A DNA stretch of 64,000 nucleotides from Bacteroidota bacterium (GTDB lineage: Bacteria; Bacteroidota; Bacteroidia; M30B66): contig JAIXYK010000063.1 of NCBI GenBank assembly GCA_027490225.1, positions 62,001 to 126,000 on the forward strand, given 5' to 3'. The position numbers were made by a program, and so were the translations under genes. How positions within the stretch are numbered: position 1 is the stretch's first letter; the number at the start of each line of letters is the position of its first letter. The notes under the pieces are model-generated. The model worked only from the letters and a program-made list of their open reading frames with translations. It made no database searches and was not told the DNA's origin. Below are positions 1 to 64,000 of the stretch, piece by piece.

Positions 1-74
1 AATTAAAAGAGAATTACAAAAAGTAATCTTGAGGTTAAAATATTCAGCTGACAACAACCAATCTTCCTACTAAA

Positions 75-575
75 ATGCCGCTCGTAGAAACCTCCAATAA
101 CAATAAATTACGAAATCCAAGTTTCGACGATATTTATATGAACCTTGCTGAAAGTCTCGCTCAAAAATCACATTGTGTGAAACAAAAAGTAGGCGCCGTT
201 TTAACAAAAGATACAAGAATTGTTTCCCTTGGTTATAATGGACCTCCGGCTGGCACTCACAATTGCGATGAGGAATGGCCTGAAAACGGTTGTGCAAGAG
301 ATAGAAAAGGAAGTTGCTCACTTGCTTTACATGCGGAAGCAAATGCAATATTATATGCTGCAAAAAATAAAGTTGATATGGATGGAAGTACTTTGTATGT
401 AACGCTTTCACCCTGTTTACCTTGTGCAAGAATCATTTTTTCTGTTGGTGTAAAAAAGGTTTTTTACTTAAAATCCTATGCTGCATATAAAGGAATAGAA
501 AGCGATGAAGGGGTCGACTTTCTTACTAAATTCGGAATTCAAGTAAGCCAATATATTCCTGAAACTAACGTTTAA
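75..575 (+). CDS. dCMP deaminase family protein (ComE-like)
   Basis: A 166-residue zinc-dependent deoxycytidylate/cytidine deaminase. The zinc signature is clear: HAEANAI supplies the zinc-binding His and the proton-shuttling Glu, and the later PCLPCA supplies the two zinc Cys. The family converts dCMP to dUMP, feeding thymidylate synthesis in the cytoplasm. The N-terminal half also has the usual substrate-side segment (GYNGPPAG followed by a Cys-rich stretch). Length is normal. The ATG at 75 is the first in-frame start. The gene lies 11 bases before the S41 protease gene and is probably cotranscribed with it. I cannot tell from sequence whether dCMP or another cytosine derivative is the main substrate. 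Confidence 0.9.
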   Translation: MPLVETSNNNKLRNPSFDDIYMNLAESLAQKSHCVKQKVGAVLTKDTRIVSLGYNGPPAGTHNCDEEWPENGCARDRKGSCSLALHAEANAILYAAKNKVDMDGSTLYVTLSPCLPCARIIFSVGVKKVFYLKSYAAYKGIESDEGVDFLTKFGIQVSQYIPETNV

Positions 576-586
576 CTTCTTCTATA

Positions 587-2239
587 ATGAGTAACAATAA
601 ATTCTCGGTTTTTATTCCTCTTTTCATTGGACTTGCTTTAGCCATTGGAGTCGCAATCGGATATTTCTTCTCTGGAAATAGTGGAGCAAAAAAAATAAGT
701 GGAATCAAAAATACATCCACCAACAAATTGAATGATGTATTAAGCTACATAATCGAAGAATATGTTGATACTGTTAATGTTAAAAACCTTGAAGATGATG
801 CCGTTGTTTCACTTTTAGAGCAACTAGACCCACATTCTTCATATATACCAGCTACCGAACTTCAGGCTGTAAGTGAACAATTGGAAGGAAACTTCGATGG
901 CATTGGAGTTGAGTTCAACATTCAAAAAGATACAATCATGGTGGTAGCTGCCATCTCTGGAGGACCAAGTGAGTCTTTAGGCATTCAAAGTGGCGACCGA
1001 ATAGTGCGTGTTGAAAAGAAAAATGTTGCTGGAACAGGAATTAAAAACGACGATGTGATAAAATTGCTTCGTGGAAAAAGTGGGTCAAAAGTAAAAGTAG
1101 GAATTATAAGACCTGGTGTAAAGTCAATTACGCAATATGAAATAACACGTGGTAAAATTCCAATTTATAGCGTTGATGCAAGTATTATGTTGGATGCAAC
1201 AACTGGTTACATAAAAATAAGCAGATTTGGAGCTACTACTTATGATGAATACATGAAAGCCTTCAATGATTTAAAAATAAAAGGCATGACTAAACTGGTG
1301 CTCGACCTTCGCGATAATCCGGGAGGGTACTTAAATGCGGCGGTTGATATTTGTGATGAGTTTCTATCAAAAGGAAATAAAATAGTTTACACCCAAGGAA
1401 AAGCCAGAAAACGCGAAGATTTCGATGCTACTGCAAAGGGCGGTTTCGAAAATGGTGGCTTGGTGGTTTTGATTGATGAAGGTTCTGCTTCTGCTTCTGA
1501 AATTGTTTCGGGTGCTGTTCAAGACAATGACCGTGGTTGGATTATTGGACGTCGCTCGTTTGGAAAAGGTTTGGTGCAAGAAGAAGTGCGATTTGACGAT
1601 GGTTCAGCTATGCGCTTAACCATTGCCAGGTATTACACACCTTCAGGAAGAAGTATTCAAAAACCGTATGACAAAGGAAATGATGCATACTACCATGAAT
1701 TAAGCGAAAGGATCCAAAAACCTGATTCTACCCAAAAATTGAAAGGTAAGGAAACAAAAAGTGTGGCATATAAAACACCATCTGGCAGAAAAGTTTATGG
1801 TGGAGGCGGAATCACTCCTGATATTATAATTCCTGTTGATACAAGTGGTTATACTCCGCTTCTAGCTGAAATTGCATCAAAAGGTTTGATGAATAGATTT
1901 GCGTTTGAATATACCGATGGAAAAAGAGATGCAATCAAAAAACAATACAAAAATGAGGAGCAGTTTGCTTCTAATTTTAATGGAGCTTCCCTCCTACAGG
2001 AATTCAATCTGTTTATTCAAAAAAATGGAATAAAACCAAATGATGCTGCACTTCGTATTTCTTCTCAAATCATAGAGAGACAAACAAAAGCGCTAATTGC
2101 CAGAGCTGTTTTTGGTAATGCAGGATTCTACATAGTTTTAAATAAATATGATTTAGGCGTAAAAAAAGCAATTGAGATTCTTAAAAGTAATAAATTAGTC
2201 ACCGCAAATGGTTCCCCTAAAAATCAAGACGCGTTTTAA
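587..2239 (+). CDS. S41 family C-terminal processing peptidase
   Basis: A 550-residue tail-specific protease of the CtpA/Prc type. It has an N-terminal hydrophobic segment (about residues 8-28) that anchors or exports it, a PDZ domain (about 95-180) and the S41 catalytic domain (about 190-370). The motif GSASASEI gives the catalytic Ser302, and SFGKGLVQ gives the general-base Lys327, with the usual 25-residue spacing. The family trims or degrades periplasmic proteins from their C-termini. The last 150 residues are a helical extension common in Bacteroidota homologs. It sits between the dCMP deaminase and dsbD on the same strand, 13 bases before the dsbD start, so an operon is likely. Confidence 0.93.
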   Translation: MSNNKFSVFIPLFIGLALAIGVAIGYFFSGNSGAKKISGIKNTSTNKLNDVLSYIIEEYVDTVNVKNLEDDAVVSLLEQLDPHSSYIPATELQAVSEQLEGNFDGIGVEFNIQKDTIMVVAAISGGPSESLGIQSGDRIVRVEKKNVAGTGIKNDDVIKLLRGKSGSKVKVGIIRPGVKSITQYEITRGKIPIYSVDASIMLDATTGYIKISRFGATTYDEYMKAFNDLKIKGMTKLVLDLRDNPGGYLNAAVDICDEFLSKGNKIVYTQGKARKREDFDATAKGGFENGGLVVLIDEGSASASEIVSGAVQDNDRGWIIGRRSFGKGLVQEEVRFDDGSAMRLTIARYYTPSGRSIQKPYDKGNDAYYHELSERIQKPDSTQKLKGKETKSVAYKTPSGRKVYGGGGITPDIIIPVDTSGYTPLLAEIASKGLMNRFAFEYTDGKRDAIKKQYKNEEQFASNFNGASLLQEFNLFIQKNGIKPNDAALRISSQIIERQTKALIARAVFGNAGFYIVLNKYDLGVKKAIEILKSNKLVTANGSPKNQDAF

Positions 2240-2252
2240 TCATAGCTTCCTT

Positions 2253-4295
2253 ATGAAAAAAGTACTGTCAACACTGTTACTAATTGTTTTAACATTTATT
2301 ATTCAAGCCCAAATAGTTACTCCAATTAAATGGTCTTTCAATCAACAAAGAAAAAACGACTCAACAGAAGTACTCATTTTTACAGCTACCTTATCTGGTA
2401 AACATCACCTTTATTCTCAGTTTACACCTGATGGCGGTCCTTTGCCAACAATTTTCGACTTTAAAAAAACAAAAGATTTTAAACTCATTGGGAAAACATC
2501 CGAACCGAAACCAGAAGGTGAATATGACGATTTGTTTGGTGTTACAGTTCAGTTATTCAAATTACAAAGGGTAGAATTTAAACAAGAAGTAAGAATACTT
2601 TCATCTAAAGACTTTAAAATAACAGGAGAAATAAGCGGAATGACTTGCGATGACCAAGGTTGCATTCCATTCGACCAAGAGCCTTTTTCATTCGACATAA
2701 AAGGAAATCCTAAAGCGAGTGCAGTTGCTGTGAAATCTATTGATACAGTTGCTGCTGTAGCTTCAAACAAAATAGATACACCAAGCAATGTAGTTAAAGC
2801 TACACCAGAAAATACAAATGCTAATTGCAAAGACATAGTTATTGAAGGACTAAAACAAGAAAAGAAAGAAGAATCTTCCGAAAGCTACTGGTTTATTTTT
2901 CTATTAGGATTTGGCGGAGGCTTGGTGGCATTACTAACGCCTTGTGTTTTTCCAATGATTCCACTTACTGTTAGCTTCTTTACCAAAAGCAGCGGTACAA
3001 AAAAGAAAGGTTTGTTGATGGCGATAACTTACGGTTTATCTATTGCAGGAATCTACACACTTTTAGCCGTTCCATTTATCGTAGCCAAAGTACCACCAGA
3101 CACGCTCAATGAAATTGCAACTAGTGCCGTTTTAAATATCTTCTTCTTCGTAATTTTTGTTGCATTCGCAATTTCCTTCTTTGGTTATTACGAAATTTCA
3201 TTGCCATCATCTTTAGCTAACAAAGCTGATAATGCTTCCAATACTGGAGGATTCATTGGAGTTTTCTTCATGGCCATCACTCTAGCCTTGGTTTCATTCA
3301 GCTGCACCGGCCCAATTTTAGGTTCATTTCTCGCAGGAACTTTAGCCACCAATCCAGACCCTTACAATATTCTTTTTGTAATGCTAGGTTTCGGCTCAGC
3401 TCTCGGATTGCCATTTGCATTATTTGCTGCTTTTCCTGCATGGTTGAACTCTTTACCTAAAAGTGGAGGTTGGCTCAATTCTGTAAAAGTGGTTTTAGGC
3501 TTCTTAGAATTAGGAATGGCCCTGAAGTTTTTATCTAATGCTGATTTAGTAGAACAATGGGGACTTTTAAAAAGAGAACCATTTCTAATCATTTGGGCGC
3601 TAATTGCATTTGCTTTAGCTGCATATTTATTAGGGTTTATAAAATTTCCTCACGATAGTCCTATCAAGAAAAAAAGCCCAATCAGATATATCTTGGCATC
3701 TACATTTTTTACGGCAGGTGTCTATTTTACAAGTGGATTATTTGGAAATGGATTAGAACTGATCAGTGGTTTTCCTCCTCCAACATTTTATAGTTACGCA
3801 GCTAAAAATGAAGCAAAGAAAGAAAACTCAACTGGAGATGAGCATTGCCCTCAAGGCATTCCTTGTGAACATGATTATAAAGTTGCTATTGAAAAAGCGA
3901 AGAAAGAAAACAAACCTATTCTTATCGACTTTACTGGTTGGGCCTGTGTAAACTGCCGCAGAATGGAAGAAGGCGTTTGGGTGGATCCTGAAGTAAAAAA
4001 AATAATGAGTCAAGACTATGTGCTTGTTTCTTTGTATGTTGATGAAAAAGCAGAATTGCCAAAAGAAGAACAATTTGTATCATGTTTAACAGGAAAAAGG
4101 GTAAAAACAGTGGGTAATAAATGGAGCAATATGCAAGTTGTGAATTTCCAAACTAACTCACAACCTCAATACATTACCATTTCTCCTGAAGGAAAATTAT
4201 TGAACGCCCCAGTAGGCTATACCAGTAAAGAAAACTACTTAAGTTTCTTAAAAGAAGGTATTTCTAAAAACAAGCAAGAAGCTGCTTTAAATTAA
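2253..4295 (+). CDS. dsbD: Thiol:disulfide interchange protein DsbD
   Basis: A 680-residue electron shuttle from cytoplasmic thioredoxin to periplasmic thiols. From ATG 2253 it has a clean signal peptide (MKKVLSTLLLIVLTF, then QAQ); an upstream in-frame ATG at 2208 would overlap the preceding gene and spoil the signal, so I reject it. Domains in order: an N-terminal periplasmic domain with a Cys pair in TCDDQGC; a multi-helix membrane domain with Cys in LTPCVFPM and SFSCTGP; and a C-terminal thioredoxin domain with the active site WACVNC. Three Cys pairs match the DsbD relay. It follows the S41 protease, which fits a periplasmic protein-quality operon. Length is slightly above E. coli DsbD. 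Confidence 0.93.
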   Translation: MKKVLSTLLLIVLTFIIQAQIVTPIKWSFNQQRKNDSTEVLIFTATLSGKHHLYSQFTPDGGPLPTIFDFKKTKDFKLIGKTSEPKPEGEYDDLFGVTVQLFKLQRVEFKQEVRILSSKDFKITGEISGMTCDDQGCIPFDQEPFSFDIKGNPKASAVAVKSIDTVAAVASNKIDTPSNVVKATPENTNANCKDIVIEGLKQEKKEESSESYWFIFLLGFGGGLVALLTPCVFPMIPLTVSFFTKSSGTKKKGLLMAITYGLSIAGIYTLLAVPFIVAKVPPDTLNEIATSAVLNIFFFVIFVAFAISFFGYYEISLPSSLANKADNASNTGGFIGVFFMAITLALVSFSCTGPILGSFLAGTLATNPDPYNILFVMLGFGSALGLPFALFAAFPAWLNSLPKSGGWLNSVKVVLGFLELGMALKFLSNADLVEQWGLLKREPFLIIWALIAFALAAYLLGFIKFPHDSPIKKKSPIRYILASTFFTAGVYFTSGLFGNGLELISGFPPPTFYSYAAKNEAKKENSTGDEHCPQGIPCEHDYKVAIEKAKKENKPILIDFTGWACVNCRRMEEGVWVDPEVKKIMSQDYVLVSLYVDEKAELPKEEQFVSCLTGKRVKTVGNKWSNMQVVNFQTNSQPQYITISPEGKLLNAPVGYTSKENYLSFLKEGISKNKQEAALN

Positions 4296-4305
4296 TAGTT
4301 TGAAA

Positions 4306-4671
4306 ATGAATGCCACTGAATTATACATTCATGGTTTACCAGAAAATCAAAGGTTAATGATGGAGTTTCTGCGTGAAATAATTTTAGATACTTCACCAAA
4401 AATCAGAGAAGATTTTAAATATGCACTCCCATTTTACTACGCAAATGGGCCATTCTGCTATTTAAACAAGCAAAAATCAAACGTCTACATTGCCTTTTAT
4501 TGGGGAAAGTTAATACCTCAATTTTCGCATTACTTTGATTTTGACACACGTGTAATGATAAAATCGCTAACATTTTCTTCTCTTGAAATGATTGAAGAAA
4601 AAATTCCTATTCTTCAAGAAATATTAGCTGCAGCTTTGATTGTTGATAAAGAGAAATACTCAAAGAAATAA
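4306..4671 (+). CDS. DUF1801 family protein
   Basis: A 121-residue soluble protein of the DUF1801 (YdhG-like) type. Conserved features are the N-terminal helix ending in a hydrophobic-plus-acidic stretch (MEFLREIIL), the KYALPFYY region, and an FYWGK motif in the middle. Molecular function is unknown for the family. I chose ATG 4306 over an in-frame TTG at 4300. It lies 10 bases after dsbD and may be the last gene of that run. No signal peptide or membrane segment. Confidence 0.75.
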   Translation: MNATELYIHGLPENQRLMMEFLREIILDTSPKIREDFKYALPFYYANGPFCYLNKQKSNVYIAFYWGKLIPQFSHYFDFDTRVMIKSLTFSSLEMIEEKIPILQEILAAALIVDKEKYSKK

Positions 4672-5078
4672 AAATTCAATTTTTTAGCAGAACGTTTGTT
4701 ATGTAGGCATTTATGGACTATTGAACAATTCTGTCTATATAGTTAATTGAATGCAGAGAATGCGATTCGACTTTTCTTTTGGAGTACTATTTTCGTTGCA
4801 TTAGTTTTTTTATAATTATTAAATGCCTCTGACATATTTCGTCTACAAGATGACAAACGTTTATACACGTTTAAAAAACGTTTAAGTATTCCTTTAAAAT
4901 GTAATTTCGCTTCGATGGGAAGGGGTGATGGGTTCCTACAAAAACAAAAATTAACTTCCAAATAAAAATTTAAACGGAGTGATTTTTTATCGTAAAGTAT
5001 TAAATTTCTTAAAGTTTTCCTAAATCGACGTTAAACTTTTTAAGAAGCTTTGATTTATCTTCTGAATTACAAAATAAA
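4672..5078. other. Intergenic region with ACGTTTA repeats
   Basis: About 400 bases with no convincing gene. A 72-residue ORF on the minus strand has no recognisable features. The notable content is three copies of ACGTTTA at 4857-4863, 4867-4873 and 4878-4884, spaced 10 and 11 bases, two of them inside the palindrome AAACGTTT. No clear terminator hairpin follows the DUF1801 gene. Confidence 0.5.
4857..4884. repeat. Three ACGTTTA direct repeats in helical phase
   Basis: The heptamer ACGTTTA occurs three times with start-to-start spacings of 10 and 11 bases, about one DNA turn. The first and third copies lie in AAACGTTT palindromes. Spacing on one DNA face suggests protein binding, but no target gene is clear: the neighbours converge on this region. 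Confidence 0.4.
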
Positions 5079-5258
5079 TTATTTCCGTCTTGTTAAAAAT
5101 TCGAAAACAGCCCCAACAGCTACACCAATAGCTAATCCCATCGCAATGCTTAATGATAAATTACCTGAAGAATTACCATATGCAACGCCAAATGCAACTC
5201 CAAGCGCCGCCCCAATGCCAATACCATTTCCTGATAATTTATTTTTGTTTTCGCTCAT
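5079..5258 (-). CDS. Small glycine-zipper membrane protein
   Basis: A 59-residue ORF read on the minus strand from ATG 5258 to TAA 5079. It starts MSENKNKLSGNGIGIGAALG, continues with small-residue repeats (GVAFGVAYG, then GLAIGVAVGAV) and ends in a basic tail, FLTRRK. The GxxxG-like spacing over two hydrophobic stretches (about residues 12-28 and 35-54) predicts a pair of tightly packed membrane helices. It lies 35 bases downstream of the YrdC/YciO gene on the same strand, probably the third gene of the aldolase-YrdC operon. Similar short proteins occur in Bacteroidota as hypothetical or glycine-zipper proteins; function is unknown. A plus-strand ORF overlapping it (Ala/Pro/Thr-rich) is its shadow. 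Confidence 0.72.
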   Translation of the reverse strand: MSENKNKLSGNGIGIGAALGVAFGVAYGNSSGNLSLSIAMGLAIGVAVGAVFEFLTRRK

Positions 5259-5293
5259 AATCGAGGTTTCTTAATGATTACTAAAAATAGTCT

Positions 5294-5929
5294 TTACCAT
5301 TCCTCTGAAGTATCCTCCAAATCAACAGCCCCAGCTCCTAATCTAATTAAAACTGGTTGAGCTCCCGAGCAATCAATAATGGTAGAAGGAACCAGTGCTC
5401 CGTAACCACCATCTACAACTAAATCTACAATGTCTTTGTAGCGCTCATTTATCAATTCAGGGTCGGTGGTGTACTCCATAAACTCATCATCATCGTGTAC
5501 AGAACTCGAAATTATTGGACCATCTAAGGCAGTTACAATAGCACGGCAAATTTTATTCTCTGGAATACGGATACCTAAAGTTTTTTTTGTGTTTTTAAAC
5601 AACTTCGGAACATTATTATTGGCATTCAGAATAAAAGTATAAGGCCCCGGAAGGCAGCTTTTAAATAACTTAAAAACTACAGTATCAACAGGTCTTGTAT
5701 AATCTTTCAACCTGCTCATTTCATCAAAAACAAAAGTAAAATTCGCCTTTTCGGGTTTTATTCCCTTTAATTTGGCAACGCGCTCTACTGCCTTGGCCTT
5801 GGTGCAGTCGCATCCAAAAGCATATACTCCATCAGTTGGATAAATAATTACACCTCCATCTCTCAACACCTCAACAACTTTGGCTACTTGCCTAGGGTCA
5901 GGAGTTTCAGAATGAATGCGAATTAACAT
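5294..5929 (-). CDS. L-threonylcarbamoyladenylate synthase family (YrdC/YciO)
   Basis: A 211-residue Sua5/YciO/YrdC fold protein. Evidence is the N-terminal region VIIYPTDGVYAFGCD, the nucleotide-binding PGPYTFIL segment, the GIRIPENK motif and the STIIDCSG motif near the C-terminus. YrdC members make threonylcarbamoyl-AMP for the t6A modification at tRNA position 37. This protein looks closer to YciO, whose role is less certain, because the central segment (SSSVHDDDEFMEYT) is YciO-like. Its start is 1 base from the end of the aldolase gene, so the two are cotranscribed. Confidence 0.85.
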   Translation of the reverse strand: MLIRIHSETPDPRQVAKVVEVLRDGGVIIYPTDGVYAFGCDCTKAKAVERVAKLKGIKPEKANFTFVFDEMSRLKDYTRPVDTVVFKLFKSCLPGPYTFILNANNNVPKLFKNTKKTLGIRIPENKICRAIVTALDGPIISSSVHDDDEFMEYTTDPELINERYKDIVDLVVDGGYGALVPSTIIDCSGAQPVLIRLGAGAVDLEDTSEEW

Positions 5930-5930
5930 C

Positions 5931-6587
5931 TTAAGAGTTTGTTTTAGCGTAGTCGGCTAGAAATTTCTCTAAACCACTATCTGTTAATGGATGCTTTAAT
6001 AAATCGGTAATTACATTTAACGGACAAGTAGCCACATCTGCACCTGCTTCTGCGCACTGAATCAAATGCATGGTATGTCGAATAGATGCAGCGAGAATTT
6101 CCGTCTCATACCCGTAATTATCATAAATCAAACGAATTTGCTCTATCAGTTCCACTCCGTTTGTGGAGATATCGTCTAAGCGACCAATAAATGGAGATAC
6201 ATATGTTGCACCAGCTTTTGCAGCTAATAATGCTTGACCTGCTGAAAATACAAGTGTACAGTTTGTTCTGATCCCTTTTTGTGAGAAATATTTTATCGCT
6301 TTAATACCATCACGAATCATTGGAACCTTCACCACAATTTGATCGTGAAGGGCCGCAAGGTTTTCACCTTCCTTTATAATGCTTTCATAATCAGTCGAAA
6401 TTACCTCAGCACTCACATCTCCATCTACTATTTCACATATATCTACGTAGTGTCTTAAAATTGCATCTGTTCCTTTAATGCCTTCTTTGGCCATTAAACT
6501 TGGATTTGTTGTAACCCCATCTAAAACACCAAGGTCTTGTGCGTCACGTATTTGAGCTAAATTTGCTGTGTCTATAAAAAATTTCAT
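5931..6587 (-). CDS. fsa: Fructose-6-phosphate aldolase / TalC-type transaldolase
   Basis: A 218-residue class I aldolase of the small transaldolase family. The start [10 protein letters not shown] and the early GVTTNPSL motif are characteristic, and the Schiff-base lysine is K87 in VVKVPM. The C-terminal half has [14 protein letters not shown]. Members either cleave fructose 6-phosphate or act as transaldolases; sequence alone does not decide. A longer ORF upstream (to 6731) adds 48 residues without family similarity, so I start at ATG 6587. A promoter with a TACATTTG box lies just upstream. The YrdC gene follows with a 1-base gap. Confidence 0.9.
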
Positions 6588-6605
6588 GCTGAATTTGATT
6601 TTTTG

Positions 6606-6638
6606 CAAATGTAAAGTTTTATAACGCTTCAAAGCCAA
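6606..6638 (-). promoter_or_regulatory. Promoter of the aldolase operon
   Basis: On the minus strand a TTG (6636-6638) and TACATTTG (6606-6613) are separated by 22 bases. This matches the Bacteroidota TTG/TAnnTTTG pattern and leaves a leader of about 13 bases before ATG 6587. Confidence 0.6.
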
Positions 6639-6687
6639 ACCATTTCTAATTTTACTTAATTTCACGCACCAATTATAAAGATACGCA

Positions 6688-7029
6688 ATGGCAAAGGCAA
6701 AAGACAGAGTTAATGTAGTGTACTCAACCAATCCAAATTTTAGCTATGAAACTGAATCGGATAATGAGCTAGATACGCTTCCGCCTGCAAAACAAGATTT
6801 ACGCGTTCAATTAGATAAAAAATCAAGAGCTGGTAAGCAAGTTACTTTAATAACTGGTTTTATTGGCACAAGTTCCGATTTGGAGGCCTTAGGAAAATCT
6901 TTGAAGAACCTTTGTGGCTCTGGTGGAAGCGCAAAAGATGGAGAAATTATTATTCAAGGCGACCAACGTGAAAAAGTAATGAAATACTTGCTCGAAAAAG
7001 GATATAAAGCCAAAAAAGCTGGAGGCTAG
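6688..7029 (+). CDS. SUI1/YciH-type translation initiation factor
   Basis: A 113-residue protein with a SUI1 domain (about residues 40-110), the bacterial relative of eukaryotic eIF1. Diagnostic parts are the basic lead-in ([16 protein letters not shown]), the [16 protein letters not shown] core and the final KGYKAKK. In bacteria YciH is thought to affect start-site fidelity or act under stress, but its exact role is not settled. It runs divergently from the aldolase operon. Its stop codon overlaps the bshA stop on the other strand: the palindrome CTAG (7026-7029) ends both genes. Confidence 0.9.
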
Positions 7030-8150
7030 TTTCTTACAATTCTCTCATAAATAGCTTCATACATAGGCAAAATAGCATCAATATTGAATAGAGCAGCTTG
7101 TTGAGCAGCTTGTTCTTTGAACTTTTTATGAAGCAAATTATCCTTCAATAAATAAAGAGCATTTTTTGCCATATCTTCTATATCGCCCACTTCACTTAAA
7201 AAACCAGAGTAACCATGTTTGTTTACCTCTGGAATTCCTCCTGTATTGGTAGAAATTACAGGTACGTGAGAAGCCAAAGCCTCCAGAGCCGATAATCCAA
7301 AGCTTTCAGATTCAGACGTAAGTAAAAATAGGTCAGACATACAGAGTAATTTTTCAATGGCCTTTGTTTTACCTAAAAATATCACATCATCTATTACGCC
7401 TAAATTTCTTGCTAAATTTTCCACATTTCCTCTTTCTGGACCATCTCCAACCAACAATAACTTACTGGGCACCTCTTGCCTAACCTTGTCAAAAACCTTC
7501 ACAACATCTTCAATCCGTTTTACGGGTCTGAAATTAGAAATGTGAATCAGAATTTTTTCATTGTTAGGGGCATATAGATTTTTAAAACATAAGTCATCTG
7601 CTTTCGCATAATTGGTAACATCAATAAAATTAGGCACAACCTCTACTTCTCTATTAATATTGAAATACTTTAATGTATCTAATTTTAAACTTTCTGAAAC
7701 CGCTGTAACCGCATCGCTTTCATTTATCGCAAATTCAATTACAGGCTGGTAAGAAGGATCTCTTCCCATTAAGGTGATGTCTGTGCCATGCAATGTTGTA
7801 ACAAATGGCACTTTTTTTCCCTTCGTCTTTAAAATTTGCCTTGCCAAAAAAGCAGCCGATGCGTGTGGAATGGCATAATGCACATGCAATAAATCCAAAT
7901 CCTGGTGAATGGCAACATCTACAAGTTTCGAAGTCAATGAAATTTCATATGGCAAGAATTCAAATAATGGATAATTAGCAATAGGAACCTCATGGTAAAA
8001 AAGATTTCCTGAAAAAGTATCTAATCTAAACGGTTGACTATATGAAATAAAATGAACCTGATGTCCTTTGGAAGCAAGTGCCATTCCTAACTCTGTTGCT
8101 ACCACACCGCTCCCACCAAATGTTGGATAGCAAACTATTCCAATTTTCAT
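7026..8150 (-). CDS. bshA: N-acetyl-alpha-D-glucosaminyl L-malate synthase BshA
   Basis: A 374-residue GT4 glycosyltransferase. It starts MKIGIVCYPTFGGSGVVATE, the BshA glycine-rich N-terminal loop, and has LHVHYAIPHA, TTLHGTDITL and the C-terminal ESFGLSALEAL (ExxxxxxxE) motif that binds the UDP-sugar. BshA joins GlcNAc from UDP-GlcNAc to malate, the first step of bacillithiol synthesis. Length and motifs fit BshA better than general GT4 enzymes. No bshB or bshC gene is in the window. The gene converges on the SUI1 factor with a 4-base overlap. The aspartyl protease gene starts the same strand 10 bases upstream, so they may be cotranscribed. Confidence 0.92.
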   Translation of the reverse strand: MKIGIVCYPTFGGSGVVATELGMALASKGHQVHFISYSQPFRLDTFSGNLFYHEVPIANYPLFEFLPYEISLTSKLVDVAIHQDLDLLHVHYAIPHASAAFLARQILKTKGKKVPFVTTLHGTDITLMGRDPSYQPVIEFAINESDAVTAVSESLKLDTLKYFNINREVEVVPNFIDVTNYAKADDLCFKNLYAPNNEKILIHISNFRPVKRIEDVVKVFDKVRQEVPSKLLLVGDGPERGNVENLARNLGVIDDVIFLGKTKAIEKLLCMSDLFLLTSESESFGLSALEALASHVPVISTNTGGIPEVNKHGYSGFLSEVGDIEDMAKNALYLLKDNLLHKKFKEQAAQQAALFNIDAILPMYEAIYERIVRN

Positions 8151-8160
8151 ATTTTGTTTT

Positions 8161-8586
8161 CTAAGTTGTTAAAGTTAATGTTGCGTTCCCGTAATTAATT
8201 ACTGCATTTAATTGTTTTAATAAATCACTTCCAAGTACACCATCAATTTTTTGCACTTCAATTTGATGGTACGATTCATTCACATGCTGTAAGTCTAGCA
8301 CTACTGCTTTGTAATTTCCAATTTTATGATTGCCCAAAGTAATGGGACTCAAAACTGTATAATTACCTTGAAGCGTGCTGGTTCCCAAACCTGTTGAAAG
8401 TCTATCCAAGGCGAATAACTCAATATCTTTAAAATGATGCTTCAATTGTGTTTCATCAAAAACAGTTCTTGATGCACCTGAATCTATAAGCAATCTCAAT
8501 TTCTTTCTTTTTACTTTTACCTCAACCATCAGATGAAATCCATCACCTTGAATATCTGTAATTTGAATCGGTAAAATTGAAACCAT
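8161..8586 (-). CDS. Retropepsin-like aspartyl protease domain protein
   Basis: A 141-residue single-domain protein with the retropepsin fold. The active-site motif is LLIDSGAS (Asp-Ser-Gly type), and the flap-distal motif GVLGSDLL is near the end. Retropepsin-like enzymes act as dimers, each chain giving one catalytic Asp. No signal peptide, so it is probably cytoplasmic. The substrate is unknown. It lies between mdh and bshA on the minus strand, separated from mdh by a strong terminator and from bshA by 10 bases. Confidence 0.8.
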   Translation of the reverse strand: MVSILPIQITDIQGDGFHLMVEVKVKRKKLRLLIDSGASRTVFDETQLKHHFKDIELFALDRLSTGLGTSTLQGNYTVLSPITLGNHKIGNYKAVVLDLQHVNESYHQIEVQKIDGVLGSDLLKQLNAVINYGNATLTLTT

Positions 8587-8601
8587 AAATAAAATACGTA
8601 T

Positions 8602-8626
8602 AAAAAAAGGGGCCTATAAAGCCCCT
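8602..8626 (-). terminator. Intrinsic terminator of mdh
   Basis: On the minus strand AAGGGGC, a short loop, and GCCCCTT are followed by a run of T. It lies between the mdh stop and the start of the aspartyl protease gene. Confidence 0.8.
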
Positions 8627-8647
8627 TATCCTTTACTTTCTTTTAAG

Positions 8648-9592
8648 TTAAACAGCTGAAGAATTTACCATACCATCATAAACATCCATTACTTCTTTTA
8701 CAGCAACAGCGCTATCTGCCAATAATTTCTTTTCATCCTCATTTAACTTCAATTCGATGATTTCTTCAATTCCGTTTTTACCAAGTTTTACTGGTACACC
8801 GAGATAAATATCTTTCAAACCATATTCACCTTGTAACCATGCGCAACATGGGAATATTCTTTTTTGGTCTCTTACAATTGCTTCAACCATTTGCGCTGCA
8901 GCGGCTCCTGGAGCATACCAAGCGGAAGTTCCCATTAGGTTTACCAATTCTCCTCCACCTTTCTTTGTGCGCTCAATAATAGCGTCTAATTTATCTTGGG
9001 CGATTAATTCTGTAACAGGAATTCCTGAAACTGTAGTATATCTTGGTAATGGAACCATTGTATCTCCATGTCCTCCCAATAACATTGCTTGAATATCTTT
9101 TGGAGAAACATTTAAAGCCTCTGCTAAAAATGCACGGTATCTGGCAGTATCTAAAATACCAGCCATACCAAACACACGGCGAGGATCTACCTTAGCTGTC
9201 AAATATGCTACATAAGTCATTACATCTAAAGGATTAGAAACGACTACAATCTTTGCATTGGGAGAATATTTTATCACATTCTCTGTAACAGATTTAACAA
9301 TTCCGGCATTGGTTGCAATTAAATCATCACGGCTCATTCCTGGTTTACGTGGAAGCCCAGAAGTAATAACCACTACTTCAGAATCTGTGGTTTTAGAATA
9401 ATCGTTAGTATATCCTACTACACGTGAATCGTATAAATTTATTGGAGCAGTTTGCCACATATCTAAGGACTTTCCTTCAGAGATACCTTCTTTAATGTCT
9501 ATTAAAACTACTTCGTTTGCAAGTTCTTTTTCTGCAATTACGTTTGCACAGGTTGCTCCAACATTACCTGCTCCGATTACTGTTATTTTCAT
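8648..9592 (-). CDS. mdh: Malate dehydrogenase (NAD-dependent, LDH-like)
   Basis: A 314-residue malate dehydrogenase of the LDH-like type. It has the NAD-binding GAGNVGATCA (residues 7-16), the VVITSGLPRKPGMSRDDL substrate loop with its Arg residues, VSNPLDVMTYV, and the catalytic His in LLGGHGDTMVP. The reaction is malate + NAD to oxaloacetate + NADH in the citric acid cycle. Arg in the LPRKPGMSR loop fits malate rather than lactate. Length is typical. The gene is alone on its transcript, with a strong terminator 22 bases downstream. Confidence 0.95.
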   Translation of the reverse strand: MKITVIGAGNVGATCANVIAEKELANEVVLIDIKEGISEGKSLDMWQTAPINLYDSRVVGYTNDYSKTTDSEVVVITSGLPRKPGMSRDDLIATNAGIVKSVTENVIKYSPNAKIVVVSNPLDVMTYVAYLTAKVDPRRVFGMAGILDTARYRAFLAEALNVSPKDIQAMLLGGHGDTMVPLPRYTTVSGIPVTELIAQDKLDAIIERTKKGGGELVNLMGTSAWYAPGAAAAQMVEAIVRDQKRIFPCCAWLQGEYGLKDIYLGVPVKLGKNGIEEIIELKLNEDEKKLLADSAVAVKEVMDVYDGMVNSSAV

Positions 9593-9708
9593 ATTTGAAT
9601 TGTGATGTATTTATTATTACTGCCTTAATGCGGGTGCTAAATTATAAATTAACCGCTTGTAAACTATCAAGTTTTAATTTTTTAATCATGAATAATTAAG
9701 TGAATAAA

Positions 9709-9716
9709 TACCTTTG
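9709..9716 (+). promoter_or_regulatory. Possible -7 box of the MscS gene
   Basis: TACCTTTG fits TAnnTTTG and lies 20 bases before ATG 9737. I see no clear TTG at the expected upstream distance. Confidence 0.4.
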
Positions 9717-9736
9717 TCTTTTATCTCCCAAAATCG

Positions 9737-10576
9737 ATGGCAATAAAAAAACAATATAAAACCATAATTCTTTTAACGCTTATTCTGATTGTCTCCGAAC
9801 TTATTTACTTAGGGTTTAGAGAAGAGATCATTACAATTGATCCTGTAATTATAAAGTTTGTTGAAGTATTTCTCACACTGATTATTTCATTATTGATTAT
9901 TTCTGTGATACTTAGATTTACCAGTAACAGGGTATGGACAATGTTTGAGAAAGAGATGGAATTAGAACAAAGAATAATTATCTCGAAATTATATTCTGTT
10001 TCATTATACAGTTTAGCTCTTCTCATTACATTTTGGAAGGCCGGAGTTTCATTAGGAAATCTTACACTTTTTATAGGTTTAATTGCTACGGGATTTGCAT
10101 TCGCAATTCGTGATTTACTACTTTCATTTTTTGCTTGGTTTATCATTCTAAACAAAAAACCCTTTCAAATGGGCGATTACATTAAAATTGGCGAAGAAAG
10201 CGGATTGGTAACAAGAATTGGAACTTTCTTTTTCAGATTAGATCTTCAAGCAAATGATGAATTTATTAAAATTCCCAACAGCCAGATAATGACAAAGTCT
10301 ATTTTTAACCGAGGCGAAGGAAAATTTAGAGAGGAAATAAAATTTGCCCTTAAGCATATACCTGAAGACTTGGAACAAAAGCTGAATATATTAAGTACCT
10401 TTATTAGAACCCGTTCTATTTTTAAGGAAAATGTAAAATCAACTCTAATAAGCGATACACTTGGTTGGTACATTTATATCTCCTACCCCACTAACTTTAA
10501 ACAAGACCATTTAAAAGCTGCAATTTTCATTGAGGCTCATAGATTATTTGAACAAGAGCTTAAATTAACACAATGA
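9737..10576 (+). CDS. MscS family mechanosensitive ion channel
   Basis: A 279-residue small-conductance mechanosensitive channel homolog. The first 150 residues hold about four hydrophobic helices (about 8-25, 37-60, 85-102 and 108-140). The last is the pore helix with small residues (GFAFAIRDLL) and the conserved break before the cytoplasmic domain. The beta domain follows with FQMGDYIKIG, then FVxIPNSQIM-like FIKIPNSQIM. These are hallmark MscS motifs. The family releases solutes on osmotic downshock. The gene overlaps the next one by 4 bases (ATGA), so the two are translationally coupled. Confidence 0.9.
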   Translation: MAIKKQYKTIILLTLILIVSELIYLGFREEIITIDPVIIKFVEVFLTLIISLLIISVILRFTSNRVWTMFEKEMELEQRIIISKLYSVSLYSLALLITFWKAGVSLGNLTLFIGLIATGFAFAIRDLLLSFFAWFIILNKKPFQMGDYIKIGEESGLVTRIGTFFFRLDLQANDEFIKIPNSQIMTKSIFNRGEGKFREEIKFALKHIPEDLEQKLNILSTFIRTRSIFKENVKSTLISDTLGWYIYISYPTNFKQDHLKAAIFIEAHRLFEQELKLTQ

Positions 10577-11712
10577 AATACCTAATTCTACTTGCAGTAT
10601 TCCACTTTCAAAATTTGTTTTCCCAAAGTTTGAATGAAAGTATTATAAGCAATTTACCAGCTGTTTTAAATGAATCGTCTGGATTAGAAAGAGATGAACA
10701 GGGAAACTTTTGGTCGCACAACGATTCAGGAGGAGAACCAGAATTGTATCATTTCTCTGAAGATGGTACATTGCTACATACCCTAAAAATCTCAAATGCC
10801 GAAAATATTGATTGGGAAGACATTACACTTGCTTCTAATGGCAGAATGTTTATTGGGGACTTTGGAAATAATGGGAATGACAGAGAAGACTTAAAAATCT
10901 TGATTGTAAACATCAATAACTTAAGTCCAGGATTTAACTTAAGAAACGCTTCAACTATTAATTTTTCCTATGCAGAGCAAACTGCTTTTCCTCCAAACAA
11001 TAACAAGAAAAATTTTGATGCAGAAGCTATGGTTTATAAAAATGATTCTATTTTCATTTTTACTAAAAATAGAACGCAACCTTTTGATGGAAAGTGTTAC
11101 CAATATTATCTCCCAGCAATTCCAGGAAACTATCAAATAAACCGCTCAGATACTTTATTTATTGCAGGTGCTGATGTAGAATCACGTGTAGTTGGGGCAG
11201 ATTTTGATTCAATTACCAATAAACTCGCTTTGTTGACTTCAACAAAAGTCTTGATTTTTCAGCCTAATACAAGCAATACACTTTTAAGTAATACATCAAC
11301 TATAAGGTCTTTCATAGATATTACTCAAAAAGAAGGTATTTGCTGGGGCGATTCTTGTAAACTTTATTTTTCTGATGAGTACGTTGAAGCTTTAAATGTA
11401 GGAGGGAAATTATATAATGCTGAATTGTGCGCCGCTTTAGGAAATAAAAAAGTTGAGAATCCTGAATTTGTAATTTACCCCAATCCTTCAAATGAAACTA
11501 TTTTTATAAAACTCAATAAATCTGTTTCTGAAAAGAGGAACATAACCGGTGAATTACTTACAAGTAATGGTGAATTTGTAAAAATAATGCAGTGGAATAT
11601 AACTGAAAATAAAGGTCATGTAAACACACAAAACCTGCCTAAAGGTCTATATTTATTGCATCTTAAAGAAAATGGAATGAATCTTAAATTTTTAAAAGTG
11701 CTCATCAATTAA
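10573..11712 (+). CDS. T9SS-sorted beta-propeller-like secreted protein
   Basis: A 379-residue exported protein with a short signal peptide (MKYLILLAVFHFQNLFSQ). The body has ESSGLERDEQGNFWSHNDSGG and IDWEDITL with MFIGDFGNNG, a pattern seen in six-bladed-propeller, SdiA-regulated-like proteins. I infer an extracellular propeller with unknown ligand. The C-terminal 80 residues are a T9SS type A sorting domain (VIYPNPSNETIFIKL, ending LKFLKVLIN), so the protein is exported by T9SS and attached at the surface or released. Its ATG overlaps the MscS stop. The 195 bases after it up to the response regulator hold no gene or clear terminator. Confidence 0.8.
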   Translation: MKYLILLAVFHFQNLFSQSLNESIISNLPAVLNESSGLERDEQGNFWSHNDSGGEPELYHFSEDGTLLHTLKISNAENIDWEDITLASNGRMFIGDFGNNGNDREDLKILIVNINNLSPGFNLRNASTINFSYAEQTAFPPNNNKKNFDAEAMVYKNDSIFIFTKNRTQPFDGKCYQYYLPAIPGNYQINRSDTLFIAGADVESRVVGADFDSITNKLALLTSTKVLIFQPNTSNTLLSNTSTIRSFIDITQKEGICWGDSCKLYFSDEYVEALNVGGKLYNAELCAALGNKKVENPEFVIYPNPSNETIFIKLNKSVSEKRNITGELLTSNGEFVKIMQWNITENKGHVNTQNLPKGLYLLHLKENGMNLKFLKVLIN

Positions 11713-11907
11713 GCTTTTTATAAACATTTTGACATGTATAATATCTTATGTTTTTTGCTTGTTTGTATCAGAAAACTTTAGCTATTTTACACTCTTGCAA
11801 AGAACCTAACACTCCTAGCCTGAATTTTATTGAGTAATTCTATGGAAAGCCGAAACATTTATGTGATTTGCTCGAATAACTTGCTGTTTTGATAAAATAA
11901 TTATCGC

Positions 11908-12336
11908 ATGAAAAAAGATGTTACCGCAAAAATATTTATCGTTGAAGATGAGCCTTTCTTCGCTAATCTTATTAACTACGATTTAGAGGCAAACTATTAC
12001 GATGGTATAAATGTATATTTCAACGGAGAAGATGCAATTGAAAACTTAGCGCTTAATCCGCGGGTTGTAATTTTAGACCATAAATTACCTGGTATTTCAG
12101 GACTAGAAGTTTTGAAAAAAATTAAAGCATTTAACCCAGATATTCATGTTATATTTTTGTCTGGTTCTACAGCCATGGATACTCAAATTAGCGCTTTCAA
12201 AAACGGTGCTCATGATTTTATTATTAAAAATGAGAACGCATTTGAAGAAGTTAGAGGATTATTGAAAAAGATTTTCAATGACACAGTAGACAGTTCTGGT
12301 GAGTTAAAAGTAAAAAATTATCCAGGAAGAAATTAA
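11908..12336 (+). CDS. Orphan response regulator receiver domain protein
   Basis: A 142-residue single-domain CheY-like receiver. The acidic pocket is in IFIVEDEP, the phosphorylated aspartate is D57 in VVILDHKLPG, the Thr/Ser position is in FLSGST, and the conserved Lys is in DFIIKNE. No DNA-binding or output domain is attached, and no histidine kinase is nearby. It probably signals by protein contact or acts as a phosphate sink. A terminator follows at once, so it is the end of its transcript. Confidence 0.88.
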   Translation: MKKDVTAKIFIVEDEPFFANLINYDLEANYYDGINVYFNGEDAIENLALNPRVVILDHKLPGISGLEVLKKIKAFNPDIHVIFLSGSTAMDTQISAFKNGAHDFIIKNENAFEEVRGLLKKIFNDTVDSSGELKVKNYPGRN

Positions 12337-12353
12337 TTCTTCTACAATTCTAT

Positions 12354-12391
12354 ATGGAAAGCTCATTACGTTGTAGTGGGCTTTTTTTATT
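12354..12391 (+). terminator. Intrinsic terminator after the response regulator
   Basis: AAAGCTCATTAC and GTAGTGGGCTTT pair (with G-U pairs) around a tiny loop and are followed by a T run. It lies just after the response regulator stop. Confidence 0.7.
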
Positions 12392-12644
12392 TTGATAAGA
12401 ATTCAAGACTTCCCAAACAATTCAACCTGTATAATAATTGCGCTTTTAATCGAACTTAAAAATTTGGGTATCTTTTTAAATGATGTTCCGCTTCAAAAAG
12501 CAAACTTCACAAAATCAAACCGACTACAGAATACAATTACAAATTGCAAGAAGAATATTTCGTTTTCGGGAAGTTAAAAGTGCTAAAACTATTGATGTAA
12601 TAGCTTCCAATAATTCAAAAAATATAGTTCGATTTAAGCCAAAT
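12392..12644. other. Intergenic region, no gene seen
   Basis: About 250 bases between two terminators. Two overlapping 61-codon ORFs on the plus strand have no recognisable features, signal or start context, and I do not call them. I see no promoter or repeat. Confidence 0.4.
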
Positions 12645-12680
12645 AAAAGAGCCTTCCTCAAATAATTGAAGAAGGCTCTT
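12645..12680 (-). terminator. Intrinsic terminator of the 498-residue T9SS protein
   Basis: The arms AAGAGCCTTC and GAAGGCTCTT form a perfect 10-base stem with a loop of about 14 bases, followed by TTTTATTT on the minus strand. Confidence 0.85.
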
Positions 12681-12702
12681 AACAAAGATTATTTATTTCT
12701 TA

Positions 12703-14199
12703 TTAGTTTTTCAATAAACGCTCAACAGCTTTAAAGCCGTTTGCTTCAACTGAAATTGTATAAACTCCTGCTTTTAAACCTTGTAAGTTCATATTGTGAT
12801 TGATAACACTGTTAGAAGCTGCATTTAAAGTTTCAGATTGTACTTTACGACCTGTCATGTCAAAAATGTTTATTACATAATTTTGATCAACACTTGCAGT
12901 TTCAATATTTAATGTTACAGTTTCATTAGCTGGATTTGGATAAACTCCTAAGAAAAATGCAGAACCATCTTCATCAGGAATATTGTTTTGGCCCATTTCT
13001 GCAAATTTACCACCGTTAGTAATCGATTGACAAGGATAAGCAATTACACCATCCACATCATAACCATCTGCTGCACCTGGGAAACGAGAGCTAGAGCGTG
13101 TAGATTTATCAATAATTTTTAAATAACGGATTGTGCGAACACCTCCAGATAAAGGCATATTTCCAAAATCTAAACTACCATCGCGGCACAAACGACCTGC
13201 AGGCAATGAAGCCGGCTCGTTAGATGATGGATCTGCTAATAATAAAGTAAAATTAACTCCATCATTAGAACCATAAAACTCAGCAATTTCAGGATAATTA
13301 TCGCAAGATCTTCCAGCATTATCATTAAATGTCGTTTCATAAACATACAAATCTGGACCAGTTACATCAAATACTGTGTAATCGAATTTTAATGTAATTT
13401 GACCTTCTTCTACACTAGCTGTGCTAGCTCTATCGAATCCTAAAGAAACGAAATTAGGAGTTGCAGCAACATCAGACATTTGAGGCATTAAAGTACCTTT
13501 ACTAGCATCACGTCTGTTTAAAGCAGGTAAGTTATTACTACCTTTCATGGTCCCTTGAATGAAGTTTTCAAATCCAGTTGCGAATATTGGTGAACCTGGA
13601 GCATTTGGAACAATAGTACTTGCATAATTAGCACGTGCACCGTCAACGTCAAATCCATCAGCATTTGGAGCAAAACTTCCATTTGGAGAAACATCTACGA
13701 TTTGCAGATACAATGCCCATGGCATGTTAGCAGGCAAATCAAAACCGAAATTTTGACATGCATTTGTAACAACTTTTACCCAGTTGCAGCCATCTTGAGA
13801 AATATATGCATCTGCATATTCTGGCCAAGTTCCGCAATTTGGTGTATTGTATGATGTTTCAAAAACTTCTACATCAATACCTTCACCTTGACCAATTGGC
13901 TGTGAGAAATTTAAAATGATGTTACCACCAAATCCTAATGATGTAAAATTTACAGTTGATGAATTTCCAGCAACTTCGCCCATATCAATATCACTGTCTT
14001 GAGGAATTCCAATTGCATTCGCATCATCTGTTCTACCCGGAACAACAAGATCAACTTGACCTAAGCCGTCAGCTGTAGTTCCTGGTGTATAAGTACCTGA
14101 TGTAGGATATACTGGCTGCGCAAAAGCACTTACCAAGCCTAAGCCAAACATCGCAATTCCTGTTAAAACAGGCATTTTAATTTGTGTTAAGGTTTTCAT
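12703..14199 (-). CDS. T9SS surface protein, paralog 1 of 3
   Basis: A 498-residue exported protein with a signal peptide (about residues 1-27, ending AFAQP). The body has two copies of a domain of about 150 residues (about 40-200 and 225-400). Shared motifs are VSLGF or TSLGFGG, a Phe/Tyr-Glu-Thr motif (VFETSYN, VYETTFN), a Cys-Tyr/Trp-Pro-Glu motif, and ADGxDVDG at the end of each copy. The C-terminal T9SS type A domain starts at VYPNPANETV and ends VERLLKN. The Asp-rich ADGYDVDG ends suggest metal binding (inference). Unlike its two neighbours it lacks the N-terminal MCS...W domain. It has its own promoter and terminator. Role unknown; a surface or matrix protein is likely. Confidence 0.82.
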   Translation of the reverse strand: MKTLTQIKMPVLTGIAMFGLGLVSAFAQPVYPTSGTYTPGTTADGLGQVDLVVPGRTDDANAIGIPQDSDIDMGEVAGNSSTVNFTSLGFGGNIILNFSQPIGQGEGIDVEVFETSYNTPNCGTWPEYADAYISQDGCNWVKVVTNACQNFGFDLPANMPWALYLQIVDVSPNGSFAPNADGFDVDGARANYASTIVPNAPGSPIFATGFENFIQGTMKGSNNLPALNRRDASKGTLMPQMSDVAATPNFVSLGFDRASTASVEEGQITLKFDYTVFDVTGPDLYVYETTFNDNAGRSCDNYPEIAEFYGSNDGVNFTLLLADPSSNEPASLPAGRLCRDGSLDFGNMPLSGGVRTIRYLKIIDKSTRSSSRFPGAADGYDVDGVIAYPCQSITNGGKFAEMGQNNIPDEDGSAFFLGVYPNPANETVTLNIETASVDQNYVINIFDMTGRKVQSETLNAASNSVINHNMNLQGLKAGVYTISVEANGFKAVERLLKN

Positions 14200-14223
14200 G
14201 TGTTAAAAGGTTTAAATTTGAAC

Positions 14224-14254
14224 CAAATGTATATAACTCAAAACATTCTTACAA
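14224..14254 (-). promoter_or_regulatory. Promoter of T9SS paralog 1
   Basis: On the minus strand TTG (14252-14254) is 20 bases from TACATTTG (14224-14231). This is the best match to the Bacteroidota promoter pattern in the window. The leader is about 20 bases. Confidence 0.65.
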
Positions 14255-14577
14255 CATGATTTGAATCATAAATTAACACATAGCGAGTGTTAATATTATT
14301 AATAATATATATATATTACATACAATACTATAATGGTATTATAGATATTATAAAATACACTTATTGTCAACTAAAATTTATGTTATTCTTACATATAAGT
14401 TATTAACACTTCTAGGTTAAATAAATAGTATTAATACCTATATGTTCAGAATTTTTAAAAAAATGTTCACATTTCTCATTATACAAATACTTATTATTCA
14501 GATAATTATAAATATATGTAAGTTTTTAGCACAATTGAGATTTATTGAAAACCAATAACATTGGAGTGACCAACAAA
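14255..14577. other. Very AT-rich intergenic region
   Basis: About 320 bases with no gene, dominated by TA-rich runs (for example near 14300-14345). I see no repeat unit or conserved structure in it. It separates paralogs 1 and 2. Confidence 0.5.
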
Positions 14578-14609
14578 AAAAGAGGCTATCTTTTCAAGAC
14601 AGCCTCTTT
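14578..14609 (-). terminator. Intrinsic terminator of T9SS paralog 2
   Basis: AAGAGGCT and AGCCTCTT arms with an inner TCTT/AAGA pairing form the stem, and the minus-strand product ends in a long T run. Confidence 0.85.
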
Positions 14610-14632
14610 GCTACTAATTAAATATTTAACTA

Positions 14633-16645
14633 TCAATTCTTTATCACTTTTAAGCTTTGTTTCTGTCCTGCAGACTCTACAGTAACAATGTAAACTCCTT
14701 TCGGAAATGCAACTCCACTTACATCATGTGTGTATTTTGTATTCCGAGGAACAGTAAATTGGTCTTTAAAAACTTGTTGACCCACAGAGTTAAATACGCT
14801 CAAGTTAACTTTCTCATCAACCGAACCTGATTCATAGTTTACAGCAAATACATCTTTAAATGGATTCGGAGAAACACTCATCAAAGCTACTTCATCTGGC
14901 GTTGAAATATTGTCGTAAGCGCTAATTCTTGTTTGCTGTCCGCATTCGGTGCTTAAAACAATTACTCCATCTAAATCATATCCATCGGCAGAATTCGGGA
15001 ATGAAGTTGCCGGTGAACGATCTGTTATTCTTAAATACTGTATCGCATAAACCCCATCTTCTATATCCATTTCACCGTCTTGACAAACTTCTCTCATAGG
15101 GAAATAAGTAACTCCATCTAGTGAACCTTCGAACATTGCCGCTTCAGGATAGGCTTCACAACTAGGAGCTCCAAAAGAAGTTTCAATTGCTTTTAAATCG
15201 TTTCCTGGTTTGTTGAAAATCACAAAATCAAATTTCAACACCAATGAACCAGTAAAACCAAGTGAAACAAAGTTTACTCCAATGTCATTGTTTTGCGGAA
15301 TTCCCAAAGCATTTTCAGCATTAATTCTCGTATTATGAATAGGAGTGCCATTTTTACGTGTTCCTTGATTGTATTCAATAACATCTTGAGCAGAACCTGC
15401 TACTAATCCATCATTTACAGGATTTGCTGCAGCTCCATTCAAACATTCCACACCATCAACATCATAACCGTCTGCTACTTCATTATAAAAAGCATGAGTA
15501 ACATCGCTAACATCTCTTAACTTAATATATTGAGCCCAGCTCATTACACCTAAATCGAAAAATGCATCTTGACATCTTGTTCCTAGATAAATGAAATTGC
15601 AACCATCCTGTGATGCGTAAGCTTCGATTTTTTCAGGGTATCTCGCGCAAGTTCTATTACCAAAAGTTGTTTCTGTAACCTTTATGTCATCTCCTTCTCC
15701 GTTTGCAATAGGTGAAGCAAATTTTAAAACTATCTCCCCTCCAAAACCTAATGCTACAAAGTTCAAAGTATTGTCGTTTTGAGGCGCTCCTAAAGCTCTT
15801 GAAGAAACTCTTCTTTCAGCAGCTACAGGTTGGCCATCATTTCTTTTTGTAGGTGTGTAAGAAACCACTTCTGTAATATAACAACCAGAAAGAGCACAAG
15901 TTTCGTTTGATGCAACTGTAATTACCTCATGCCAAACTAAATTAGAACCATTTCCTTCATTATCGTCGTCGTCATTATCGTCGTCGTCGTCATTATCGTC
16001 GTCATCATCATCATCGTCGTCGTCATCATCGTCATCATCGTCATCATCGTCATCATGGTCGTTATGGTTCCCGTTGTTGCCATTTCCGTTTCCGTTGTTG
16101 CCATTTCCGTTGTTTCCGTTATTACCATTTCCGTTTCCGTTGTTGCCATTTCCATTGTTTCCGTTATTACCGTTTCCTTCATTGTCATCATCATCGTCGT
16201 CATCATCATCATCGTCATCATCATCGTCGTCGTCATAATCTCCTTCATCGGTTTCATTATTACCTTCATCAGTTTGCCAGCGAATCCTTACTGAGTTTGG
16301 CCCAGGCATTACAGGTGTTGTGAAAGTTGTCTCTCCCGGATTTGCTACAATAAGTCCTGTAACAAAATTTGGATAAACATCCCAAGAAACAGCTATACTT
16401 TCGGTATTACTATTAACGATTTTCCAGTGCTTTTCTAAAGAAGGATTAGGTGAACACATCGCAATTAACTGCAATGGTTGTTGCGCATTTTCACTTGCGA
16501 TAGATTTTTTGGAAGAAAAAAGATTAAAGTAAATCAATCCTCCAACTACTGCAATTACTAACATTCCTGCGGTACCAACGAGCAATCGTCTTCTTAAGGA
16601 AGCTTTTAGTGCATTTTTGACTCTGAGAGTAGGTTTATTATTCAT
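14633..16645 (-). CDS. T9SS surface protein with Asp tracts, paralog 2 of 3
   Basis: A 670-residue protein of unusual build. The N-terminus has a long basic segment (LRVKNALKASLRRRLL) and then one hydrophobic helix (about residues 22-43), so it is an atypical signal or an anchor. Next is a domain of about 70 residues shared with paralog 3 (starting near MCSPNP). A low-complexity linker of about 97 residues follows (about 137-233): a run of Asp, a Gly/Asn repeat, and a second longer Asp run. Then come two copies of the domain shared with the other paralogs, each with ADGYDxDG at the end, and a T9SS type A sorting domain (VSPNPFKDVF to LKVIKN). I prefer ATG 16645 to 16666 because its leader (AAACCTTTTA) resembles that of paralog 1. 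Function is unknown. Confidence 0.78.
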   Translation of the reverse strand: MNNKPTLRVKNALKASLRRRLLVGTAGMLVIAVVGGLIYFNLFSSKKSIASENAQQPLQLIAMCSPNPSLEKHWKIVNSNTESIAVSWDVYPNFVTGLIVANPGETTFTTPVMPGPNSVRIRWQTDEGNNETDEGDYDDDDDDDDDDDDDDDDDNEGNGNNGNNGNGNNGNGNGNNGNNGNGNNGNGNGNNGNHNDHDDDDDDDDDDDDDDDDDDDDNDDDDDNDDDDNEGNGSNLVWHEVITVASNETCALSGCYITEVVSYTPTKRNDGQPVAAERRVSSRALGAPQNDNTLNFVALGFGGEIVLKFASPIANGEGDDIKVTETTFGNRTCARYPEKIEAYASQDGCNFIYLGTRCQDAFFDLGVMSWAQYIKLRDVSDVTHAFYNEVADGYDVDGVECLNGAAANPVNDGLVAGSAQDVIEYNQGTRKNGTPIHNTRINAENALGIPQNNDIGVNFVSLGFTGSLVLKFDFVIFNKPGNDLKAIETSFGAPSCEAYPEAAMFEGSLDGVTYFPMREVCQDGEMDIEDGVYAIQYLRITDRSPATSFPNSADGYDLDGVIVLSTECGQQTRISAYDNISTPDEVALMSVSPNPFKDVFAVNYESGSVDEKVNLSVFNSVGQQVFKDQFTVPRNTKYTHDVSGVAFPKGVYIVTVESAGQKQSLKVIKN
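15947..16237 (-). repeat. Asp-tract / Gly-Asn / Asp-tract coding repeat
   Basis: A low-complexity stretch in paralog 2. GAY codons make two poly-Asp blocks, flanking a block of GGN and AAY codons with a period of about 12 residues (Asn-Gly-Asn-Asn-Gly type). The mix of GAT/GAC and AAT/AAC shows the tract is not a pure nucleotide microsatellite. Such tracts are prone to slippage and assembly error. Confidence 0.9.
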
Positions 16646-16763
16646 TATAAAAGGTTTAATCTCCATTATGGAGTGTTTGCCTTTTAGACGAACCGCCTAT
16701 TCTTTAGTTTCACTTCAATTCAATAACGCATTGTAAGATTAAAGTTGAAAATGTGTAAAACAA

Positions 16764-16794
16764 AAAAGGCGACTTCTTTAGGAAGCCGCCTTTA
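16764..16794 (-). terminator. Intrinsic terminator of T9SS paralog 3
   Basis: AAAGGCGGCTTCC and GAAGTCGCCTTT arms around a short loop are followed by TTTTTGTTTT on the minus strand. Confidence 0.85.
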
Positions 16795-16813
16795 ATATTG
16801 AACTATATGTGTT

Positions 16814-18505
16814 TTAGTTTTTTACAACCTTAATAGTTTCTTTTGAAGAATTTGATTCTATTGTAAGGAAATAGATTCCTTTGTTTAAGTTGCTTAAATT
16901 TAAGTGGTGAACAGTGTTACTTGATTTAGCAACATTTACCGTTTCCATTTGAACGTTTTGTCCTAAGTAATTGCTAACACTGATAGTAACTTTGCTATCT
17001 TGATCGCCAGTTGCTAACTGAATATTTAATTCATTAGTGAATGGATTTGGGAATACTTCAGCACCGAATACTTCATCTGCAACTAATGTATTATCAGAAA
17101 TTTTTGATTCTGAAGGAGCAGAACAATCGTTTATAACTGTTACGCCATCTACATCATAACCATCTGCAGTACCTCCAAAAGAACCAATAGGAGAGCGATC
17201 CGTAATTCTCAAATACTGAATTACTCCTGCAGCATTAATATCTAGCTGACCATCTAAGCATAATTCATCTAAATATGTCCAATTTTCACCATCTAAAGAA
17301 CCTTCAAACATTGCTCTTTCGCCATAAGAAGAACATAAAGGATTTCCGAAAGAAGTTTCTGTAACTAGAAGGTCACTTGCTAAAGGATTATCAAAAATCA
17401 CATAATCAAAACGAAGTGTTACAGTTCCACCAAATCCTAAAGCCACGAAATTAATAGTATTGGAATTTTGAGGAAACCCCTCTGCGTTATTTTCATTTGT
17501 TCTACTTGTTGCTATTGCGCTTCCGTTTTTTCTTGTTCCTGGAAAATAATCGAAAGCTTCAGAAGCAGCACCTTGCAATAAAGTTGAAGGAACTGGATTT
17601 GGCTCAAAACCATTTAAGCACATAATTCCATCTACATCATACCCATCAGCTATTGCATTGTTATAGCTTGCATCAATTGGACTAGCATCTACTAATTTAA
17701 TGTATTGTGCCCAAGCTAAAGAACCTAAATCAAATTCAGCGTCTTGACATTGTTCACCAAGATATACATAATGACAACCGTCTTGAGATGCAAATGCTTT
17801 TACTCTTTCTGGATAACGTGCACATTCTGGACCTCCAAATGTAGTTTCAAACACTTTGAAATCGTTTCCTGCACCGTTTTTAATTGGGCTGCCGAATTTC
17901 AAAACTATGTTTCCACCAAATCCTAAAGCAGCAAAATTCAAATTTGCTTCTGATGTTGCTACATCACTGTTTTGCGGAGCATACAAAGCATTGGTTCCAA
18001 TAGTTCTTGTTGATAACAGACTTGTTCCGTCGTTTCTTTTGGTATATTCATAAGAAATTACTTCTTCAGCATAACATGTAACAGGAACATTTTCACATAA
18101 AGCGCCACCTGAAGCTTTTACTGTTTGATAGTTTGACCCATCAACAGACCAGAAAATCTTAGTTGTATTTGGTGTTGGTAATCCTGTAGAAGAATTAAAT
18201 TGAGTTGGTGTTTCGAAAAAATTATCTCCAGGTAAAGCTACACCACCACCAGCTACTGATGTACCATATACACTATATGTATAAGCAATTGGGTTTGTAG
18301 TATGATTACGAACTCTCCAACGACGTGCAGTCGCAGGGTCGTTAGAACACATTGAAGTAAGTTGTAAAAATTGATTTGGAGTTAGGTCGTTTACAGATGC
18401 AACAATGCTGTTAGATTCTTTAGCACTGATAGTTTGAACTGGACCAAAACTAAGCGCAGCAAATAATGCAAAAGCTGCTGTTTTAAAATTGTTGAATTTG
18501 TTCAT
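16814..18505 (-). CDS. T9SS surface protein, paralog 3 of 3
   Basis: A 563-residue exported protein with a signal peptide (about 1-28, ending ISAKE). An N-terminal domain (about 45-145) has SMCSNDP, WRVRN, a Tyr-rich strand, and IFWSVDGSN, and matches the same region of paralog 2. Two tandem domains follow (about 150-300 and 315-470), each with ALGFGG, ETxFG, a Cys-x-Tyr/Arg motif, LAWAQYIKL or IQYLRITD, and IADGYDVDG or TADGYDVDG. The T9SS type A domain is FPNPFTNELN to IKVVKN. No Asp-tract linker separates the N-terminal domain from the repeats, unlike paralog 2. It has its own promoter and terminator, so the three paralogs can be expressed separately. Confidence 0.82.
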   Translation of the reverse strand: MNKFNNFKTAAFALFAALSFGPVQTISAKESNSIVASVNDLTPNQFLQLTSMCSNDPATARRWRVRNHTTNPIAYTYSVYGTSVAGGGVALPGDNFFETPTQFNSSTGLPTPNTTKIFWSVDGSNYQTVKASGGALCENVPVTCYAEEVISYEYTKRNDGTSLLSTRTIGTNALYAPQNSDVATSEANLNFAALGFGGNIVLKFGSPIKNGAGNDFKVFETTFGGPECARYPERVKAFASQDGCHYVYLGEQCQDAEFDLGSLAWAQYIKLVDASPIDASYNNAIADGYDVDGIMCLNGFEPNPVPSTLLQGAASEAFDYFPGTRKNGSAIATSRTNENNAEGFPQNSNTINFVALGFGGTVTLRFDYVIFDNPLASDLLVTETSFGNPLCSSYGERAMFEGSLDGENWTYLDELCLDGQLDINAAGVIQYLRITDRSPIGSFGGTADGYDVDGVTVINDCSAPSESKISDNTLVADEVFGAEVFPNPFTNELNIQLATGDQDSKVTISVSNYLGQNVQMETVNVAKSSNTVHHLNLSNLNKGIYFLTIESNSSKETIKVVKN

Positions 18506-18561
18506 TTAATTTATTTTAGGTTAGATTAAATTATTTGATAGCTATTACGCTATCTTTTGCA

Positions 18562-18590
18562 CAAAGTTACATTATTCTTACATCTTACAA
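18562..18590 (-). promoter_or_regulatory. Promoter of T9SS paralog 3
   Basis: On the minus strand TTG (18588-18590) and TAACTTTG (18562-18569) lie 18 bases apart. The leader to ATG 18505 is about 50 bases and AT-rich. Confidence 0.55.
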
Positions 18591-18754
18591 ATGATTTTAA
18601 GCAAACATAAAGCAATTATATATATACTTGATTTTCATATATTTACAATATTTCTAAAGAATATTTCTTAGCTTTTCATTTGCAAAACATCCTAAAAACG
18701 AATCATAAAAATGCGGATTTTTACTTTTTTGAAAATACCTTACGTCAGATTTGG

Positions 18755-18783
18755 CAAAAAAAAGCCATTCTAAGTGAATGGCT
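18755..18783 (-). terminator. Intrinsic terminator of the amino acid permease
   Basis: AGCCATTC and GAATGGCT are perfect arms with a 5-base loop, followed by eight T on the minus strand. Confidence 0.85.
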
Positions 18784-18802
18784 AAAAATAAAATGCTAAG
18801 AA

Positions 18803-20455
18803 CTAATGCACATGTAAATGCGATTTTTTTCTACTGTATAAGAAATAGACTAATACACCTAAAGTACCCCAGATTATAAAAGCATACCAAGTATGTATGC
18901 GAACCTGGGTCATTAGAAAAATATTAAATCCAATTCCAAGTGATGCTATAACTGGTAAGAATGGCGTTTTATAAGGCCTTTCCAATTGGGGTTGTTTAAC
19001 ACGTAAAATCCAAACTGCTGCACATACCATCGCAAATGCTAATAAAGTTCCCATACTACACATCTCAGAAACTGTATTAATAGGTGTAACTGATGCAACA
19101 ATAGAAACAATTAATCCTACTAAAATGGTACTTCTGTAAGGGGTTTTGAAGACTGGGTGAATTTTACCAAACAAACTTTTTGGCAATAAACCATCTTTTG
19201 CCATTCCTAAGAAAATTCTGGTTTGCCCTAACATCATTACCAACATTACCGATATCAGACCAGCAGTTGCGGCAATGGTAATGAGGTAAACTGCCCAGGT
19301 CATTCCAACACCAGAAAAAGCAGAGGCAACAGGAGCCCTAAGGTCTAGTTGGGTATATTTAACCATTCCTGTTAATACAAATGATACAAGTATATACAGA
19401 ACTGTACAAATAACTAAGGAACTAATGATTGCGAATGGAACATCTTTTTTAGGATTAATAGCTTCTCCAGCTTGGGTAGAAACAGCATCGAAACCAATAT
19501 AAGCAAAGAAAACAATTGTCGCAGCTGTAACAACACCTGACCAGCCAAAATGAGATTCTCCATTGCTATCAAAAATCTGGTCTGGAATAAATGGAGTCCA
19601 GTTAGCAGGATCTACGTAAAAGAAACCCGCAACAATTACAAAAAGGACCACTGCAATTTTAATAACAACTATAATATTATTTGTTTTTGCTGCTTCTTTT
19701 ATTCCTTTATATAAAATACCAGTAACCAACCAAGTAACCAAAAATGCAGGCAGATTAAATGCATAACCAGGTAAATCTATAGAAGTATAATGGCTTGCCA
19801 AATCTTTTAAGTTTGCTGCGCCAGCCATGCTTTTCACATCAGCCAAAGATTTAGCATCTTTTACCATATCATGAGCTGGAGTGCTTGCCAAAGCAGCCTT
19901 CATTGCAGCTAAGTCAGGAACAATACTACCAAATGAAGCTAAATAATTTTGCAAAGCTGTAACTCCTGTAGCTTTCGCTATTTCTGCTTGAGCGGATGAA
20001 TAATCCATACTTAGCCATAAGGGAATGTGTAAATCAAACAAGTCGAGCAGTTTAATAAAATAACCACTCCAACTTACTGCCACAGTTGTCGCACCCATCA
20101 TATATTCTAAAATCAAATTCCAACCGATAAACCATGCAAACAACTCACCTACAGTTCCATAAGCATAAGCATAAGCAGAACCCTCTACTGGTAACACTGA
20201 TGCAAATTCAGCATAACAAAGTGAAGCGAACAAACAACCAACTCCTGCAATAATAAATGAAATTGCTAGTGCAGGTCCTGCAAATTGATTTGCTGCAATC
20301 CCAGTTAATGTAAAAATCCCACCACCTATAATTGCTCCAATGCCAAGAGATGTTAGTCCATATCTTGTAAGTACACGATTTAATTCACCTTTCTTTAGGT
20401 CTGTTTCGTAGGCTGATATTGGCTTTCTTCGCCAAACAGAGTTTGATTTACTCAT
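18803..20455 (-). CDS. APC family amino acid permease (CAT-like)
   Basis: A 550-residue integral membrane transporter. The first helix region has GIGAIIGGGIFTLTG, the APC-superfamily signature, followed by GPALAISFIIAG and YAEFASVLPVEGSAYAY. About twelve or more hydrophobic segments follow. The length and the order of motifs fit cationic amino acid transporters of the CAT type. A hydrophilic, Ala-rich insertion of about 80 residues (about 155-235) interrupts an early loop. The ORF extends to 20494, but ATG 20455 gives the expected short cytoplasmic N-terminus (MSKSNSVWRRKPIS). Substrate is not determinable from sequence. It is followed by its own terminator. Confidence 0.9.
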   Translation of the reverse strand: MSKSNSVWRRKPISAYETDLKKGELNRVLTRYGLTSLGIGAIIGGGIFTLTGIAANQFAGPALAISFIIAGVGCLFASLCYAEFASVLPVEGSAYAYAYGTVGELFAWFIGWNLILEYMMGATTVAVSWSGYFIKLLDLFDLHIPLWLSMDYSSAQAEIAKATGVTALQNYLASFGSIVPDLAAMKAALASTPAHDMVKDAKSLADVKSMAGAANLKDLASHYTSIDLPGYAFNLPAFLVTWLVTGILYKGIKEAAKTNNIIVVIKIAVVLFVIVAGFFYVDPANWTPFIPDQIFDSNGESHFGWSGVVTAATIVFFAYIGFDAVSTQAGEAINPKKDVPFAIISSLVICTVLYILVSFVLTGMVKYTQLDLRAPVASAFSGVGMTWAVYLITIAATAGLISVMLVMMLGQTRIFLGMAKDGLLPKSLFGKIHPVFKTPYRSTILVGLIVSIVASVTPINTVSEMCSMGTLLAFAMVCAAVWILRVKQPQLERPYKTPFLPVIASLGIGFNIFLMTQVRIHTWYAFIIWGTLGVLVYFLYSRKKSHLHVH

Positions 20456-20548
20456 AAATTTTAATAATTGAAGTGCACTAAAATAGAGATTCAATTATTA
20501 AAGCAACTATAAAAATGAATTTTAATTCACTTTTTTCAATAAAGTAGC

Positions 20549-21661
20549 TTAAATCTTATTTTTCTTCTGAAACAAATCGGTTTGAATACTAATTGCTTCT
20601 GAATGAATTAGCTCGTAAATTTTCTTTATAAATTCAGGACTCAAGCCACTTGCAATGCCATTTTCTAGCTGCCTTTTTAAAATTTCTTCCCAGCGTTGCA
20701 TTTGAAGAATGGTCATATTCTTTTCAAACTTATAATTTCCAATTTGCTCAATGAAATTATTGCGGCTAATTAATGCTTGTAAAATTAAATCGTCAATAGA
20801 ATCTACACTTGCTCTCAGTTCTACCAGTTTTTGATGAAAATCAATATCAACAGCATCTGATTTTCTAATGATGATTTTATCCATCATAGATTTTAATTCA
20901 AATGGTGTAACTTGCTGTTTAGCATCACTTAAAGCAACTGAAGGATTGTTATGTGTTTCAACCATAATACCCTGAAAGTCTAGATCTAATGCCTTTTGAA
21001 CAACACCCTCAATTAATTCGGGAGTTCCGCTTATATGACTAGCATCACAAATTATTGGAATATCTGGCCTAAGTGATTTTAAATCTATCACTAATTCCCA
21101 TCTAGGTGTGTATCTATAAACTGAATTTTCAAATGATTGAAAACCCCTATGTATGGCAGCTATTCTTTTTACGCCGGCGCGCTGAATTCTTTCGATAGCG
21201 CCTAACCAAAGCGAAATATCTGGATTTATTGGATTTTTAATAAAAACAGGAATGTCTACACCTTTCAATGCATCTGCCAATTCTTGAATTGAAAATGGAT
21301 TAACAGTAGTTCTTGCGCCAATCCAAACCATATCTATTCCTGCTTTTAGGCAAGCTTCTAAATGCTCAGGCGTAGCTACTTCTGTTGCCACAGGCATTCC
21401 AAATTGCTCTTTTACCTTTTTGAGCCAATGCAATCCTTCATTTCCGGCACCTTCAAAAGCTCCTGGTCTTGAACGAGGTTTCCAAATGCCTGCACGAAAA
21501 ACATTATTGGGAAAATTTTTATGAATTCCAGCTGCTGTGAGCAAGACTTGCTCTTCGTTTTCAGCGCTGCAGGGCCCAAAAATCGTGAATGGCTTGTTCC
21601 CATCAGGAATCCATTTATCAATTTTTATAGAATTTAAAGTATTCAGAGCTAAAGCTTGCAC
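20549..21661 (-). CDS. Bifunctional DAHP synthase / chorismate mutase type II
   Basis: A 370-residue fusion. Residues about 1-265 are a class Ib DAHP synthase (IFGPCSAENEEQ, FRAGIWKPRSRPGAF, VETHNNPSVALSDAKQQ), which joins PEP and erythrose 4-phosphate at the start of the shikimate pathway. Residues about 275-360 are an AroQ-type chorismate mutase helical domain (LVELRASVDSIDDLILQAL, then RNNFIEQIGNYK), which makes prephenate. This fusion is standard in Bacteroidota. The mutase domain may also serve as the feedback sensor. It lies on the same strand as the deoxyhypusine-synthase-like gene, 39 bases after it. Confidence 0.93.
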   Translation of the reverse strand: MQALALNTLNSIKIDKWIPDGNKPFTIFGPCSAENEEQVLLTAAGIHKNFPNNVFRAGIWKPRSRPGAFEGAGNEGLHWLKKVKEQFGMPVATEVATPEHLEACLKAGIDMVWIGARTTVNPFSIQELADALKGVDIPVFIKNPINPDISLWLGAIERIQRAGVKRIAAIHRGFQSFENSVYRYTPRWELVIDLKSLRPDIPIICDASHISGTPELIEGVVQKALDLDFQGIMVETHNNPSVALSDAKQQVTPFELKSMMDKIIIRKSDAVDIDFHQKLVELRASVDSIDDLILQALISRNNFIEQIGNYKFEKNMTILQMQRWEEILKRQLENGIASGLSPEFIKKIYELIHSEAISIQTDLFQKKNKI

Positions 21662-21700
21662 ATTACAATTAACAGATGTATTGCCTTTTTGTTTTTGATT

Positions 21701-22672
21701 TTACCAACCTAATATCCAAGCAAACATCAATGGAGCAACAATAGTAGCATCTGATTCAACGATAAACTTTGGAGTTTCTTTATCTAGTTTGCCCCAAGTA
21801 ATTTTCTCGTTAGGCACAGCACCAGAATAAGAACCATAACTTGTCGTTGAATCTGAAATTTGGCAGAAATATGCCCAAAATGGTACATCATGCCATTCTA
21901 AATCCTGATACATCATTGGAACAACACAAATTGGAAAATCACCAGCTATACCTCCACCGATTTGAAAAAAGCCGACTCCTTTGCCTGAAGAATTCGCTCT
22001 GTACCAATCGGTTAACCACATCATATATTCTATGCCAGATTTCATGGTAGAAGCTTTTAACTCGCCTTTAATACAATACGAAGCAAAAATATTTCCCATT
22101 GTTGAATCTTCCCAACCTGGAACTACAATTGGAATATTTCTTTCTGCCGCGGCAATCATCCAACTATCTTTTGGGTCAATTTCATAATATTGCTCCATTT
22201 CACCTGAAAGCAACATTTTGTACATGTATTCATGTGGAAAATATCTTTCTCCTGCTTCTTCAGCATTCTTCCATTGTTTAACAATATGCTTTTGAATTCT
22301 TCTGAACGCCTCTTCTTCAGGTATACAAGTGTCAGTAACTCTATTATATCCTTCTTCCAATAAATCCCATTCATCTTGTGGACTTAAATCTCTGTAATTT
22401 GGAACCCTTTTATAATGAGAATGTGCAACCAGGTTCATAATATCTTCTTCCAAATTTGCACCTGTGCAAGAAATAATATCAACCTTACCTTGTCTTATCA
22501 TTTCTGCAAATGACTTTCCTAACTCTGCTGTACTCATCGCACCAGCAAGTGTCACCATCATTTTACCACCTTCAGTAAGGTGTTTTTCGTAACCTTTTGC
22601 GGCATCTACAAGCGCTGCTGAATTAAAATGTAAATAATGCTTTTCTATAAATTGAGAAATTGGACCTTTCAT
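21701..22672 (-). CDS. Deoxyhypusine synthase family protein
   Basis: A 323-residue protein of the deoxyhypusine/homospermidine synthase fold. The catalytic lysine of eukaryotic DHS lies in a WGK motif; here TWGKL puts it at K295, and the NAD-side motifs (VTLAGAMSTAELG, ISCTGANLEEDI, VGFFQIGGGIAGDF) are also present. Eukaryotic DHS transfers aminobutyl from spermidine to eIF5A, which bacteria lack, so this enzyme probably makes or uses a free polyamine, or modifies another target. It follows its own promoter and precedes DAHP synthase/chorismate mutase. No polyamine gene is adjacent. Length is slightly shorter than the human enzyme. Confidence 0.88.
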   Translation of the reverse strand: MKGPISQFIEKHYLHFNSAALVDAAKGYEKHLTEGGKMMVTLAGAMSTAELGKSFAEMIRQGKVDIISCTGANLEEDIMNLVAHSHYKRVPNYRDLSPQDEWDLLEEGYNRVTDTCIPEEEAFRRIQKHIVKQWKNAEEAGERYFPHEYMYKMLLSGEMEQYYEIDPKDSWMIAAAERNIPIVVPGWEDSTMGNIFASYCIKGELKASTMKSGIEYMMWLTDWYRANSSGKGVGFFQIGGGIAGDFPICVVPMMYQDLEWHDVPFWAYFCQISDSTTSYGSYSGAVPNEKITWGKLDKETPKFIVESDATIVAPLMFAWILGW

Positions 22673-22691
22673 TTATTGCGTTTTAGGGCGG

Positions 22692-22724
22692 CAAATATAA
22701 GATGTTATTTAACTATGAGAACAA
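22692..22724 (-). promoter_or_regulatory. Promoter of the deoxyhypusine-synthase-like gene
   Basis: On the minus strand TTG (22722-22724) and TATATTTG (22692-22699) lie 22 bases apart. The leader to ATG 22672 is about 13 bases. Confidence 0.6.
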
Positions 22725-22813
22725 TTTCAAACTATATATCATTTTGCAAATGATAAGAATTCGTTAACGTAATATTAAAGTTAATAGGTATGGTGCTTAC
22801 TTACTTATTTATC

Positions 22814-22821
22814 TATTTTTG
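22814..22821 (+). promoter_or_regulatory. Possible -7 box of the lamin-tail protein gene
   Basis: TATTTTTG fits TAnnTTTG and lies 21 bases before ATG 22843. No clear TTG is seen upstream. Confidence 0.4.
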
Positions 22822-22842
22822 CCAACTGAAACTAAAATCGTT

Positions 22843-23865
22843 ATGAAGAAATTTTTACTTGCTTTTTTTGGTGTTTTATTATTAAACATCTCATTATTTG
22901 GTCAGTGCTCTGACCTATTTATCTCAGAATATGTTGAGGGTTCTGGAAATAACAAAGCGTTAGAAATCTATAATCCAACAAATACAGCAATCAATCTCGG
23001 AAATTACAGAGTTATCCGTTGGGCAAACGGAGCTATTACTGCGCCTGATGACGGAGTGATGCCTCTTCCCGCTGCGTTAACTGTACCTTCCAAAGGCGTT
23101 ATTGTAATTGCTTTGAACCTAACAGACCCAAACGGAACCGGACAAACCGCTCCGATAGCTTTAGCACTTCAAGAAAAAGCTGACACTTTGCTTTCAAATG
23201 GTTGTGGAACTGAGCCGGGAAACATTAGAACTTTTTGCTTTAATGGTGATGATGCACTCTCTTTAGAGAAAAATGTTGGCGGTACTTGGACGAGAGTGGA
23301 CATTTTTGCATGCATAGGTGAACAACCGACTAATAGTCAAGGCACTGCCAGTCCTACTGCAGGATGGACAGACTTGGCTCCATTTTCAAGTATGCCAGAA
23401 GGTTATACAACTGCAGTTGATGGCCCTTATTTTTTCCGTTATTGGACACAAGACAAAACTTTGATTCGTAAATCAAGTGTGAATAACGGAGTTACTGTTA
23501 ATCCTCAACCAGCCTCATTTAACGCTTCTGTACAATGGGATTCTTTGGCCACAGATATGTTTGACTCATTAGGATTTCATACTTGTGTATGTAATATTGT
23601 GGGCTTTAATGATTTACCTGAATCAGAAAAATTAACAGTATACCCAAATCCTGCTAACGATAAGATTTCTATTCAATCGGAATTAGCTATTTCTTCAATT
23701 GTTATCTTCAATGTTACTGGACAAACCCTTGTAGAAATGAAGAATCCTTCTTTAACTAAAAATATTCGCATCGAAACACAAAATATTCCTCAGGGAGTTT
23801 ATTCTGTGAAATTGATTTACACAAACGGAAGTCAGGCATCACGCAAAATAATTGTTCAACATTAA
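22843..23865 (+). CDS. Lamin-tail domain T9SS protein
   Basis: A 340-residue exported protein. ATG 22843 gives a signal peptide (MKKFLLAFFGVLLLNISLFG); an in-frame TTG at 22819 would only lengthen it. The first domain has DLFISEYVEGSGNNKALEIYNPT, the lamin-tail (LTD) signature seen in many secreted bacterial proteins, often beside or fused to nucleases. The middle is a beta-rich extension ending in a Cys-Val-Cys motif near residue 248. The C-terminus is a T9SS type A domain (VYPNPANDKISI to RKIIVQH). It precedes a TonB receptor, lipoprotein and secreted endonuclease on the same strand, so a shared role at the cell surface is possible. Confidence 0.85.
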   Translation: MKKFLLAFFGVLLLNISLFGQCSDLFISEYVEGSGNNKALEIYNPTNTAINLGNYRVIRWANGAITAPDDGVMPLPAALTVPSKGVIVIALNLTDPNGTGQTAPIALALQEKADTLLSNGCGTEPGNIRTFCFNGDDALSLEKNVGGTWTRVDIFACIGEQPTNSQGTASPTAGWTDLAPFSSMPEGYTTAVDGPYFFRYWTQDKTLIRKSSVNNGVTVNPQPASFNASVQWDSLATDMFDSLGFHTCVCNIVGFNDLPESEKLTVYPNPANDKISIQSELAISSIVIFNVTGQTLVEMKNPSLTKNIRIETQNIPQGVYSVKLIYTNGSQASRKIIVQH

Positions 23866-23885
23866 AAAATACTAAAATCTATAAG

Positions 23886-23916
23886 AAGCGCTGTGAACTG
23901 CAGCGCTTTTTTGTTT
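23886..23916 (+). terminator. Strong terminator hairpin directly before the TonB receptor
   Basis: AAGCGCTG and CAGCGCTT form a perfect 8-base stem with a 7-base loop, followed by TTTTTGTTTTT. It ends a few bases before the TonB receptor start at 23921/23927. It may end the lamin-tail transcript, attenuate the operon, or both. Confidence 0.85.
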
Positions 23917-23920
23917 TTGT

Positions 23921-26656
23921 ATGCTTATGAAACATATTCTTACTCTACTCTTATTGGTTTGCACTTTTGATATTTTCGCGCAAGGAAATATTAAAGGTAA
24001 AGTTGTAGACCAAACTTCAGGTGAAACTATAATTGGAGCATCGGTGATATACGCTCCCGGCAAAGGAACTACAACAGATATTGATGGAAATTTTACACTT
24101 CCATTGCCAAATGGTGAATATACAATTGCTGTGTCCGCTACCGGTTTTAAAACCATTAGCAAACAGGTAAAACTTAATAACAATACTGTTGAATTGTCAT
24201 TTTCACTTCCATCCAATACATTACGGGAAGTAGAAGTTGTTTCAGATATTGCAATTGCAAGGGAAACGCCTGTAGCATTTAGTAATATTGACCCAAAGAA
24301 AATTCAAGAACAATTAGGTTCGCAGGATTTACCGATGATCTTAAACACAACACCTGGAGTTTATGCAACCCAGCAAGGTGGTGGTGATGGTGATGCAAGG
24401 GTAAGTATAAGAGGATTTAACTCACAAAACGTTCAAGTTTTGATTGATGGAATTCCTATGAATGATATGTTCAATGGTAGAGTATTCTGGAGTAACTGGT
24501 TTGGGCTCGATAATTTAACGTCTGGTGTACAAGTTCAACGCGGACTTGGTGCATCAAAATTATCAATTCCCGCAATTGGAGGAACAATGAACATTCTAAC
24601 CGCAGGCATTGATTCAAAAAAACAATTGAGCATTCGTCAAGAAATTGGAAATAACTTTAATGCCAGAACAGGAATTACCTACAATTCAGGTAAACTTAAA
24701 AAAGGCTGGGGCTTTAGTGCTGCAGGTTCTTTTAGAAGAAACGATGGGTATGTAGACCAACTTACTTCAAGAATGTTTTTCTATTATGTCAAGGTAGAAA
24801 AATATGTTGGTAAGCACTTATTCAGCTTTTCAGCTTTTGGTGGTCCGCAAACAACTGGACAAAGAGATTTTACTGTAGACCAGCCAATTTATACATACAG
24901 TAAAAGAATGGCAGCTTCTTTAGGTGTAGATACGGTTGGAAAAACTGAATACGGAAGACGCTACAACCCAAGCTGGAACTATGTTACAAGAAACAGAGAT
25001 AATCCAAATGCAGAAAGAGAAGTTTTTAATTCTTCTATCAATCAGTTTCATAAACCTGTGCTATCATTAAAGCATTTTGTAAATGTGAACAGCAAATTTT
25101 ATATTTCTAACATTATATATGCTTCCTATGGTATGGGCGGAGGAACAGGTCCGAATAACACAATTCCAATTGATAGCACCGGAAGACAAAATTTTCAAGC
25201 GATTTATACTTCAAACGCTACAAGCGAATTTAACATCTACCCTGGTTTTGGTCCAGATAGCTTATACAAAGGTCAAAGAAGAGCTGCAAATTTTATAAGA
25301 AAAAACTACAATGAGCACCAATGGTATGGTGCATTATCTCAATTTAAATATGAACCAAATACCCATTGGGATATCTCAGCAGGTATTGATTTAAGAACCT
25401 ATAATGGTCAGGTATTTAGCCGCGTGCATGATTTAATGGGTGCAGACCTCTGGGTTTCTTCAGCAGATCAAAATGCACCTACTAATAGTCCGGTATTTGA
25501 AGGCGATAGAATGCGACAGTTTATTGAAAGAAAAGTACGATGGACAGGAGCTTTTGCACTTGCTGAATACAAAGCAGGAAACTGGAGTGCCTTTTTGAAC
25601 GTAAGTAGTTCCGCAAGTTATTACAAGCAATACAACCATTTTGCAAAAAAAGAATTAGTGCTTGCAGATACTACTCTGCAAATTGGCTATAATGATACAA
25701 TTACATACAACGGAACATTCTACGATAGAAATACTCCTGAATTAAGAGTTAACCAAAGTGATTGGCAAACATTAATTGGATATACAGTTAAAGCTGGTGT
25801 AAACTATAACTTGACGGAGAAAATGAATGTTTTCATGAATATAGGTAATTTAAACAGGGCTCCGTTGATGCAATTTGTGCTTAGAAATGATAATAAAAAG
25901 TTTCAAGGAGTAAAAAATGAGGTAATTCGCTCAGTTGAGTTAGGCTATGGTTATCGCACTGCAAACTTTTCTGTAAACTTTAATGGATATTACACCAATT
26001 GGAAAAATAGACCTACATCTGTGTCTTTTACAGTAAACGGAGAACCAATAAGTAGTAATGCTCAAGGAATGGGAGCTTTGCACAAAGGGTTAGAGTTAGA
26101 TTTCATTTATAAAATTCATAAAAAATTAAGTTTTGAAGGCGCCATTTCTTATGGTGACTGGAAATGGAATTCAACAGCAACTGCTTTTGCAATTGATGAT
26201 GCTGGTAACGTTTCTGATACCGTAAAATTTGACCCAAGAGGTGTCAGAGTAGGAGATGCTGCACAACGCACCTATTCTACAAGCTTTAGATACGAGCCCT
26301 TTAAAAGATTCTATTTCAAACCTCAATTTACTTGGTTTACATACAATTTTGCTAATTTCTCCCCTGATGGATTGCAAATTACAGATTTGAAGAACGATTT
26401 AGGACCAAACATAGGTCGCCAATCTTGGAGAATGCCAGATTACGGAACGCTGGATTTAAACTTAGGATATGGTTTTGTATTTAATAAAGTTAAATTGGAT
26501 GCAAGGCTTACTGTTATAAATGCTTTAGATGCTTTCGGGATTACCGACGCCCAAAGCAATCAATTTGGAACTACATCTGCATTTAACGCAGCAAGTTCAA
26601 GTGTTAATTTCTTAATGGGCCGCCGTTGGTTAGGTTCTTTAACAGCTACATTTTAA
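23921..26656 (+). CDS. TonB-dependent receptor, SusC/CarboxypepD_reg type
   Basis: A 911-residue outer-membrane receptor. It has a signal peptide (to about residue 20), a carboxypeptidase-regulatory-like domain (about 22-110: GNIKGKVVDQTSGETIIGAS, ATGFKTISKQ), a plug domain (about 120-230: DLPMILNTTPGVYATQ, VSIRGFNSQNVQVLIDGIPMND), and a large beta-barrel ending in an aromatic residue (SLTATF). The TonB receptor family moves large or scarce ligands through the outer membrane using TonB energy. No SusD gene is adjacent. ATG 23921 and 23927 are both possible. It is followed 4 bases later by a lipoprotein gene and then a secreted endonuclease, so the ligand may be DNA-derived (inference). Confidence 0.88.
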   Translation: MLMKHILTLLLLVCTFDIFAQGNIKGKVVDQTSGETIIGASVIYAPGKGTTTDIDGNFTLPLPNGEYTIAVSATGFKTISKQVKLNNNTVELSFSLPSNTLREVEVVSDIAIARETPVAFSNIDPKKIQEQLGSQDLPMILNTTPGVYATQQGGGDGDARVSIRGFNSQNVQVLIDGIPMNDMFNGRVFWSNWFGLDNLTSGVQVQRGLGASKLSIPAIGGTMNILTAGIDSKKQLSIRQEIGNNFNARTGITYNSGKLKKGWGFSAAGSFRRNDGYVDQLTSRMFFYYVKVEKYVGKHLFSFSAFGGPQTTGQRDFTVDQPIYTYSKRMAASLGVDTVGKTEYGRRYNPSWNYVTRNRDNPNAEREVFNSSINQFHKPVLSLKHFVNVNSKFYISNIIYASYGMGGGTGPNNTIPIDSTGRQNFQAIYTSNATSEFNIYPGFGPDSLYKGQRRAANFIRKNYNEHQWYGALSQFKYEPNTHWDISAGIDLRTYNGQVFSRVHDLMGADLWVSSADQNAPTNSPVFEGDRMRQFIERKVRWTGAFALAEYKAGNWSAFLNVSSSASYYKQYNHFAKKELVLADTTLQIGYNDTITYNGTFYDRNTPELRVNQSDWQTLIGYTVKAGVNYNLTEKMNVFMNIGNLNRAPLMQFVLRNDNKKFQGVKNEVIRSVELGYGYRTANFSVNFNGYYTNWKNRPTSVSFTVNGEPISSNAQGMGALHKGLELDFIYKIHKKLSFEGAISYGDWKWNSTATAFAIDDAGNVSDTVKFDPRGVRVGDAAQRTYSTSFRYEPFKRFYFKPQFTWFTYNFANFSPDGLQITDLKNDLGPNIGRQSWRMPDYGTLDLNLGYGFVFNKVKLDARLTVINALDAFGITDAQSNQFGTTSAFNAASSSVNFLMGRRWLGSLTATF

Positions 26657-26660
26657 TTAT

Positions 26661-27110
26661 ATGAAAAAGATCATTTTATTTTTTTCTCTTCTAAGCCTTC
26701 TTTATGCTTGCAGCAAAGAACAAAATACTGCAGATAAATTAGCGGGAAAATGGCAAATTTCTTCTTTAAAGTGGGCTAATGGCAATCCTATTGATGTTAC
26801 AAATGACATCCATAGTATTGAATTTTTAAGCTGCGACAAAGCTTATACAGCATCTTGCACAGGAATATACTTCTTAGATTATGCAGATACACTGAAGAAA
26901 GATTTAAACGACACATTCAAATTCGAACTAAAGGGTGATGAAATCTCTATTTCAAGTGTAAAAAATTCAGCTCCAGGTAATACATTTGTTACTAAAATTT
27001 TAAGGCAGCGCTACATTTTTGAAAACAAAAGCGATAACAATTTTGAATTAAAAAGATTTAGGACATTTGCTGATAGCTCAAATGGAATAATTAACGCAAC
27101 CAAACAATAA
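26661..27110 (+). CDS. Lipocalin-like lipoprotein
   Basis: A 149-residue predicted lipoprotein. The signal peptide ends in LLYAC, which makes Cys17 the lipidated residue. The mature part starts with a KLAGKWQISSLKW strand, the Gly-x-Trp start of lipocalin-like folds, and continues as alternating beta strands. The family includes small-ligand binders on the outer membrane of Bacteroidota, but this protein's ligand is unknown. It lies 4 bases after the TonB receptor and 22 bases before the endonuclease, so all three are one operon. Confidence 0.75.
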   Translation: MKKIILFFSLLSLLYACSKEQNTADKLAGKWQISSLKWANGNPIDVTNDIHSIEFLSCDKAYTASCTGIYFLDYADTLKKDLNDTFKFELKGDEISISSVKNSAPGNTFVTKILRQRYIFENKSDNNFELKRFRTFADSSNGIINATKQ

Positions 27111-27132
27111 AGAAAAACAACAACTCAAAAAC

Positions 27133-29439
27133 ATGAAGAAATTTCTATTATCAATTGTAACCTTTGCTGCTAGCTTAGCTGCATACGGTCAAAGCCCTGT
27201 TCCAGCATCATGGGATTGCGGAGACATTGGAACATTGCCCACTGGTTGGTCTTATAATAATGCATTTGGTGCTTCAAATAATTATTCCGGACCAACCTCC
27301 TGCGATGAAGTTATTTGTTTAAGACTAGATGCAACAGATGATGCATTAACCATTTTTTTTGGTCAACAGCCGGGAGCTATTTCTTATCAAATAGGCACCA
27401 CTGCAACTACTGCTTGGCAAGGAACCTTGGTCCTCGAAGAATCTGTTGATGGTGCTTCATGGAGTAATATTCATACATATGCAAATGGAGATATTCCAGC
27501 TAGTAGCAATGGTTGTTTAAGTGAAACATATACTCCTGCAAATTCAGCTTCAAGATATATTCGATTTTTGTTTCAAGAAAAAATTTCAGGTTATAACCTA
27601 AAACTAGATGAGATAAGTATTGAAGCGCCAGTTATTGAAGGGGCAACAATTCGTTTAACTGATGCGGCGAATGCAACCATTCTTGATGGCGCTGTTGCAG
27701 CACCGTTCAATTCTACAAGCGTTACATATAATATATTAAATGATGGAACTATTGGCTCACTGGATGTTTCTGCAATTACCTTATCAGGTGCAAATCAAAA
27801 CGCTTTTGCAATTACATCTCCCGCATTACCAATTAGTATTGCACCAGGTGCATCTGTCCCGTTGGTAATAACTTTTACCGCAAATAATGGAGCAGGCTCT
27901 TATATTGCAGACGTTACGATTGCAAGTAACGATGCAGTTAATTCTGCTTATAACTTCTCGATATATGGTATCGATGGATTGTTGGCTTCTCAACCAAGTA
28001 ATGAAATAACTGCCGGTTCGGCGACAGGACAAGATTTAAAAACGTATCGTTTAATTTATAATTTTGAAGGAACAATCCTAAATGAAGACCCATTAGGAGG
28101 TTATTTAGTGCTAAGAAGCGAAAATGGCCCAGTTTCTACGGCTCCAACAGATGGAACAACTTACCTTAGAGGTCAGTCTATAGGAAACGCTAAAGTTGTT
28201 TTTGCAGGTAGACCAGATAACGATTCACCAGCAATAAGAACTAATTGGGTACAAGCCAATAAAACATACAATTTTGCTGTATTTTCTTATGGTGGAAGTG
28301 GAGCATTTACTAATTACACCAATCAAATTAATAATGTGGCTTTAACAACCCCAAATACAGAGGTTTCTCCTTCTGAATATGCTGGCATTTCTACCTCTAA
28401 TCCAACATTTGTAACCGACTTACATAACCTGATTAATCCTCACACTTCAATTTTCTACAGTAACTATGCATCAATTATGATGAATCTATTTGTTGTAAGA
28501 GATACGTTTGTAACCGGGGGTGTAACTTTTGATAAAGTAATAAATTGTTCTTATAGCGGCGAAGCTAAATTATATAATAACCCATTCGACTGGACAGCAA
28601 CTGGATATAGTCGTGAACATACCTATCCGCATAGCTGGATGCCAAGTTTCCCTGCTGATAACCCAGAAAAACCTGAATACAATGATTACCATAATCTTTA
28701 CCCAACAAGACAAGTAAATGTTAACGACTTACGCTGCAACTATCCGTTCGGAGAAGTTGTAACAGTTGAAACAGGCTGGCCGGTAGTTAATCCTCAAGGA
28801 TTTATTGGTTTAGATGCAAATGGAAATCGTGTATATGAACCAAGAGACGAGCATAAAGGTCGCGCAGCACGCTCATTAATGTACATGGCAGTTTGCTATA
28901 CAGAAGGCGCAAATGTTTTTAGTTTTAATAGACCCAATGGTCAACAATGTTTGAATTTCCAGATTGATTACCCTCAAAATCAGTATTTGATGAAGCAATG
29001 GCATTTTGAACACCCTCCAACAGGTTGGGACATTGCTCGTAATGACTTTTTAGATTCATTACAAGGAAACAGAAATCCATTTGTTGATCAACCTGATTAT
29101 GCATGTTTTATTGATTTTTCTAATCTTACAAAGATTGCAACACCATCAACTCCTTGCTGGTTAGATGAAACTGGTTTTGAAACCATCCAAAACATGAACT
29201 TAAATGTTTATCCAAATCCATCTCAAGGTAATATCCGTGTTTCTTGGGCAGGTGTTTCTGACCAATTAACTATGGATGTATACGATATTAGCGGTAAAAT
29301 GGTAGATTCAAGAAAAGTGAATGCTACAAATGGAGTTAATATTCAAGATATTCAATTCAACTTACCAGTTGGAATGTATATGTTAAGATTAAATGGAACA
29401 AAATCTTCTGCTGTTCAGAGATTGATAATATCCGAATAA
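27133..29439 (+). CDS. T9SS-secreted endonuclease I with choice-of-anchor domain
   Basis: A 768-residue exported nuclease. After a signal peptide (to about residue 20, YGQS) the first part (about 25-175) is a beta-sandwich; residues about 180-285 resemble a choice-of-anchor D domain (ILNDGTIGSLDVSAITLSG). Next is the endonuclease I (PF04231) domain (about 440-680): YSREHTYPHSW, YHNLYPTRQVNVNDL, RDEHKGRAARSLMYMAVCY, and WDIARNDFLDSLQGNRNPF. This HNH-like fold cuts DNA and RNA without sequence choice. The C-terminus is a T9SS type A domain (VYPNPSQGNIRV to VQRLIISE). It closes the receptor-lipoprotein-nuclease operon. Confidence 0.9.
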   Translation: MKKFLLSIVTFAASLAAYGQSPVPASWDCGDIGTLPTGWSYNNAFGASNNYSGPTSCDEVICLRLDATDDALTIFFGQQPGAISYQIGTTATTAWQGTLVLEESVDGASWSNIHTYANGDIPASSNGCLSETYTPANSASRYIRFLFQEKISGYNLKLDEISIEAPVIEGATIRLTDAANATILDGAVAAPFNSTSVTYNILNDGTIGSLDVSAITLSGANQNAFAITSPALPISIAPGASVPLVITFTANNGAGSYIADVTIASNDAVNSAYNFSIYGIDGLLASQPSNEITAGSATGQDLKTYRLIYNFEGTILNEDPLGGYLVLRSENGPVSTAPTDGTTYLRGQSIGNAKVVFAGRPDNDSPAIRTNWVQANKTYNFAVFSYGGSGAFTNYTNQINNVALTTPNTEVSPSEYAGISTSNPTFVTDLHNLINPHTSIFYSNYASIMMNLFVVRDTFVTGGVTFDKVINCSYSGEAKLYNNPFDWTATGYSREHTYPHSWMPSFPADNPEKPEYNDYHNLYPTRQVNVNDLRCNYPFGEVVTVETGWPVVNPQGFIGLDANGNRVYEPRDEHKGRAARSLMYMAVCYTEGANVFSFNRPNGQQCLNFQIDYPQNQYLMKQWHFEHPPTGWDIARNDFLDSLQGNRNPFVDQPDYACFIDFSNLTKIATPSTPCWLDETGFETIQNMNLNVYPNPSQGNIRVSWAGVSDQLTMDVYDISGKMVDSRKVNATNGVNIQDIQFNLPVGMYMLRLNGTKSSAVQRLIISE

Positions 29440-29462
29440 GACTTAAATAATAAAGTAAATTG

Positions 29463-29497
29463 AAAGCAGCCAGTTTAAAGATTGGCTGCTTTTTTTA
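29463..29497 (+). terminator. Terminator after the endonuclease gene, shared with the convergent repressor
   Basis: AGCAGCCA and TGGCTGCT pair with a 10-base loop and a T run. The run touches the stop codon of the minus-strand XRE/S24 gene, so it may serve both. Confidence 0.8.
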
Positions 29498-30298
29498 TGC
29501 TTTTTCTTTAAAAGTATTCTTTAACCTATTTACATCTCTTTGCAATTGCATAACTGTATTTGAAAGTTCAGAACGACTTAAATTTGGTTCAGGAATTTCA
29601 GAGCTGATATAATGAGTAAATTTCCATATCTCTAAAATATCTTTTACTGCAATTTCATACGGTTCATACGCTGGATTGGTAGAACACAACAATAAGGTTC
29701 CGTTTTCTTCTAACTGGTTATACAACATCTTAAACACAATGCCATCATCTTTAGTAATGACTATATATGGATTTCCGTTTCTAATAAAACTCCAATTCTG
29801 GAGATATTCACCTGTTACCCAAGATCCATCTGGAACCGGTGGCATAGAATCTCCAATTATTGGAAAAGTACGGTACTTCTTATTGGGCGACAAAAAGGGC
29901 ATTTGAAAAGTTGGCAAAACCTTTATGTAATCGGGATCAGAATACCCAGAAGTATAACCAGCTCTTGCTTTAATTGGAACCAATTCAACATTCTCATTGT
30001 TTTGGGAATCCACTGTTGTAGCAATGATTCTCAAATGATTTCCGCTAATATCAGTCTCATTTTTAGATTGAACAGCACTCCACTCCTCTTTTGAATGTTG
30101 CGCCAAATCAAGTTTTATTAATGCATCAATTGAAACTTGATAATAGTTAGAAAGTCTTATAAGATTCTCGCTCCCAGGTTCTGCAGAACCATTTTCATAA
30201 CCACTTAAAGTTGTTCTTTTTATTCCTAAGTCAGAAGCCACTTCTTCTTGAGATTTTGTGCTATTTTTACGAAGAAATTTAAGGTTTGAAGCAATCAT
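29495..30298 (-). CDS. XRE family repressor with S24 (LexA-like) domain
   Basis: A 267-residue transcription factor. The N-terminal helix-turn-helix (about 3-60) has SQEEVASDLGIKRTTLSGYENG. The C-terminal half is a peptidase S24 domain with IIGDSMPP (nucleophile Ser151) and VFKMLYN (Lys190). A possible self-cleavage site is Ala113-Gly114 in KARAGYTSGY. LexA/CI-type repressors of this build are inactivated by cleavage on DNA damage. A coiled-coil-like C-terminus (RDVNRLKNTFKEKA) follows. Its promoter overlaps a palindrome that may be its own operator. It sits between the nuclease operon and a divergent subtilase gene; which genes it controls is unknown. No phage genes are visible near it. Confidence 0.88.
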   Translation of the reverse strand: MIASNLKFLRKNSTKSQEEVASDLGIKRTTLSGYENGSAEPGSENLIRLSNYYQVSIDALIKLDLAQHSKEEWSAVQSKNETDISGNHLRIIATTVDSQNNENVELVPIKARAGYTSGYSDPDYIKVLPTFQMPFLSPNKKYRTFPIIGDSMPPVPDGSWVTGEYLQNWSFIRNGNPYIVITKDDGIVFKMLYNQLEENGTLLLCSTNPAYEPYEIAVKDILEIWKFTHYISSEIPEPNLSRSELSNTVMQLQRDVNRLKNTFKEKA

Positions 30299-30314
30299 AA
30301 AGACGTATTTTTTG

Positions 30315-30332
30315 TCAAATATATAAATTTGA
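30315..30332. promoter_or_regulatory. Palindrome overlapping the repressor promoter
   Basis: TCAAAT-ATATAA-ATTTGA is a palindrome with perfect 6-base arms. It overlaps the TATATTTG -7 box of the XRE/S24 gene on the minus strand, so it may be an autoregulatory operator (inference). Confidence 0.5.
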
Positions 30333-30347
30333 TTTAAATTATGTCAA
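30316..30347 (-). promoter_or_regulatory. Promoter of the XRE/S24 repressor
   Basis: On the minus strand TTG (30345-30347) and TATATTTG (30316-30323) are 21 bases apart, with a leader of about 12 bases to ATG 30298. Confidence 0.6.
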
Positions 30348-30356
30348 GCTGCCGAT

Positions 30357-30364
30357 TAATTTTG
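30357..30364 (+). promoter_or_regulatory. Possible -7 box of the subtilase gene
   Basis: TAATTTTG fits TAnnTTTG; the nearest TTG upstream (30329-30331) is 25 bases away, longer than usual. It is divergent from the repressor promoter. Confidence 0.4.
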
Positions 30365-30411
30365 AAGCATTTTTTATTTCAACTTTCTTCAAACATCTTT
30401 GTTAAAAAATT

Positions 30412-33180
30412 ATGAAAGTATTAATTACGATAATTTTAAGCTGTTTCTTTCTCTTAAGTAAAGATTCATGCGCTCAAAAAATTGTTACCTCAAAAGAATT
30501 TAAAGATGATTATGTAGGTGGTGTATTGTTCGTGAAACTGAAATCAGAGTTAAGAAACACTGCATCCATAACCAACATAAATTCAACAATCTTTAACAAT
30601 GCTATTTCGTCTTTCAATTTAATTTCAATTCAGAAAGCATTCCCCAATATTAAACCTCCTGAAAAATCAAAAAACGTAAGAGGTGAAAAATTAGCAGACC
30701 TTTCATTAATCTTTAAACTTACATTCCCTGAAAATACTGATATGTTAGCTGTTAAAGAGCAACTTTTAAAGTCCAAAACTTGCGAATATGTAGTTCCTCA
30801 GTTTGTACCTCGATTATGTTATGTTCCAAATGATGATAGCATTTCTAAGCAATATGCTTTGTTTAAAATTAATGCTTTCGCAGGTTGGGATGTCAGTAAA
30901 GGAGATACGAATATGGTTATTGGTGTAACTGATACTGGGATTGACCCTTTTCATCCTGATATTATTGGAAACATAAAATATAATTACGCTGACCCAATTA
31001 ATGGGATAGATGATGACAATGATGGCTTTATTGATAATTACAGAGGTTGGGATACAGGTGCCGACGATAATGACCCAACTGCCGATAATAATTTTCATGG
31101 TCAACATGTTTCAGGACTATCTTCTGCAACACCAAATAACAGTGAGGGAATCGCAGGTTCTGGCTATTTCTGCAAACTGCTTCCTATAAAAATTGCTAAT
31201 CAAAACGGTTCTTTGGTAGGGGCTTATGATGGCTTAATATACGCTGCCGAGCATGGTTGCAAAGTAATCAATTGTAGTTGGGGTGGATTTGAATACAGCG
31301 AATTGAATGAGGATCTGATCAGATATGCGGCTATCAACAAAGATTGTATAATTTTTTGCGGCGCAGGCAACAACAATGATGAAAGGCTGTTTTATCCTGC
31401 ATCTTACGAATATGCTGTTTCGGTTGGAGCAACTAATGAACAAGATTTTAAAGCAGATTTTTCAACTTATGGTTACCTACTAGATTTGTTTGCCCCCGGA
31501 GATTTAGTTTTATCTACTTGGGCAAATGGCGAATATTTAAGAACCGGTGGAACTTCTATGGCAGCTCCTGTAGCTGCAGGTTGTGCTGGAATTCTTAGAA
31601 GTGCATTTCCTACTTGGTCAAGTCAACAAATTACAGAACAGTTAAAAGTAACATGCGATTTGATAGACCAAATTCCACAAAACGCAGAATATGCTGGAAA
31701 AATGGGAAAAGGAAGAGTAAATCTCTTCAGAGCTCTAACAGAAACAGGAAAGCCATCAGTAATTTTTAACGATAAAAGACTAACCGATAACGGATCTCAA
31801 CTTTTTCTACCAGGCTCTCTGGTGCAATTGAATGGTTTAATGATCAACTATCTTTCATTTGCAAATAACGTAACTGTTTCAGTAAGTTCATTAACTCCAG
31901 CATTTGAAGTAATAACACCCGGTTTTAACTTTTCAAACTTTGGAACGCTCGACACACTTCCTGTTGTTGGAAGCGCAATACTATTAAGAGTGAATGAAAA
32001 TGCGACTTTTAATGAACAAGGAATCATTAAAATAAGCATTAACGCCGATGGGCAAATAAATGATGAATACATCTTTGCCAAGGTGAATGCGAATTTCATC
32101 AACATAAATACAACTGCAATAAAAACATCTATCGGAAATAACAGCCAAATTGGTTTATATGGTGATGGATTTTTAAAAGGGAATGGCTATCAGTTTAATA
32201 ACCATTCTGATTTATTGTATGAAGGAGGTTTGATGATTGGAGCTGAAACATACAGAGTAGCAGACAATATAAGAGGTGAAGTAAGAGGAGAAGTTGACGA
32301 AGACTTTTTTACAGATATTCCTTTGCGATTAAAAAATAGTATTGTATCAGTATCTGAATATGATGGTCAATTTTATTCATCTAAAGAAATAAGTGTAGTT
32401 GTTAAACAAAGACTTATCTCTGATTCCGCAGGAGAAAAAAAGAATTTCTTTGTTCTTGAATACGACATTTCCAATTACTCAAACGAGACTTATTTTGGAA
32501 TGTTTGCCGGCATTTTTACTGATTGGGATTTAATAAATCCATCAGAAAATGAAAGCGGTGTTATTACTTCTCAAAAAATCGGGTACGTTAATTCAGGTGA
32601 TTCACTATTCTGCGCTGTAAAAGTTTTGAATGATGGCCCAGCCTTGTTCAATGTAATGCGAAATGGAGGAGCTACAATAGAAGGTGTTTTTATTAACGAT
32701 GGGATTTCTTCATTTGAAAAGTATTTGGCACTTTCAACTAACAACCAACTTGTTACAGAACCCGTTGGAGATATTGTAAATGTTGTTTCTACTGGACCAT
32801 TCAATTTAAATCCTGGTGAGCATAAAGTCCTTTCATTTGCAGTAATTAGCGCCACAAACTTTAACGAACTTGGGCAATTAGGAGCCTCGGCTCAACAATT
32901 CTACAATCAAACAGTTATTCCGCTTTCACTGCCAATAGAAGATTTACAAATAGGTATTTTTCCAAACCCTGCAAATGAATTGGTAAACATCTCAGCAGAT
33001 AATTCGTTTGGTGAATATAATGTAACCATGCTGGATCTTATGGGCAAAGTTGTAAAGTCATTTTCAGGTCAAAACAAACTCTTGAAAATACCGACTCTAG
33101 ATTTAAAATCAGGTTTGTACATAGTAAAAATAGAGTCAAAAGAACACAATAAAGCATACACAATTAGTATTCAGCATTAA
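30412..33180 (+). CDS. T9SS-secreted S8 subtilisin-like peptidase
   Basis: A 922-residue exported serine protease. It has a signal peptide (to about residue 22), an N-terminal propeptide-like region (about 25-140), and the S8 domain (about 155-440) with Asp174 in VTDTGIDPFHP, His229 in HGQHVSG, and Ser382 in GGTSMAAP. A large beta-rich region follows (about 450-830), and the C-terminus is a T9SS type A domain (IFPNPANELVNIS to YTISIQH). It probably digests proteins outside the cell or matures other surface proteins. It starts about 110 bases from the divergent XRE/S24 repressor, which may regulate it. The full catalytic triad argues for activity. Confidence 0.92.
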   Translation: MKVLITIILSCFFLLSKDSCAQKIVTSKEFKDDYVGGVLFVKLKSELRNTASITNINSTIFNNAISSFNLISIQKAFPNIKPPEKSKNVRGEKLADLSLIFKLTFPENTDMLAVKEQLLKSKTCEYVVPQFVPRLCYVPNDDSISKQYALFKINAFAGWDVSKGDTNMVIGVTDTGIDPFHPDIIGNIKYNYADPINGIDDDNDGFIDNYRGWDTGADDNDPTADNNFHGQHVSGLSSATPNNSEGIAGSGYFCKLLPIKIANQNGSLVGAYDGLIYAAEHGCKVINCSWGGFEYSELNEDLIRYAAINKDCIIFCGAGNNNDERLFYPASYEYAVSVGATNEQDFKADFSTYGYLLDLFAPGDLVLSTWANGEYLRTGGTSMAAPVAAGCAGILRSAFPTWSSQQITEQLKVTCDLIDQIPQNAEYAGKMGKGRVNLFRALTETGKPSVIFNDKRLTDNGSQLFLPGSLVQLNGLMINYLSFANNVTVSVSSLTPAFEVITPGFNFSNFGTLDTLPVVGSAILLRVNENATFNEQGIIKISINADGQINDEYIFAKVNANFININTTAIKTSIGNNSQIGLYGDGFLKGNGYQFNNHSDLLYEGGLMIGAETYRVADNIRGEVRGEVDEDFFTDIPLRLKNSIVSVSEYDGQFYSSKEISVVVKQRLISDSAGEKKNFFVLEYDISNYSNETYFGMFAGIFTDWDLINPSENESGVITSQKIGYVNSGDSLFCAVKVLNDGPALFNVMRNGGATIEGVFINDGISSFEKYLALSTNNQLVTEPVGDIVNVVSTGPFNLNPGEHKVLSFAVISATNFNELGQLGASAQQFYNQTVIPLSLPIEDLQIGIFPNPANELVNISADNSFGEYNVTMLDLMGKVVKSFSGQNKLLKIPTLDLKSGLYIVKIESKEHNKAYTISIQH

Positions 33181-33246
33181 ACGTTTTCACAAATCAATTT
33201 GCTAACACGCGTTTTTAAATTAGGTTTGTAGCAACAATTTAAAATT

Positions 33247-33783
33247 ATGGATTTAAGAGGAATTATTTCAGTTTCAGGATTAAGCGGCTTGCACAAAGTT
33301 GTAGCGCAAACTAAAAACGGTTTGCTTGTAGAATCGCTCATCGACGGTAAAAGACAACCAATTTATAATAGCCACAAAGTAAGCTCTTTAGATGACATTA
33401 GTATTTATGGGACTTCTGAAGACATCCCGTTGAAAGAAATTTTAAAAACCATCAAAGACAAACTTGAAAGCAAACCAGCTGAAGATTATAAAGAAAATAG
33501 TGATGGCGCTAAAAAAGCTTTCGCGGAATTAGTGCCACAGCATGATGCTGACAGGGTATATGTTTCTGATATGAAAAAAGTATTTTTTTGGTATAACTTA
33601 TTGTTAGCCAAAGATCTTTTAAATGATACACCAGAAACTGAGCAGGAAGGAGATACAACAAAAGCTGAAGTTCCTGTGGCTAAAACAACATCTGTTAAAG
33701 TAAAAGATACGCCTAAGTCTGCGCCTAAAGCATCTTCTAAAGGAATGGCAAAAACACAAACTGTGCGCAAAACCGGAGGATAA
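33247..33783 (+). CDS. DUF5606 family protein
   Basis: A 178-residue cytoplasmic protein typical of Bacteroidota (DUF5606). The start MDLRGIISVSGLSGLHKVVAQ is distinctive. The conserved part covers about residues 1-120, ending with YVSDMKKVFFWYNLL. The last 50 residues are a Lys/Ala/Thr-rich tail that may be disordered or bind nucleic acid (inference). Function is unknown. It lies 13 bases before the M3 peptidase gene, which suggests cotranscription. Confidence 0.85.
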   Translation: MDLRGIISVSGLSGLHKVVAQTKNGLLVESLIDGKRQPIYNSHKVSSLDDISIYGTSEDIPLKEILKTIKDKLESKPAEDYKENSDGAKKAFAELVPQHDADRVYVSDMKKVFFWYNLLLAKDLLNDTPETEQEGDTTKAEVPVAKTTSVKVKDTPKSAPKASSKGMAKTQTVRKTGG

Positions 33784-33796
33784 TCGAAAACAAAAC

Positions 33797-35515
33797 ATGT
33801 CAGAAATTTCATCTCCACCTAAAATAAACACTTTCTTACCAAAAGGTTTTAGTTATTCAACTTGGGCTGAATTATTACCTTACTTTGAAGAATTAAAAAA
33901 TAGGGAAATTACAAACCTTACTGCTCTTCAAAATTGGCTTATTGACAAAAGTGAATTAGAAGCCTTTTTACAAGAAGATTTAGGTTGGAGATATATCAAA
34001 CAAACATGCGACACCAACAGTGAAGAAAAGAGAAATTCACTTCATTTCTTCATTCAGGAAATTGAGCCACATACCGCAAACTTTACCAATCTTTTTAATA
34101 AGAAACTTCTAAATTCTCCTTTTTTAAATGAACTTTCCATTGACAAATATGGAGTCTATATCAGGGGAATTAAAAAAGAAGTAGAGATTTTCAGAGAAGA
34201 GAACATTCCATTGTTTACTGAAATTCAAACATTAGCCAATGAATATGGCCAAATTATGGGTGGACTTTCCGTTGAAGTAGATGGGAAAGTGCTAACATTT
34301 CAACAAGCCGCAAATTATTTAAAACTTCCCGATAGAGAAAAAAGAAAAGAGGTTTATCTAAAAATTAATAATAGCAGAATTGCAGAAAAAGAAAGACTTG
34401 AAGATTTATTTGACAAACTAATCAAATTACGTCATCAAGTAGCACAGAATGCTGGCTATGCTAACTTTAGATACTATATGTTTGATGCTTTGGGAAGGTT
34501 TGATTATACATCTCAACAATGCCTCGATTTTCATAAATCAGTAGAACAACTAATTGTCCCAATTGTAGAAAAATACGAAACTACAAGAAAAGAAAAATTA
34601 GGTTATGAGCGCCTTTATCTTTGGGACATGGATGTTGATGCAGATAATTTACCTGCATTAAAACCTTATGAAACTGGAGAAGATCTTATCATTAAAACCA
34701 TAGATTGTTTTAATGATGTTGACCCTAGTTTTGGAAAAGTAATTGAAATAATGCAACAAAAAGGGCATTTAGATTTAGATTCCAGATTAGGAAAAGCCCC
34801 GGGAGGTTACAATTACCCTTTGTATCTTTCAGGTTTACCTTTCATTTTTATGAATTCTGCTGGTAATATTCGCGACATGGTTACTATGATGCACGAAGGT
34901 GGACATGCAATTCATTCCTGGTTGAGCAAAGACCTCGAATTAACTGGGTTCAAAAATACTCCTTCTGAAATTGCTGAAGTAGCAAGTATGGCGATGGAAT
35001 TGATTTCAATGGAACACTGGGATGTGTTTTTTGAAGATTCCGAAGATTTAAAAAGAGCAAAAAAATATCAATTAGAGAAGATACTTTCCATTTTACCCTG
35101 GATAGCTGCAATTGATGCTTTTCAGCATTGGATATACGAAAATCCTAATCATACGAGAGAAGAAAGACGCATTGAATGGCTCAAAACACACAGAAGATTC
35201 TCAGGAAACGTTTTAGACCGCTCAGAATACCCAGAATTTGAAGCTTATAGTTGGCATAGACAATTGCACCTGTTTGAAGTCCCTTTTTACTACATTGAAT
35301 ATGGAATAGCACAATTAGGAGCTATTGGTGTTTGGAGAAACTACAAGTTAAACCCAGAAAAGGCACTTAATCAGTATAAAAATTCTTTAAGTGAAGGTTA
35401 CTTAAAAACACTTCCCGAATTATATAAAATTGCGGGTGTTAAGTTTGATTTTTCAAGCGAAAATGTAAGTGAACTTGTTAAATTCGTCACAGAAGAGCAA
35501 TCAAAACTTGCTTGA
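33797..35515 (+). CDS. M3 family oligoendopeptidase
   Basis: A 572-residue zinc metallopeptidase of the M3 family. The zinc motif is HEGGH at residues 366-370 (HExxH), and the third zinc ligand is expected in the ETPSE-like segment (NTPSEIAEVASMAMELI). Length matches oligoendopeptidase F. The family cleaves short peptides in the cytoplasm, in a deep channel that excludes folded proteins. No signal peptide. It follows the DUF5606 gene closely and converges on the helix-hairpin-helix gene with a gap of 11 bases. Confidence 0.93.
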   Translation: MSEISSPPKINTFLPKGFSYSTWAELLPYFEELKNREITNLTALQNWLIDKSELEAFLQEDLGWRYIKQTCDTNSEEKRNSLHFFIQEIEPHTANFTNLFNKKLLNSPFLNELSIDKYGVYIRGIKKEVEIFREENIPLFTEIQTLANEYGQIMGGLSVEVDGKVLTFQQAANYLKLPDREKRKEVYLKINNSRIAEKERLEDLFDKLIKLRHQVAQNAGYANFRYYMFDALGRFDYTSQQCLDFHKSVEQLIVPIVEKYETTRKEKLGYERLYLWDMDVDADNLPALKPYETGEDLIIKTIDCFNDVDPSFGKVIEIMQQKGHLDLDSRLGKAPGGYNYPLYLSGLPFIFMNSAGNIRDMVTMMHEGGHAIHSWLSKDLELTGFKNTPSEIAEVASMAMELISMEHWDVFFEDSEDLKRAKKYQLEKILSILPWIAAIDAFQHWIYENPNHTREERRIEWLKTHRRFSGNVLDRSEYPEFEAYSWHRQLHLFEVPFYYIEYGIAQLGAIGVWRNYKLNPEKALNQYKNSLSEGYLKTLPELYKIAGVKFDFSSENVSELVKFVTEEQSKLA

Positions 35516-35526
35516 AAAAACCAAAT

Positions 35527-37614
35527 CTATCTCAATTTAAATCTCACCTGAATTCTAAAATCAGACCTCAATGGACCTTGAGTTTCTGTAAGGCCAGAAC
35601 CTGTTTCAGTTCTATTAGTGTAATAAAACTGAGCGTATCTAAACCAAATATCAATTTTTCTGGTAAGGTTGTATTCTAAGGTTAGATAAGTTCTTGATCC
35701 TTTATAAAAATACGCTGGTATCGAAAATGAATACAAAACATCGCTCTCATATGCGTATATCCTTGAATTAAACCCATCTGTATCAAACAATGCATACCTA
35801 AATGAAAAGGAAACAGGCTTGCTTAAAGGCTTATAAGTAATGTCTTGCATAATTAGAAATCCAACTTCTTGCCTCGTATTTGGTTGATCGAAAATCACAT
35901 ATTCAATCCTATTTCTAAATTTAAAAGAAGGTGAAATTTTATAACCAATATCGAAACGGATATTTCGCTGACGCTGTGCAATAGGGAAATCAATATCCAA
36001 ATCCTCAAAATTAGTAACATTACGCGCTCTGTTCCTATCTCTGAACCTTAAATAAGCATCAACCGTTTTTGAAGGTGTGTAGTTAATCTGTGCCAAAGCG
36101 TCTTTTCCAACTGAAGGAGCATCTACCAAATACCTTAACCAAGGATAACTCCACCGATCAAAAAATGCTGAAATAGAAAAGAACTTAGCCGGCTTAGCAA
36201 TTAGACCTATCAATATTCCTTTTTCATTAATACTTCTAGAACCTTCGGCAATAGATGCAGAATAAATCGTTTGATAATCTTTTGCAAAATTCCTGTATAA
36301 AACAGAGAGAGACAATTTAGGGTCTAGACTCGCAATTAATCCATGTGTTGTTGCTAAACCACCATTTGCACTGCGAGATAGCTCACCAAAGAAATTAAAA
36401 TTTCTATAAATCCAATTATAATCAACCCCGATGTTTGTGTTTGATTTACCTTGGAATTCATACTTATTATATAAAGATTCAGTGCGTGTTAAAGGTGCGC
36501 TATAATCATATCTCACACCTGTAAAACCAATATTTATTGTCCTTAATTTGTATGCAACATGACCACCAAATACCTGTTCTCTAATATTTCCTTTATCGGT
36601 TAGTTCTCCAGGTGTTCTGTGAAATCCACTAAAATTAAAGTTAGAAAAAGCCTGTAAATCTTGGCTCAGAGAATCAACGCTTGCCGCATTAGTATTTGCC
36701 TTTTTATTTGAGAAAAATCCCGTTAACTCAAACTTTCCTAATGTCCAACTTGTTGCAATTCCCCTCAGAAATAAATTTTCATTTACAGAGGTATATGGTC
36801 TTAATCCTTGTCCTGTGCGCTTTATGTTCATTGCATCTGCAGTCTTTCCAAAAGCAAATCCAGACCAGAATGTGAGACCTTGTCCAAATTGAGCTTGATA
36901 ATCACCAATATTTAATGACTTCAGTTTTCCAATATTCTGAATAGCTAAATGCCCGGTCATAAAATCGAAACCTTGCTTCTGACTACCTTTAAAAAACTCT
37001 TCACCTGCATCCTTTTCGGCCGTAAATCCTGCACTTAAATAATTACCATATCTAAGTCTGTATCTTGTAAACAGTCTTTGTGGACTTCCCAAATAGCGGG
37101 CGTTGGGATTATCCAGCAAATCTTCTGCTGAAATTGGAGAAAACCCCTTTTGCTCTTCTATTACTTGAGAAACTCTAAAAAATATTTCTTGAGAAGAACG
37201 TTTGATCATTTCTTTGAATGAAATGTTTAATCTGTTCAAATCTCTCTCAACCTTCACATAAGGCAATAATTGATAAATAAGTGCTAAATCAAATCCAGGA
37301 ACGGCCTGTAACTCATAAATAGAAAGCAGTTTGCCGAATTTTTGTCTATATTGAATCAAACTATTAATTTGAAAATCACTCATCATTATCAAAGCTTGCA
37401 ATTCATCAGCCTTTGCAAAATTTAAATCTAAAGGATGTTCCTGAAAAAAAGTAAGGTTTTCAAAAATATTAGTGTAGTCAATATCTTCACTTGAGTTTTC
37501 TGCAATATTTTCGATTTTCTTTTCTAAGAAATTATCATTTTTAGGGTCGGTAACTTGCCCATTAACAATTTTACATGAAAATGCGAATAATATAAGAATC
37601 AGTGCACTTTTCAC
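35527..37614 (-). CDS. Helix-hairpin-helix protein with predicted outer-membrane barrel
   Basis: A 695-residue exported protein from GTG 37614 with a signal peptide ending NGQ. Residues about 50-125 have tandem helix-hairpin-helix motifs of the ComEA type: PLDLNFAKADELQAL, then LIQYRQKFGKLLSIYELQAVPGFD. The rest (about 165-695) is rich in alternating aromatic/polar strands, as in outer-membrane barrels, and ends in a charged Arg-rich strand (DFRIQVRFKLR). Similar proteins are common in Bacteroidota with unknown function. The HHH motifs suggest periplasmic DNA binding, possibly DNA uptake or protein contact (inference). Its start directly abuts the stop of the PorV-like gene, so the two form a unit. 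Confidence 0.75.
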   Translation of the reverse strand: MKSALILILFAFSCKIVNGQVTDPKNDNFLEKKIENIAENSSEDIDYTNIFENLTFFQEHPLDLNFAKADELQALIMMSDFQINSLIQYRQKFGKLLSIYELQAVPGFDLALIYQLLPYVKVERDLNRLNISFKEMIKRSSQEIFFRVSQVIEEQKGFSPISAEDLLDNPNARYLGSPQRLFTRYRLRYGNYLSAGFTAEKDAGEEFFKGSQKQGFDFMTGHLAIQNIGKLKSLNIGDYQAQFGQGLTFWSGFAFGKTADAMNIKRTGQGLRPYTSVNENLFLRGIATSWTLGKFELTGFFSNKKANTNAASVDSLSQDLQAFSNFNFSGFHRTPGELTDKGNIREQVFGGHVAYKLRTINIGFTGVRYDYSAPLTRTESLYNKYEFQGKSNTNIGVDYNWIYRNFNFFGELSRSANGGLATTHGLIASLDPKLSLSVLYRNFAKDYQTIYSASIAEGSRSINEKGILIGLIAKPAKFFSISAFFDRWSYPWLRYLVDAPSVGKDALAQINYTPSKTVDAYLRFRDRNRARNVTNFEDLDIDFPIAQRQRNIRFDIGYKISPSFKFRNRIEYVIFDQPNTRQEVGFLIMQDITYKPLSKPVSFSFRYALFDTDGFNSRIYAYESDVLYSFSIPAYFYKGSRTYLTLEYNLTRKIDIWFRYAQFYYTNRTETGSGLTETQGPLRSDFRIQVRFKLR

Positions 37615-38430
37615 TTAATCTTTGAATTGATATGTTAACGAAATTTGAGGAGTAAAACCTAAAACCTGATGAAATGATCCAGCAAAATCAAGCATCAATT
37701 TTTTCAATTTTAGCCCAAAACCAAAACAACTGTTTATTGGATTAGTTGCAATTCCCGCTCTTAAGAAAAAAATATCGCTGGCCATGTACTCAAGTCCAAA
37801 TCTCAATTGCGCTGAATTGTATGTATCTTTTTGAGCTTCTCCTGCAAGAAATACTTTCTTTGAAAATTGATACCTTAACCCAAACCTTATGATTGTTGGA
37901 AGTCTATCAGCATCTAACTCAGTAAGCTTTGTTCTAGTTGGATTATTAATATGTGCCGCAATTGTTAAATTAGAATTTAATTTATAGATAGCCCCAACTT
38001 CAGCTGTGAATGCATTTCTGGCTCCATACACATCTGCAAACCTTACATTTAGAAAGTTCAGTTGCATACCAATACTTAGTTTATCGCTAAACGCACGCCC
38101 ATATCCTAAACCAATCTTACTTTCATTGTACAGCTGATAACCAAAATTTCTAATACTCAAACCAAAAGCTCCTTTTTTCACAGGAACTGCTACTACACCA
38201 GCACTTAAACCTAATTCTGGAATTAAGAATCTATTTTCATAATAAACTCCAGCTCCAGCTTTTTCTAAAAATCCTAAACCAGCTTGATTGAGATGAACTG
38301 ACCAAACATCAGACAGAGTAACGGATGCATTTGCCAATCCTGCAGATCTTGCTCCAATAGGAAGGTCATCATTTCCGGCTTTAACAGCTAAAATTATTAA
38401 TAATAAACAGTAGGTAAATAGTTGTTTCAT
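37615..38430 (-). CDS. PorV/PorQ-like outer-membrane barrel protein
   Basis: A 271-residue exported protein with a signal peptide (MKQLFTYCLLLIILAVKAG) from ATG 38430; a longer ORF to 38451 is less likely. After the signal the motif IGARSAGLANASVT matches the start of PorV/PorQ and related FadL-like barrels of Bacteroidota. The body is alternating strands and the C-terminus (QISLTYQFKD) fits a barrel. PorV and PorQ are T9SS shuttle/attachment proteins of 340-400 residues; this one is shorter, so I do not assign it as either. It is directly followed by the helix-hairpin-helix barrel gene. Confidence 0.7.
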   Translation of the reverse strand: MKQLFTYCLLLIILAVKAGNDDLPIGARSAGLANASVTLSDVWSVHLNQAGLGFLEKAGAGVYYENRFLIPELGLSAGVVAVPVKKGAFGLSIRNFGYQLYNESKIGLGYGRAFSDKLSIGMQLNFLNVRFADVYGARNAFTAEVGAIYKLNSNLTIAAHINNPTRTKLTELDADRLPTIIRFGLRYQFSKKVFLAGEAQKDTYNSAQLRFGLEYMASDIFFLRAGIATNPINSCFGFGLKLKKLMLDFAGSFHQVLGFTPQISLTYQFKD

Positions 38431-38518
38431 TCGAATCCAAAATACAACCATTTTCTATATACACAAATAAATTTTACATTAATCTTTCAGCAAAAATTTA
38501 GAGCAAAATTTAATTGTC

Positions 38519-39013
38519 TTACTTCATGCCCTCTCTTGCTTCCATTACCTTGCTAAGTAGCTCCTGTTTATACTCATACAATTTCATCTTAACAGTTTCT
38601 TGAGCTGTACCAATTATTTGTGCAGCAAGTATTCCAGCATTTAGAGAGCCGTTTAATGCTACCGTGGCGACAGGTACACCACCTGGCATTTGTAATATAG
38701 ACAAAACAGAATCCCATCCATCAATTGAATTACTAGATTTTATTGGAACTCCAATTACAGGTAGAATTGTTAAAGATGCAACCATTCCAGGCAAATGAGC
38801 AGCGCCTCCAGCTCCTGCAATAATCACTTTTAAGCCTCTGGCTTCAGCATTTTTTGCATATTCAAACATTAAATCAGGTGTCCTGTGTGCTGAAACAACA
38901 TTCATTTCGAAAGGAATATCCATCTTAATAAGAAATTCAGCAGCTGCTTCCATGTGTTTCAAATCACTGCTACTTCCCATTATTATTCCAATCATTGGTT
39001 GTATTTTTTCCAT
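38519..39013 (-). CDS. purE: 5-(carboxyamino)imidazole ribonucleotide mutase PurE
   Basis: A 164-residue N5-CAIR mutase. [15 protein letters not shown] is the class I PurE start, with the Ser-Asp residues that bind the substrate phosphate, and VSAHRTPD carries the catalytic His. [15 protein letters not shown] and GVPIKSSN complete the active site. It converts N5-CAIR to CAIR in purine synthesis. It lies 2 bases after purK and is cotranscribed. This is the classical PurE plus PurK pairing found in bacteria using the N5-CAIR route. Confidence 0.95.
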
Positions 39014-39015
39014 AA

Positions 39016-40161
39016 TTAACTTTTAACTTTCAGTGTATTTTTAACAATTTTTCCTTTTTCTATCGCTTTGTCTAATGTTGCATCGACAATTGTAACATGT
39101 CCCATTTTTCTATAAGGCTTAGTTATTTTTTTTCCATACAAATGAATGTTGACTCCCTCTAAATTTAGAACATTCTCCATTCCTTCATACATTGCTTCTC
39201 CATAAAAACCATCTTCTCCGAGCAAATTCACCATTACAGAAGCCATCAAAGCGCTAGTATCGCCTAAAGGCAATCCCAAGATTGCCCTTAAAAATTGATC
39301 AAATTGACTAGTTTTATTGGCCTCTATGGTATGATGTCCGCTATTATGAGGTCTAGGCGCCATTTCATTTACCATAATGTTACCTTCTGAATCTAAAAAG
39401 AATTCTATTGCAAGTAAACCTTTTATCCCAAGTTTCTGAGTAATTTGAATAGCTAATTTTTCAGCTTCTATTAATATCTTATTTCCAATTGAAGAAGGAG
39501 CAGTTAAAAACTCTACCAAATTAGCGTCCTCATGAAAAAGCATATCAACAGCTGGAAATGCTTTTATTTCCTTGCCATTAGAAGCAGTAATAATTGCAAA
39601 TTCAATATCTACTTTAACTTTCTTTTCTAAAATACTGGGTGTTTCAAATGCCCCTTCTAATTGAGCTTTACTCTTTAACTGAATAACACCCTTTCCATCA
39701 TAACCTGCTTTTCGCGTTTTTTGAAAGGAGGGGAACCATTCGTCATCCAAATCGAGTAAATTTGAAATTGTTTCAATAAATTTGAAATCTGATGTGGGAA
39801 AGTTATTGTCCACATAAAACTGCTTTTGTAGCCCTTTATCTTGTATTAACTGAATTACGCTAGCTTGAGGAAATACAGACTTTCCAAGCCGTTCCAATTC
39901 AAAAAGAGCTTCACAATTTACATTCTCAATCTCAATTGTAACCAAATCTACAGATTTACCAAATTCAAGAACAGTTGAGTAATCTGTTATGTCACCTAAA
40001 AAAAAAGAATGAGCAATATTTGAACAAGGACACCTTTCATCTGGATCGAGAACAGAAACTAATAAGTTGTAATTCAAAGCATTCTGAATAAACATCCTGC
40101 CTAATTGACCGCCACCAAGCACCCCAATTTTAGTATTAGTAAAATTCTTATTTAAACCCAT
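39016..40161 (-). CDS. purK: 5-(carboxyamino)imidazole ribonucleotide synthase PurK
   Basis: A 381-residue ATP-grasp enzyme. It starts with the [12 protein letters not shown] loop, has the [15 protein letters not shown]-binding segment, and [17 protein letters not shown] near residue 270, the PurK signature. It carboxylates AIR with bicarbonate and ATP to give N5-CAIR. purE follows by 2 bases. The gene is divergent from hpt/adk, so four purine genes are grouped head to head. Confidence 0.95.
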
Positions 40162-40165
40162 TGTG

Positions 40166-40173
40166 CAAAGATA
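40166..40173 (-). promoter_or_regulatory. Possible -7 box of purK
   Basis: The minus-strand sequence is TATCTTTG, a TAnnTTTG match, but it lies only 4 bases before ATG 40161, which would make the transcript almost leaderless. No TTG at the expected distance. Confidence 0.3.
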
Positions 40174-40195
40174 TCATCTGTCGTTGATATTTGTT

Positions 40196-40203
40196 TATTT
40201 TTG
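40196..40203 (+). promoter_or_regulatory. Possible -7 box of hpt
   Basis: TATTTTTG fits TAnnTTTG and lies 10 bases before ATG 40214. No TTG at the expected distance upstream. Confidence 0.35.
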
Positions 40204-40213
40204 GCATCCAACA

Positions 40214-40747
40214 ATGAAACAAGTTACCATACAAAATAAAACCTTCGGTCTGTTTATTTCAGCCCAAGAGATTGATGAGTCAATCAAAGTAATTGCTGAT
40301 CGCATTAATAAACGCTTTCAAGATAGTCACCCAATCTTTATAAGTGTTTTAAATGGAGCTTTTATGTTTACTTCAGATTTACTTAAAAAAGTTGATATTC
40401 CTTGTGAATTAAGTTTTGTAAAACTCGCTTCATATGAAGGAACCACTAGTTCTGGAGCTGTTAAAGAACTTGTTGGACTTAAAGAAGACATTACGAATAG
40501 ACACGTAATAATTTTAGAAGATATCGTTGATACGGGTTTAACTATTTCTGCTGTAATTGCTCAACTTAAAACAAAAAATCCTGCAACAATTACAATAGCA
40601 ACATTACTCCTTAAACCTGATTGCCTCAAAGAAAAAATACATATTGATCATATCGCATTCAGCATTCCCGACAAATTTGTTGTCGGTTATGGACTAGATC
40701 TCGATGGCTATGGTCGCAACCTTTCTGATATTTACCAATTGATTTGA
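40214..40747 (+). CDS. hpt: Hypoxanthine phosphoribosyltransferase
   Basis: A 177-residue purine salvage enzyme. The PRPP-binding motif is VIILEDIVDTGLTIS, and the substrate loop carries FVKLASYEGTTSSG. It makes IMP or GMP from hypoxanthine or guanine and PRPP. An in-frame upstream start at 40163 would overlap the purK start region, so I chose ATG 40214, which begins MKQVTIQNKTF. Its end overlaps the adk ORF region, and adk starts 5 bases after the stop. The pair is divergent from purK/purE. Confidence 0.92.
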   Translation: MKQVTIQNKTFGLFISAQEIDESIKVIADRINKRFQDSHPIFISVLNGAFMFTSDLLKKVDIPCELSFVKLASYEGTTSSGAVKELVGLKEDITNRHVIILEDIVDTGLTISAVIAQLKTKNPATITIATLLLKPDCLKEKIHIDHIAFSIPDKFVVGYGLDLDGYGRNLSDIYQLI

Positions 40748-40752
40748 AAACC

Positions 40753-41328
40753 ATGTTAAACCTTGTATTATTTGGCCCTCCTGGCGCAGGAAAAGGAACC
40801 CAGTCTGTAAAACTTGTAGAACGTTTTCAACTAATTCATCTATCTACAGGTGATTTGTTAAGAAGCGAAATTGCTGCTGGCTCTGCACTAGGCCTTGAAG
40901 CAAAACAGTTAATGGACAAAGGAATTTTAGTGCCTGATGAAGTTGTTATTGGAATGATTCGTTCCAAACTTACGTCTAATCCTCAAGCTAATGGTTTTAT
41001 TTTCGATGGATTTCCCAGAACAATAGCACAAGCAGAAGCCTTAGACAACTTATTGAAAGAACTTCATACAAGTATCAGTTCTATGCTTGCACTAGAAGTA
41101 AACGATGAGGAATTAATAAAAAGATTACTTAACAGAGGAAAGGATTCTGGAAGAAGTGATGACCAAGATGAATCAATCATCGCAAACAGAATTAAAGAAT
41201 ATAACAACAAAACAGCACCCCTCGCGAATTATTATAGTGCTCAAGGTAAATATACTGGTGTAAACGGAATTGGTTCGTTAGATACCATTTTTAATGATTT
41301 ATGCAGTAGTATTGAAAAATTAAAATAA
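40753..41328 (+). CDS. adk: Adenylate kinase
   Basis: A 191-residue adenylate kinase. The P-loop is GPPGAGKGT (residues 8-16), followed by HLSTGDLLR (AMP binding), FDGFPRT and the LLNRGKDSGRSDD lid segment. It interconverts 2 ADP with ATP and AMP. The length is that of the short-lid form common in Bacteroidota; no zinc-binding Cys are present in the lid. I chose ATG 40753 over an in-frame TTG at 40744. It is followed by a strong terminator. Confidence 0.95.
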   Translation: MLNLVLFGPPGAGKGTQSVKLVERFQLIHLSTGDLLRSEIAAGSALGLEAKQLMDKGILVPDEVVIGMIRSKLTSNPQANGFIFDGFPRTIAQAEALDNLLKELHTSISSMLALEVNDEELIKRLLNRGKDSGRSDDQDESIIANRIKEYNNKTAPLANYYSAQGKYTGVNGIGSLDTIFNDLCSSIEKLK

Positions 41329-41355
41329 TCATAAAAATAATCTATTGAATTTTTT

Positions 41356-41379
41356 AAGGGCGCATGTCGCCCTTTTTTT
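41356..41379 (+). terminator. Intrinsic terminator of hpt-adk
   Basis: AAGGGCG and CGCCCTT are perfect 7-base arms with a 5-base loop, followed by seven T. Confidence 0.88.
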
Positions 41380-41403
41380 ATTGACAAAAATCCAAACATT
41401 TTA

Positions 41404-41458
41404 GAAAGGGCGCCACCAGGCTATCCGCTGCCACAAGGTGGCTCGCTCCTATCCTTTG
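41404..41458. repeat. GC-rich intergenic element with nested inverted repeats
   Basis: A stretch of markedly higher G+C than its AT-rich surroundings. GCCACC (41412-41417) pairs with GGTGGC (41437-41442), and outer AAAGG/CCTTT bases also pair. It lies between the adk terminator and the giant-gene terminator and encodes nothing obvious. It resembles short dispersed intergenic repeats seen in some Bacteroidota genomes, but I cannot confirm other copies; I see no second copy in this window. Confidence 0.5.
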
Positions 41459-41468
41459 CGCATCAAAC

Positions 41469-41506
41469 AAAAAAGCCGGTCTGAACGAATCCAAACCGGC
41501 TTTTGT
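41469..41506 (-). terminator. Intrinsic terminator of the giant gene
   Basis: AAGCCGGT and ACCGGCTT are perfect 8-base arms with a 14-base loop, ending in TTTTTTG on the minus strand. It could also terminate weakly on the plus strand. Confidence 0.85.
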
Positions 41507-41525
41507 ATAATTAGTTATTTAGAAA

Positions 41526-44500
41526 CTAGTTGCGAACTACTCTAAAATTCATTGCACCTTTCTCTGAAGTAATCGTAAAGAAATAAACTCCTTTAGCTTT
41601 ATCACTCAAGTCATATACTCTATTGAATTTACCTAAGAAATTCGTTGTTGCTTCATTTGCTATCAATCTTCCAGTTGCATCTGTTATTCTAATTTCAAAT
41701 GATTGAGCATTTAAAGAATTTAAACTTAAATTAACATCTCCATTTGTTGGATTTGGATATAATTGAACCATATCCATTCCATCAATAGAACCAATACCAA
41801 CTGATAAACTAATTGGAACTGTTAATGTGTCAGGATTACAATTTACGTTGCTTCCACTTGCAATCAAAGTGATTACAAAATTCCCATTGGTTACATAAGT
41901 ATGAGATGGATTTTCTAAAGTACTTGTTCCACCATCACCAAAAGCCCAATTCCAAGAAGTGGCATTCACTGAAGAATTAATCATAGTAACAGTAGCTCCA
42001 TTTTGACTGTAGTTGAAACTAGCAATTGGTGAAGGAACAACTGTAATAACAGTAGTAGATGTAGCAACACATGTTCCTTGAGTCAAAGTTGCAGTAATTG
42101 TATGAGCACCAACTCCAGCTTCGTTAGGATCAAATTTATTTCCGCTAACACCAGGACCGCTAAACACAGCTCCAGAAGGACTGCTTGACAAAGTAATAGC
42201 ATTAGCATTAGAACATAATGTACTTGGAACACCAGCAAAAGCCACAGAAATATTTGGAGTTACTTCAACATTAACCTGATCTTGACCAATACAAGTTCCA
42301 TTATCAAATGAATAAGTTAATACATGTGCACCTAATCCAGCATCAGCAGGAGTAAATATTCCAGCTGCGACTCCAGGACCATTGAATGTACCAAGAGCAG
42401 GGAAACCTTCTAGAACTACTGCCTCAGAATTTAAACAATAAGAAGAAGCTAGACCTACAAGATTAATAACAGGAGAAGGATTAACCTGAATAACTTGAGA
42501 AGCAAAACCAGGGCATTCTCCTGCACCACCTTGAATAGTATAAGTAATTGTTATTGGACCTGGTGTTACTTGCGAAGGGAAGAAAACACCATTCACAACA
42601 CCAAGGCCACCAAATACTCCACCAGCAGGTGCACCAGTTCCAGCTAATACAATTTCAGCACTGTTATTACAAACTGAAGCTGGAGCAATATTTAATGTAG
42701 CTGCAGCACCAGAAACAACATTTACTAACTGAGTATTCGTACCTAAACAACCATCAACTTCTACAGTATAACTGATAGAATATGTACCAGCCGTTAAATT
42801 ATTAGGATCAAAAACATTACCTGTAACAGCTCCAGCTGGATTACTTTCAAAATAACCTCCAGAAGGAATACCAGTTAAAACAGTTGGTTCTTCAGATGTA
42901 CAATAAGAGGCAGCTAAACCAACAAAATCTGCAAAAGGAGAACCTAAAACATTAATTTCGAGCGTTTGAGCAGCACTAGAACCACAGAAGTTAGTGTTTA
43001 CTGCAGAAAGATCAGCGTTTCCAATAAATCCATCAGCCCAAGTTACTGTTACAGAATTTCCATTTGCAACTAAAGTACCTGCAGAAGAAGGAGTAATTGT
43101 CCAATCAACCGTTATACCTGCAGAAGCAGAAACTGAATAAGTTTCAGAACTTGAACAAGAAGTAGGAGAACCGATTATCTCTGCTGGGGTTGAAGCTATT
43201 GGAGCTATTGTTACATTCAATGAAGTTGAGAAATCGCTCAATCCACAAGAACTACTAGCCGCAACAACAACAGAAGCTGTTCCCGTAAAAGTAGGTGACC
43301 AAGTAACAGTAGCTGAGGTTGAAGTACCTGTAATTGAACCTGCTTCTGTTGGAGTTAATACCCAAACATAATTAGTAACACCATTAACAGGTGTTACATC
43401 ATAAACTGTAGAAGCAGCACCAATACATAATGAATCAGAACCTGTTGGTTGAGCTGGTGCAGTATTAGTTGAACCAGAAACCTCAATTGTTACAGTATCA
43501 GAACTAGCGCAACCATTAGCTGTAGAATTGTAAGTAATTACAAATGAACCAATTCCTGCAACTGAAGGATCGAATGTTCCATTTGAAGCACTTGTAATAC
43601 CTGTTCCTGTCCAAGTTCCTCCTGAAGGAATAGCAAACAAGTTGAATGGTGCTGTAGTTTCGCAAACAGGTTCAACAGGAGCAATTTCAGCATTAGAACC
43701 AGACAATGTAACAGTGTATTGGTTAAATCCATCGCAAGCAATATTCGGCTGATCAAATGAAGGAGTCAAAATCACTGCATAATTACCAGGAGTTAATGTT
43801 GAAGCAAGCGTAAACGTGCTGCTAGCTTCATAATTTCCTTGACTAACAATTACTGGATTTGCACAATCATCAACATTTAAAATTTGAAGTAAACCAATAA
43901 AATCAGAAACTACATTTAAACTGTATAGACCAGTAGTAGGTACTGTAAAGCTGTACCAATCTAAATCTCTATTTGTTCCATTCCAAAAAGTTGAAGCACA
44001 AATCGTTTCTCCACATGATATTGGTTGAGCAGTTAAACAAGTTCCATTGGCATCAGCTGGACAAGTCTCATTTTCAAGAGTCATGTCTGGTGTGCATTCT
44101 ATACAACGAGTTCCAAATAAAATGTCAGAAGAATAAACTGTATCAACTGAAATACCACCACCTGGAGGAGGAGGGAAACCACTTCCATCATCACATACAC
44201 TAGCTATTTGTAAAACGTAATCTTCACAAGGCAATAATCCTTGTAAGAATGAAAATACAAGAGGAGCGTCAATTTGTTGAGGAGCTGTCCAAGTTGGAAC
44301 AGTAGTTGGCTCACTTACCAATTTATATCTTAATAAGTATTGGAGAGCACCTGGCTGAGAATCCCAAGAAACAACTGTGCTTGTTGTTGAAATTTCACTT
44401 AAAGTGATATTATTTGGAAATGGACAAGCCAAAGCAGGATTAACAATCACTGTGTAATCTTCAACTTCACCAAATTGTGTGTTTCCACAAGGAGAAACTG

Positions 44501-47500
44501 CGCCCGTAAAAGTAATTCTTGTTCGCATACGAGTTGGACCTAACAATGCATCAGCAGGAGGAACAATAACTGCAGAATAAGGACCTGTTCCAGGACTTCC
44601 TACTATTGGTGTTATAGTCTCATTTGCATCGTCAAAGTCACCATCTTGGTTCCAATCTATCCAAATACCGCATTGGTCAAGTGTATAAACAGGAGGACCA
44701 TTAGTGATTGTGATTGGCTGGCCAGAACCGATATACAAGTCAGTAGATAGATTAGTATAATCAGCATAACCATTATCAGTATCGCTACAATCACTTGGAT
44801 TATTTATCGAACCAAATTGAACATTACTTATAAACTCGTCGCAAGTAGTAGTAGTTGCATCACAATAGTTCAAACAAGTACCTGTTGTAAATGTAATTAC
44901 TGGACAATCTACAGATGAACCGTTTGCATTATTTGCTATTACTTGATATGCATAAGTAGTGTTTGGTGCTAATAATCCTGGATCAAATGATGTTGTTGTT
45001 TGAGCAGGTGATAGTAATTGAAGTCCTCCACCTAAATCAAAATAAACATCATAAGAAGTTGCTGGTGTACCAGCGCCGCTTACCCATGAGAATGCAGTTT
45101 CGTTAACACAAACATCAGTTGCACCATCAATAGGTCCAGATGTATAAGTTACACAACTTGGAACATCTAAAGCACTGATACAGATAACATTTGCATCCCA
45201 TCCAGCACGAACTACTGAACCATCAGATAAGAATACAAAAGTTAACGCTCCTGACGGATGTGAAGATGTGAATGGGCCTGGAATCACTGTTCCCCAGAAA
45301 GCTCCAGGTTGGGTTAAAGGACCAAATGCATTACCAGCAGGATTTGCTGATGCGATTAATGGCGAATTGATATCTGGTCCGTCAAAAACATAAATTCCAT
45401 CCCAAGTTGCTTCAGTATTAAAGCTATTAAAGCTTACTTGAATAGAAGAGTTCGGCGTGCTTGGTAAGATAGTTAAAGTTTGATTAACACTACTTGTATA
45501 GTTACCTGCAGAACCTCCCATATCATAGAAATTAGCATCACATGTGGTAACTGTTAAACCATCAGTCATTATGATATCAATAGAACCGCTAGTTACAAAG
45601 CTAGTAACCAAGCAATTATTATTTGTTCCAATTGAATTTGTTGGTACAACTTGCCAATAATAAGTTGAACTTAACTCTAATGGTCCAGGATTAAATGTTG
45701 TTCCAACTTGATCATCTGAAACAAGCACTAAAGCATCAGGGTCAGTTCCGAAAAACACATCATAAGTTGCTGCTGACCCGCCATTAGTCCAAGATAGAAT
45801 TGTATTAGCACTATTAATATCTGTAGCTAAATCTGCAGGAACTAAATTTGTTGCACATGCAGGAGGTTCTGCTAAAGCTTCAACAATAACTGTATAATCT
45901 TCTGTTTCACCCCAACCATTAGAAGGAATATCACAAGGATCGAACGCTGTAGGAGTTCCAAAGAATAATCTTGCTCTTAATCTTGTAGATCCAAGAGATG
46001 CTCCAGCAGGTACAACAATATCACCTGAAAGTGTTCCAGCTCCTGGAGTTAAGAAAGTTCCACTCAATTCTCCAACATCAGTAAAGTCACCATCTTGGTT
46101 CCAATCTGCCCAAACCATAACTCGGTCAGTTGTGAAGAAATTACCTATTGAGAAGTTCGCAGGGACCAAAGTTCCTTGAGTAACAACAGTGCTAATTGAT
46201 GTAAAGTCAGTGTAAGCAGGAGCATTCACACAACTAGATGGATTATTAATTGTTCCAAAAGCTGCATTAGAAATAAATTCTTGACCTGTACCGCACGTTA
46301 GTGTAACTGTACCACCATGTTCAGCAGGACAATATGATAGTTCATTTGCAACAGTAAATGATAAAGTGTCACACCCTACAGCAGGACCAGAAGCATTTGA
46401 AGGAACTACTGTCCAGAAATAAGTCGTTCCAGGAACAATTGTTGGAGGAGTAAAGGAAGTTCCTGTTTGATTATCTGAAACTAATGTCATACTGTTTGCA
46501 TCAGTTCCATAATAAACATCATAAGAGCTAGTTATACCAGCACCAGGTGACCACGATAAGTTGCTTGTTGTTAATACACCAGTAGCTAAATCTGCAGGTG
46601 ATAAATTAACTGCACACTCGGCAGGAATTCCAGTAGTTTGACAAATAACATCAGCGTCCCAACCAACACGAATTCCTGAACCATCAGATATAAATACAAA
46701 AGTTAAAGCCCCTGATGGATGAGAAGAAACAAAAGGACCTGGTATGCCTGTTCCCCAGAAAGCTCCAGGTTGAGTTAAAGGCCCAAATGCATTACCAGCT
46801 GGATTTCCTGATGAAATTAATGGTGAAGTCACATCTGGTCCATCATACACATAAAGTCCGTCCCAAGTTGCTTCTGTATTAAAACTATTAAATGTAACCT
46901 GTAAGGTTGAATTCGGCGTACTTGGTGTTATTGTTAAAGTTTGATTAACATCATTATCATATTCACCATCAACACCTCCCATATCATAGAAATTTGCATT
47001 ACATGTGGTAACACTTATTCCATCTTCCATGATAATGTCGATTGTACCGCTAGTTGTAAAACTTGTCACAGCACATGTCGAATTCTCTCCAACTAAATTA
47101 GAAGGAAGAATTTGCCAGTAGTAAGTTGTATTTAATTCTAGAACACCGGCATTGAATGTTGTGCCTATCTGATTATCTGAAACCAAAACTAAAGCATCTG
47201 GATCAGAACCAAATAAAACATCATAAGTAGCAGCTGTTGAGCTACCTAACCATGATAAGGTTAATTGATTAGAATTAATTTCCGTTGCTAAGTCTGCTGG
47301 GAATAAATTAGTTGAACATTCAGGAACAGAAGTTAATGCTTCAACAATAACAGTATAGTCTTCTGTTTCTCCATACTCATTTGAAGGAATTCCGCAAGGA
47401 TCGAAAGAATCAGGAGTTCCATAGAACAATCTAGCTCTTAATCTAGTAGCACCTAATGTTGCATCTGCAGGAACAATGATGTTTCCAGATAATATGCCTG

Positions 47501-50500
47501 CTCCAGGTGTTAAGAATGTTCCGCTTAATTCTCCAGCATCAACAAAGTCACCATCTTGATTCCAGTCAGCCCATACCATAACTCTATCGGTAGTAAAGAA
47601 ATTAGTTATTTCAAAATTCGCAGCTACTTGGGATCCTTGAGTTACTGTAGTACTAATAGAAGTATAATCTGAATACGCAGGATCTACAACACAGTCAGAA
47701 GCATTGTCAATAGTTCCAAATGATGAATTTGAAATAAATTCTTGAAGTGTGCCTTCGCAATTTAACACAGCATCTAATCCACCATGAGCAGCAACGCAAT
47801 AAGAAACCTCACTTGCAATTGTAAAAGATAAAGTATCGCAACCAACTGAAGATCCATCTGAGTTAGATGAAATTATCGTCCAAAAATAAGTTGTGTTTGG
47901 CAAAAGTGAAGCAGGAGTATATGTTGTACCTGTTTGATTATTAGATACCAATGTCATGCTATTTGCATCAGTGCCAAAATATACGTCATAGCTTGTAGTT
48001 AAAACAGCTCCAGAAGACCATGATAAAGTCGAAGTTGTAGGTACATCGGTCGATAAATCAGATGGTGATAAATTTGTAGCACAATCTGCAGCAACACCTA
48101 CCAATACGCATCTTACGTCAGCATCCCAACCGAATTCGATAACAGAACCATCTGATGTAAAGTTAAAAGTAAGTGCACCAGAAGGATCTGAAGAAGTAAT
48201 TAAACCAGGATTATCATTACTAGTAAAAGGAGAACCAGCTACTTCTGGGAATGTATTGTCTGGTCCATCATAAATTGTTAAGAAATCTGAGAAGTTCTCT
48301 AAAAAGAAAGTATTAAATTCTACTTGAACAGCAGAATTTGCTGCACCAGGTAGTATTGTCAATGTTTGATCAACGTTATTGCTATAATCACCATTTGCTC
48401 CGCCCATATCATAGAAATTAGCATCACAAGTAGTAACTGAAATACCATCTTCCATAATTATATCTACAGAAGTTGAAGTTGTGAATGAATTCACCGCACA
48501 ATTACTAGCACTTCCAGCATTGTTATATGGAACAATCTGATAGAAATAAGTTGTACTAACATCTAGTGTAGGCAGATCAAAAGAACTTGTAGTAACGTTT
48601 GTTCCAACTTCAACCAATGCATCTGGATCTGTTCCGAAGAAAACATCATAACCAGCAGTTATTCCAGCTCCAGCTGACCAAGATAAATTAGATGCTGTAG
48701 AAACATTAGTAGCTAAATTTGTAGGAGAGAATGAGGTTGCACAATTTGCAGGATCACCAACAGAAACACACGAAATTGTTGCATCCCATCCAGCTTCTAA
48801 TCCGCTAAAATCTGAGAAGAAAACAAACGTTAAACAACCATCAGTAGATGAAGAAGTGAATGTCCCAATATCTTGATTTACTCCATAAAAGAATTCATTT
48901 CCATTTGCAGGGTTAATAAATGCTGTTCCTCCAGCATTCATTCCGCTGTAGATACTCAAAGCATCATAAGGATCTGCTGGATCAAATGCTTCTTCGACGT
49001 CGAAACTATTGAATGTAACTTGAATTGCCGTATTTGGTGTACTTGGACAAATAACTTGGGTATAATCCTCATTATTTAAATAATCGCCATCTACACCTTC
49101 TGAATCATAGAAATTACCTCCGCAAGTATTGGCAGTATCATTTGACATAATAACGTCTAAAATGACAACTGGCTCGCTAGTAGTAAAGTTACTAATAGAG
49201 CAGAAAGTCGCTTCTCCGTTTGCATTTGATGGAACTATTTGCCAGAAATATTGTGTTCCTGCAATAAGACCAGAAGGAGAATAACTTGTTCCTGGCTGGT
49301 TATCGGAAACTAAATCTAAACTTTGAAAATCAGTTCCAAAATAAACATCATAAGCTGTTGGTATTCCTCCTTGAGTATTTGGATTCCAAGATAACTCAGT
49401 ATTTAATGGTTGATCAATTGATCCTGTTGCTGGTGTTAAATCCAATAAACATAATGGAGCTGCATTAGCTTCTACACAACTAATAGTTGCTGCCCATCCA
49501 TTTGCTGTAAGTGATGCATCTGAAGTAAATATTACTGTTAAAGCGCCATCAGGTGCAGATGAAGTAACTGTTGTTGGAGCAGTTGTTCCAGAAAAGATAC
49601 CAATTACATTTCCAAAAAATGGATCTGAACCATCAATGATTATCATTCCATCAACAGAAGTTGGATCTAAATCAAATTGAGTAAAGTCTAATTGTACAAC
49701 ACTTCCAGATGTTGCAGGGAATAATGTAAATATAAAACTTTCATTATCAGAATATTGTCCAGACTGTCCACCAGCATCAGTAAATGTTCCAGAACAAACG
49801 GTCACTTGACCATTTGTAATAAGCACATCATTATTTTGACTTGCTGCAGTAGTAAAGCTATTAACAGAGCATCCTTCTGATGGTCCATTTTGATTAGATG
49901 GCACTACTTGCCAGAAATAAGTTGTATTAGGAGAAAATGCTGTTGCAGGCTGAAATTCAGTTGAAGTTAAATCATTACCTGCAAGAACCAAAGCATCAGC
50001 TGCAGTTCCAATAAATAAATCATACCCAGTTGGGGCTCCACCTGAAGATTCCCATGCAAAACCAACATTTACATTTTGATTGGTAGCAAGGTTAGCAGGA
50101 GAAAGGTTAGTAGCACATGGTGGTACAGTTGTGTTAGGAATACAATTAATTGTAGCGCTCCAACCAGAATTTGTATTAGAGAAATCAGAAACAAATTGAA
50201 AAGTTAAAGAACCATTTATTGCGTCTGATAAGAATGTTAAAGGAGCAGTTAAATCTCCAGTTAAAATTGCCAATACAGGAGCTGAGGTTGAATTCCCATT
50301 ATAAACAGTTAAAAAATCAACTCCATCCTCAACAGAAAATTCGTTGAATGTAACTGAAATAAGGTTATTAGCTGCATCAGGAGTAAATGTTATTGTTTGA
50401 TTTTCGTCATTTTGATAATCACCATTTAAATCTCCAGTATCAGTAAAAACTCCAGAGCAAACTGTTTGGTCAGCATCTGCAATTGTTATTGATGTTGAAA

Positions 50501-52835
50501 CAGCAGCAGCTGTAGTAAAGGACAATGTATTACAATCTGGATTTGAACCGTTACCATTTACTGGCGAAATTCTGTAAAAATATGTAGTTGAAGGTAGTAA
50601 AACTCCTGGTTCATACGAAGTAACTGCAACACTGCCTGCTAAATCAGGATTAGCAGATGTTCCAAAAAACACGTCATAAGAAGTTGGGGTTCCAGTACCT
50701 GCAGTCCATGAAAGATCCGAATTAATATCTACATCAGTAGCATTCAGAGCTGGAGATAAATTAGTTACACATCCTGGTACTAAATTTAACGGTACACAAG
50801 AAATTACAGATTCCCAACCAGCTGCGTTCAAAATATTATCTGATTCGAATGAGAAAGTTAAAGCACCTTCAATATTTGTTGCATTTAAAATGTTAGGAAT
50901 GTTAGATGAAGTAAAAACTCCTAAAGATGGAGCATTTATGTCAGAACCATCGTAAACAGTTAATTGATCTCCATCAGCTAATACAAAAGTTGAAAAATCA
51001 ACTTGAACAGCACTAGCAGGTGTAGAAGGATTAATTGTTAAAACAAAAGATTCGTCATTTGAATAATTTGAAAGATCTGCCCCGCTGTCATAAAAATTAC
51101 CTGAACAAGCAGAAACAGTTCCGTTGCTCATAAGAATTCCGGCAGCTGGTGAAACCACTGTAAAAGACCTAATCTCACATCCAGTTGCTTCTCCAGTTGC
51201 ATTTGAAGGTACAATTGAATAAAAATAGGTTTCAGATGGAGTTAAAGTTCCTGGGTCAAATGTAGTTCCAGCTTGATCATTTGAAACTAATGAAGGATTC
51301 GCATCAGTGCCAAAATAAACATCATAAGATGTAGGTGAACCCGAACCTGCCGACCAAGAAATAGTCGCGTTAGTTGGTTGGTTAGTAGCACCATTAGTAA
51401 TATTAAAATTAGATGCGCAAGAAGGAACTTCACTAGCTACATCACCAAAATTTAACTTAAACAATTGAACAGTACCAATATCACCAGCAAAATCATCACA
51501 AGCACGTAGCTTCCAAACACCATTTGGGTCAATATTAGTATTAAAATCATTTAAATTCCCTTCAGGAATAAATGATCCAATAAATGGAGCCGTTGAACCA
51601 GCAATTGCAGTAGAAGCATTCATTCTAAAAAGTGCTGTTTGTGAACAGTCTTCTAATGAATAAGCTCCATAATCTGCACCTGAACCTCCATTATCGCTAG
51701 ACAATAAAACAACAACTCCAGTAGGAGACTCTAGAAATAAATCTAAATCAGCAGCCATATTGTGTGAGATAATTATCTCAACAGATTTAAGTTCTTTAGT
51801 TGTTCCCAAATTTGCTAGCCCAGAAACATTAATCGAAGAAAGAGATGAATTAGGACATGCATTATCAGGAATAACATTTCCTAAACCACAGGCTGTAGAG
51901 AAACTATCTCCAACTTGAGGTCCTTGCGGGTCAGATGGTAAAACAATAACGTAATCTTCAGTTTCACCAAGAGTTGCACTTCCGCAAGGATCGATAAACG
52001 CGCCAGAAGGAATAGTGAACACTTGACGTACTCTAAGTCTTGTAGCTCCGGCAACTCCAGTTGTTGGAGTTGTAAAATTAATTGTTCCTAACTGATTAGG
52101 CGAAAGAATTATTTGCCCTAGTCGTTCATCTTCTGTAAATGTGTTATCTCCATTATAATCAATCCAAGCCGCAACACGTTCTTGGAATGTAGGATTGTTC
52201 TTAATGCTAATTGTATAACTAGTGTTAAAGTTAAGTGAAGTACTTAAATTAGAAAAGAAAGTATAAGCTGCTCCGCCAGTTGAACCTGAATTTTGATTAT
52301 TGATAGCACCAAGACTAACACCATTAATAAAATCACCACCAGATGTACCTGCTGTATAAGTTGGAGTGCAATATCCTAAACCAGCTCCAGTACCAATAAG
52401 AGTAATTACAATTTGGCCGCATTGATTTACATTTGAAATACATGTATTACCAGGCCCTGTTTCATCTAATAAAATATCATATGAACCAGTAGTTGTAGGT
52501 GTAAAATCTATTCTAGAAGCTAGACCACAGAAATCATCATTAAAACCAACTGATGCACCCCCAGCTGTAGGGTAAATACTTAATCTGGTATCTAACCCAG
52601 CATCACTGCCACATGCAGAAATACGGTAAGTAGAGCCAGCTTGAAAACCAGAGAATCTAACAAATTCACCTGGATAAATACAACCTAATTGGGCACCAGA
52701 AGAGGCACCAACAACAGTTGGAACACTTGCAAAAGTTAACAAAGTATTATTGTTAGCACACTGACTAAACAGTGGAGAACTCAATGAGCCCAAAAACAAT
52801 GTTATGAGTGTAAGAAGCGAGTAAATCTTTTTCAT
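41526..52835 (-). CDS. Giant multidomain T9SS surface protein (3769 residues)
   Basis: An 11.3-kb gene. ATG 52835 gives a signal peptide (MKKIYSLLTLITLFLGSL to LFSQ); 52856 is an alternative. Domains: a pre-peptidase-like domain (about 27-150), GEVED (about 153-297), a proprotein-convertase P-like domain (about 300-465), then (about 468-2900) eleven fibronectin-III-like units (SYDVYFGT motif) alternating with seven CUB-like domains (C-x-NFYDMGG to GWDAxxxC) and three further GEVED domains (DWNQDGDF, GETEDY). Later come a second pre-peptidase-like domain (about 2912-3045), Ig/PKD-like repeats (SGG, GPG motifs), a PKD domain (about 3602-3670, WAFGDGG) and a T9SS type A domain (LYPNPTNGDV to RVVRN). 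It is probably a surface adhesin or gliding-related protein (inference). No enzyme domain is visible. Confidence 0.88.
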   Translation of the reverse strand: MKKIYSLLTLITLFLGSLSSPLFSQCANNNTLLTFASVPTVVGASSGAQLGCIYPGEFVRFSGFQAGSTYRISACGSDAGLDTRLSIYPTAGGASVGFNDDFCGLASRIDFTPTTTGSYDILLDETGPGNTCISNVNQCGQIVITLIGTGAGLGYCTPTYTAGTSGGDFINGVSLGAINNQNSGSTGGAAYTFFSNLSTSLNFNTSYTISIKNNPTFQERVAAWIDYNGDNTFTEDERLGQIILSPNQLGTINFTTPTTGVAGATRLRVRQVFTIPSGAFIDPCGSATLGETEDYVIVLPSDPQGPQVGDSFSTACGLGNVIPDNACPNSSLSSINVSGLANLGTTKELKSVEIIISHNMAADLDLFLESPTGVVVLLSSDNGGSGADYGAYSLEDCSQTALFRMNASTAIAGSTAPFIGSFIPEGNLNDFNTNIDPNGVWKLRACDDFAGDIGTVQLFKLNFGDVASEVPSCASNFNITNGATNQPTNATISWSAGSGSPTSYDVYFGTDANPSLVSNDQAGTTFDPGTLTPSETYFYSIVPSNATGEATGCEIRSFTVVSPAAGILMSNGTVSACSGNFYDSGADLSNYSNDESFVLTINPSTPASAVQVDFSTFVLADGDQLTVYDGSDINAPSLGVFTSSNIPNILNATNIEGALTFSFESDNILNAAGWESVISCVPLNLVPGCVTNLSPALNATDVDINSDLSWTAGTGTPTSYDVFFGTSANPDLAGSVAVTSYEPGVLLPSTTYFYRISPVNGNGSNPDCNTLSFTTAAAVSTSITIADADQTVCSGVFTDTGDLNGDYQNDENQTITFTPDAANNLISVTFNEFSVEDGVDFLTVYNGNSTSAPVLAILTGDLTAPLTFLSDAINGSLTFQFVSDFSNTNSGWSATINCIPNTTVPPCATNLSPANLATNQNVNVGFAWESSGGAPTGYDLFIGTAADALVLAGNDLTSTEFQPATAFSPNTTYFWQVVPSNQNGPSEGCSVNSFTTAASQNNDVLITNGQVTVCSGTFTDAGGQSGQYSDNESFIFTLFPATSGSVVQLDFTQFDLDPTSVDGMIIIDGSDPFFGNVIGIFSGTTAPTTVTSSAPDGALTVIFTSDASLTANGWAATISCVEANAAPLCLLDLTPATGSIDQPLNTELSWNPNTQGGIPTAYDVYFGTDFQSLDLVSDNQPGTSYSPSGLIAGTQYFWQIVPSNANGEATFCSISNFTTSEPVVILDVIMSNDTANTCGGNFYDSEGVDGDYLNNEDYTQVICPSTPNTAIQVTFNSFDVEEAFDPADPYDALSIYSGMNAGGTAFINPANGNEFFYGVNQDIGTFTSSSTDGCLTFVFFSDFSGLEAGWDATISCVSVGDPANCATSFSPTNLATNVSTASNLSWSAGAGITAGYDVFFGTDPDALVEVGTNVTTSSFDLPTLDVSTTYFYQIVPYNNAGSASNCAVNSFTTSTSVDIIMEDGISVTTCDANFYDMGGANGDYSNNVDQTLTILPGAANSAVQVEFNTFFLENFSDFLTIYDGPDNTFPEVAGSPFTSNDNPGLITSSDPSGALTFNFTSDGSVIEFGWDADVRCVLVGVAADCATNLSPSDLSTDVPTTSTLSWSSGAVLTTSYDVYFGTDANSMTLVSNNQTGTTYTPASLLPNTTYFWTIISSNSDGSSVGCDTLSFTIASEVSYCVAAHGGLDAVLNCEGTLQEFISNSSFGTIDNASDCVVDPAYSDYTSISTTVTQGSQVAANFEITNFFTTDRVMVWADWNQDGDFVDAGELSGTFLTPGAGILSGNIIVPADATLGATRLRARLFYGTPDSFDPCGIPSNEYGETEDYTVIVEALTSVPECSTNLFPADLATEINSNQLTLSWLGSSTAATYDVLFGSDPDALVLVSDNQIGTTFNAGVLELNTTYYWQILPSNLVGENSTCAVTSFTTSGTIDIIMEDGISVTTCNANFYDMGGVDGEYDNDVNQTLTITPSTPNSTLQVTFNSFNTEATWDGLYVYDGPDVTSPLISSGNPAGNAFGPLTQPGAFWGTGIPGPFVSSHPSGALTFVFISDGSGIRVGWDADVICQTTGIPAECAVNLSPADLATGVLTTSNLSWSPGAGITSSYDVYYGTDANSMTLVSDNQTGTSFTPPTIVPGTTYFWTVVPSNASGPAVGCDTLSFTVANELSYCPAEHGGTVTLTCGTGQEFISNAAFGTINNPSSCVNAPAYTDFTSISTVVTQGTLVPANFSIGNFFTTDRVMVWADWNQDGDFTDVGELSGTFLTPGAGTLSGDIVVPAGASLGSTRLRARLFFGTPTAFDPCDIPSNGWGETEDYTVIVEALAEPPACATNLVPADLATDINSANTILSWTNGGSAATYDVFFGTDPDALVLVSDDQVGTTFNPGPLELSSTYYWQVVPTNSIGTNNNCLVTSFVTSGSIDIIMTDGLTVTTCDANFYDMGGSAGNYTSSVNQTLTILPSTPNSSIQVSFNSFNTEATWDGIYVFDGPDINSPLIASANPAGNAFGPLTQPGAFWGTVIPGPFTSSHPSGALTFVFLSDGSVVRAGWDANVICISALDVPSCVTYTSGPIDGATDVCVNETAFSWVSGAGTPATSYDVYFDLGGGLQLLSPAQTTTSFDPGLLAPNTTYAYQVIANNANGSSVDCPVITFTTGTCLNYCDATTTTCDEFISNVQFGSINNPSDCSDTDNGYADYTNLSTDLYIGSGQPITITNGPPVYTLDQCGIWIDWNQDGDFDDANETITPIVGSPGTGPYSAVIVPPADALLGPTRMRTRITFTGAVSPCGNTQFGEVEDYTVIVNPALACPFPNNITLSEISTTSTVVSWDSQPGALQYLLRYKLVSEPTTVPTWTAPQQIDAPLVFSFLQGLLPCEDYVLQIASVCDDGSGFPPPPGGGISVDTVYSSDILFGTRCIECTPDMTLENETCPADANGTCLTAQPISCGETICASTFWNGTNRDLDWYSFTVPTTGLYSLNVVSDFIGLLQILNVDDCANPVIVSQGNYEASSTFTLASTLTPGNYAVILTPSFDQPNIACDGFNQYTVTLSGSNAEIAPVEPVCETTAPFNLFAIPSGGTWTGTGITSASNGTFDPSVAGIGSFVITYNSTANGCASSDTVTIEVSGSTNTAPAQPTGSDSLCIGAASTVYDVTPVNGVTNYVWVLTPTEAGSITGTSTSATVTWSPTFTGTASVVVAASSSCGLSDFSTSLNVTIAPIASTPAEIIGSPTSCSSSETYSVSASAGITVDWTITPSSAGTLVANGNSVTVTWADGFIGNADLSAVNTNFCGSSAAQTLEINVLGSPFADFVGLAASYCTSEEPTVLTGIPSGGYFESNPAGAVTGNVFDPNNLTAGTYSISYTVEVDGCLGTNTQLVNVVSGAAATLNIAPASVCNNSAEIVLAGTGAPAGGVFGGLGVVNGVFFPSQVTPGPITITYTIQGGAGECPGFASQVIQVNPSPVINLVGLASSYCLNSEAVVLEGFPALGTFNGPGVAAGIFTPADAGLGAHVLTYSFDNGTCIGQDQVNVEVTPNISVAFAGVPSTLCSNANAITLSSSPSGAVFSGPGVSGNKFDPNEAGVGAHTITATLTQGTCVATSTTVITVVPSPIASFNYSQNGATVTMINSSVNATSWNWAFGDGGTSTLENPSHTYVTNGNFVITLIASGSNVNCNPDTLTVPISLSVGIGSIDGMDMVQLYPNPTNGDVNLSLNSLNAQSFEIRITDATGRLIANEATTNFLGKFNRVYDLSDKAKGVYFFTITSEKGAMNFRVVRN
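45170..48105 (-). repeat. Tandem in-frame duplication inside the giant gene
   Basis: Two copies of a FN3-GEVED-FN3-CUB unit, about 46640-48105 and 45170-46639. Anchor points repeat with an offset of 1461 bases (45291 and 46752, in the CUB domain) and 1467 bases (46312 and 47779, at the FN3/GEVED junction), that is 487-489 codons. Long stretches match at the nucleotide level, so the duplication is fairly recent. Confidence 0.85.
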
Positions 52836-52870
52836 TTTGTTTATTTGGATATACATATATATGTGTAGAA

Positions 52871-53416
52871 TTATTTAGAAGAATTAGAATGGTCAATTCT
52901 TTTAAGTGTTGAAGGATTCTCTTTTCGAAGTTCCTTCAAATAATTTTGATATGCTTCAGGATTTTCATTTATCCATTTAGCCTTATTTGCAGAATAATTC
53001 TTTTCGTCTAACTCGAAATTACCTGTAGAAACATATTTTGGGAATCCAGGTAACTCAATAATTGTAGTTTGTCTTATGTTTGAAACCTTACTTTTTTCAA
53101 CATCAGTAGTATTTGACATTGATTCTTTTCTTTCCAAATTCTTAGAACGAGAAGGGTCATTTTTAACATCTCCGCTTAATGGAGCGTTTTGAACTTCTTT
53201 AAGAATCTGATTGCGTTTCAATTCTTTTTCATTCCAATCCTTAACAGCTTGCTCATGCGCTATTTTATCTGAAACTGGATTTCCAGTAGATTTTAAGACA
53301 GGATATGGGTTAGGTTTGAGATTCCCATTTGAATTGTTTTGCGCTGAAACCGCCACTGGTAGGAGCAGTAAAAGTGCAAAAGCAAACTGAAGTTGAAAGC
53401 TTGTAAAGTGTTTCAT
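52871..53416 (-). CDS. Small secreted protein with two TGN repeats, partner of the giant gene
   Basis: A 181-residue exported protein with a signal peptide (to about 25, VSAQ). I do not recognise the family. Two related segments are visible: PYPVLKSTGNPVSDKIAHEQ with VKDWNEKE (about 37-65), and GFPKYVSTGNFELDEKNYSA with KAKWINENPEAYQ (about 123-160). Both combine a proline-led strand, STGN, an acidic turn, and a Trp-containing helix. The part between them is Lys/Ser-rich. There is no T9SS C-terminal domain. The gene is 35 bases upstream of the giant gene on the same strand, so the two are probably cotranscribed and this protein may assist its export or bind it (inference). Confidence 0.65.
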   Translation of the reverse strand: MKHFTSFQLQFAFALLLLLPVAVSAQNNSNGNLKPNPYPVLKSTGNPVSDKIAHEQAVKDWNEKELKRNQILKEVQNAPLSGDVKNDPSRSKNLERKESMSNTTDVEKSKVSNIRQTTIIELPGFPKYVSTGNFELDEKNYSANKAKWINENPEAYQNYLKELRKENPSTLKRIDHSNSSK

Positions 53417-53447
53417 AATTTTTAATGGTTTGTTAAATCTTTGCTGC

Positions 53448-53463
53448 GACTAAATTCTTAGTC
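53448..53463. promoter_or_regulatory. Hairpin in the leader of the giant-gene operon
   Basis: GACTAA-ATTC-TTAGTC has perfect 6-base arms and a 4-base loop. It lies between the ATG at 53416 and the possible promoter near 53471. Confidence 0.35.
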
Positions 53464-53470
53464 ATCTGAG

Positions 53471-53496
53471 CAAAAATATTGAAATCTTTCTCACAA
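53471..53496 (-). promoter_or_regulatory. Possible promoter of the giant-gene operon
   Basis: On the minus strand TATTTTTG (53471-53478) fits TAnnTTTG; a TTTG upstream ends at 53494, 15 bases away, shorter than usual. The leader is about 50 bases. Confidence 0.4.
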
Positions 53497-53701
53497 AAAA
53501 ATCTTTAATGAAAAAAGATATAACAACCTTACATATTGATTTTATGGTATTTACGGTTTTAAAGATAGTAACTCTTAAAGTTATTCAACTTAATCCTAGC
53601 TAAATTACGTCGTAAAAAGTGAGAAATTAAGGTATTTCTTACTAAAGACGCATTCGTTAAGAATGACTTGACTAAAACATCATTTACACTTGAATTAAAT
53701 C
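53497..53701. other. Intergenic region before yidC
   Basis: Together with the leader this makes a 309-base gap between divergent genes. Apart from promoter-like boxes at each end I see nothing structured. Confidence 0.4.
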
Positions 53702-53709
53702 TATATTTG
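53702..53709 (+). promoter_or_regulatory. Possible -7 box of yidC
   Basis: TATATTTG matches TAnnTTTG, 16 bases before ATG 53726. The expected TTG upstream is not clear. Confidence 0.45.
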
Positions 53710-53725
53710 CAGCCATTTTTAAAAT

Positions 53726-55576
53726 ATGGATCGTAATTCTCTTCTCGGCCTTTTGTTAATAGGTCTAATTTTAATAGGTGCAGTATACCTTAACCAACCT
53801 GACAAAGAAACGCTTGAAAAAATGCGTAATGAATTTGTTGCAGATTCATTAAAAAAAGCAAAATCAGAAAATATTAAAGCAGCTTCTAATTTGAGTGCAG
53901 ACTCAAAAGTAGGTGGTTCGATTACCAATGATGATTCCTTGTCTGAAATATCAAAATATTTACACTTAAAAGATTTCTCAAATACATCATCTTTAAAAGA
54001 CAGTGTTATTATTCTTGAAAATGACTTATTAAAAGCAAAAGTAAATTTAAAAGGGGCCTCAATAAATTACGTAGAATTAAAAAATTATAAAACCTGGGAT
54101 AAAAAACCTGTTATATTATTTAATTCAGATACTGCTGTTTTAAATTTTGCCATACCGCTTACGAATGGAAATGTTAATTCAAGTGAAATTAATTTTTCAA
54201 AGTATTCTTTCTCGAATAATTTACTAGTTCTGGAAGCTAAAACAAACGATAATAAATCAATTAAAGTAAAGTACCAACTAACTAATAATTCATATTTAAT
54301 TAAATCAAGTATTGAATTAAATGGTATTGATTTAATTTATAATAAAGTTGCTGATAAAATTAATTTTAATTGGGCTATTTCTGCAAATAGACAAGAGAAG
54401 AATATCGAAAATGAAAGAAACAATACAACAATCTGTTACAATTATACAAACGATGGCGATACTGATATAGATAAAATAAATCCCTTGTCTAATGAAAAAT
54501 TAGTTATAGAAGGAACTTCAAAATGGATTGCTTTTAAACAACAGTTTTTTAGTGCTGGATTAATCACTGAAAATAATATTAATGATAATGCAAATATTGA
54601 AACGAAAATAAGTGCATCTGATAAAAATACAAAAGACCTTTCAGCAAATTTTGATATTCCATTTAATCAAGCAAAAGATAAATCAATTAATTTTAGTTTT
54701 TATTTTGGCCCTAATGATTTTAGCACCTTAAAAACTGTTGGAAATGATTTTCAAAAACTAATTCCATTAGGATGGGGAATATTTGGAGCAGTAAATAAAT
54801 TTATTGTTATTCCTGTATTTAAATTTCTTGATGATTACAATTTAAATTATGGAATTGTAATTCTCTTGTTGACACTTGTTATCAAACTATTATTATTTCC
54901 TTTCCAATATCGTTCTTATTTGTCTCAAGCAAAAATGAGAGTTCTTAAACCTGAACTCGATGAGTTAAATAAGCAATATGAAAACGAAGATGCAGTAAAA
55001 AAACAACAAGCCGTTATGAGTTTGTACAAACAAGCCGGTGTGAATCCTTTAGGAGGTTGTGTTCCTTTGCTGTTTCAAATTCCAATTCTATTTGCTCTTT
55101 TCAATTTCTTTCCGAATGCAATCGAATTAAGGCAACAATCATTTCTTTGGGCAGACGATTTATCTACGTACGATTCTGTTTTAACCCTTCCATTTGAAAT
55201 TCCATTTTACGGAACCCATGTAAGCTTATTTGCATTATTAATGACCATTTCAACGATTATATATACTAGAATGAATAATCAACTTTCTGGTACAAATGCA
55301 CAAATGCCTCAATTAAAATGGATGATGTATTTAATGCCGGTAATTTTCTTATTCGTTTTAAATAGCTATGCTTCAGGATTAAACTATTATTATTTCTTAG
55401 CTAACATAATAACTTTCGGACAACAGTTTGCATTTCAAAAATTGGTTGATGATAAAAAGATTCATGCCCAGATTCAATTGAATAAACTAAAACCAAAAGC
55501 AGCTAAAGTATCTGGATTCCAGCAGAAATTAGAAGAAATGGCAAAAAAGAGAGGTATCCAACCTCCAGGAAAATAG
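53726..55576 (+). CDS. yidC: Membrane protein insertase YidC
   Basis: A 616-residue insertase of the Oxa1 family. The first helix is at residues 2-20 (LLGLLLIGLILIGAVYL), followed by a large periplasmic beta domain (about 60-340). The C-terminal five-helix Oxa1 core (about 350-590) includes FPFQYRSYLSQAKMRVLKPELDEL with the conserved basic residues, NPLGGCVPLLFQIPILFALF, and the last helices. YidC inserts and folds inner-membrane proteins alone or with SecYEG. Codon use in the periplasmic part is especially AT-rich. It converges on the antiporter gene with a 4-base gap. Confidence 0.95.
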   Translation: MDRNSLLGLLLIGLILIGAVYLNQPDKETLEKMRNEFVADSLKKAKSENIKAASNLSADSKVGGSITNDDSLSEISKYLHLKDFSNTSSLKDSVIILENDLLKAKVNLKGASINYVELKNYKTWDKKPVILFNSDTAVLNFAIPLTNGNVNSSEINFSKYSFSNNLLVLEAKTNDNKSIKVKYQLTNNSYLIKSSIELNGIDLIYNKVADKINFNWAISANRQEKNIENERNNTTICYNYTNDGDTDIDKINPLSNEKLVIEGTSKWIAFKQQFFSAGLITENNINDNANIETKISASDKNTKDLSANFDIPFNQAKDKSINFSFYFGPNDFSTLKTVGNDFQKLIPLGWGIFGAVNKFIVIPVFKFLDDYNLNYGIVILLLTLVIKLLLFPFQYRSYLSQAKMRVLKPELDELNKQYENEDAVKKQQAVMSLYKQAGVNPLGGCVPLLFQIPILFALFNFFPNAIELRQQSFLWADDLSTYDSVLTLPFEIPFYGTHVSLFALLMTISTIIYTRMNNQLSGTNAQMPQLKWMMYLMPVIFLFVLNSYASGLNYYYFLANIITFGQQFAFQKLVDDKKIHAQIQLNKLKPKAAKVSGFQQKLEEMAKKRGIQPPGK

Positions 55577-55580
55577 AAAG

Positions 55581-57587
55581 CTAAATCCTAGAAAATTTAT
55601 CCACTGATTGATGGGTTCCAAATATTACTAAAACATCACTCTCATTAAGAGTAATAGAAGGTTCTGGATTTGCAAAAATATTTCCTGATCTCTTTATTGC
55701 AAGAATTGAAATACCCCAATTTGCTCTCAAATTCAATTCAGAAAGTTTTTTACCGTTTAAGGTAGATTCCTTTTGGATTCTCATGGTGAGGATTTCTGTA
55801 TCGGATATTTCCAATCTATAATCCTGCAAACCTTGATGTTCATATCTAATGCTCCGCATCATGTCATAATTAAGCCCTCTTAATTTCACAATAAAATCAT
55901 CAATCTCATTTCGAGAAACCATATATTTAACAAGCACCCTTGTAATGACTTCTACTGAAGTCTCGAACTGTTCGCTTATTACATCATTTGCACCAGCATC
56001 GAATATTTTCAATAAATCATTCATTCTGCGAGTTGTAGTAATAATAAAGGCTCCTGTATCAATCTTTTTAATTGCTAAAACTATATTTCGAATTTCTGAA
56101 GGACTTGACAATGCAATCACTACAACTCTCGCCTCTTTTATATTTGCGTGATTTAATACAGATTGATTGGTGGCATTGCCAAATATGGAATTAATTCTTT
56201 TTTTCGTTCTTGTTGTTAAAATTACCTCAGGATCTGAATCTATAATTACGAAAGGTATTTTAGCCATGCTAATCACCTTGGAGATATTTTTACCTGCATC
56301 TCCATAGCCAATTAAAACTAAATGATCAGTTAATTTATGTGGAACAGGATTTAATTCTATCGAAGATTTTATTAATAAAGGAAATCTCTTTTTCAACGTT
56401 TCATTCATCAAACTCCTATTTATAAATGCAGATAATTTATCTGAATTTTGAATAATATAAGGAGTAGCTGCCATAGTTAACAATGATACTGAAAGGAACA
56501 ATTGAAAATTCGTGTTTCCAATTACACCAATACTTTTCCCATTTCCTGCCAAGATAAATGAAAATTCACCAACCTGACTAACAAATAAACCTGATAAAAA
56601 TGCTATCCGTAAATTACTTCCGGTTGCAAAAAGGGCCGCTCCTGCAAGAAATGTTTTAATAATCAATATGCAAATCGCAACAAGAAAAATTGTTGGAAAA
56701 AATTCAAACAAAACATCCAAATCGACTAACAATCCAATAGAAATAAAGAAAAAGCTTGTAAAAACTTCTCTAAACGGCAGAATTGTACCAAAAACTTCAT
56801 GACTATATTCTGATTCAGAAATAACCAATCCTGCTAAAAATGCACCAAGCGATAATGATAAACCCAATTGAGCAGTTAGCCAGGCAACTGATAAACAAAC
56901 TACTAAAACAGTCAACAAAAACAATTCACTAGACCTGCTTTTAGCTACAGCATAAAGTAGTTTGGGCATTAATACCCGGGCTACAAAAAGTACCATAAAA
57001 ACCGTAACAATACCTTTTAGAATAACTAAGAAAAAATTAAAATCGAATCCGCCTGAAGTCTTTGATAAATATGGTGTTAGAAGCATTAATGGCACAATAG
57101 CAATGTCTTGAAATATTAAAATTGCCATTGTACTCTTTCCTTGAGCTGTATGAATTCTCCCCATATCTTGCAACACTTTCAAAACAATTGCAGTGGAACT
57201 TAACGAGAAAAGTAAACCTAAAAAAATGGATTCCTTTAATTTTATATCAAAATAATAACACAAAACAGTTATTACTAATGTAGTTACGAAGAGCTGAATA
57301 GCTCCTCCTATAAATACTTGCTTACGTATTCTAATTAAATCTTTTAAGGAAAATTCAATTCCAATACTAAACAAAAGAAAGATTATCCCAATTTCAGCAA
57401 AAACCGATAAATCATCCGCCTCTTTAACCAAGTTAAGTGCATCTGGTCCTGCAAGCACACCCGTAATTAAAAACCCGAGAACAGTCGGGATTTTAAAATA
57501 ATTACAAACCAATAAAACAATAATTGCAAGTCCAAAGATGATACTTACATCATAAATTACAGGAGGTATTTGAGCGGCAATGAGCAT
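55581..57587 (-). CDS. CPA2 cation:proton antiporter with TrkA-N/TrkA-C domains
   Basis: A 668-residue transporter of the KefB/KefC type. The membrane part (about 1-385) has roughly twelve helices, including LLFSIGIEFSL and LSLGAFLAGLVISES, the Na/H exchanger signatures. The cytoplasmic part has a TrkA-N (Rossmann) domain (about 415-535, DHLVLIGYGDAGKNISKV) and a TrkA-C domain (about 580-665, ETLTMRIQ-like strand and SDVLVIFG). The family exchanges K+ or Na+ for H+, gated by nucleotide or glutathione binding. The ion is not determinable by sequence. It is divergent from the RidA gene. Confidence 0.9.
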   Translation of the reverse strand: MLIAAQIPPVIYDVSIIFGLAIIVLLVCNYFKIPTVLGFLITGVLAGPDALNLVKEADDLSVFAEIGIIFLLFSIGIEFSLKDLIRIRKQVFIGGAIQLFVTTLVITVLCYYFDIKLKESIFLGLLFSLSSTAIVLKVLQDMGRIHTAQGKSTMAILIFQDIAIVPLMLLTPYLSKTSGGFDFNFFLVILKGIVTVFMVLFVARVLMPKLLYAVAKSRSSELFLLTVLVVCLSVAWLTAQLGLSLSLGAFLAGLVISESEYSHEVFGTILPFREVFTSFFFISIGLLVDLDVLFEFFPTIFLVAICILIIKTFLAGAALFATGSNLRIAFLSGLFVSQVGEFSFILAGNGKSIGVIGNTNFQLFLSVSLLTMAATPYIIQNSDKLSAFINRSLMNETLKKRFPLLIKSSIELNPVPHKLTDHLVLIGYGDAGKNISKVISMAKIPFVIIDSDPEVILTTRTKKRINSIFGNATNQSVLNHANIKEARVVVIALSSPSEIRNIVLAIKKIDTGAFIITTTRRMNDLLKIFDAGANDVISEQFETSVEVITRVLVKYMVSRNEIDDFIVKLRGLNYDMMRSIRYEHQGLQDYRLEISDTEILTMRIQKESTLNGKKLSELNLRANWGISILAIKRSGNIFANPEPSITLNESDVLVIFGTHQSVDKFSRI

Positions 57588-57652
57588 AATTGCAATATTA
57601 CATCAAAGTGCTTAACTAAGCGTGAAAAATCGAAAATTCAAACTTATTACAG

Positions 57653-57660
57653 TATTTTTG
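57653..57660 (+). promoter_or_regulatory. Possible -7 box of the ridA operon
   Basis: TATTTTTG fits TAnnTTTG, 20 bases before ATG 57681. No clear TTG upstream. Confidence 0.4.
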
Positions 57661-57680
57661 CTAAATAAGCTTTGAAATAA

Positions 57681-58064
57681 ATGAAAAAAATAATAAAAAC
57701 TCAGAATGCACCTGCCCCAATAGGCCCTTATAATCAGGCTATTAGTGTAAATAACATGCTGTATGTAAGTGGTCAGATAGCAATAAACCCTGAAAGTGGA
57801 AATCTCATTCAAGATAATCTTGTGGAGGAAACTACAATGGTTATGAAAAATCTAAGTGCGATTTTAAACGAAGCTGGTATAAGTTTTAAAAATGTTGTTA
57901 AAGCAACAATTTTCTTGAAAGATATGTCTTTCTTCAAAATTGTAAATGAAGTGTATGGTAGTTATTTCGAAGGAGATTTTCCTGCTCGAGAAACTGTTGC
58001 TGTTGCAGGATTACCGTTAGGTGTAAATGTTGAAATCTCAGTTATCGCTTATTTGAATGACTAA
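57681..58064 (+). CDS. ridA: RidA family 2-iminobutanoate/2-iminopropanoate deaminase
   Basis: A 127-residue RidA/YjgF protein, trimeric in the family. It has QNAPAPIGPYNQAI near the start, MLYVSGQIAINP, and the catalytic Arg region ARETVAVAGLPLGVNVEI with a conserved Arg and Glu. RidA hydrolyses reactive enamines and imines made by PLP enzymes. It overlaps the DUF423 gene by 8 bases and is the first of three overlapping genes with it and the M32 peptidase. Confidence 0.92.
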   Translation: MKKIIKTQNAPAPIGPYNQAISVNNMLYVSGQIAINPESGNLIQDNLVEETTMVMKNLSAILNEAGISFKNVVKATIFLKDMSFFKIVNEVYGSYFEGDFPARETVAVAGLPLGVNVEISVIAYLND

Positions 58065-58479
58065 TTCCATTTCAATAAAGAATCAACTTTTGTTTGCAGG
58101 TATTTCAGCTGCAATTGGTGTAATGATTCTTGCTCTTGCAGCGCACTATCTTCAAAACAAACTAACAGAAGTGCAATTAAATGCTGTGAAGACCGCGGCT
58201 AATATTCAATTAATTCATAGCATTTCAATTTTTGCACTTTCAAATTTATCAAATAGGGTTCACATTTCTACATTAAAAAGAGCACTTAATTTTATGATTG
58301 CTGGAATATTGGCATTTTCTGGTTCCATTTATCTTTTGAGTCTTAAAACAATTCTAAATTTAGAATTGTTAAAAATATTTGGACCCATAACACCGATTGG
58401 TGGAGTGCTTTTAATTATTTCATGGAGCCTTGTTGCAATTTCTATTTATAAATCAAATAAAATAAATGAACAAATATAG
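58057..58479 (+). CDS. DUF423 family membrane protein
   Basis: A 140-residue protein with four hydrophobic helices (about 8-30, 48-62, 78-93 and 104-128). LLFAGISAAIGVMILALAAH and the central ANIQLIHSISIFAL match the DUF423 (YgdD-like) pattern. Function is unknown. It overlaps ridA by 8 bases and the M32 carboxypeptidase gene by 14, so all three are translationally linked. Confidence 0.8.
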   Translation: MTNSISIKNQLLFAGISAAIGVMILALAAHYLQNKLTEVQLNAVKTAANIQLIHSISIFALSNLSNRVHISTLKRALNFMIAGILAFSGSIYLLSLKTILNLELLKIFGPITPIGGVLLIISWSLVAISIYKSNKINEQI

Positions 58480-59962
58480 TTATCAAGATTATTTAGATTT
58501 TAATTTAAAAATTTCGGATTTAAATGGTATTTCGTCTTTACTTCAATGGGACCAAGAAGTTGGATTACCAAAAGAAAGCATGGATGGTCGAGCAAGACAG
58601 ATTGCTGGAATTTCTGGAATAATTCATGAATTATATACAAGTCAATACTACCGTGATTTATTAAATTATCTCGAAAATAATGTTGATTTAGATAAAACAC
58701 AAAAATTAAATATTAAACTATCGAAAAAGGATCTTCAAAGAAAAATTTGTCTTTCAAAAGAATTTGTTGAAGAACTTTCCTCAGCTATTTCAAATTCATA
58801 TTCAGCATGGGAAGAAGCTCGTTCTAAGAAAGATTTTAAATTATTTTCTCCATTTTTAAAAAACTTAATAAAATTAAAAAAGCAAGAAGCAGAATTAATA
58901 GATAAAAGCAAGGAAGTATATGATGTTTTCCTAGATGAATATGATGCTGGACTTAAATCAAAAGAAATAAAAATTATTTTCGAAAAATTAAAACCTCAAT
59001 TAATTAGTTTATTAAATCAAATTGAAAAAAAAGAAAAAATAGATATTTCAATTACAAATAAAATATATCCAAATAATAAACAATGGGATTTCGGAATTGA
59101 GATTTTAAAAGAAATTGGATTTAATTTTAATGCAGGAAAGCAGGATATTTCAACGCACCCTTTTACAATTAATATTGGAGAAAAAGACATTAGAGTAACA
59201 ACAAGAATTGTAGAAAATAATTTAAATGAAATGATATGGAGTTGCTTGCATGAAGGCGGGCATGCCCTTTATGAGCAAGGACTTCAAAGCCAAACTTTTG
59301 GAATCCCCGAATCAGAAGCCTCTTCTTTATCTGTCCATGAATCGCAATCGCGCTTGTGGGAAAATCATATTGGAAGAGGACTATCTTTTTGGAAATTAAA
59401 ATATAAGAAATTACAAAACTTATTTCCCGAAAACTTAAAAGATATTGAGTTAAATGAATTTTATAAAATTATAAATGCTGTTTCTAAAGAATTGATTCGA
59501 ACTAATGCAGACGAATTAACATATCACTTTCATATAATTATACGTTTTGAAATTGAACAATTATTATTTTCTAATGATTTCAATATAGATGATTTACCTG
59601 AAGTTTGGGATGAGTTATATTTTAAGTATTTAGGTATTAAACCAGAAAATGATGAGAAAGGAATTTTGCAAGACGTTCATTGGGCCCATGGTAGTTTTGG
59701 ATATTTTCCCACATACACTTTAGGAAGTTTGTATGCGGCTCAGTTTTATGAACATGCAAAAAGGAATATAGAAAATCTTGAACAAAAAATTTCTGATGGC
59801 GATTTTTCTGAATTATCTAAATGGTTAAAAGTAAATATCTATGAAAAAGGAAGATTGCAGACATCTGAAGAAATTTGTGTGTCTTCTACCGGAGAAAGCT
59901 TGAATTCTCAATATTTCATAGATTATGCAAAACAAAAATATACTGAGATTTACGCTCTTTAA
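58466..59962 (+). CDS. M32 family carboxypeptidase
   Basis: A 498-residue zinc carboxypeptidase (thermostable carboxypeptidase 1 type). The active-site motif is HEGGH at residues 262-266, followed at about 290-305 by PESEASSLSVHESQSRLWEN, the M32 signature with the third zinc ligand Glu. The C-terminal region HWAHGSFGYFPTYTLG is also diagnostic. The family removes C-terminal residues from peptides in the cytoplasm. Start is ATG 58466, overlapping the DUF423 gene. Codon use is strongly AT-rich, as in yidC. Confidence 0.93.
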   Translation: MNKYSYQDYLDFNLKISDLNGISSLLQWDQEVGLPKESMDGRARQIAGISGIIHELYTSQYYRDLLNYLENNVDLDKTQKLNIKLSKKDLQRKICLSKEFVEELSSAISNSYSAWEEARSKKDFKLFSPFLKNLIKLKKQEAELIDKSKEVYDVFLDEYDAGLKSKEIKIIFEKLKPQLISLLNQIEKKEKIDISITNKIYPNNKQWDFGIEILKEIGFNFNAGKQDISTHPFTINIGEKDIRVTTRIVENNLNEMIWSCLHEGGHALYEQGLQSQTFGIPESEASSLSVHESQSRLWENHIGRGLSFWKLKYKKLQNLFPENLKDIELNEFYKIINAVSKELIRTNADELTYHFHIIIRFEIEQLLFSNDFNIDDLPEVWDELYFKYLGIKPENDEKGILQDVHWAHGSFGYFPTYTLGSLYAAQFYEHAKRNIENLEQKISDGDFSELSKWLKVNIYEKGRLQTSEEICVSSTGESLNSQYFIDYAKQKYTEIYAL

Positions 59963-59993
59963 TTCCAACAAATTAATAATTAAACTTTAATTT

Positions 59994-60509
59994 ATGATCC
60001 GTAACATATTTGCTGTAGCAGCAATACTTTTCTTAACAAACTGCAAATCAAGCAAGAATAAAGAAGTAGCCGAAAAAAACACAGCCACTTCTGAGCAGAA
60101 AGTGAACGCAAATTCTACAGAAAAACCTAATACAGTTAAAACAGAAGTTGCAATAGAACCAACACCTGCCAAAGAGGAAAAAACATCTGCTTCACCTAAA
60201 CTACAAATTGATTCTACCATATATAGTTTGGTAGTATCATTCTACAGTATAGGTTCTGGTATAGATTTCAATGTTGCCAAAGAGTATAATCAAATGCTAA
60301 ATTCATATACAACTGCGGAAGGGCTATTATTAGATTTTGATAAAGTAAGCTGGGGAAGAGAAGGTGAAACTGACTTTTGTATTAGATTAAACAGTTTTTC
60401 AAAAAAAGAAAAAGAAATTTTTCTGGAAAAATCACAAGAAATTTTGAAGAAGACAGAACGTGTGCATACCAAAGAAAACGCAAGTTGCAGGCAAAAAAGA
60501 CCAAGATAA
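59994..60509 (+). CDS. Hypothetical lipoprotein
   Basis: A 171-residue predicted lipoprotein. The signal peptide MIRNIFAVAAILFLTNC places the lipidated Cys at residue 17. A Lys/Glu/Thr-rich linker follows (about 20-68), then a small folded domain (about 70-170) with SLVVSFYSIGSGIDFNVAKEYN and VSWGREGETDFCIRLN. I do not recognise the domain. It lies 31 bases after the M32 gene and about 100 bases before pckA, with a short palindrome and promoter-like boxes between. Confidence 0.7.
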   Translation: MIRNIFAVAAILFLTNCKSSKNKEVAEKNTATSEQKVNANSTEKPNTVKTEVAIEPTPAKEEKTSASPKLQIDSTIYSLVVSFYSIGSGIDFNVAKEYNQMLNSYTTAEGLLLDFDKVSWGREGETDFCIRLNSFSKKEKEIFLEKSQEILKKTERVHTKENASCRQKRPR

Positions 60510-60543
60510 AGCGTCATTTTGACACTCAGAAAAATGCGGCAAA

Positions 60544-60555
60544 ACCAATATTGGT
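60544..60555. promoter_or_regulatory. Palindrome ACCAATATTGGT upstream of pckA
   Basis: A perfect 12-base palindrome centred between 60549 and 60550, just upstream of the possible pckA promoter boxes. It may be a regulator site (inference). Confidence 0.45.
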
Positions 60556-60560
60556 GGGAT

Positions 60561-60587
60561 TTGGAGTTGATTTTTATTTTAATTTTG
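60561..60587 (+). promoter_or_regulatory. Possible promoter of pckA
   Basis: TTG (60561-60563) and TAATTTTG (60580-60587) are 16 bases apart, one or two less than usual. The leader is about 20 bases. Confidence 0.45.
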
Positions 60588-60613
60588 CCTCCTAGAAAAC
60601 AAAAACAATCTAC

Positions 60614-62233
60614 ATGCAAGAATTCGGATTAAAGAATGTTAATGCTACATTGGAATCAATTGGATTAGGAAAAGTAGCGATTGCCCATTGGAACCTTTCT
60701 CCAGCAGAATTAATTGAAGAAACAATATTAACAGGAGAAGGCACTTTAACAGATACCGGCGCCTTGGCGATAGATACAGGAGAATTTACAGGAAGATCAC
60801 CCAAAGATAAATTTGTAGTTTTTGATGAAAAAACAAAAGACACCGTTTGGTGGGGTGATGTAAACGGAAAGTTTGATTCAAATGATTTTGATTTGTTATA
60901 TAATCGCGTTTGTGCTTATTTAGGTGGTTCAGAAGTTTATGTGCGCGATAGTTATGCTTGTGCAGATCCTGAATATCGTCTTAATATTAGAGTAGTAACA
61001 GAATTACCATGGTCGAACTTATTTGCAAATAATCTGTTTTTAAGACCTACAGAAGCAGAAATAGCGTCTTTTGTTCCAGAATGGACCATTCTTAATGCAC
61101 CAGGATTTCACGCTGAACCTTTAATTGATAAAACGAGACAACATAATTTTACGATAATAAACTTTACGAAAAAGGTAATTTTAATTGGTGGCTCAGGTTA
61201 CACTGGGGAGATTAAAAAAGGAATCTTTTCTGTATTGAACTACATACTTCCTCAAGAAAAGAAAGTGCTTTCAATGCATTGTTCCGCAAACGTTGGAGCT
61301 GAAGGAGATACAGCAATTTTCTTTGGTCTTAGCGGAACAGGTAAAACAACATTGTCTGCAGATCCAGAAAGAAAGCTGATAGGCGACGACGAACATGGTT
61401 GGTCTTCTAATTCAGTTTTTAATTTTGAAGGTGGATGTTATGCAAAATGTATTGACCTTTCAGCTGAAAAAGAGCCTCAGATTTTTAATGCCATTAGATT
61501 TGGTGCATTGCTCGAGAACACTAATTATTTTGAAGGAACTAGAAAGGTTGATTATAGCAACATTAAGAAAGCTGAGAATACCAGAGTTGCATATCCAATT
61601 GAATTGATTGACAATATCATGTCGCCTTCAATTGGAGGAATTCCGAAAAACATATTTTTTCTAACAGCAGATGCATTTGGTGTATTGCCTCCAATTTCAA
61701 AGCTTACAACTGCTCAGGCAATGTATCATTTTATTTCGGGGTACACTGCTAAAGTTGCTGGAACTGAAGTAGGCGTAACAGAACCTCAAGTTACATTTTC
61801 AGCTTGTTTTGGTAAAGCTTTCTTGCCATTACATCCTACAAAATATGCTGAACTACTTGGACAAAAATTAGAAGAAACAAATGTAAATGTTTGGCTTTTA
61901 AACACTGGTTGGTGCGGTGGGCCTTACGGAGTTGGTTCAAGAATAAAGTTAGCATACACAAGAGCTTTAATTTCTGCTGCATTAAAAGGAGAGTTAAACA
62001 AAGTAGAATATATTCAGACACCATTCTTTGGTTTAAACACGCCTGTATCATGCCCAGGAGTGCCTTCTGAACTATTATTCCCTCGCAATGCATGGCCGAA
62101 TAAAGAAATGTTTGATATAAAAGCAGCGGAATTAGCTGAGAAATTTGTTAAGAATTTCTCTCAATATGCAGATTTTGCTTCCCAAGAAATATTGAATGCC
62201 CAGCCTAAAATAAAAGTAACGGCTTCAGTTTAA
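60614..62233 (+). CDS. pckA: Phosphoenolpyruvate carboxykinase (ATP)
   Basis: A 539-residue ATP-dependent PEPCK. The P-loop GLSGTGKTTLS is at residues 238-248, followed by LIGDDEHGWS (kinase-2, metal binding). The substrate part has TGEFTGRSPKDKF near residue 55 and RVAYPIELI. It makes PEP from oxaloacetate and ATP, the entry to gluconeogenesis, or runs in reverse in fermentation. Length fits the ATP-type. It has its own promoter region and ends 7 bases from the convergent T9SS gene. Confidence 0.96.
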   Translation: MQEFGLKNVNATLESIGLGKVAIAHWNLSPAELIEETILTGEGTLTDTGALAIDTGEFTGRSPKDKFVVFDEKTKDTVWWGDVNGKFDSNDFDLLYNRVCAYLGGSEVYVRDSYACADPEYRLNIRVVTELPWSNLFANNLFLRPTEAEIASFVPEWTILNAPGFHAEPLIDKTRQHNFTIINFTKKVILIGGSGYTGEIKKGIFSVLNYILPQEKKVLSMHCSANVGAEGDTAIFFGLSGTGKTTLSADPERKLIGDDEHGWSSNSVFNFEGGCYAKCIDLSAEKEPQIFNAIRFGALLENTNYFEGTRKVDYSNIKKAENTRVAYPIELIDNIMSPSIGGIPKNIFFLTADAFGVLPPISKLTTAQAMYHFISGYTAKVAGTEVGVTEPQVTFSACFGKAFLPLHPTKYAELLGQKLEETNVNVWLLNTGWCGGPYGVGSRIKLAYTRALISAALKGELNKVEYIQTPFFGLNTPVSCPGVPSELLFPRNAWPNKEMFDIKAAELAEKFVKNFSQYADFASQEILNAQPKIKVTASV

Positions 62234-62240
62234 TACTTCC

Positions 62241-63977
62241 TTATTTTACTAACTTATAAGTAAAACTATTGTTTTGCTGAGTTACTTTTAAAAGGTAAAA
62301 TCCTGATGCTAGGCTTGAGGTATCAATCGTTTCATTACCATTGATACTTTTTGCAGTTACCAGTTTTCCATCACTAGAGAATAATTCAGCCTTTATAATA
62401 TTATTACTTTCATTAATAAACTGTAAAGAATTAGAAAATGGATTTGGAAATACCTGTAATGAAGTATTTTTCATTTCGGCTATTCCGATTACAATTACTT
62501 CAAGTATAGTTGACATTGCTTCACAACCATTGTTGTATTGAACATTCAAGTTATAGTTTCCATCTATTGGAACTTCGAAGCTGCTGCTTGTAAATTGTTC
62601 GTATATAATCCCATCAATGAACCAAGTGAACACTGATACATTTTCTGCTGTAGTGCTTATTGTATTTGAGTTTGGGGCGAAAAATATTTGAGGAACTGGA
62701 GCTGGTTTAAAAACCATATCAATCAGTACGCTTTCTCCTCCAAAATCAGGGCAGGTTTCTGTAAAACCAACTACTGAATAAACACCTGAATTGGTTATTA
62801 ACAAGCTATCATCTGTTTCATTTTCAATTACTATATTATTTTTCGTCCAAATGATATCATTCTCATAAGGAGGATTTAATTGTAAGTAAACAGAATCTCC
62901 TTCGCACAAATCTGCTAAAGGAATATCAGACAATGTAGCAACAGTTACAGGAAGGAAAACCCAACCATCAACTAAAACTTCTGCAGAACGCTCGGTGCAT
63001 CCATCTATTGTAACATCCACGCTAAAATTTGAACCTGCACTGTTGAAATAATCAACTATCAATTCCTGTTGAGTAGCTTCTTGAATTGGGTTTCCATCTC
63101 TAAACCATTGATAAAATTCAGCTGAAATTGTTGTGAGCGTATCGTCTTTTTCAGGACAGAGTATAATATTATTTGGATTGATTACTGGGTCAAAAGGACA
63201 ATCAACAAAAATTCCGTTAAAGAGGTATGATTCAGATTGTTTACTACAACCTTGGGAATATATTGCCTCCACTTTGTAGCTTCCATTTTGTGAAGGTACT
63301 AGAATACTCTGAATTGCATTTTGCAAAACAACATCATTCAGATACCATTGATATTGAGGAGCTATAACTGATGTAGATAAGCTTAAAGTTTGTGTATTTT
63401 CAGAAACAATAGGAACTTCAGAATTAATAAAATTCAAATTTGTAGTGCCTGATAATCTGAGTGTATTAGGACATTGTGCAATAGCTCCAGAAACAGCATA
63501 AGCACCTGAAGAAACGGCTAAAAGCGAATCAGAAAATTGACCAGGAATTTGAACACCATTTCTAAACCATTTAAGGTTTGTGTCGAATATTGGTAAAACA
63601 TCCAATTGAATTTCATTTCCAATACAAGCTGTATTATCCGGAGAATTTGCAACTTGAAAAGAAATTGAAGGTACAGTTATACTTGTTACTTGAATAGCTG
63701 GCGAAGGCTCTGTACAGTTATTTATTGTAGAAACAACCAAAAAACTTGCACCTGCATCTTGTACCTGATTAATTGTTAAAGTTTGTTGATTAGCTCCTAT
63801 TATAGGATTTCCATTCTTATACCATTGATAGCTGCCTGCAGTTTGCGTGCTTAATGTATCAGATTGAGAAGGACAAAGCGCAACATTTCCATTTACAACA
63901 GTTGGATTAAAAGGACATTGCGCAGAAAGAGATAAACAACTAAGGAAAGCTGTGAAAACTAAAAATATTTTTTTCAT
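62241..63977 (-). CDS. T9SS-sorted Ig-like repeat protein
   Basis: A 578-residue exported protein with a signal peptide (MKKIFLVFTAFLSCLSLSAQ). The body has about five Ig-like units, of which two are close repeats: CPFNPTVVNGNVALCPSQSDTLST...YQWYKNGNP and CPFDPVINPNNIILCPEKDDTLTT...YQWFRDGNP, each followed by a TLTI or ELIVD strand. Other units carry LKWFRNGVQ and IIWTKNN. The C-terminal T9SS type A domain runs VFPNPFSNSL to TYKLVK. No catalytic motif is visible. A surface adhesin or matrix protein is likely (inference). The start is 23 bases from the window end, so its promoter is outside. Confidence 0.85.
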   Translation of the reverse strand: MKKIFLVFTAFLSCLSLSAQCPFNPTVVNGNVALCPSQSDTLSTQTAGSYQWYKNGNPIIGANQQTLTINQVQDAGASFLVVSTINNCTEPSPAIQVTSITVPSISFQVANSPDNTACIGNEIQLDVLPIFDTNLKWFRNGVQIPGQFSDSLLAVSSGAYAVSGAIAQCPNTLRLSGTTNLNFINSEVPIVSENTQTLSLSTSVIAPQYQWYLNDVVLQNAIQSILVPSQNGSYKVEAIYSQGCSKQSESYLFNGIFVDCPFDPVINPNNIILCPEKDDTLTTISAEFYQWFRDGNPIQEATQQELIVDYFNSAGSNFSVDVTIDGCTERSAEVLVDGWVFLPVTVATLSDIPLADLCEGDSVYLQLNPPYENDIIWTKNNIVIENETDDSLLITNSGVYSVVGFTETCPDFGGESVLIDMVFKPAPVPQIFFAPNSNTISTTAENVSVFTWFIDGIIYEQFTSSSFEVPIDGNYNLNVQYNNGCEAMSTILEVIVIGIAEMKNTSLQVFPNPFSNSLQFINESNNIIKAELFSSDGKLVTAKSINGNETIDTSSLASGFYLLKVTQQNNSFTYKLVK

Positions 63978-64000
63978 TCTTGTAGATAATGAAACACAAA

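Follow-up and report, generated by a model that had tools for sequence, protein, structure and literature searches.

SusCD polysaccharide loci (PULs) combine a secreted depolymerase, a surface protein and a TonB-dependent outer-membrane channel, and the products are finished in the periplasm. The PUS clusters of Flavobacterium (PMC8115612) bring together a TonB-dependent receptor (TBDR), in some cases with a lipoprotein, and enzymes that act on phosphorus compounds; the same organism has nucleases with lamin-tail (LTD) and endonuclease I (EndI) domains, which are induced by phosphate depletion (PMC8115612). Izemoplasmatales have loci for the degradation of DNA as food (PMC8289736), in which genes for extracellular nucleases and phosphohydrolases are clustered with those for transporters and an LTD protein. 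Shewanella ExeM (PMC6085458) has an LTD joined to a nuclease and an OB-fold module. Bacteroidota themselves have been reported as important degraders of DNA in sediments (PMC8289736), where the genus Lutibacter took up label from DNA, and in sludge, from which secreted nucleases of the phylum have been reported (PMC11495043). We found no account in the open-licence literature of how DNA products cross the Bacteroidota outer membrane.

We report here a locus from a member of the Bacteroidota (contig JAIXYK010000063.1; “the window” denotes the whole stretch of 64,000 nucleotides analysed) in which a TBDR is encoded together with an LTD protein and an EndI nuclease. The locus follows the general plan of a PUL, but has no SusD, its receptor is far under the SusC cut-off, a nuclease and nucleotidase stand in for the glycan enzymes, and a T9SS-exported LTD protein would be the surface partner. 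The PUS clusters differ in that phosphatases and phosphodiesterases accompany SusCD-type complexes or other TBDRs, and the EndA nucleases of that organism are recorded as orphan genes, not adjacent to a receptor (PMC8115612). Izemoplasmatales have no outer membrane, TBDR or T9SS and use ABC transporters; the operon in the window has no ABC importer and a TBDR instead, and is thus not of the Izemoplasmatales type. ExeM is a single polypeptide with an EEP nuclease, and no receptor is described in the same gene set. The nuclease encoded here belongs to the catalytic family of Endonuclease I/Vvn (PF04231; PDB 1oup) and keeps its E-H-N residues, but whereas Vvn and EndA, at ~210 aa, are small and periplasmic, it has 768 aa, extra modules and predicted T9SS export. 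A description of a receptor-nuclease-LTD locus was not found among open-licence papers, in which the PUS clusters and the Izemoplasmatales loci come nearest to it.

Results

Organisation of the locus

Four genes, all on the + strand, lie in the order LTD-T9SS, TBDR, lipoprotein, EndI-T9SS (Table 1). The gene coordinates confirm the original prediction that the last three share one strand with gaps of 4 and 22 bases. The span it gave, 23886-29439, holds for these genes, but its first base falls within the hairpin at 23883-23911, and the LTD gene, correctly recognised as the gene before, was left outside the span although it belongs to the system. An alternative start for the receptor is found at 23927. 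The hairpin 3' of the nuclease gene is the operon end.

Table 1. Genes and hairpins of the locus, numbered from the first base of the window.
Feature	Position	Strand	Basis	Place in locus
LTD-T9SS protein gene	22843..23865	+	Pfam LTD and Por_Secre_tail	core member of locus
Terminator-like hairpin	23883..23911	+	13 pairs and T-rich tail	LTD-receptor junction
TonB-dependent receptor (TBDR), 911 aa	23921..26656	+	Pfam CarbopepD_reg_2 and Plug	
Lipocalin-like lipoprotein, 149 aa	26661..27110	+	lipobox LYAC, C17	accessory
Endonuclease I (EndI)-T9SS protein, 768 aa	27133..29439	+	Pfam Endonuclease_1 and Por_Secre_tail	
Terminator-like hairpin 3' of nuclease gene	29462..29493	+	14 pairs and T tail	

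Deoxyhypusine-synthase-like and DAHP-synthase-like genes (window 20549-22672) precede the locus, as they do throughout its family and in some further families (L094); this flank is old synteny. On the other side (window 29495-33783) are an XRE/S24 repressor-like gene, a subtilase with a T9SS tail and a gene for a 178-aa protein, an order kept 3' of the locus in other genomes of the same family.

The encoded proteins

The LTD protein (340 aa) comprises a signal peptide, a lamin-tail (Ig-like) domain and a T9SS type A sorting domain. Its description as a lamin-tail T9SS protein is borne out by Pfam matches to LTD (PF00932, E 2.1e-11, over the cut-off) and Por_Secre_tail (E 1.5e-12), and its predicted model (pLDDT 86.3) matches lamin Ig domains and T9SS C-terminal domains. 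The model also matches the DUF4876 protein BT_1938 of Bacteroides thetaiotaomicron (4q1z), which is possibly a gut counterpart of the LTD partner.

The receptor has a plug domain (Pfam PF07715, E 5.5e-17) and belongs to a receptor clade linked to LTD and nuclease genes. Against the SusC/RagA model TIGR04056 it scores 88.7 bits, where the cut-off is 368, and it is thus not SusC-type; neither the lipoprotein nor the LTD protein has a SusD match, in keeping with the absence of SusD that had been claimed. Curated families and solved structures gave no ligand for the receptor. The original prediction had named membership of a clade with a known non-nucleic-acid ligand as one point on which it could fall, and no clade of known ligand was found.

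The lipoprotein scores under the cut-offs of the Pfam lipocalin profiles (PF16585, 19.8 against 27.2 bits; PF13648, 19.2 against 22.4 bits), but its predicted model (mean pLDDT 86.5) resembles lipocalin-like structures, with a TM-score to 4qrl of 0.69 by target and 0.53 by query. The earlier label “lipocalin-like” therefore finds its support in the model and not in the profiles, and the fold is possibly of this type. Because the protein is restricted to its own family and a few near lineages, occurring in 11 of 100 clade loci, it is a lineage-specific, local accessory. The idea that it is a core SusD analogue was rejected as a general one on this same count.

In the EndI protein, an N-terminal module and an Ig-like middle part are followed by the Endonuclease_1 domain (~489-654) and a T9SS sorting domain (692-766). 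The Endonuclease_1 match (PF04231, E 3.6e-29, 102.6 bits against a cut-off of 25) and the Por_Secre_tail agree with its identification as a T9SS-secreted endonuclease I, and it is the product of the one Endonuclease_1 gene in its genome. Alignment with 24 relatives and Vvn shows that the catalytic Glu-His pair (E495 and H496) and the metal-binding N531 are kept; their EndA/Vvn counterparts are E79, H80 and N127 (PMC5305256, PMC5758888). The PDB alignment spans the Asn; for the Glu-His pair the correspondence comes from the motif, which reads REH here and EWEH in EndA. These residues suggest that the protein is an active nuclease. The genome encodes the T9SS protein SprA, and with a Por_Secre_tail on each, both the LTD protein and the nuclease are predicted T9SS cargo. 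Weak EndI matches in some Bacteroidales are true Endonuclease_1 domains, which in those scanned are N-terminal and not central.

Conservation of the linkage

The receptor was first seen next to a nuclease in many families in searches of 60 relatives. A receptor alignment was then used to scan genome contigs; it matched more than 590 stretches, and we retained the 80 best, each with flanking sequence of up to 10 kb. These 80 loci were selected by receptor similarity and not by their neighbours; a mild bias comes in with the 21 seed receptors, which were collected through hits to the receptor, the nuclease and the lipoprotein. A simple script predicted the genes in the loci, and profiles made for this analysis served to label them. 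Among the 100 clade loci in all, the LTD gene precedes the receptor gene, on its strand, in 95 of the 98 that could be judged, and a nuclease is present in the cluster in 84 of the 90 not cut by a contig end. The named carriers are Flavobacteriales, Bacteroidales, Chitinophagales, Saprospirales, Marinilabiliales and Sphingobacteriales. This conservation excludes chance as the origin of the arrangement. The neighbourhood that the original prediction had expected is thus present as LTD, receptor and nuclease in the same order across orders, but does not generally extend to the lipoprotein.

The reverse search, which used the LTD protein alone, matched 37 of 149 genomes in an even draw from the class (23 of 99 genera). 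When 20 of these LTD-anchored loci were inspected, 18 had a clade receptor immediately downstream, and the two exceptions encode longer LTD proteins of other build; a nuclease was found within the next genes in 13 of 16 judgeable loci. A few of these genomes are also present in the receptor-anchored set. A profile search of 198 genomes of the phylum scored only four candidates per genome, and its count is low and not a prevalence.

Outside the clade the picture changes. Six sister receptors just outside it, a position they also hold on the tree, have no LTD or nuclease neighbours, and two more distant receptors elsewhere in the phylum likewise lack both immediately next door. Within the clade, a linked nuclease is missing from six judgeable loci, consistently so in one genus (G021, G256 and G287); G021 and G036 carry a nuclease elsewhere in the genome.

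Several individual loci depart from the common form. An LTD-receptor pair without a linked nuclease is seen in L097, L198 and L205 (one genus), and the L097 genome has a nuclease on another contig. In L147, L153 and L163 the order is PLD nuclease, LTD, receptor and not LTD, receptor, nuclease. L135 (4055-19377) is a richer nuclease island: besides LTD and receptor it encodes three EndI proteins, of which one also has an Exo_endo_phos domain. L103 (1442-8864) may show a second receptor-nuclease arrangement, unrelated to the first: there, genes for another kind of TonB receptor, an outer-membrane-like protein and an NHL-repeat lipoprotein precede an EndI-T9SS gene. L181 (CP034120, 'Glaciecola amylolytica' THG-3.7) is a complete chromosome with a gammaproteobacterial name on which the entire locus is found, T9SS tails included; as in Crocinitomicaceae records, a gene for a ~720-aa protein lies upstream on the opposite strand. 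The genome is probably that of a misnamed member of the Bacteroidota; failing that, a large transfer would explain it.

The LTD-receptor junction

The hairpin at the junction ends ~10 bases 5' of the receptor start codon. This leaves hardly any room for a separate promoter, and receptor transcripts therefore probably read through the hairpin. We considered whether the LTD gene, with a hairpin between, is an unrelated neighbour; its place before the receptor in nearly every judgeable locus led us to reject this, and the gene is a core member of the locus. Terminator-like hairpins are found in 33 of 68 LTD-receptor gaps (shuffles give 0.5), compared with 2 of 34 gaps between the receptor and the next gene; among other co-directional gaps of comparable length the figure is 10 of 82. 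Because the hairpins are enriched at this position, the LTD protein is probably expressed above the receptor and nuclease, or its transcript is processed apart from theirs.

Exchange of the nuclease and linked nucleotidases

In 30 loci the cluster encodes an enzyme of PLD type, a fold unrelated to EndI; two HKD-like motifs are joined in it to an OB-like N-terminal domain (DUF5689), and a T9SS tail is usually present. A quick maximum-likelihood tree of 106 receptors, in which some forks are weak, has the state changing between EndI and PLD at least 12 times (cautiously ~10, as two loci with both enzymes were scored as PLD), while LTD and receptor stay. This repeated swap of fold with the same expected activity is the strongest argument for nucleic-acid cutting as the shared theme. 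The genes beside the Bacteroidales PLD loci (mfd, glycosyltransferase and dihydroorotase) were judged to be old synteny.

A split 5'-nucleotidase follows the locus in 16 of 100 cases, mostly in Crocinitomicaceae and related Flavobacteriales, including Brumimicrobium oceani C305 (L122), where LTD, TBDR, EndI and 5'-nucleotidase make up a single operon; one partner of the pair is a 5_nucleotid_C lipoprotein, the other a Metallophos protein whose signal is of RR type. In the genome of the window the split pair is unlinked to the locus, and a CNT nucleoside transporter and deoC are also encoded. Judged by their signals, the nuclease would act outside the cell and the nucleotidase in the periplasm, so that nucleotides or short oligonucleotides would have to pass through the outer membrane, for which the operon encodes no channel other than the receptor. 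Since nuclease folds are swapped and periplasmic-type 5'-nucleotidases are linked, nucleic acid is supported as the substrate class, which is fixed much better than by one locus.

Discussion

We consider it probable that these genes form a SusD-less nucleic-acid utilisation locus built around a TBDR, with cutting outside the cell, import by the receptor and finishing in the periplasm and at the inner membrane. EndI, exported by the T9SS, would cut extracellular DNA (and possibly RNA) to oligonucleotides. The LTD protein, also a predicted T9SS export, would keep the substrate or the nuclease close to the receptor, a role like that of SusD and surface glycan-binding proteins with glycans. The receptor, energised by TonB, would then carry oligonucleotides or nucleotides into the periplasm, where a 5'-nucleotidase (encoded elsewhere in this genome and in the same operon in relatives) would release phosphate and nucleosides. 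The CNT transporter could import the nucleosides, a route suggested by the genes present. The lipocalin-like lipoprotein would be a lineage-specific accessory beside the receptor, and a leaky terminator may set LTD expression above that of receptor and nuclease. The original prediction of a system that cuts extracellular DNA and takes up the products is thus supported; from the linkage and the logic of the compartments we infer that the receptor is what imports them. More broadly, we lean towards the view that a widespread class of TBDR imports nucleic-acid fragments together with a secreted lamin-tail protein and interchangeable EndI or PLD nucleases, a nucleic-acid counterpart of the PULs.

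We take the LTD protein to be the surface partner, and a helper or docking role would fit it, since removal of the LTD from ExeM, where it is fused to the nuclease, slows the enzyme but does not stop its activity (PMC6085458). EndA1 and EndA2 of F. johnsoniae hold LTD and EndI domains (PMC8115612). In L126 (12759-15848) the product of the third gene combines EndI with an LTD domain that scores below threshold.

Several points count against a nucleic-acid utilisation locus: we know of no TBDR shown to bind or move pieces of nucleic acid, six judgeable loci are without a linked nuclease, and the 5'-nucleotidase is linked in only 16 of 100. The nucleases of F. johnsoniae, too, appear as orphan genes (PMC8115612), so not every such nuclease needs a receptor beside it. 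An alternative is phosphate scavenging with phosphate as the sole gain: DNA would be stripped outside the cell by the nuclease together with surface phosphatases, and the receptor, as in PUS clusters, would import some other phosphorus compound. Both EndA1/EndA2 and the TBDR-plus-lipoprotein clusters are induced by phosphate depletion (PMC8115612), but the phosphohydrolases linked here are 5'-nucleotidases with periplasmic-type signals, which need nucleotides in the periplasm, and PhoBR, Pst and alkaline phosphatase were not identified among the named flanking genes of the inspected loci. We therefore regard this alternative as unlikely.

It is also quite unlikely, we suggest, that the locus clears extracellular DNA without uptake, in biofilm remodelling, escape from DNA nets or predation, with a receptor of unrelated ligand and a linkage that is historical. 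Secreted nucleases do act in this way elsewhere, as ExeM does with biofilm (PMC6085458), and the nuclease is missing from some clade loci; against this, the linkage survives across many families and repeated exchange of the nuclease fold, nucleotidases are linked, and the sister receptors have no nuclease beside them.

The ligand of the receptor could in principle be a cofactor or signal tied to use of the nuclease, such as a metal chelate, and not a nucleic-acid product. Siderophores, vitamins and glycans are the usual TBDR ligands. However, none of the genes identified beside the inspected loci is for uptake of metals, siderophores or vitamins, and the constant features of these loci are the nuclease, the LTD protein and in part the nucleotidase; this reading is very improbable. 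DNA uptake for natural transformation would suit the likely substrate class, DNA, but is scarcely credible, given that genetic information would not survive a secreted non-specific endonuclease and 5'-nucleotidases and that competence genes were not identified in the loci.

Read as a nucleic-acid utilisation locus, the arrangement would be a widespread and apparently undescribed system that degrades extracellular DNA and takes in the fragments. Large amounts of phosphorus, nitrogen and carbon are present in DNA, and the receptors described here offer a candidate transporter clade for the passage of its products across the outer membrane. An LTD gene beside a receptor of this clade is a genetic marker for DNA-eating Bacteroidota, Brumimicrobium oceani is a cultured host that carries the locus, and the prokaryotic lamin-tail proteins gain a testable role.
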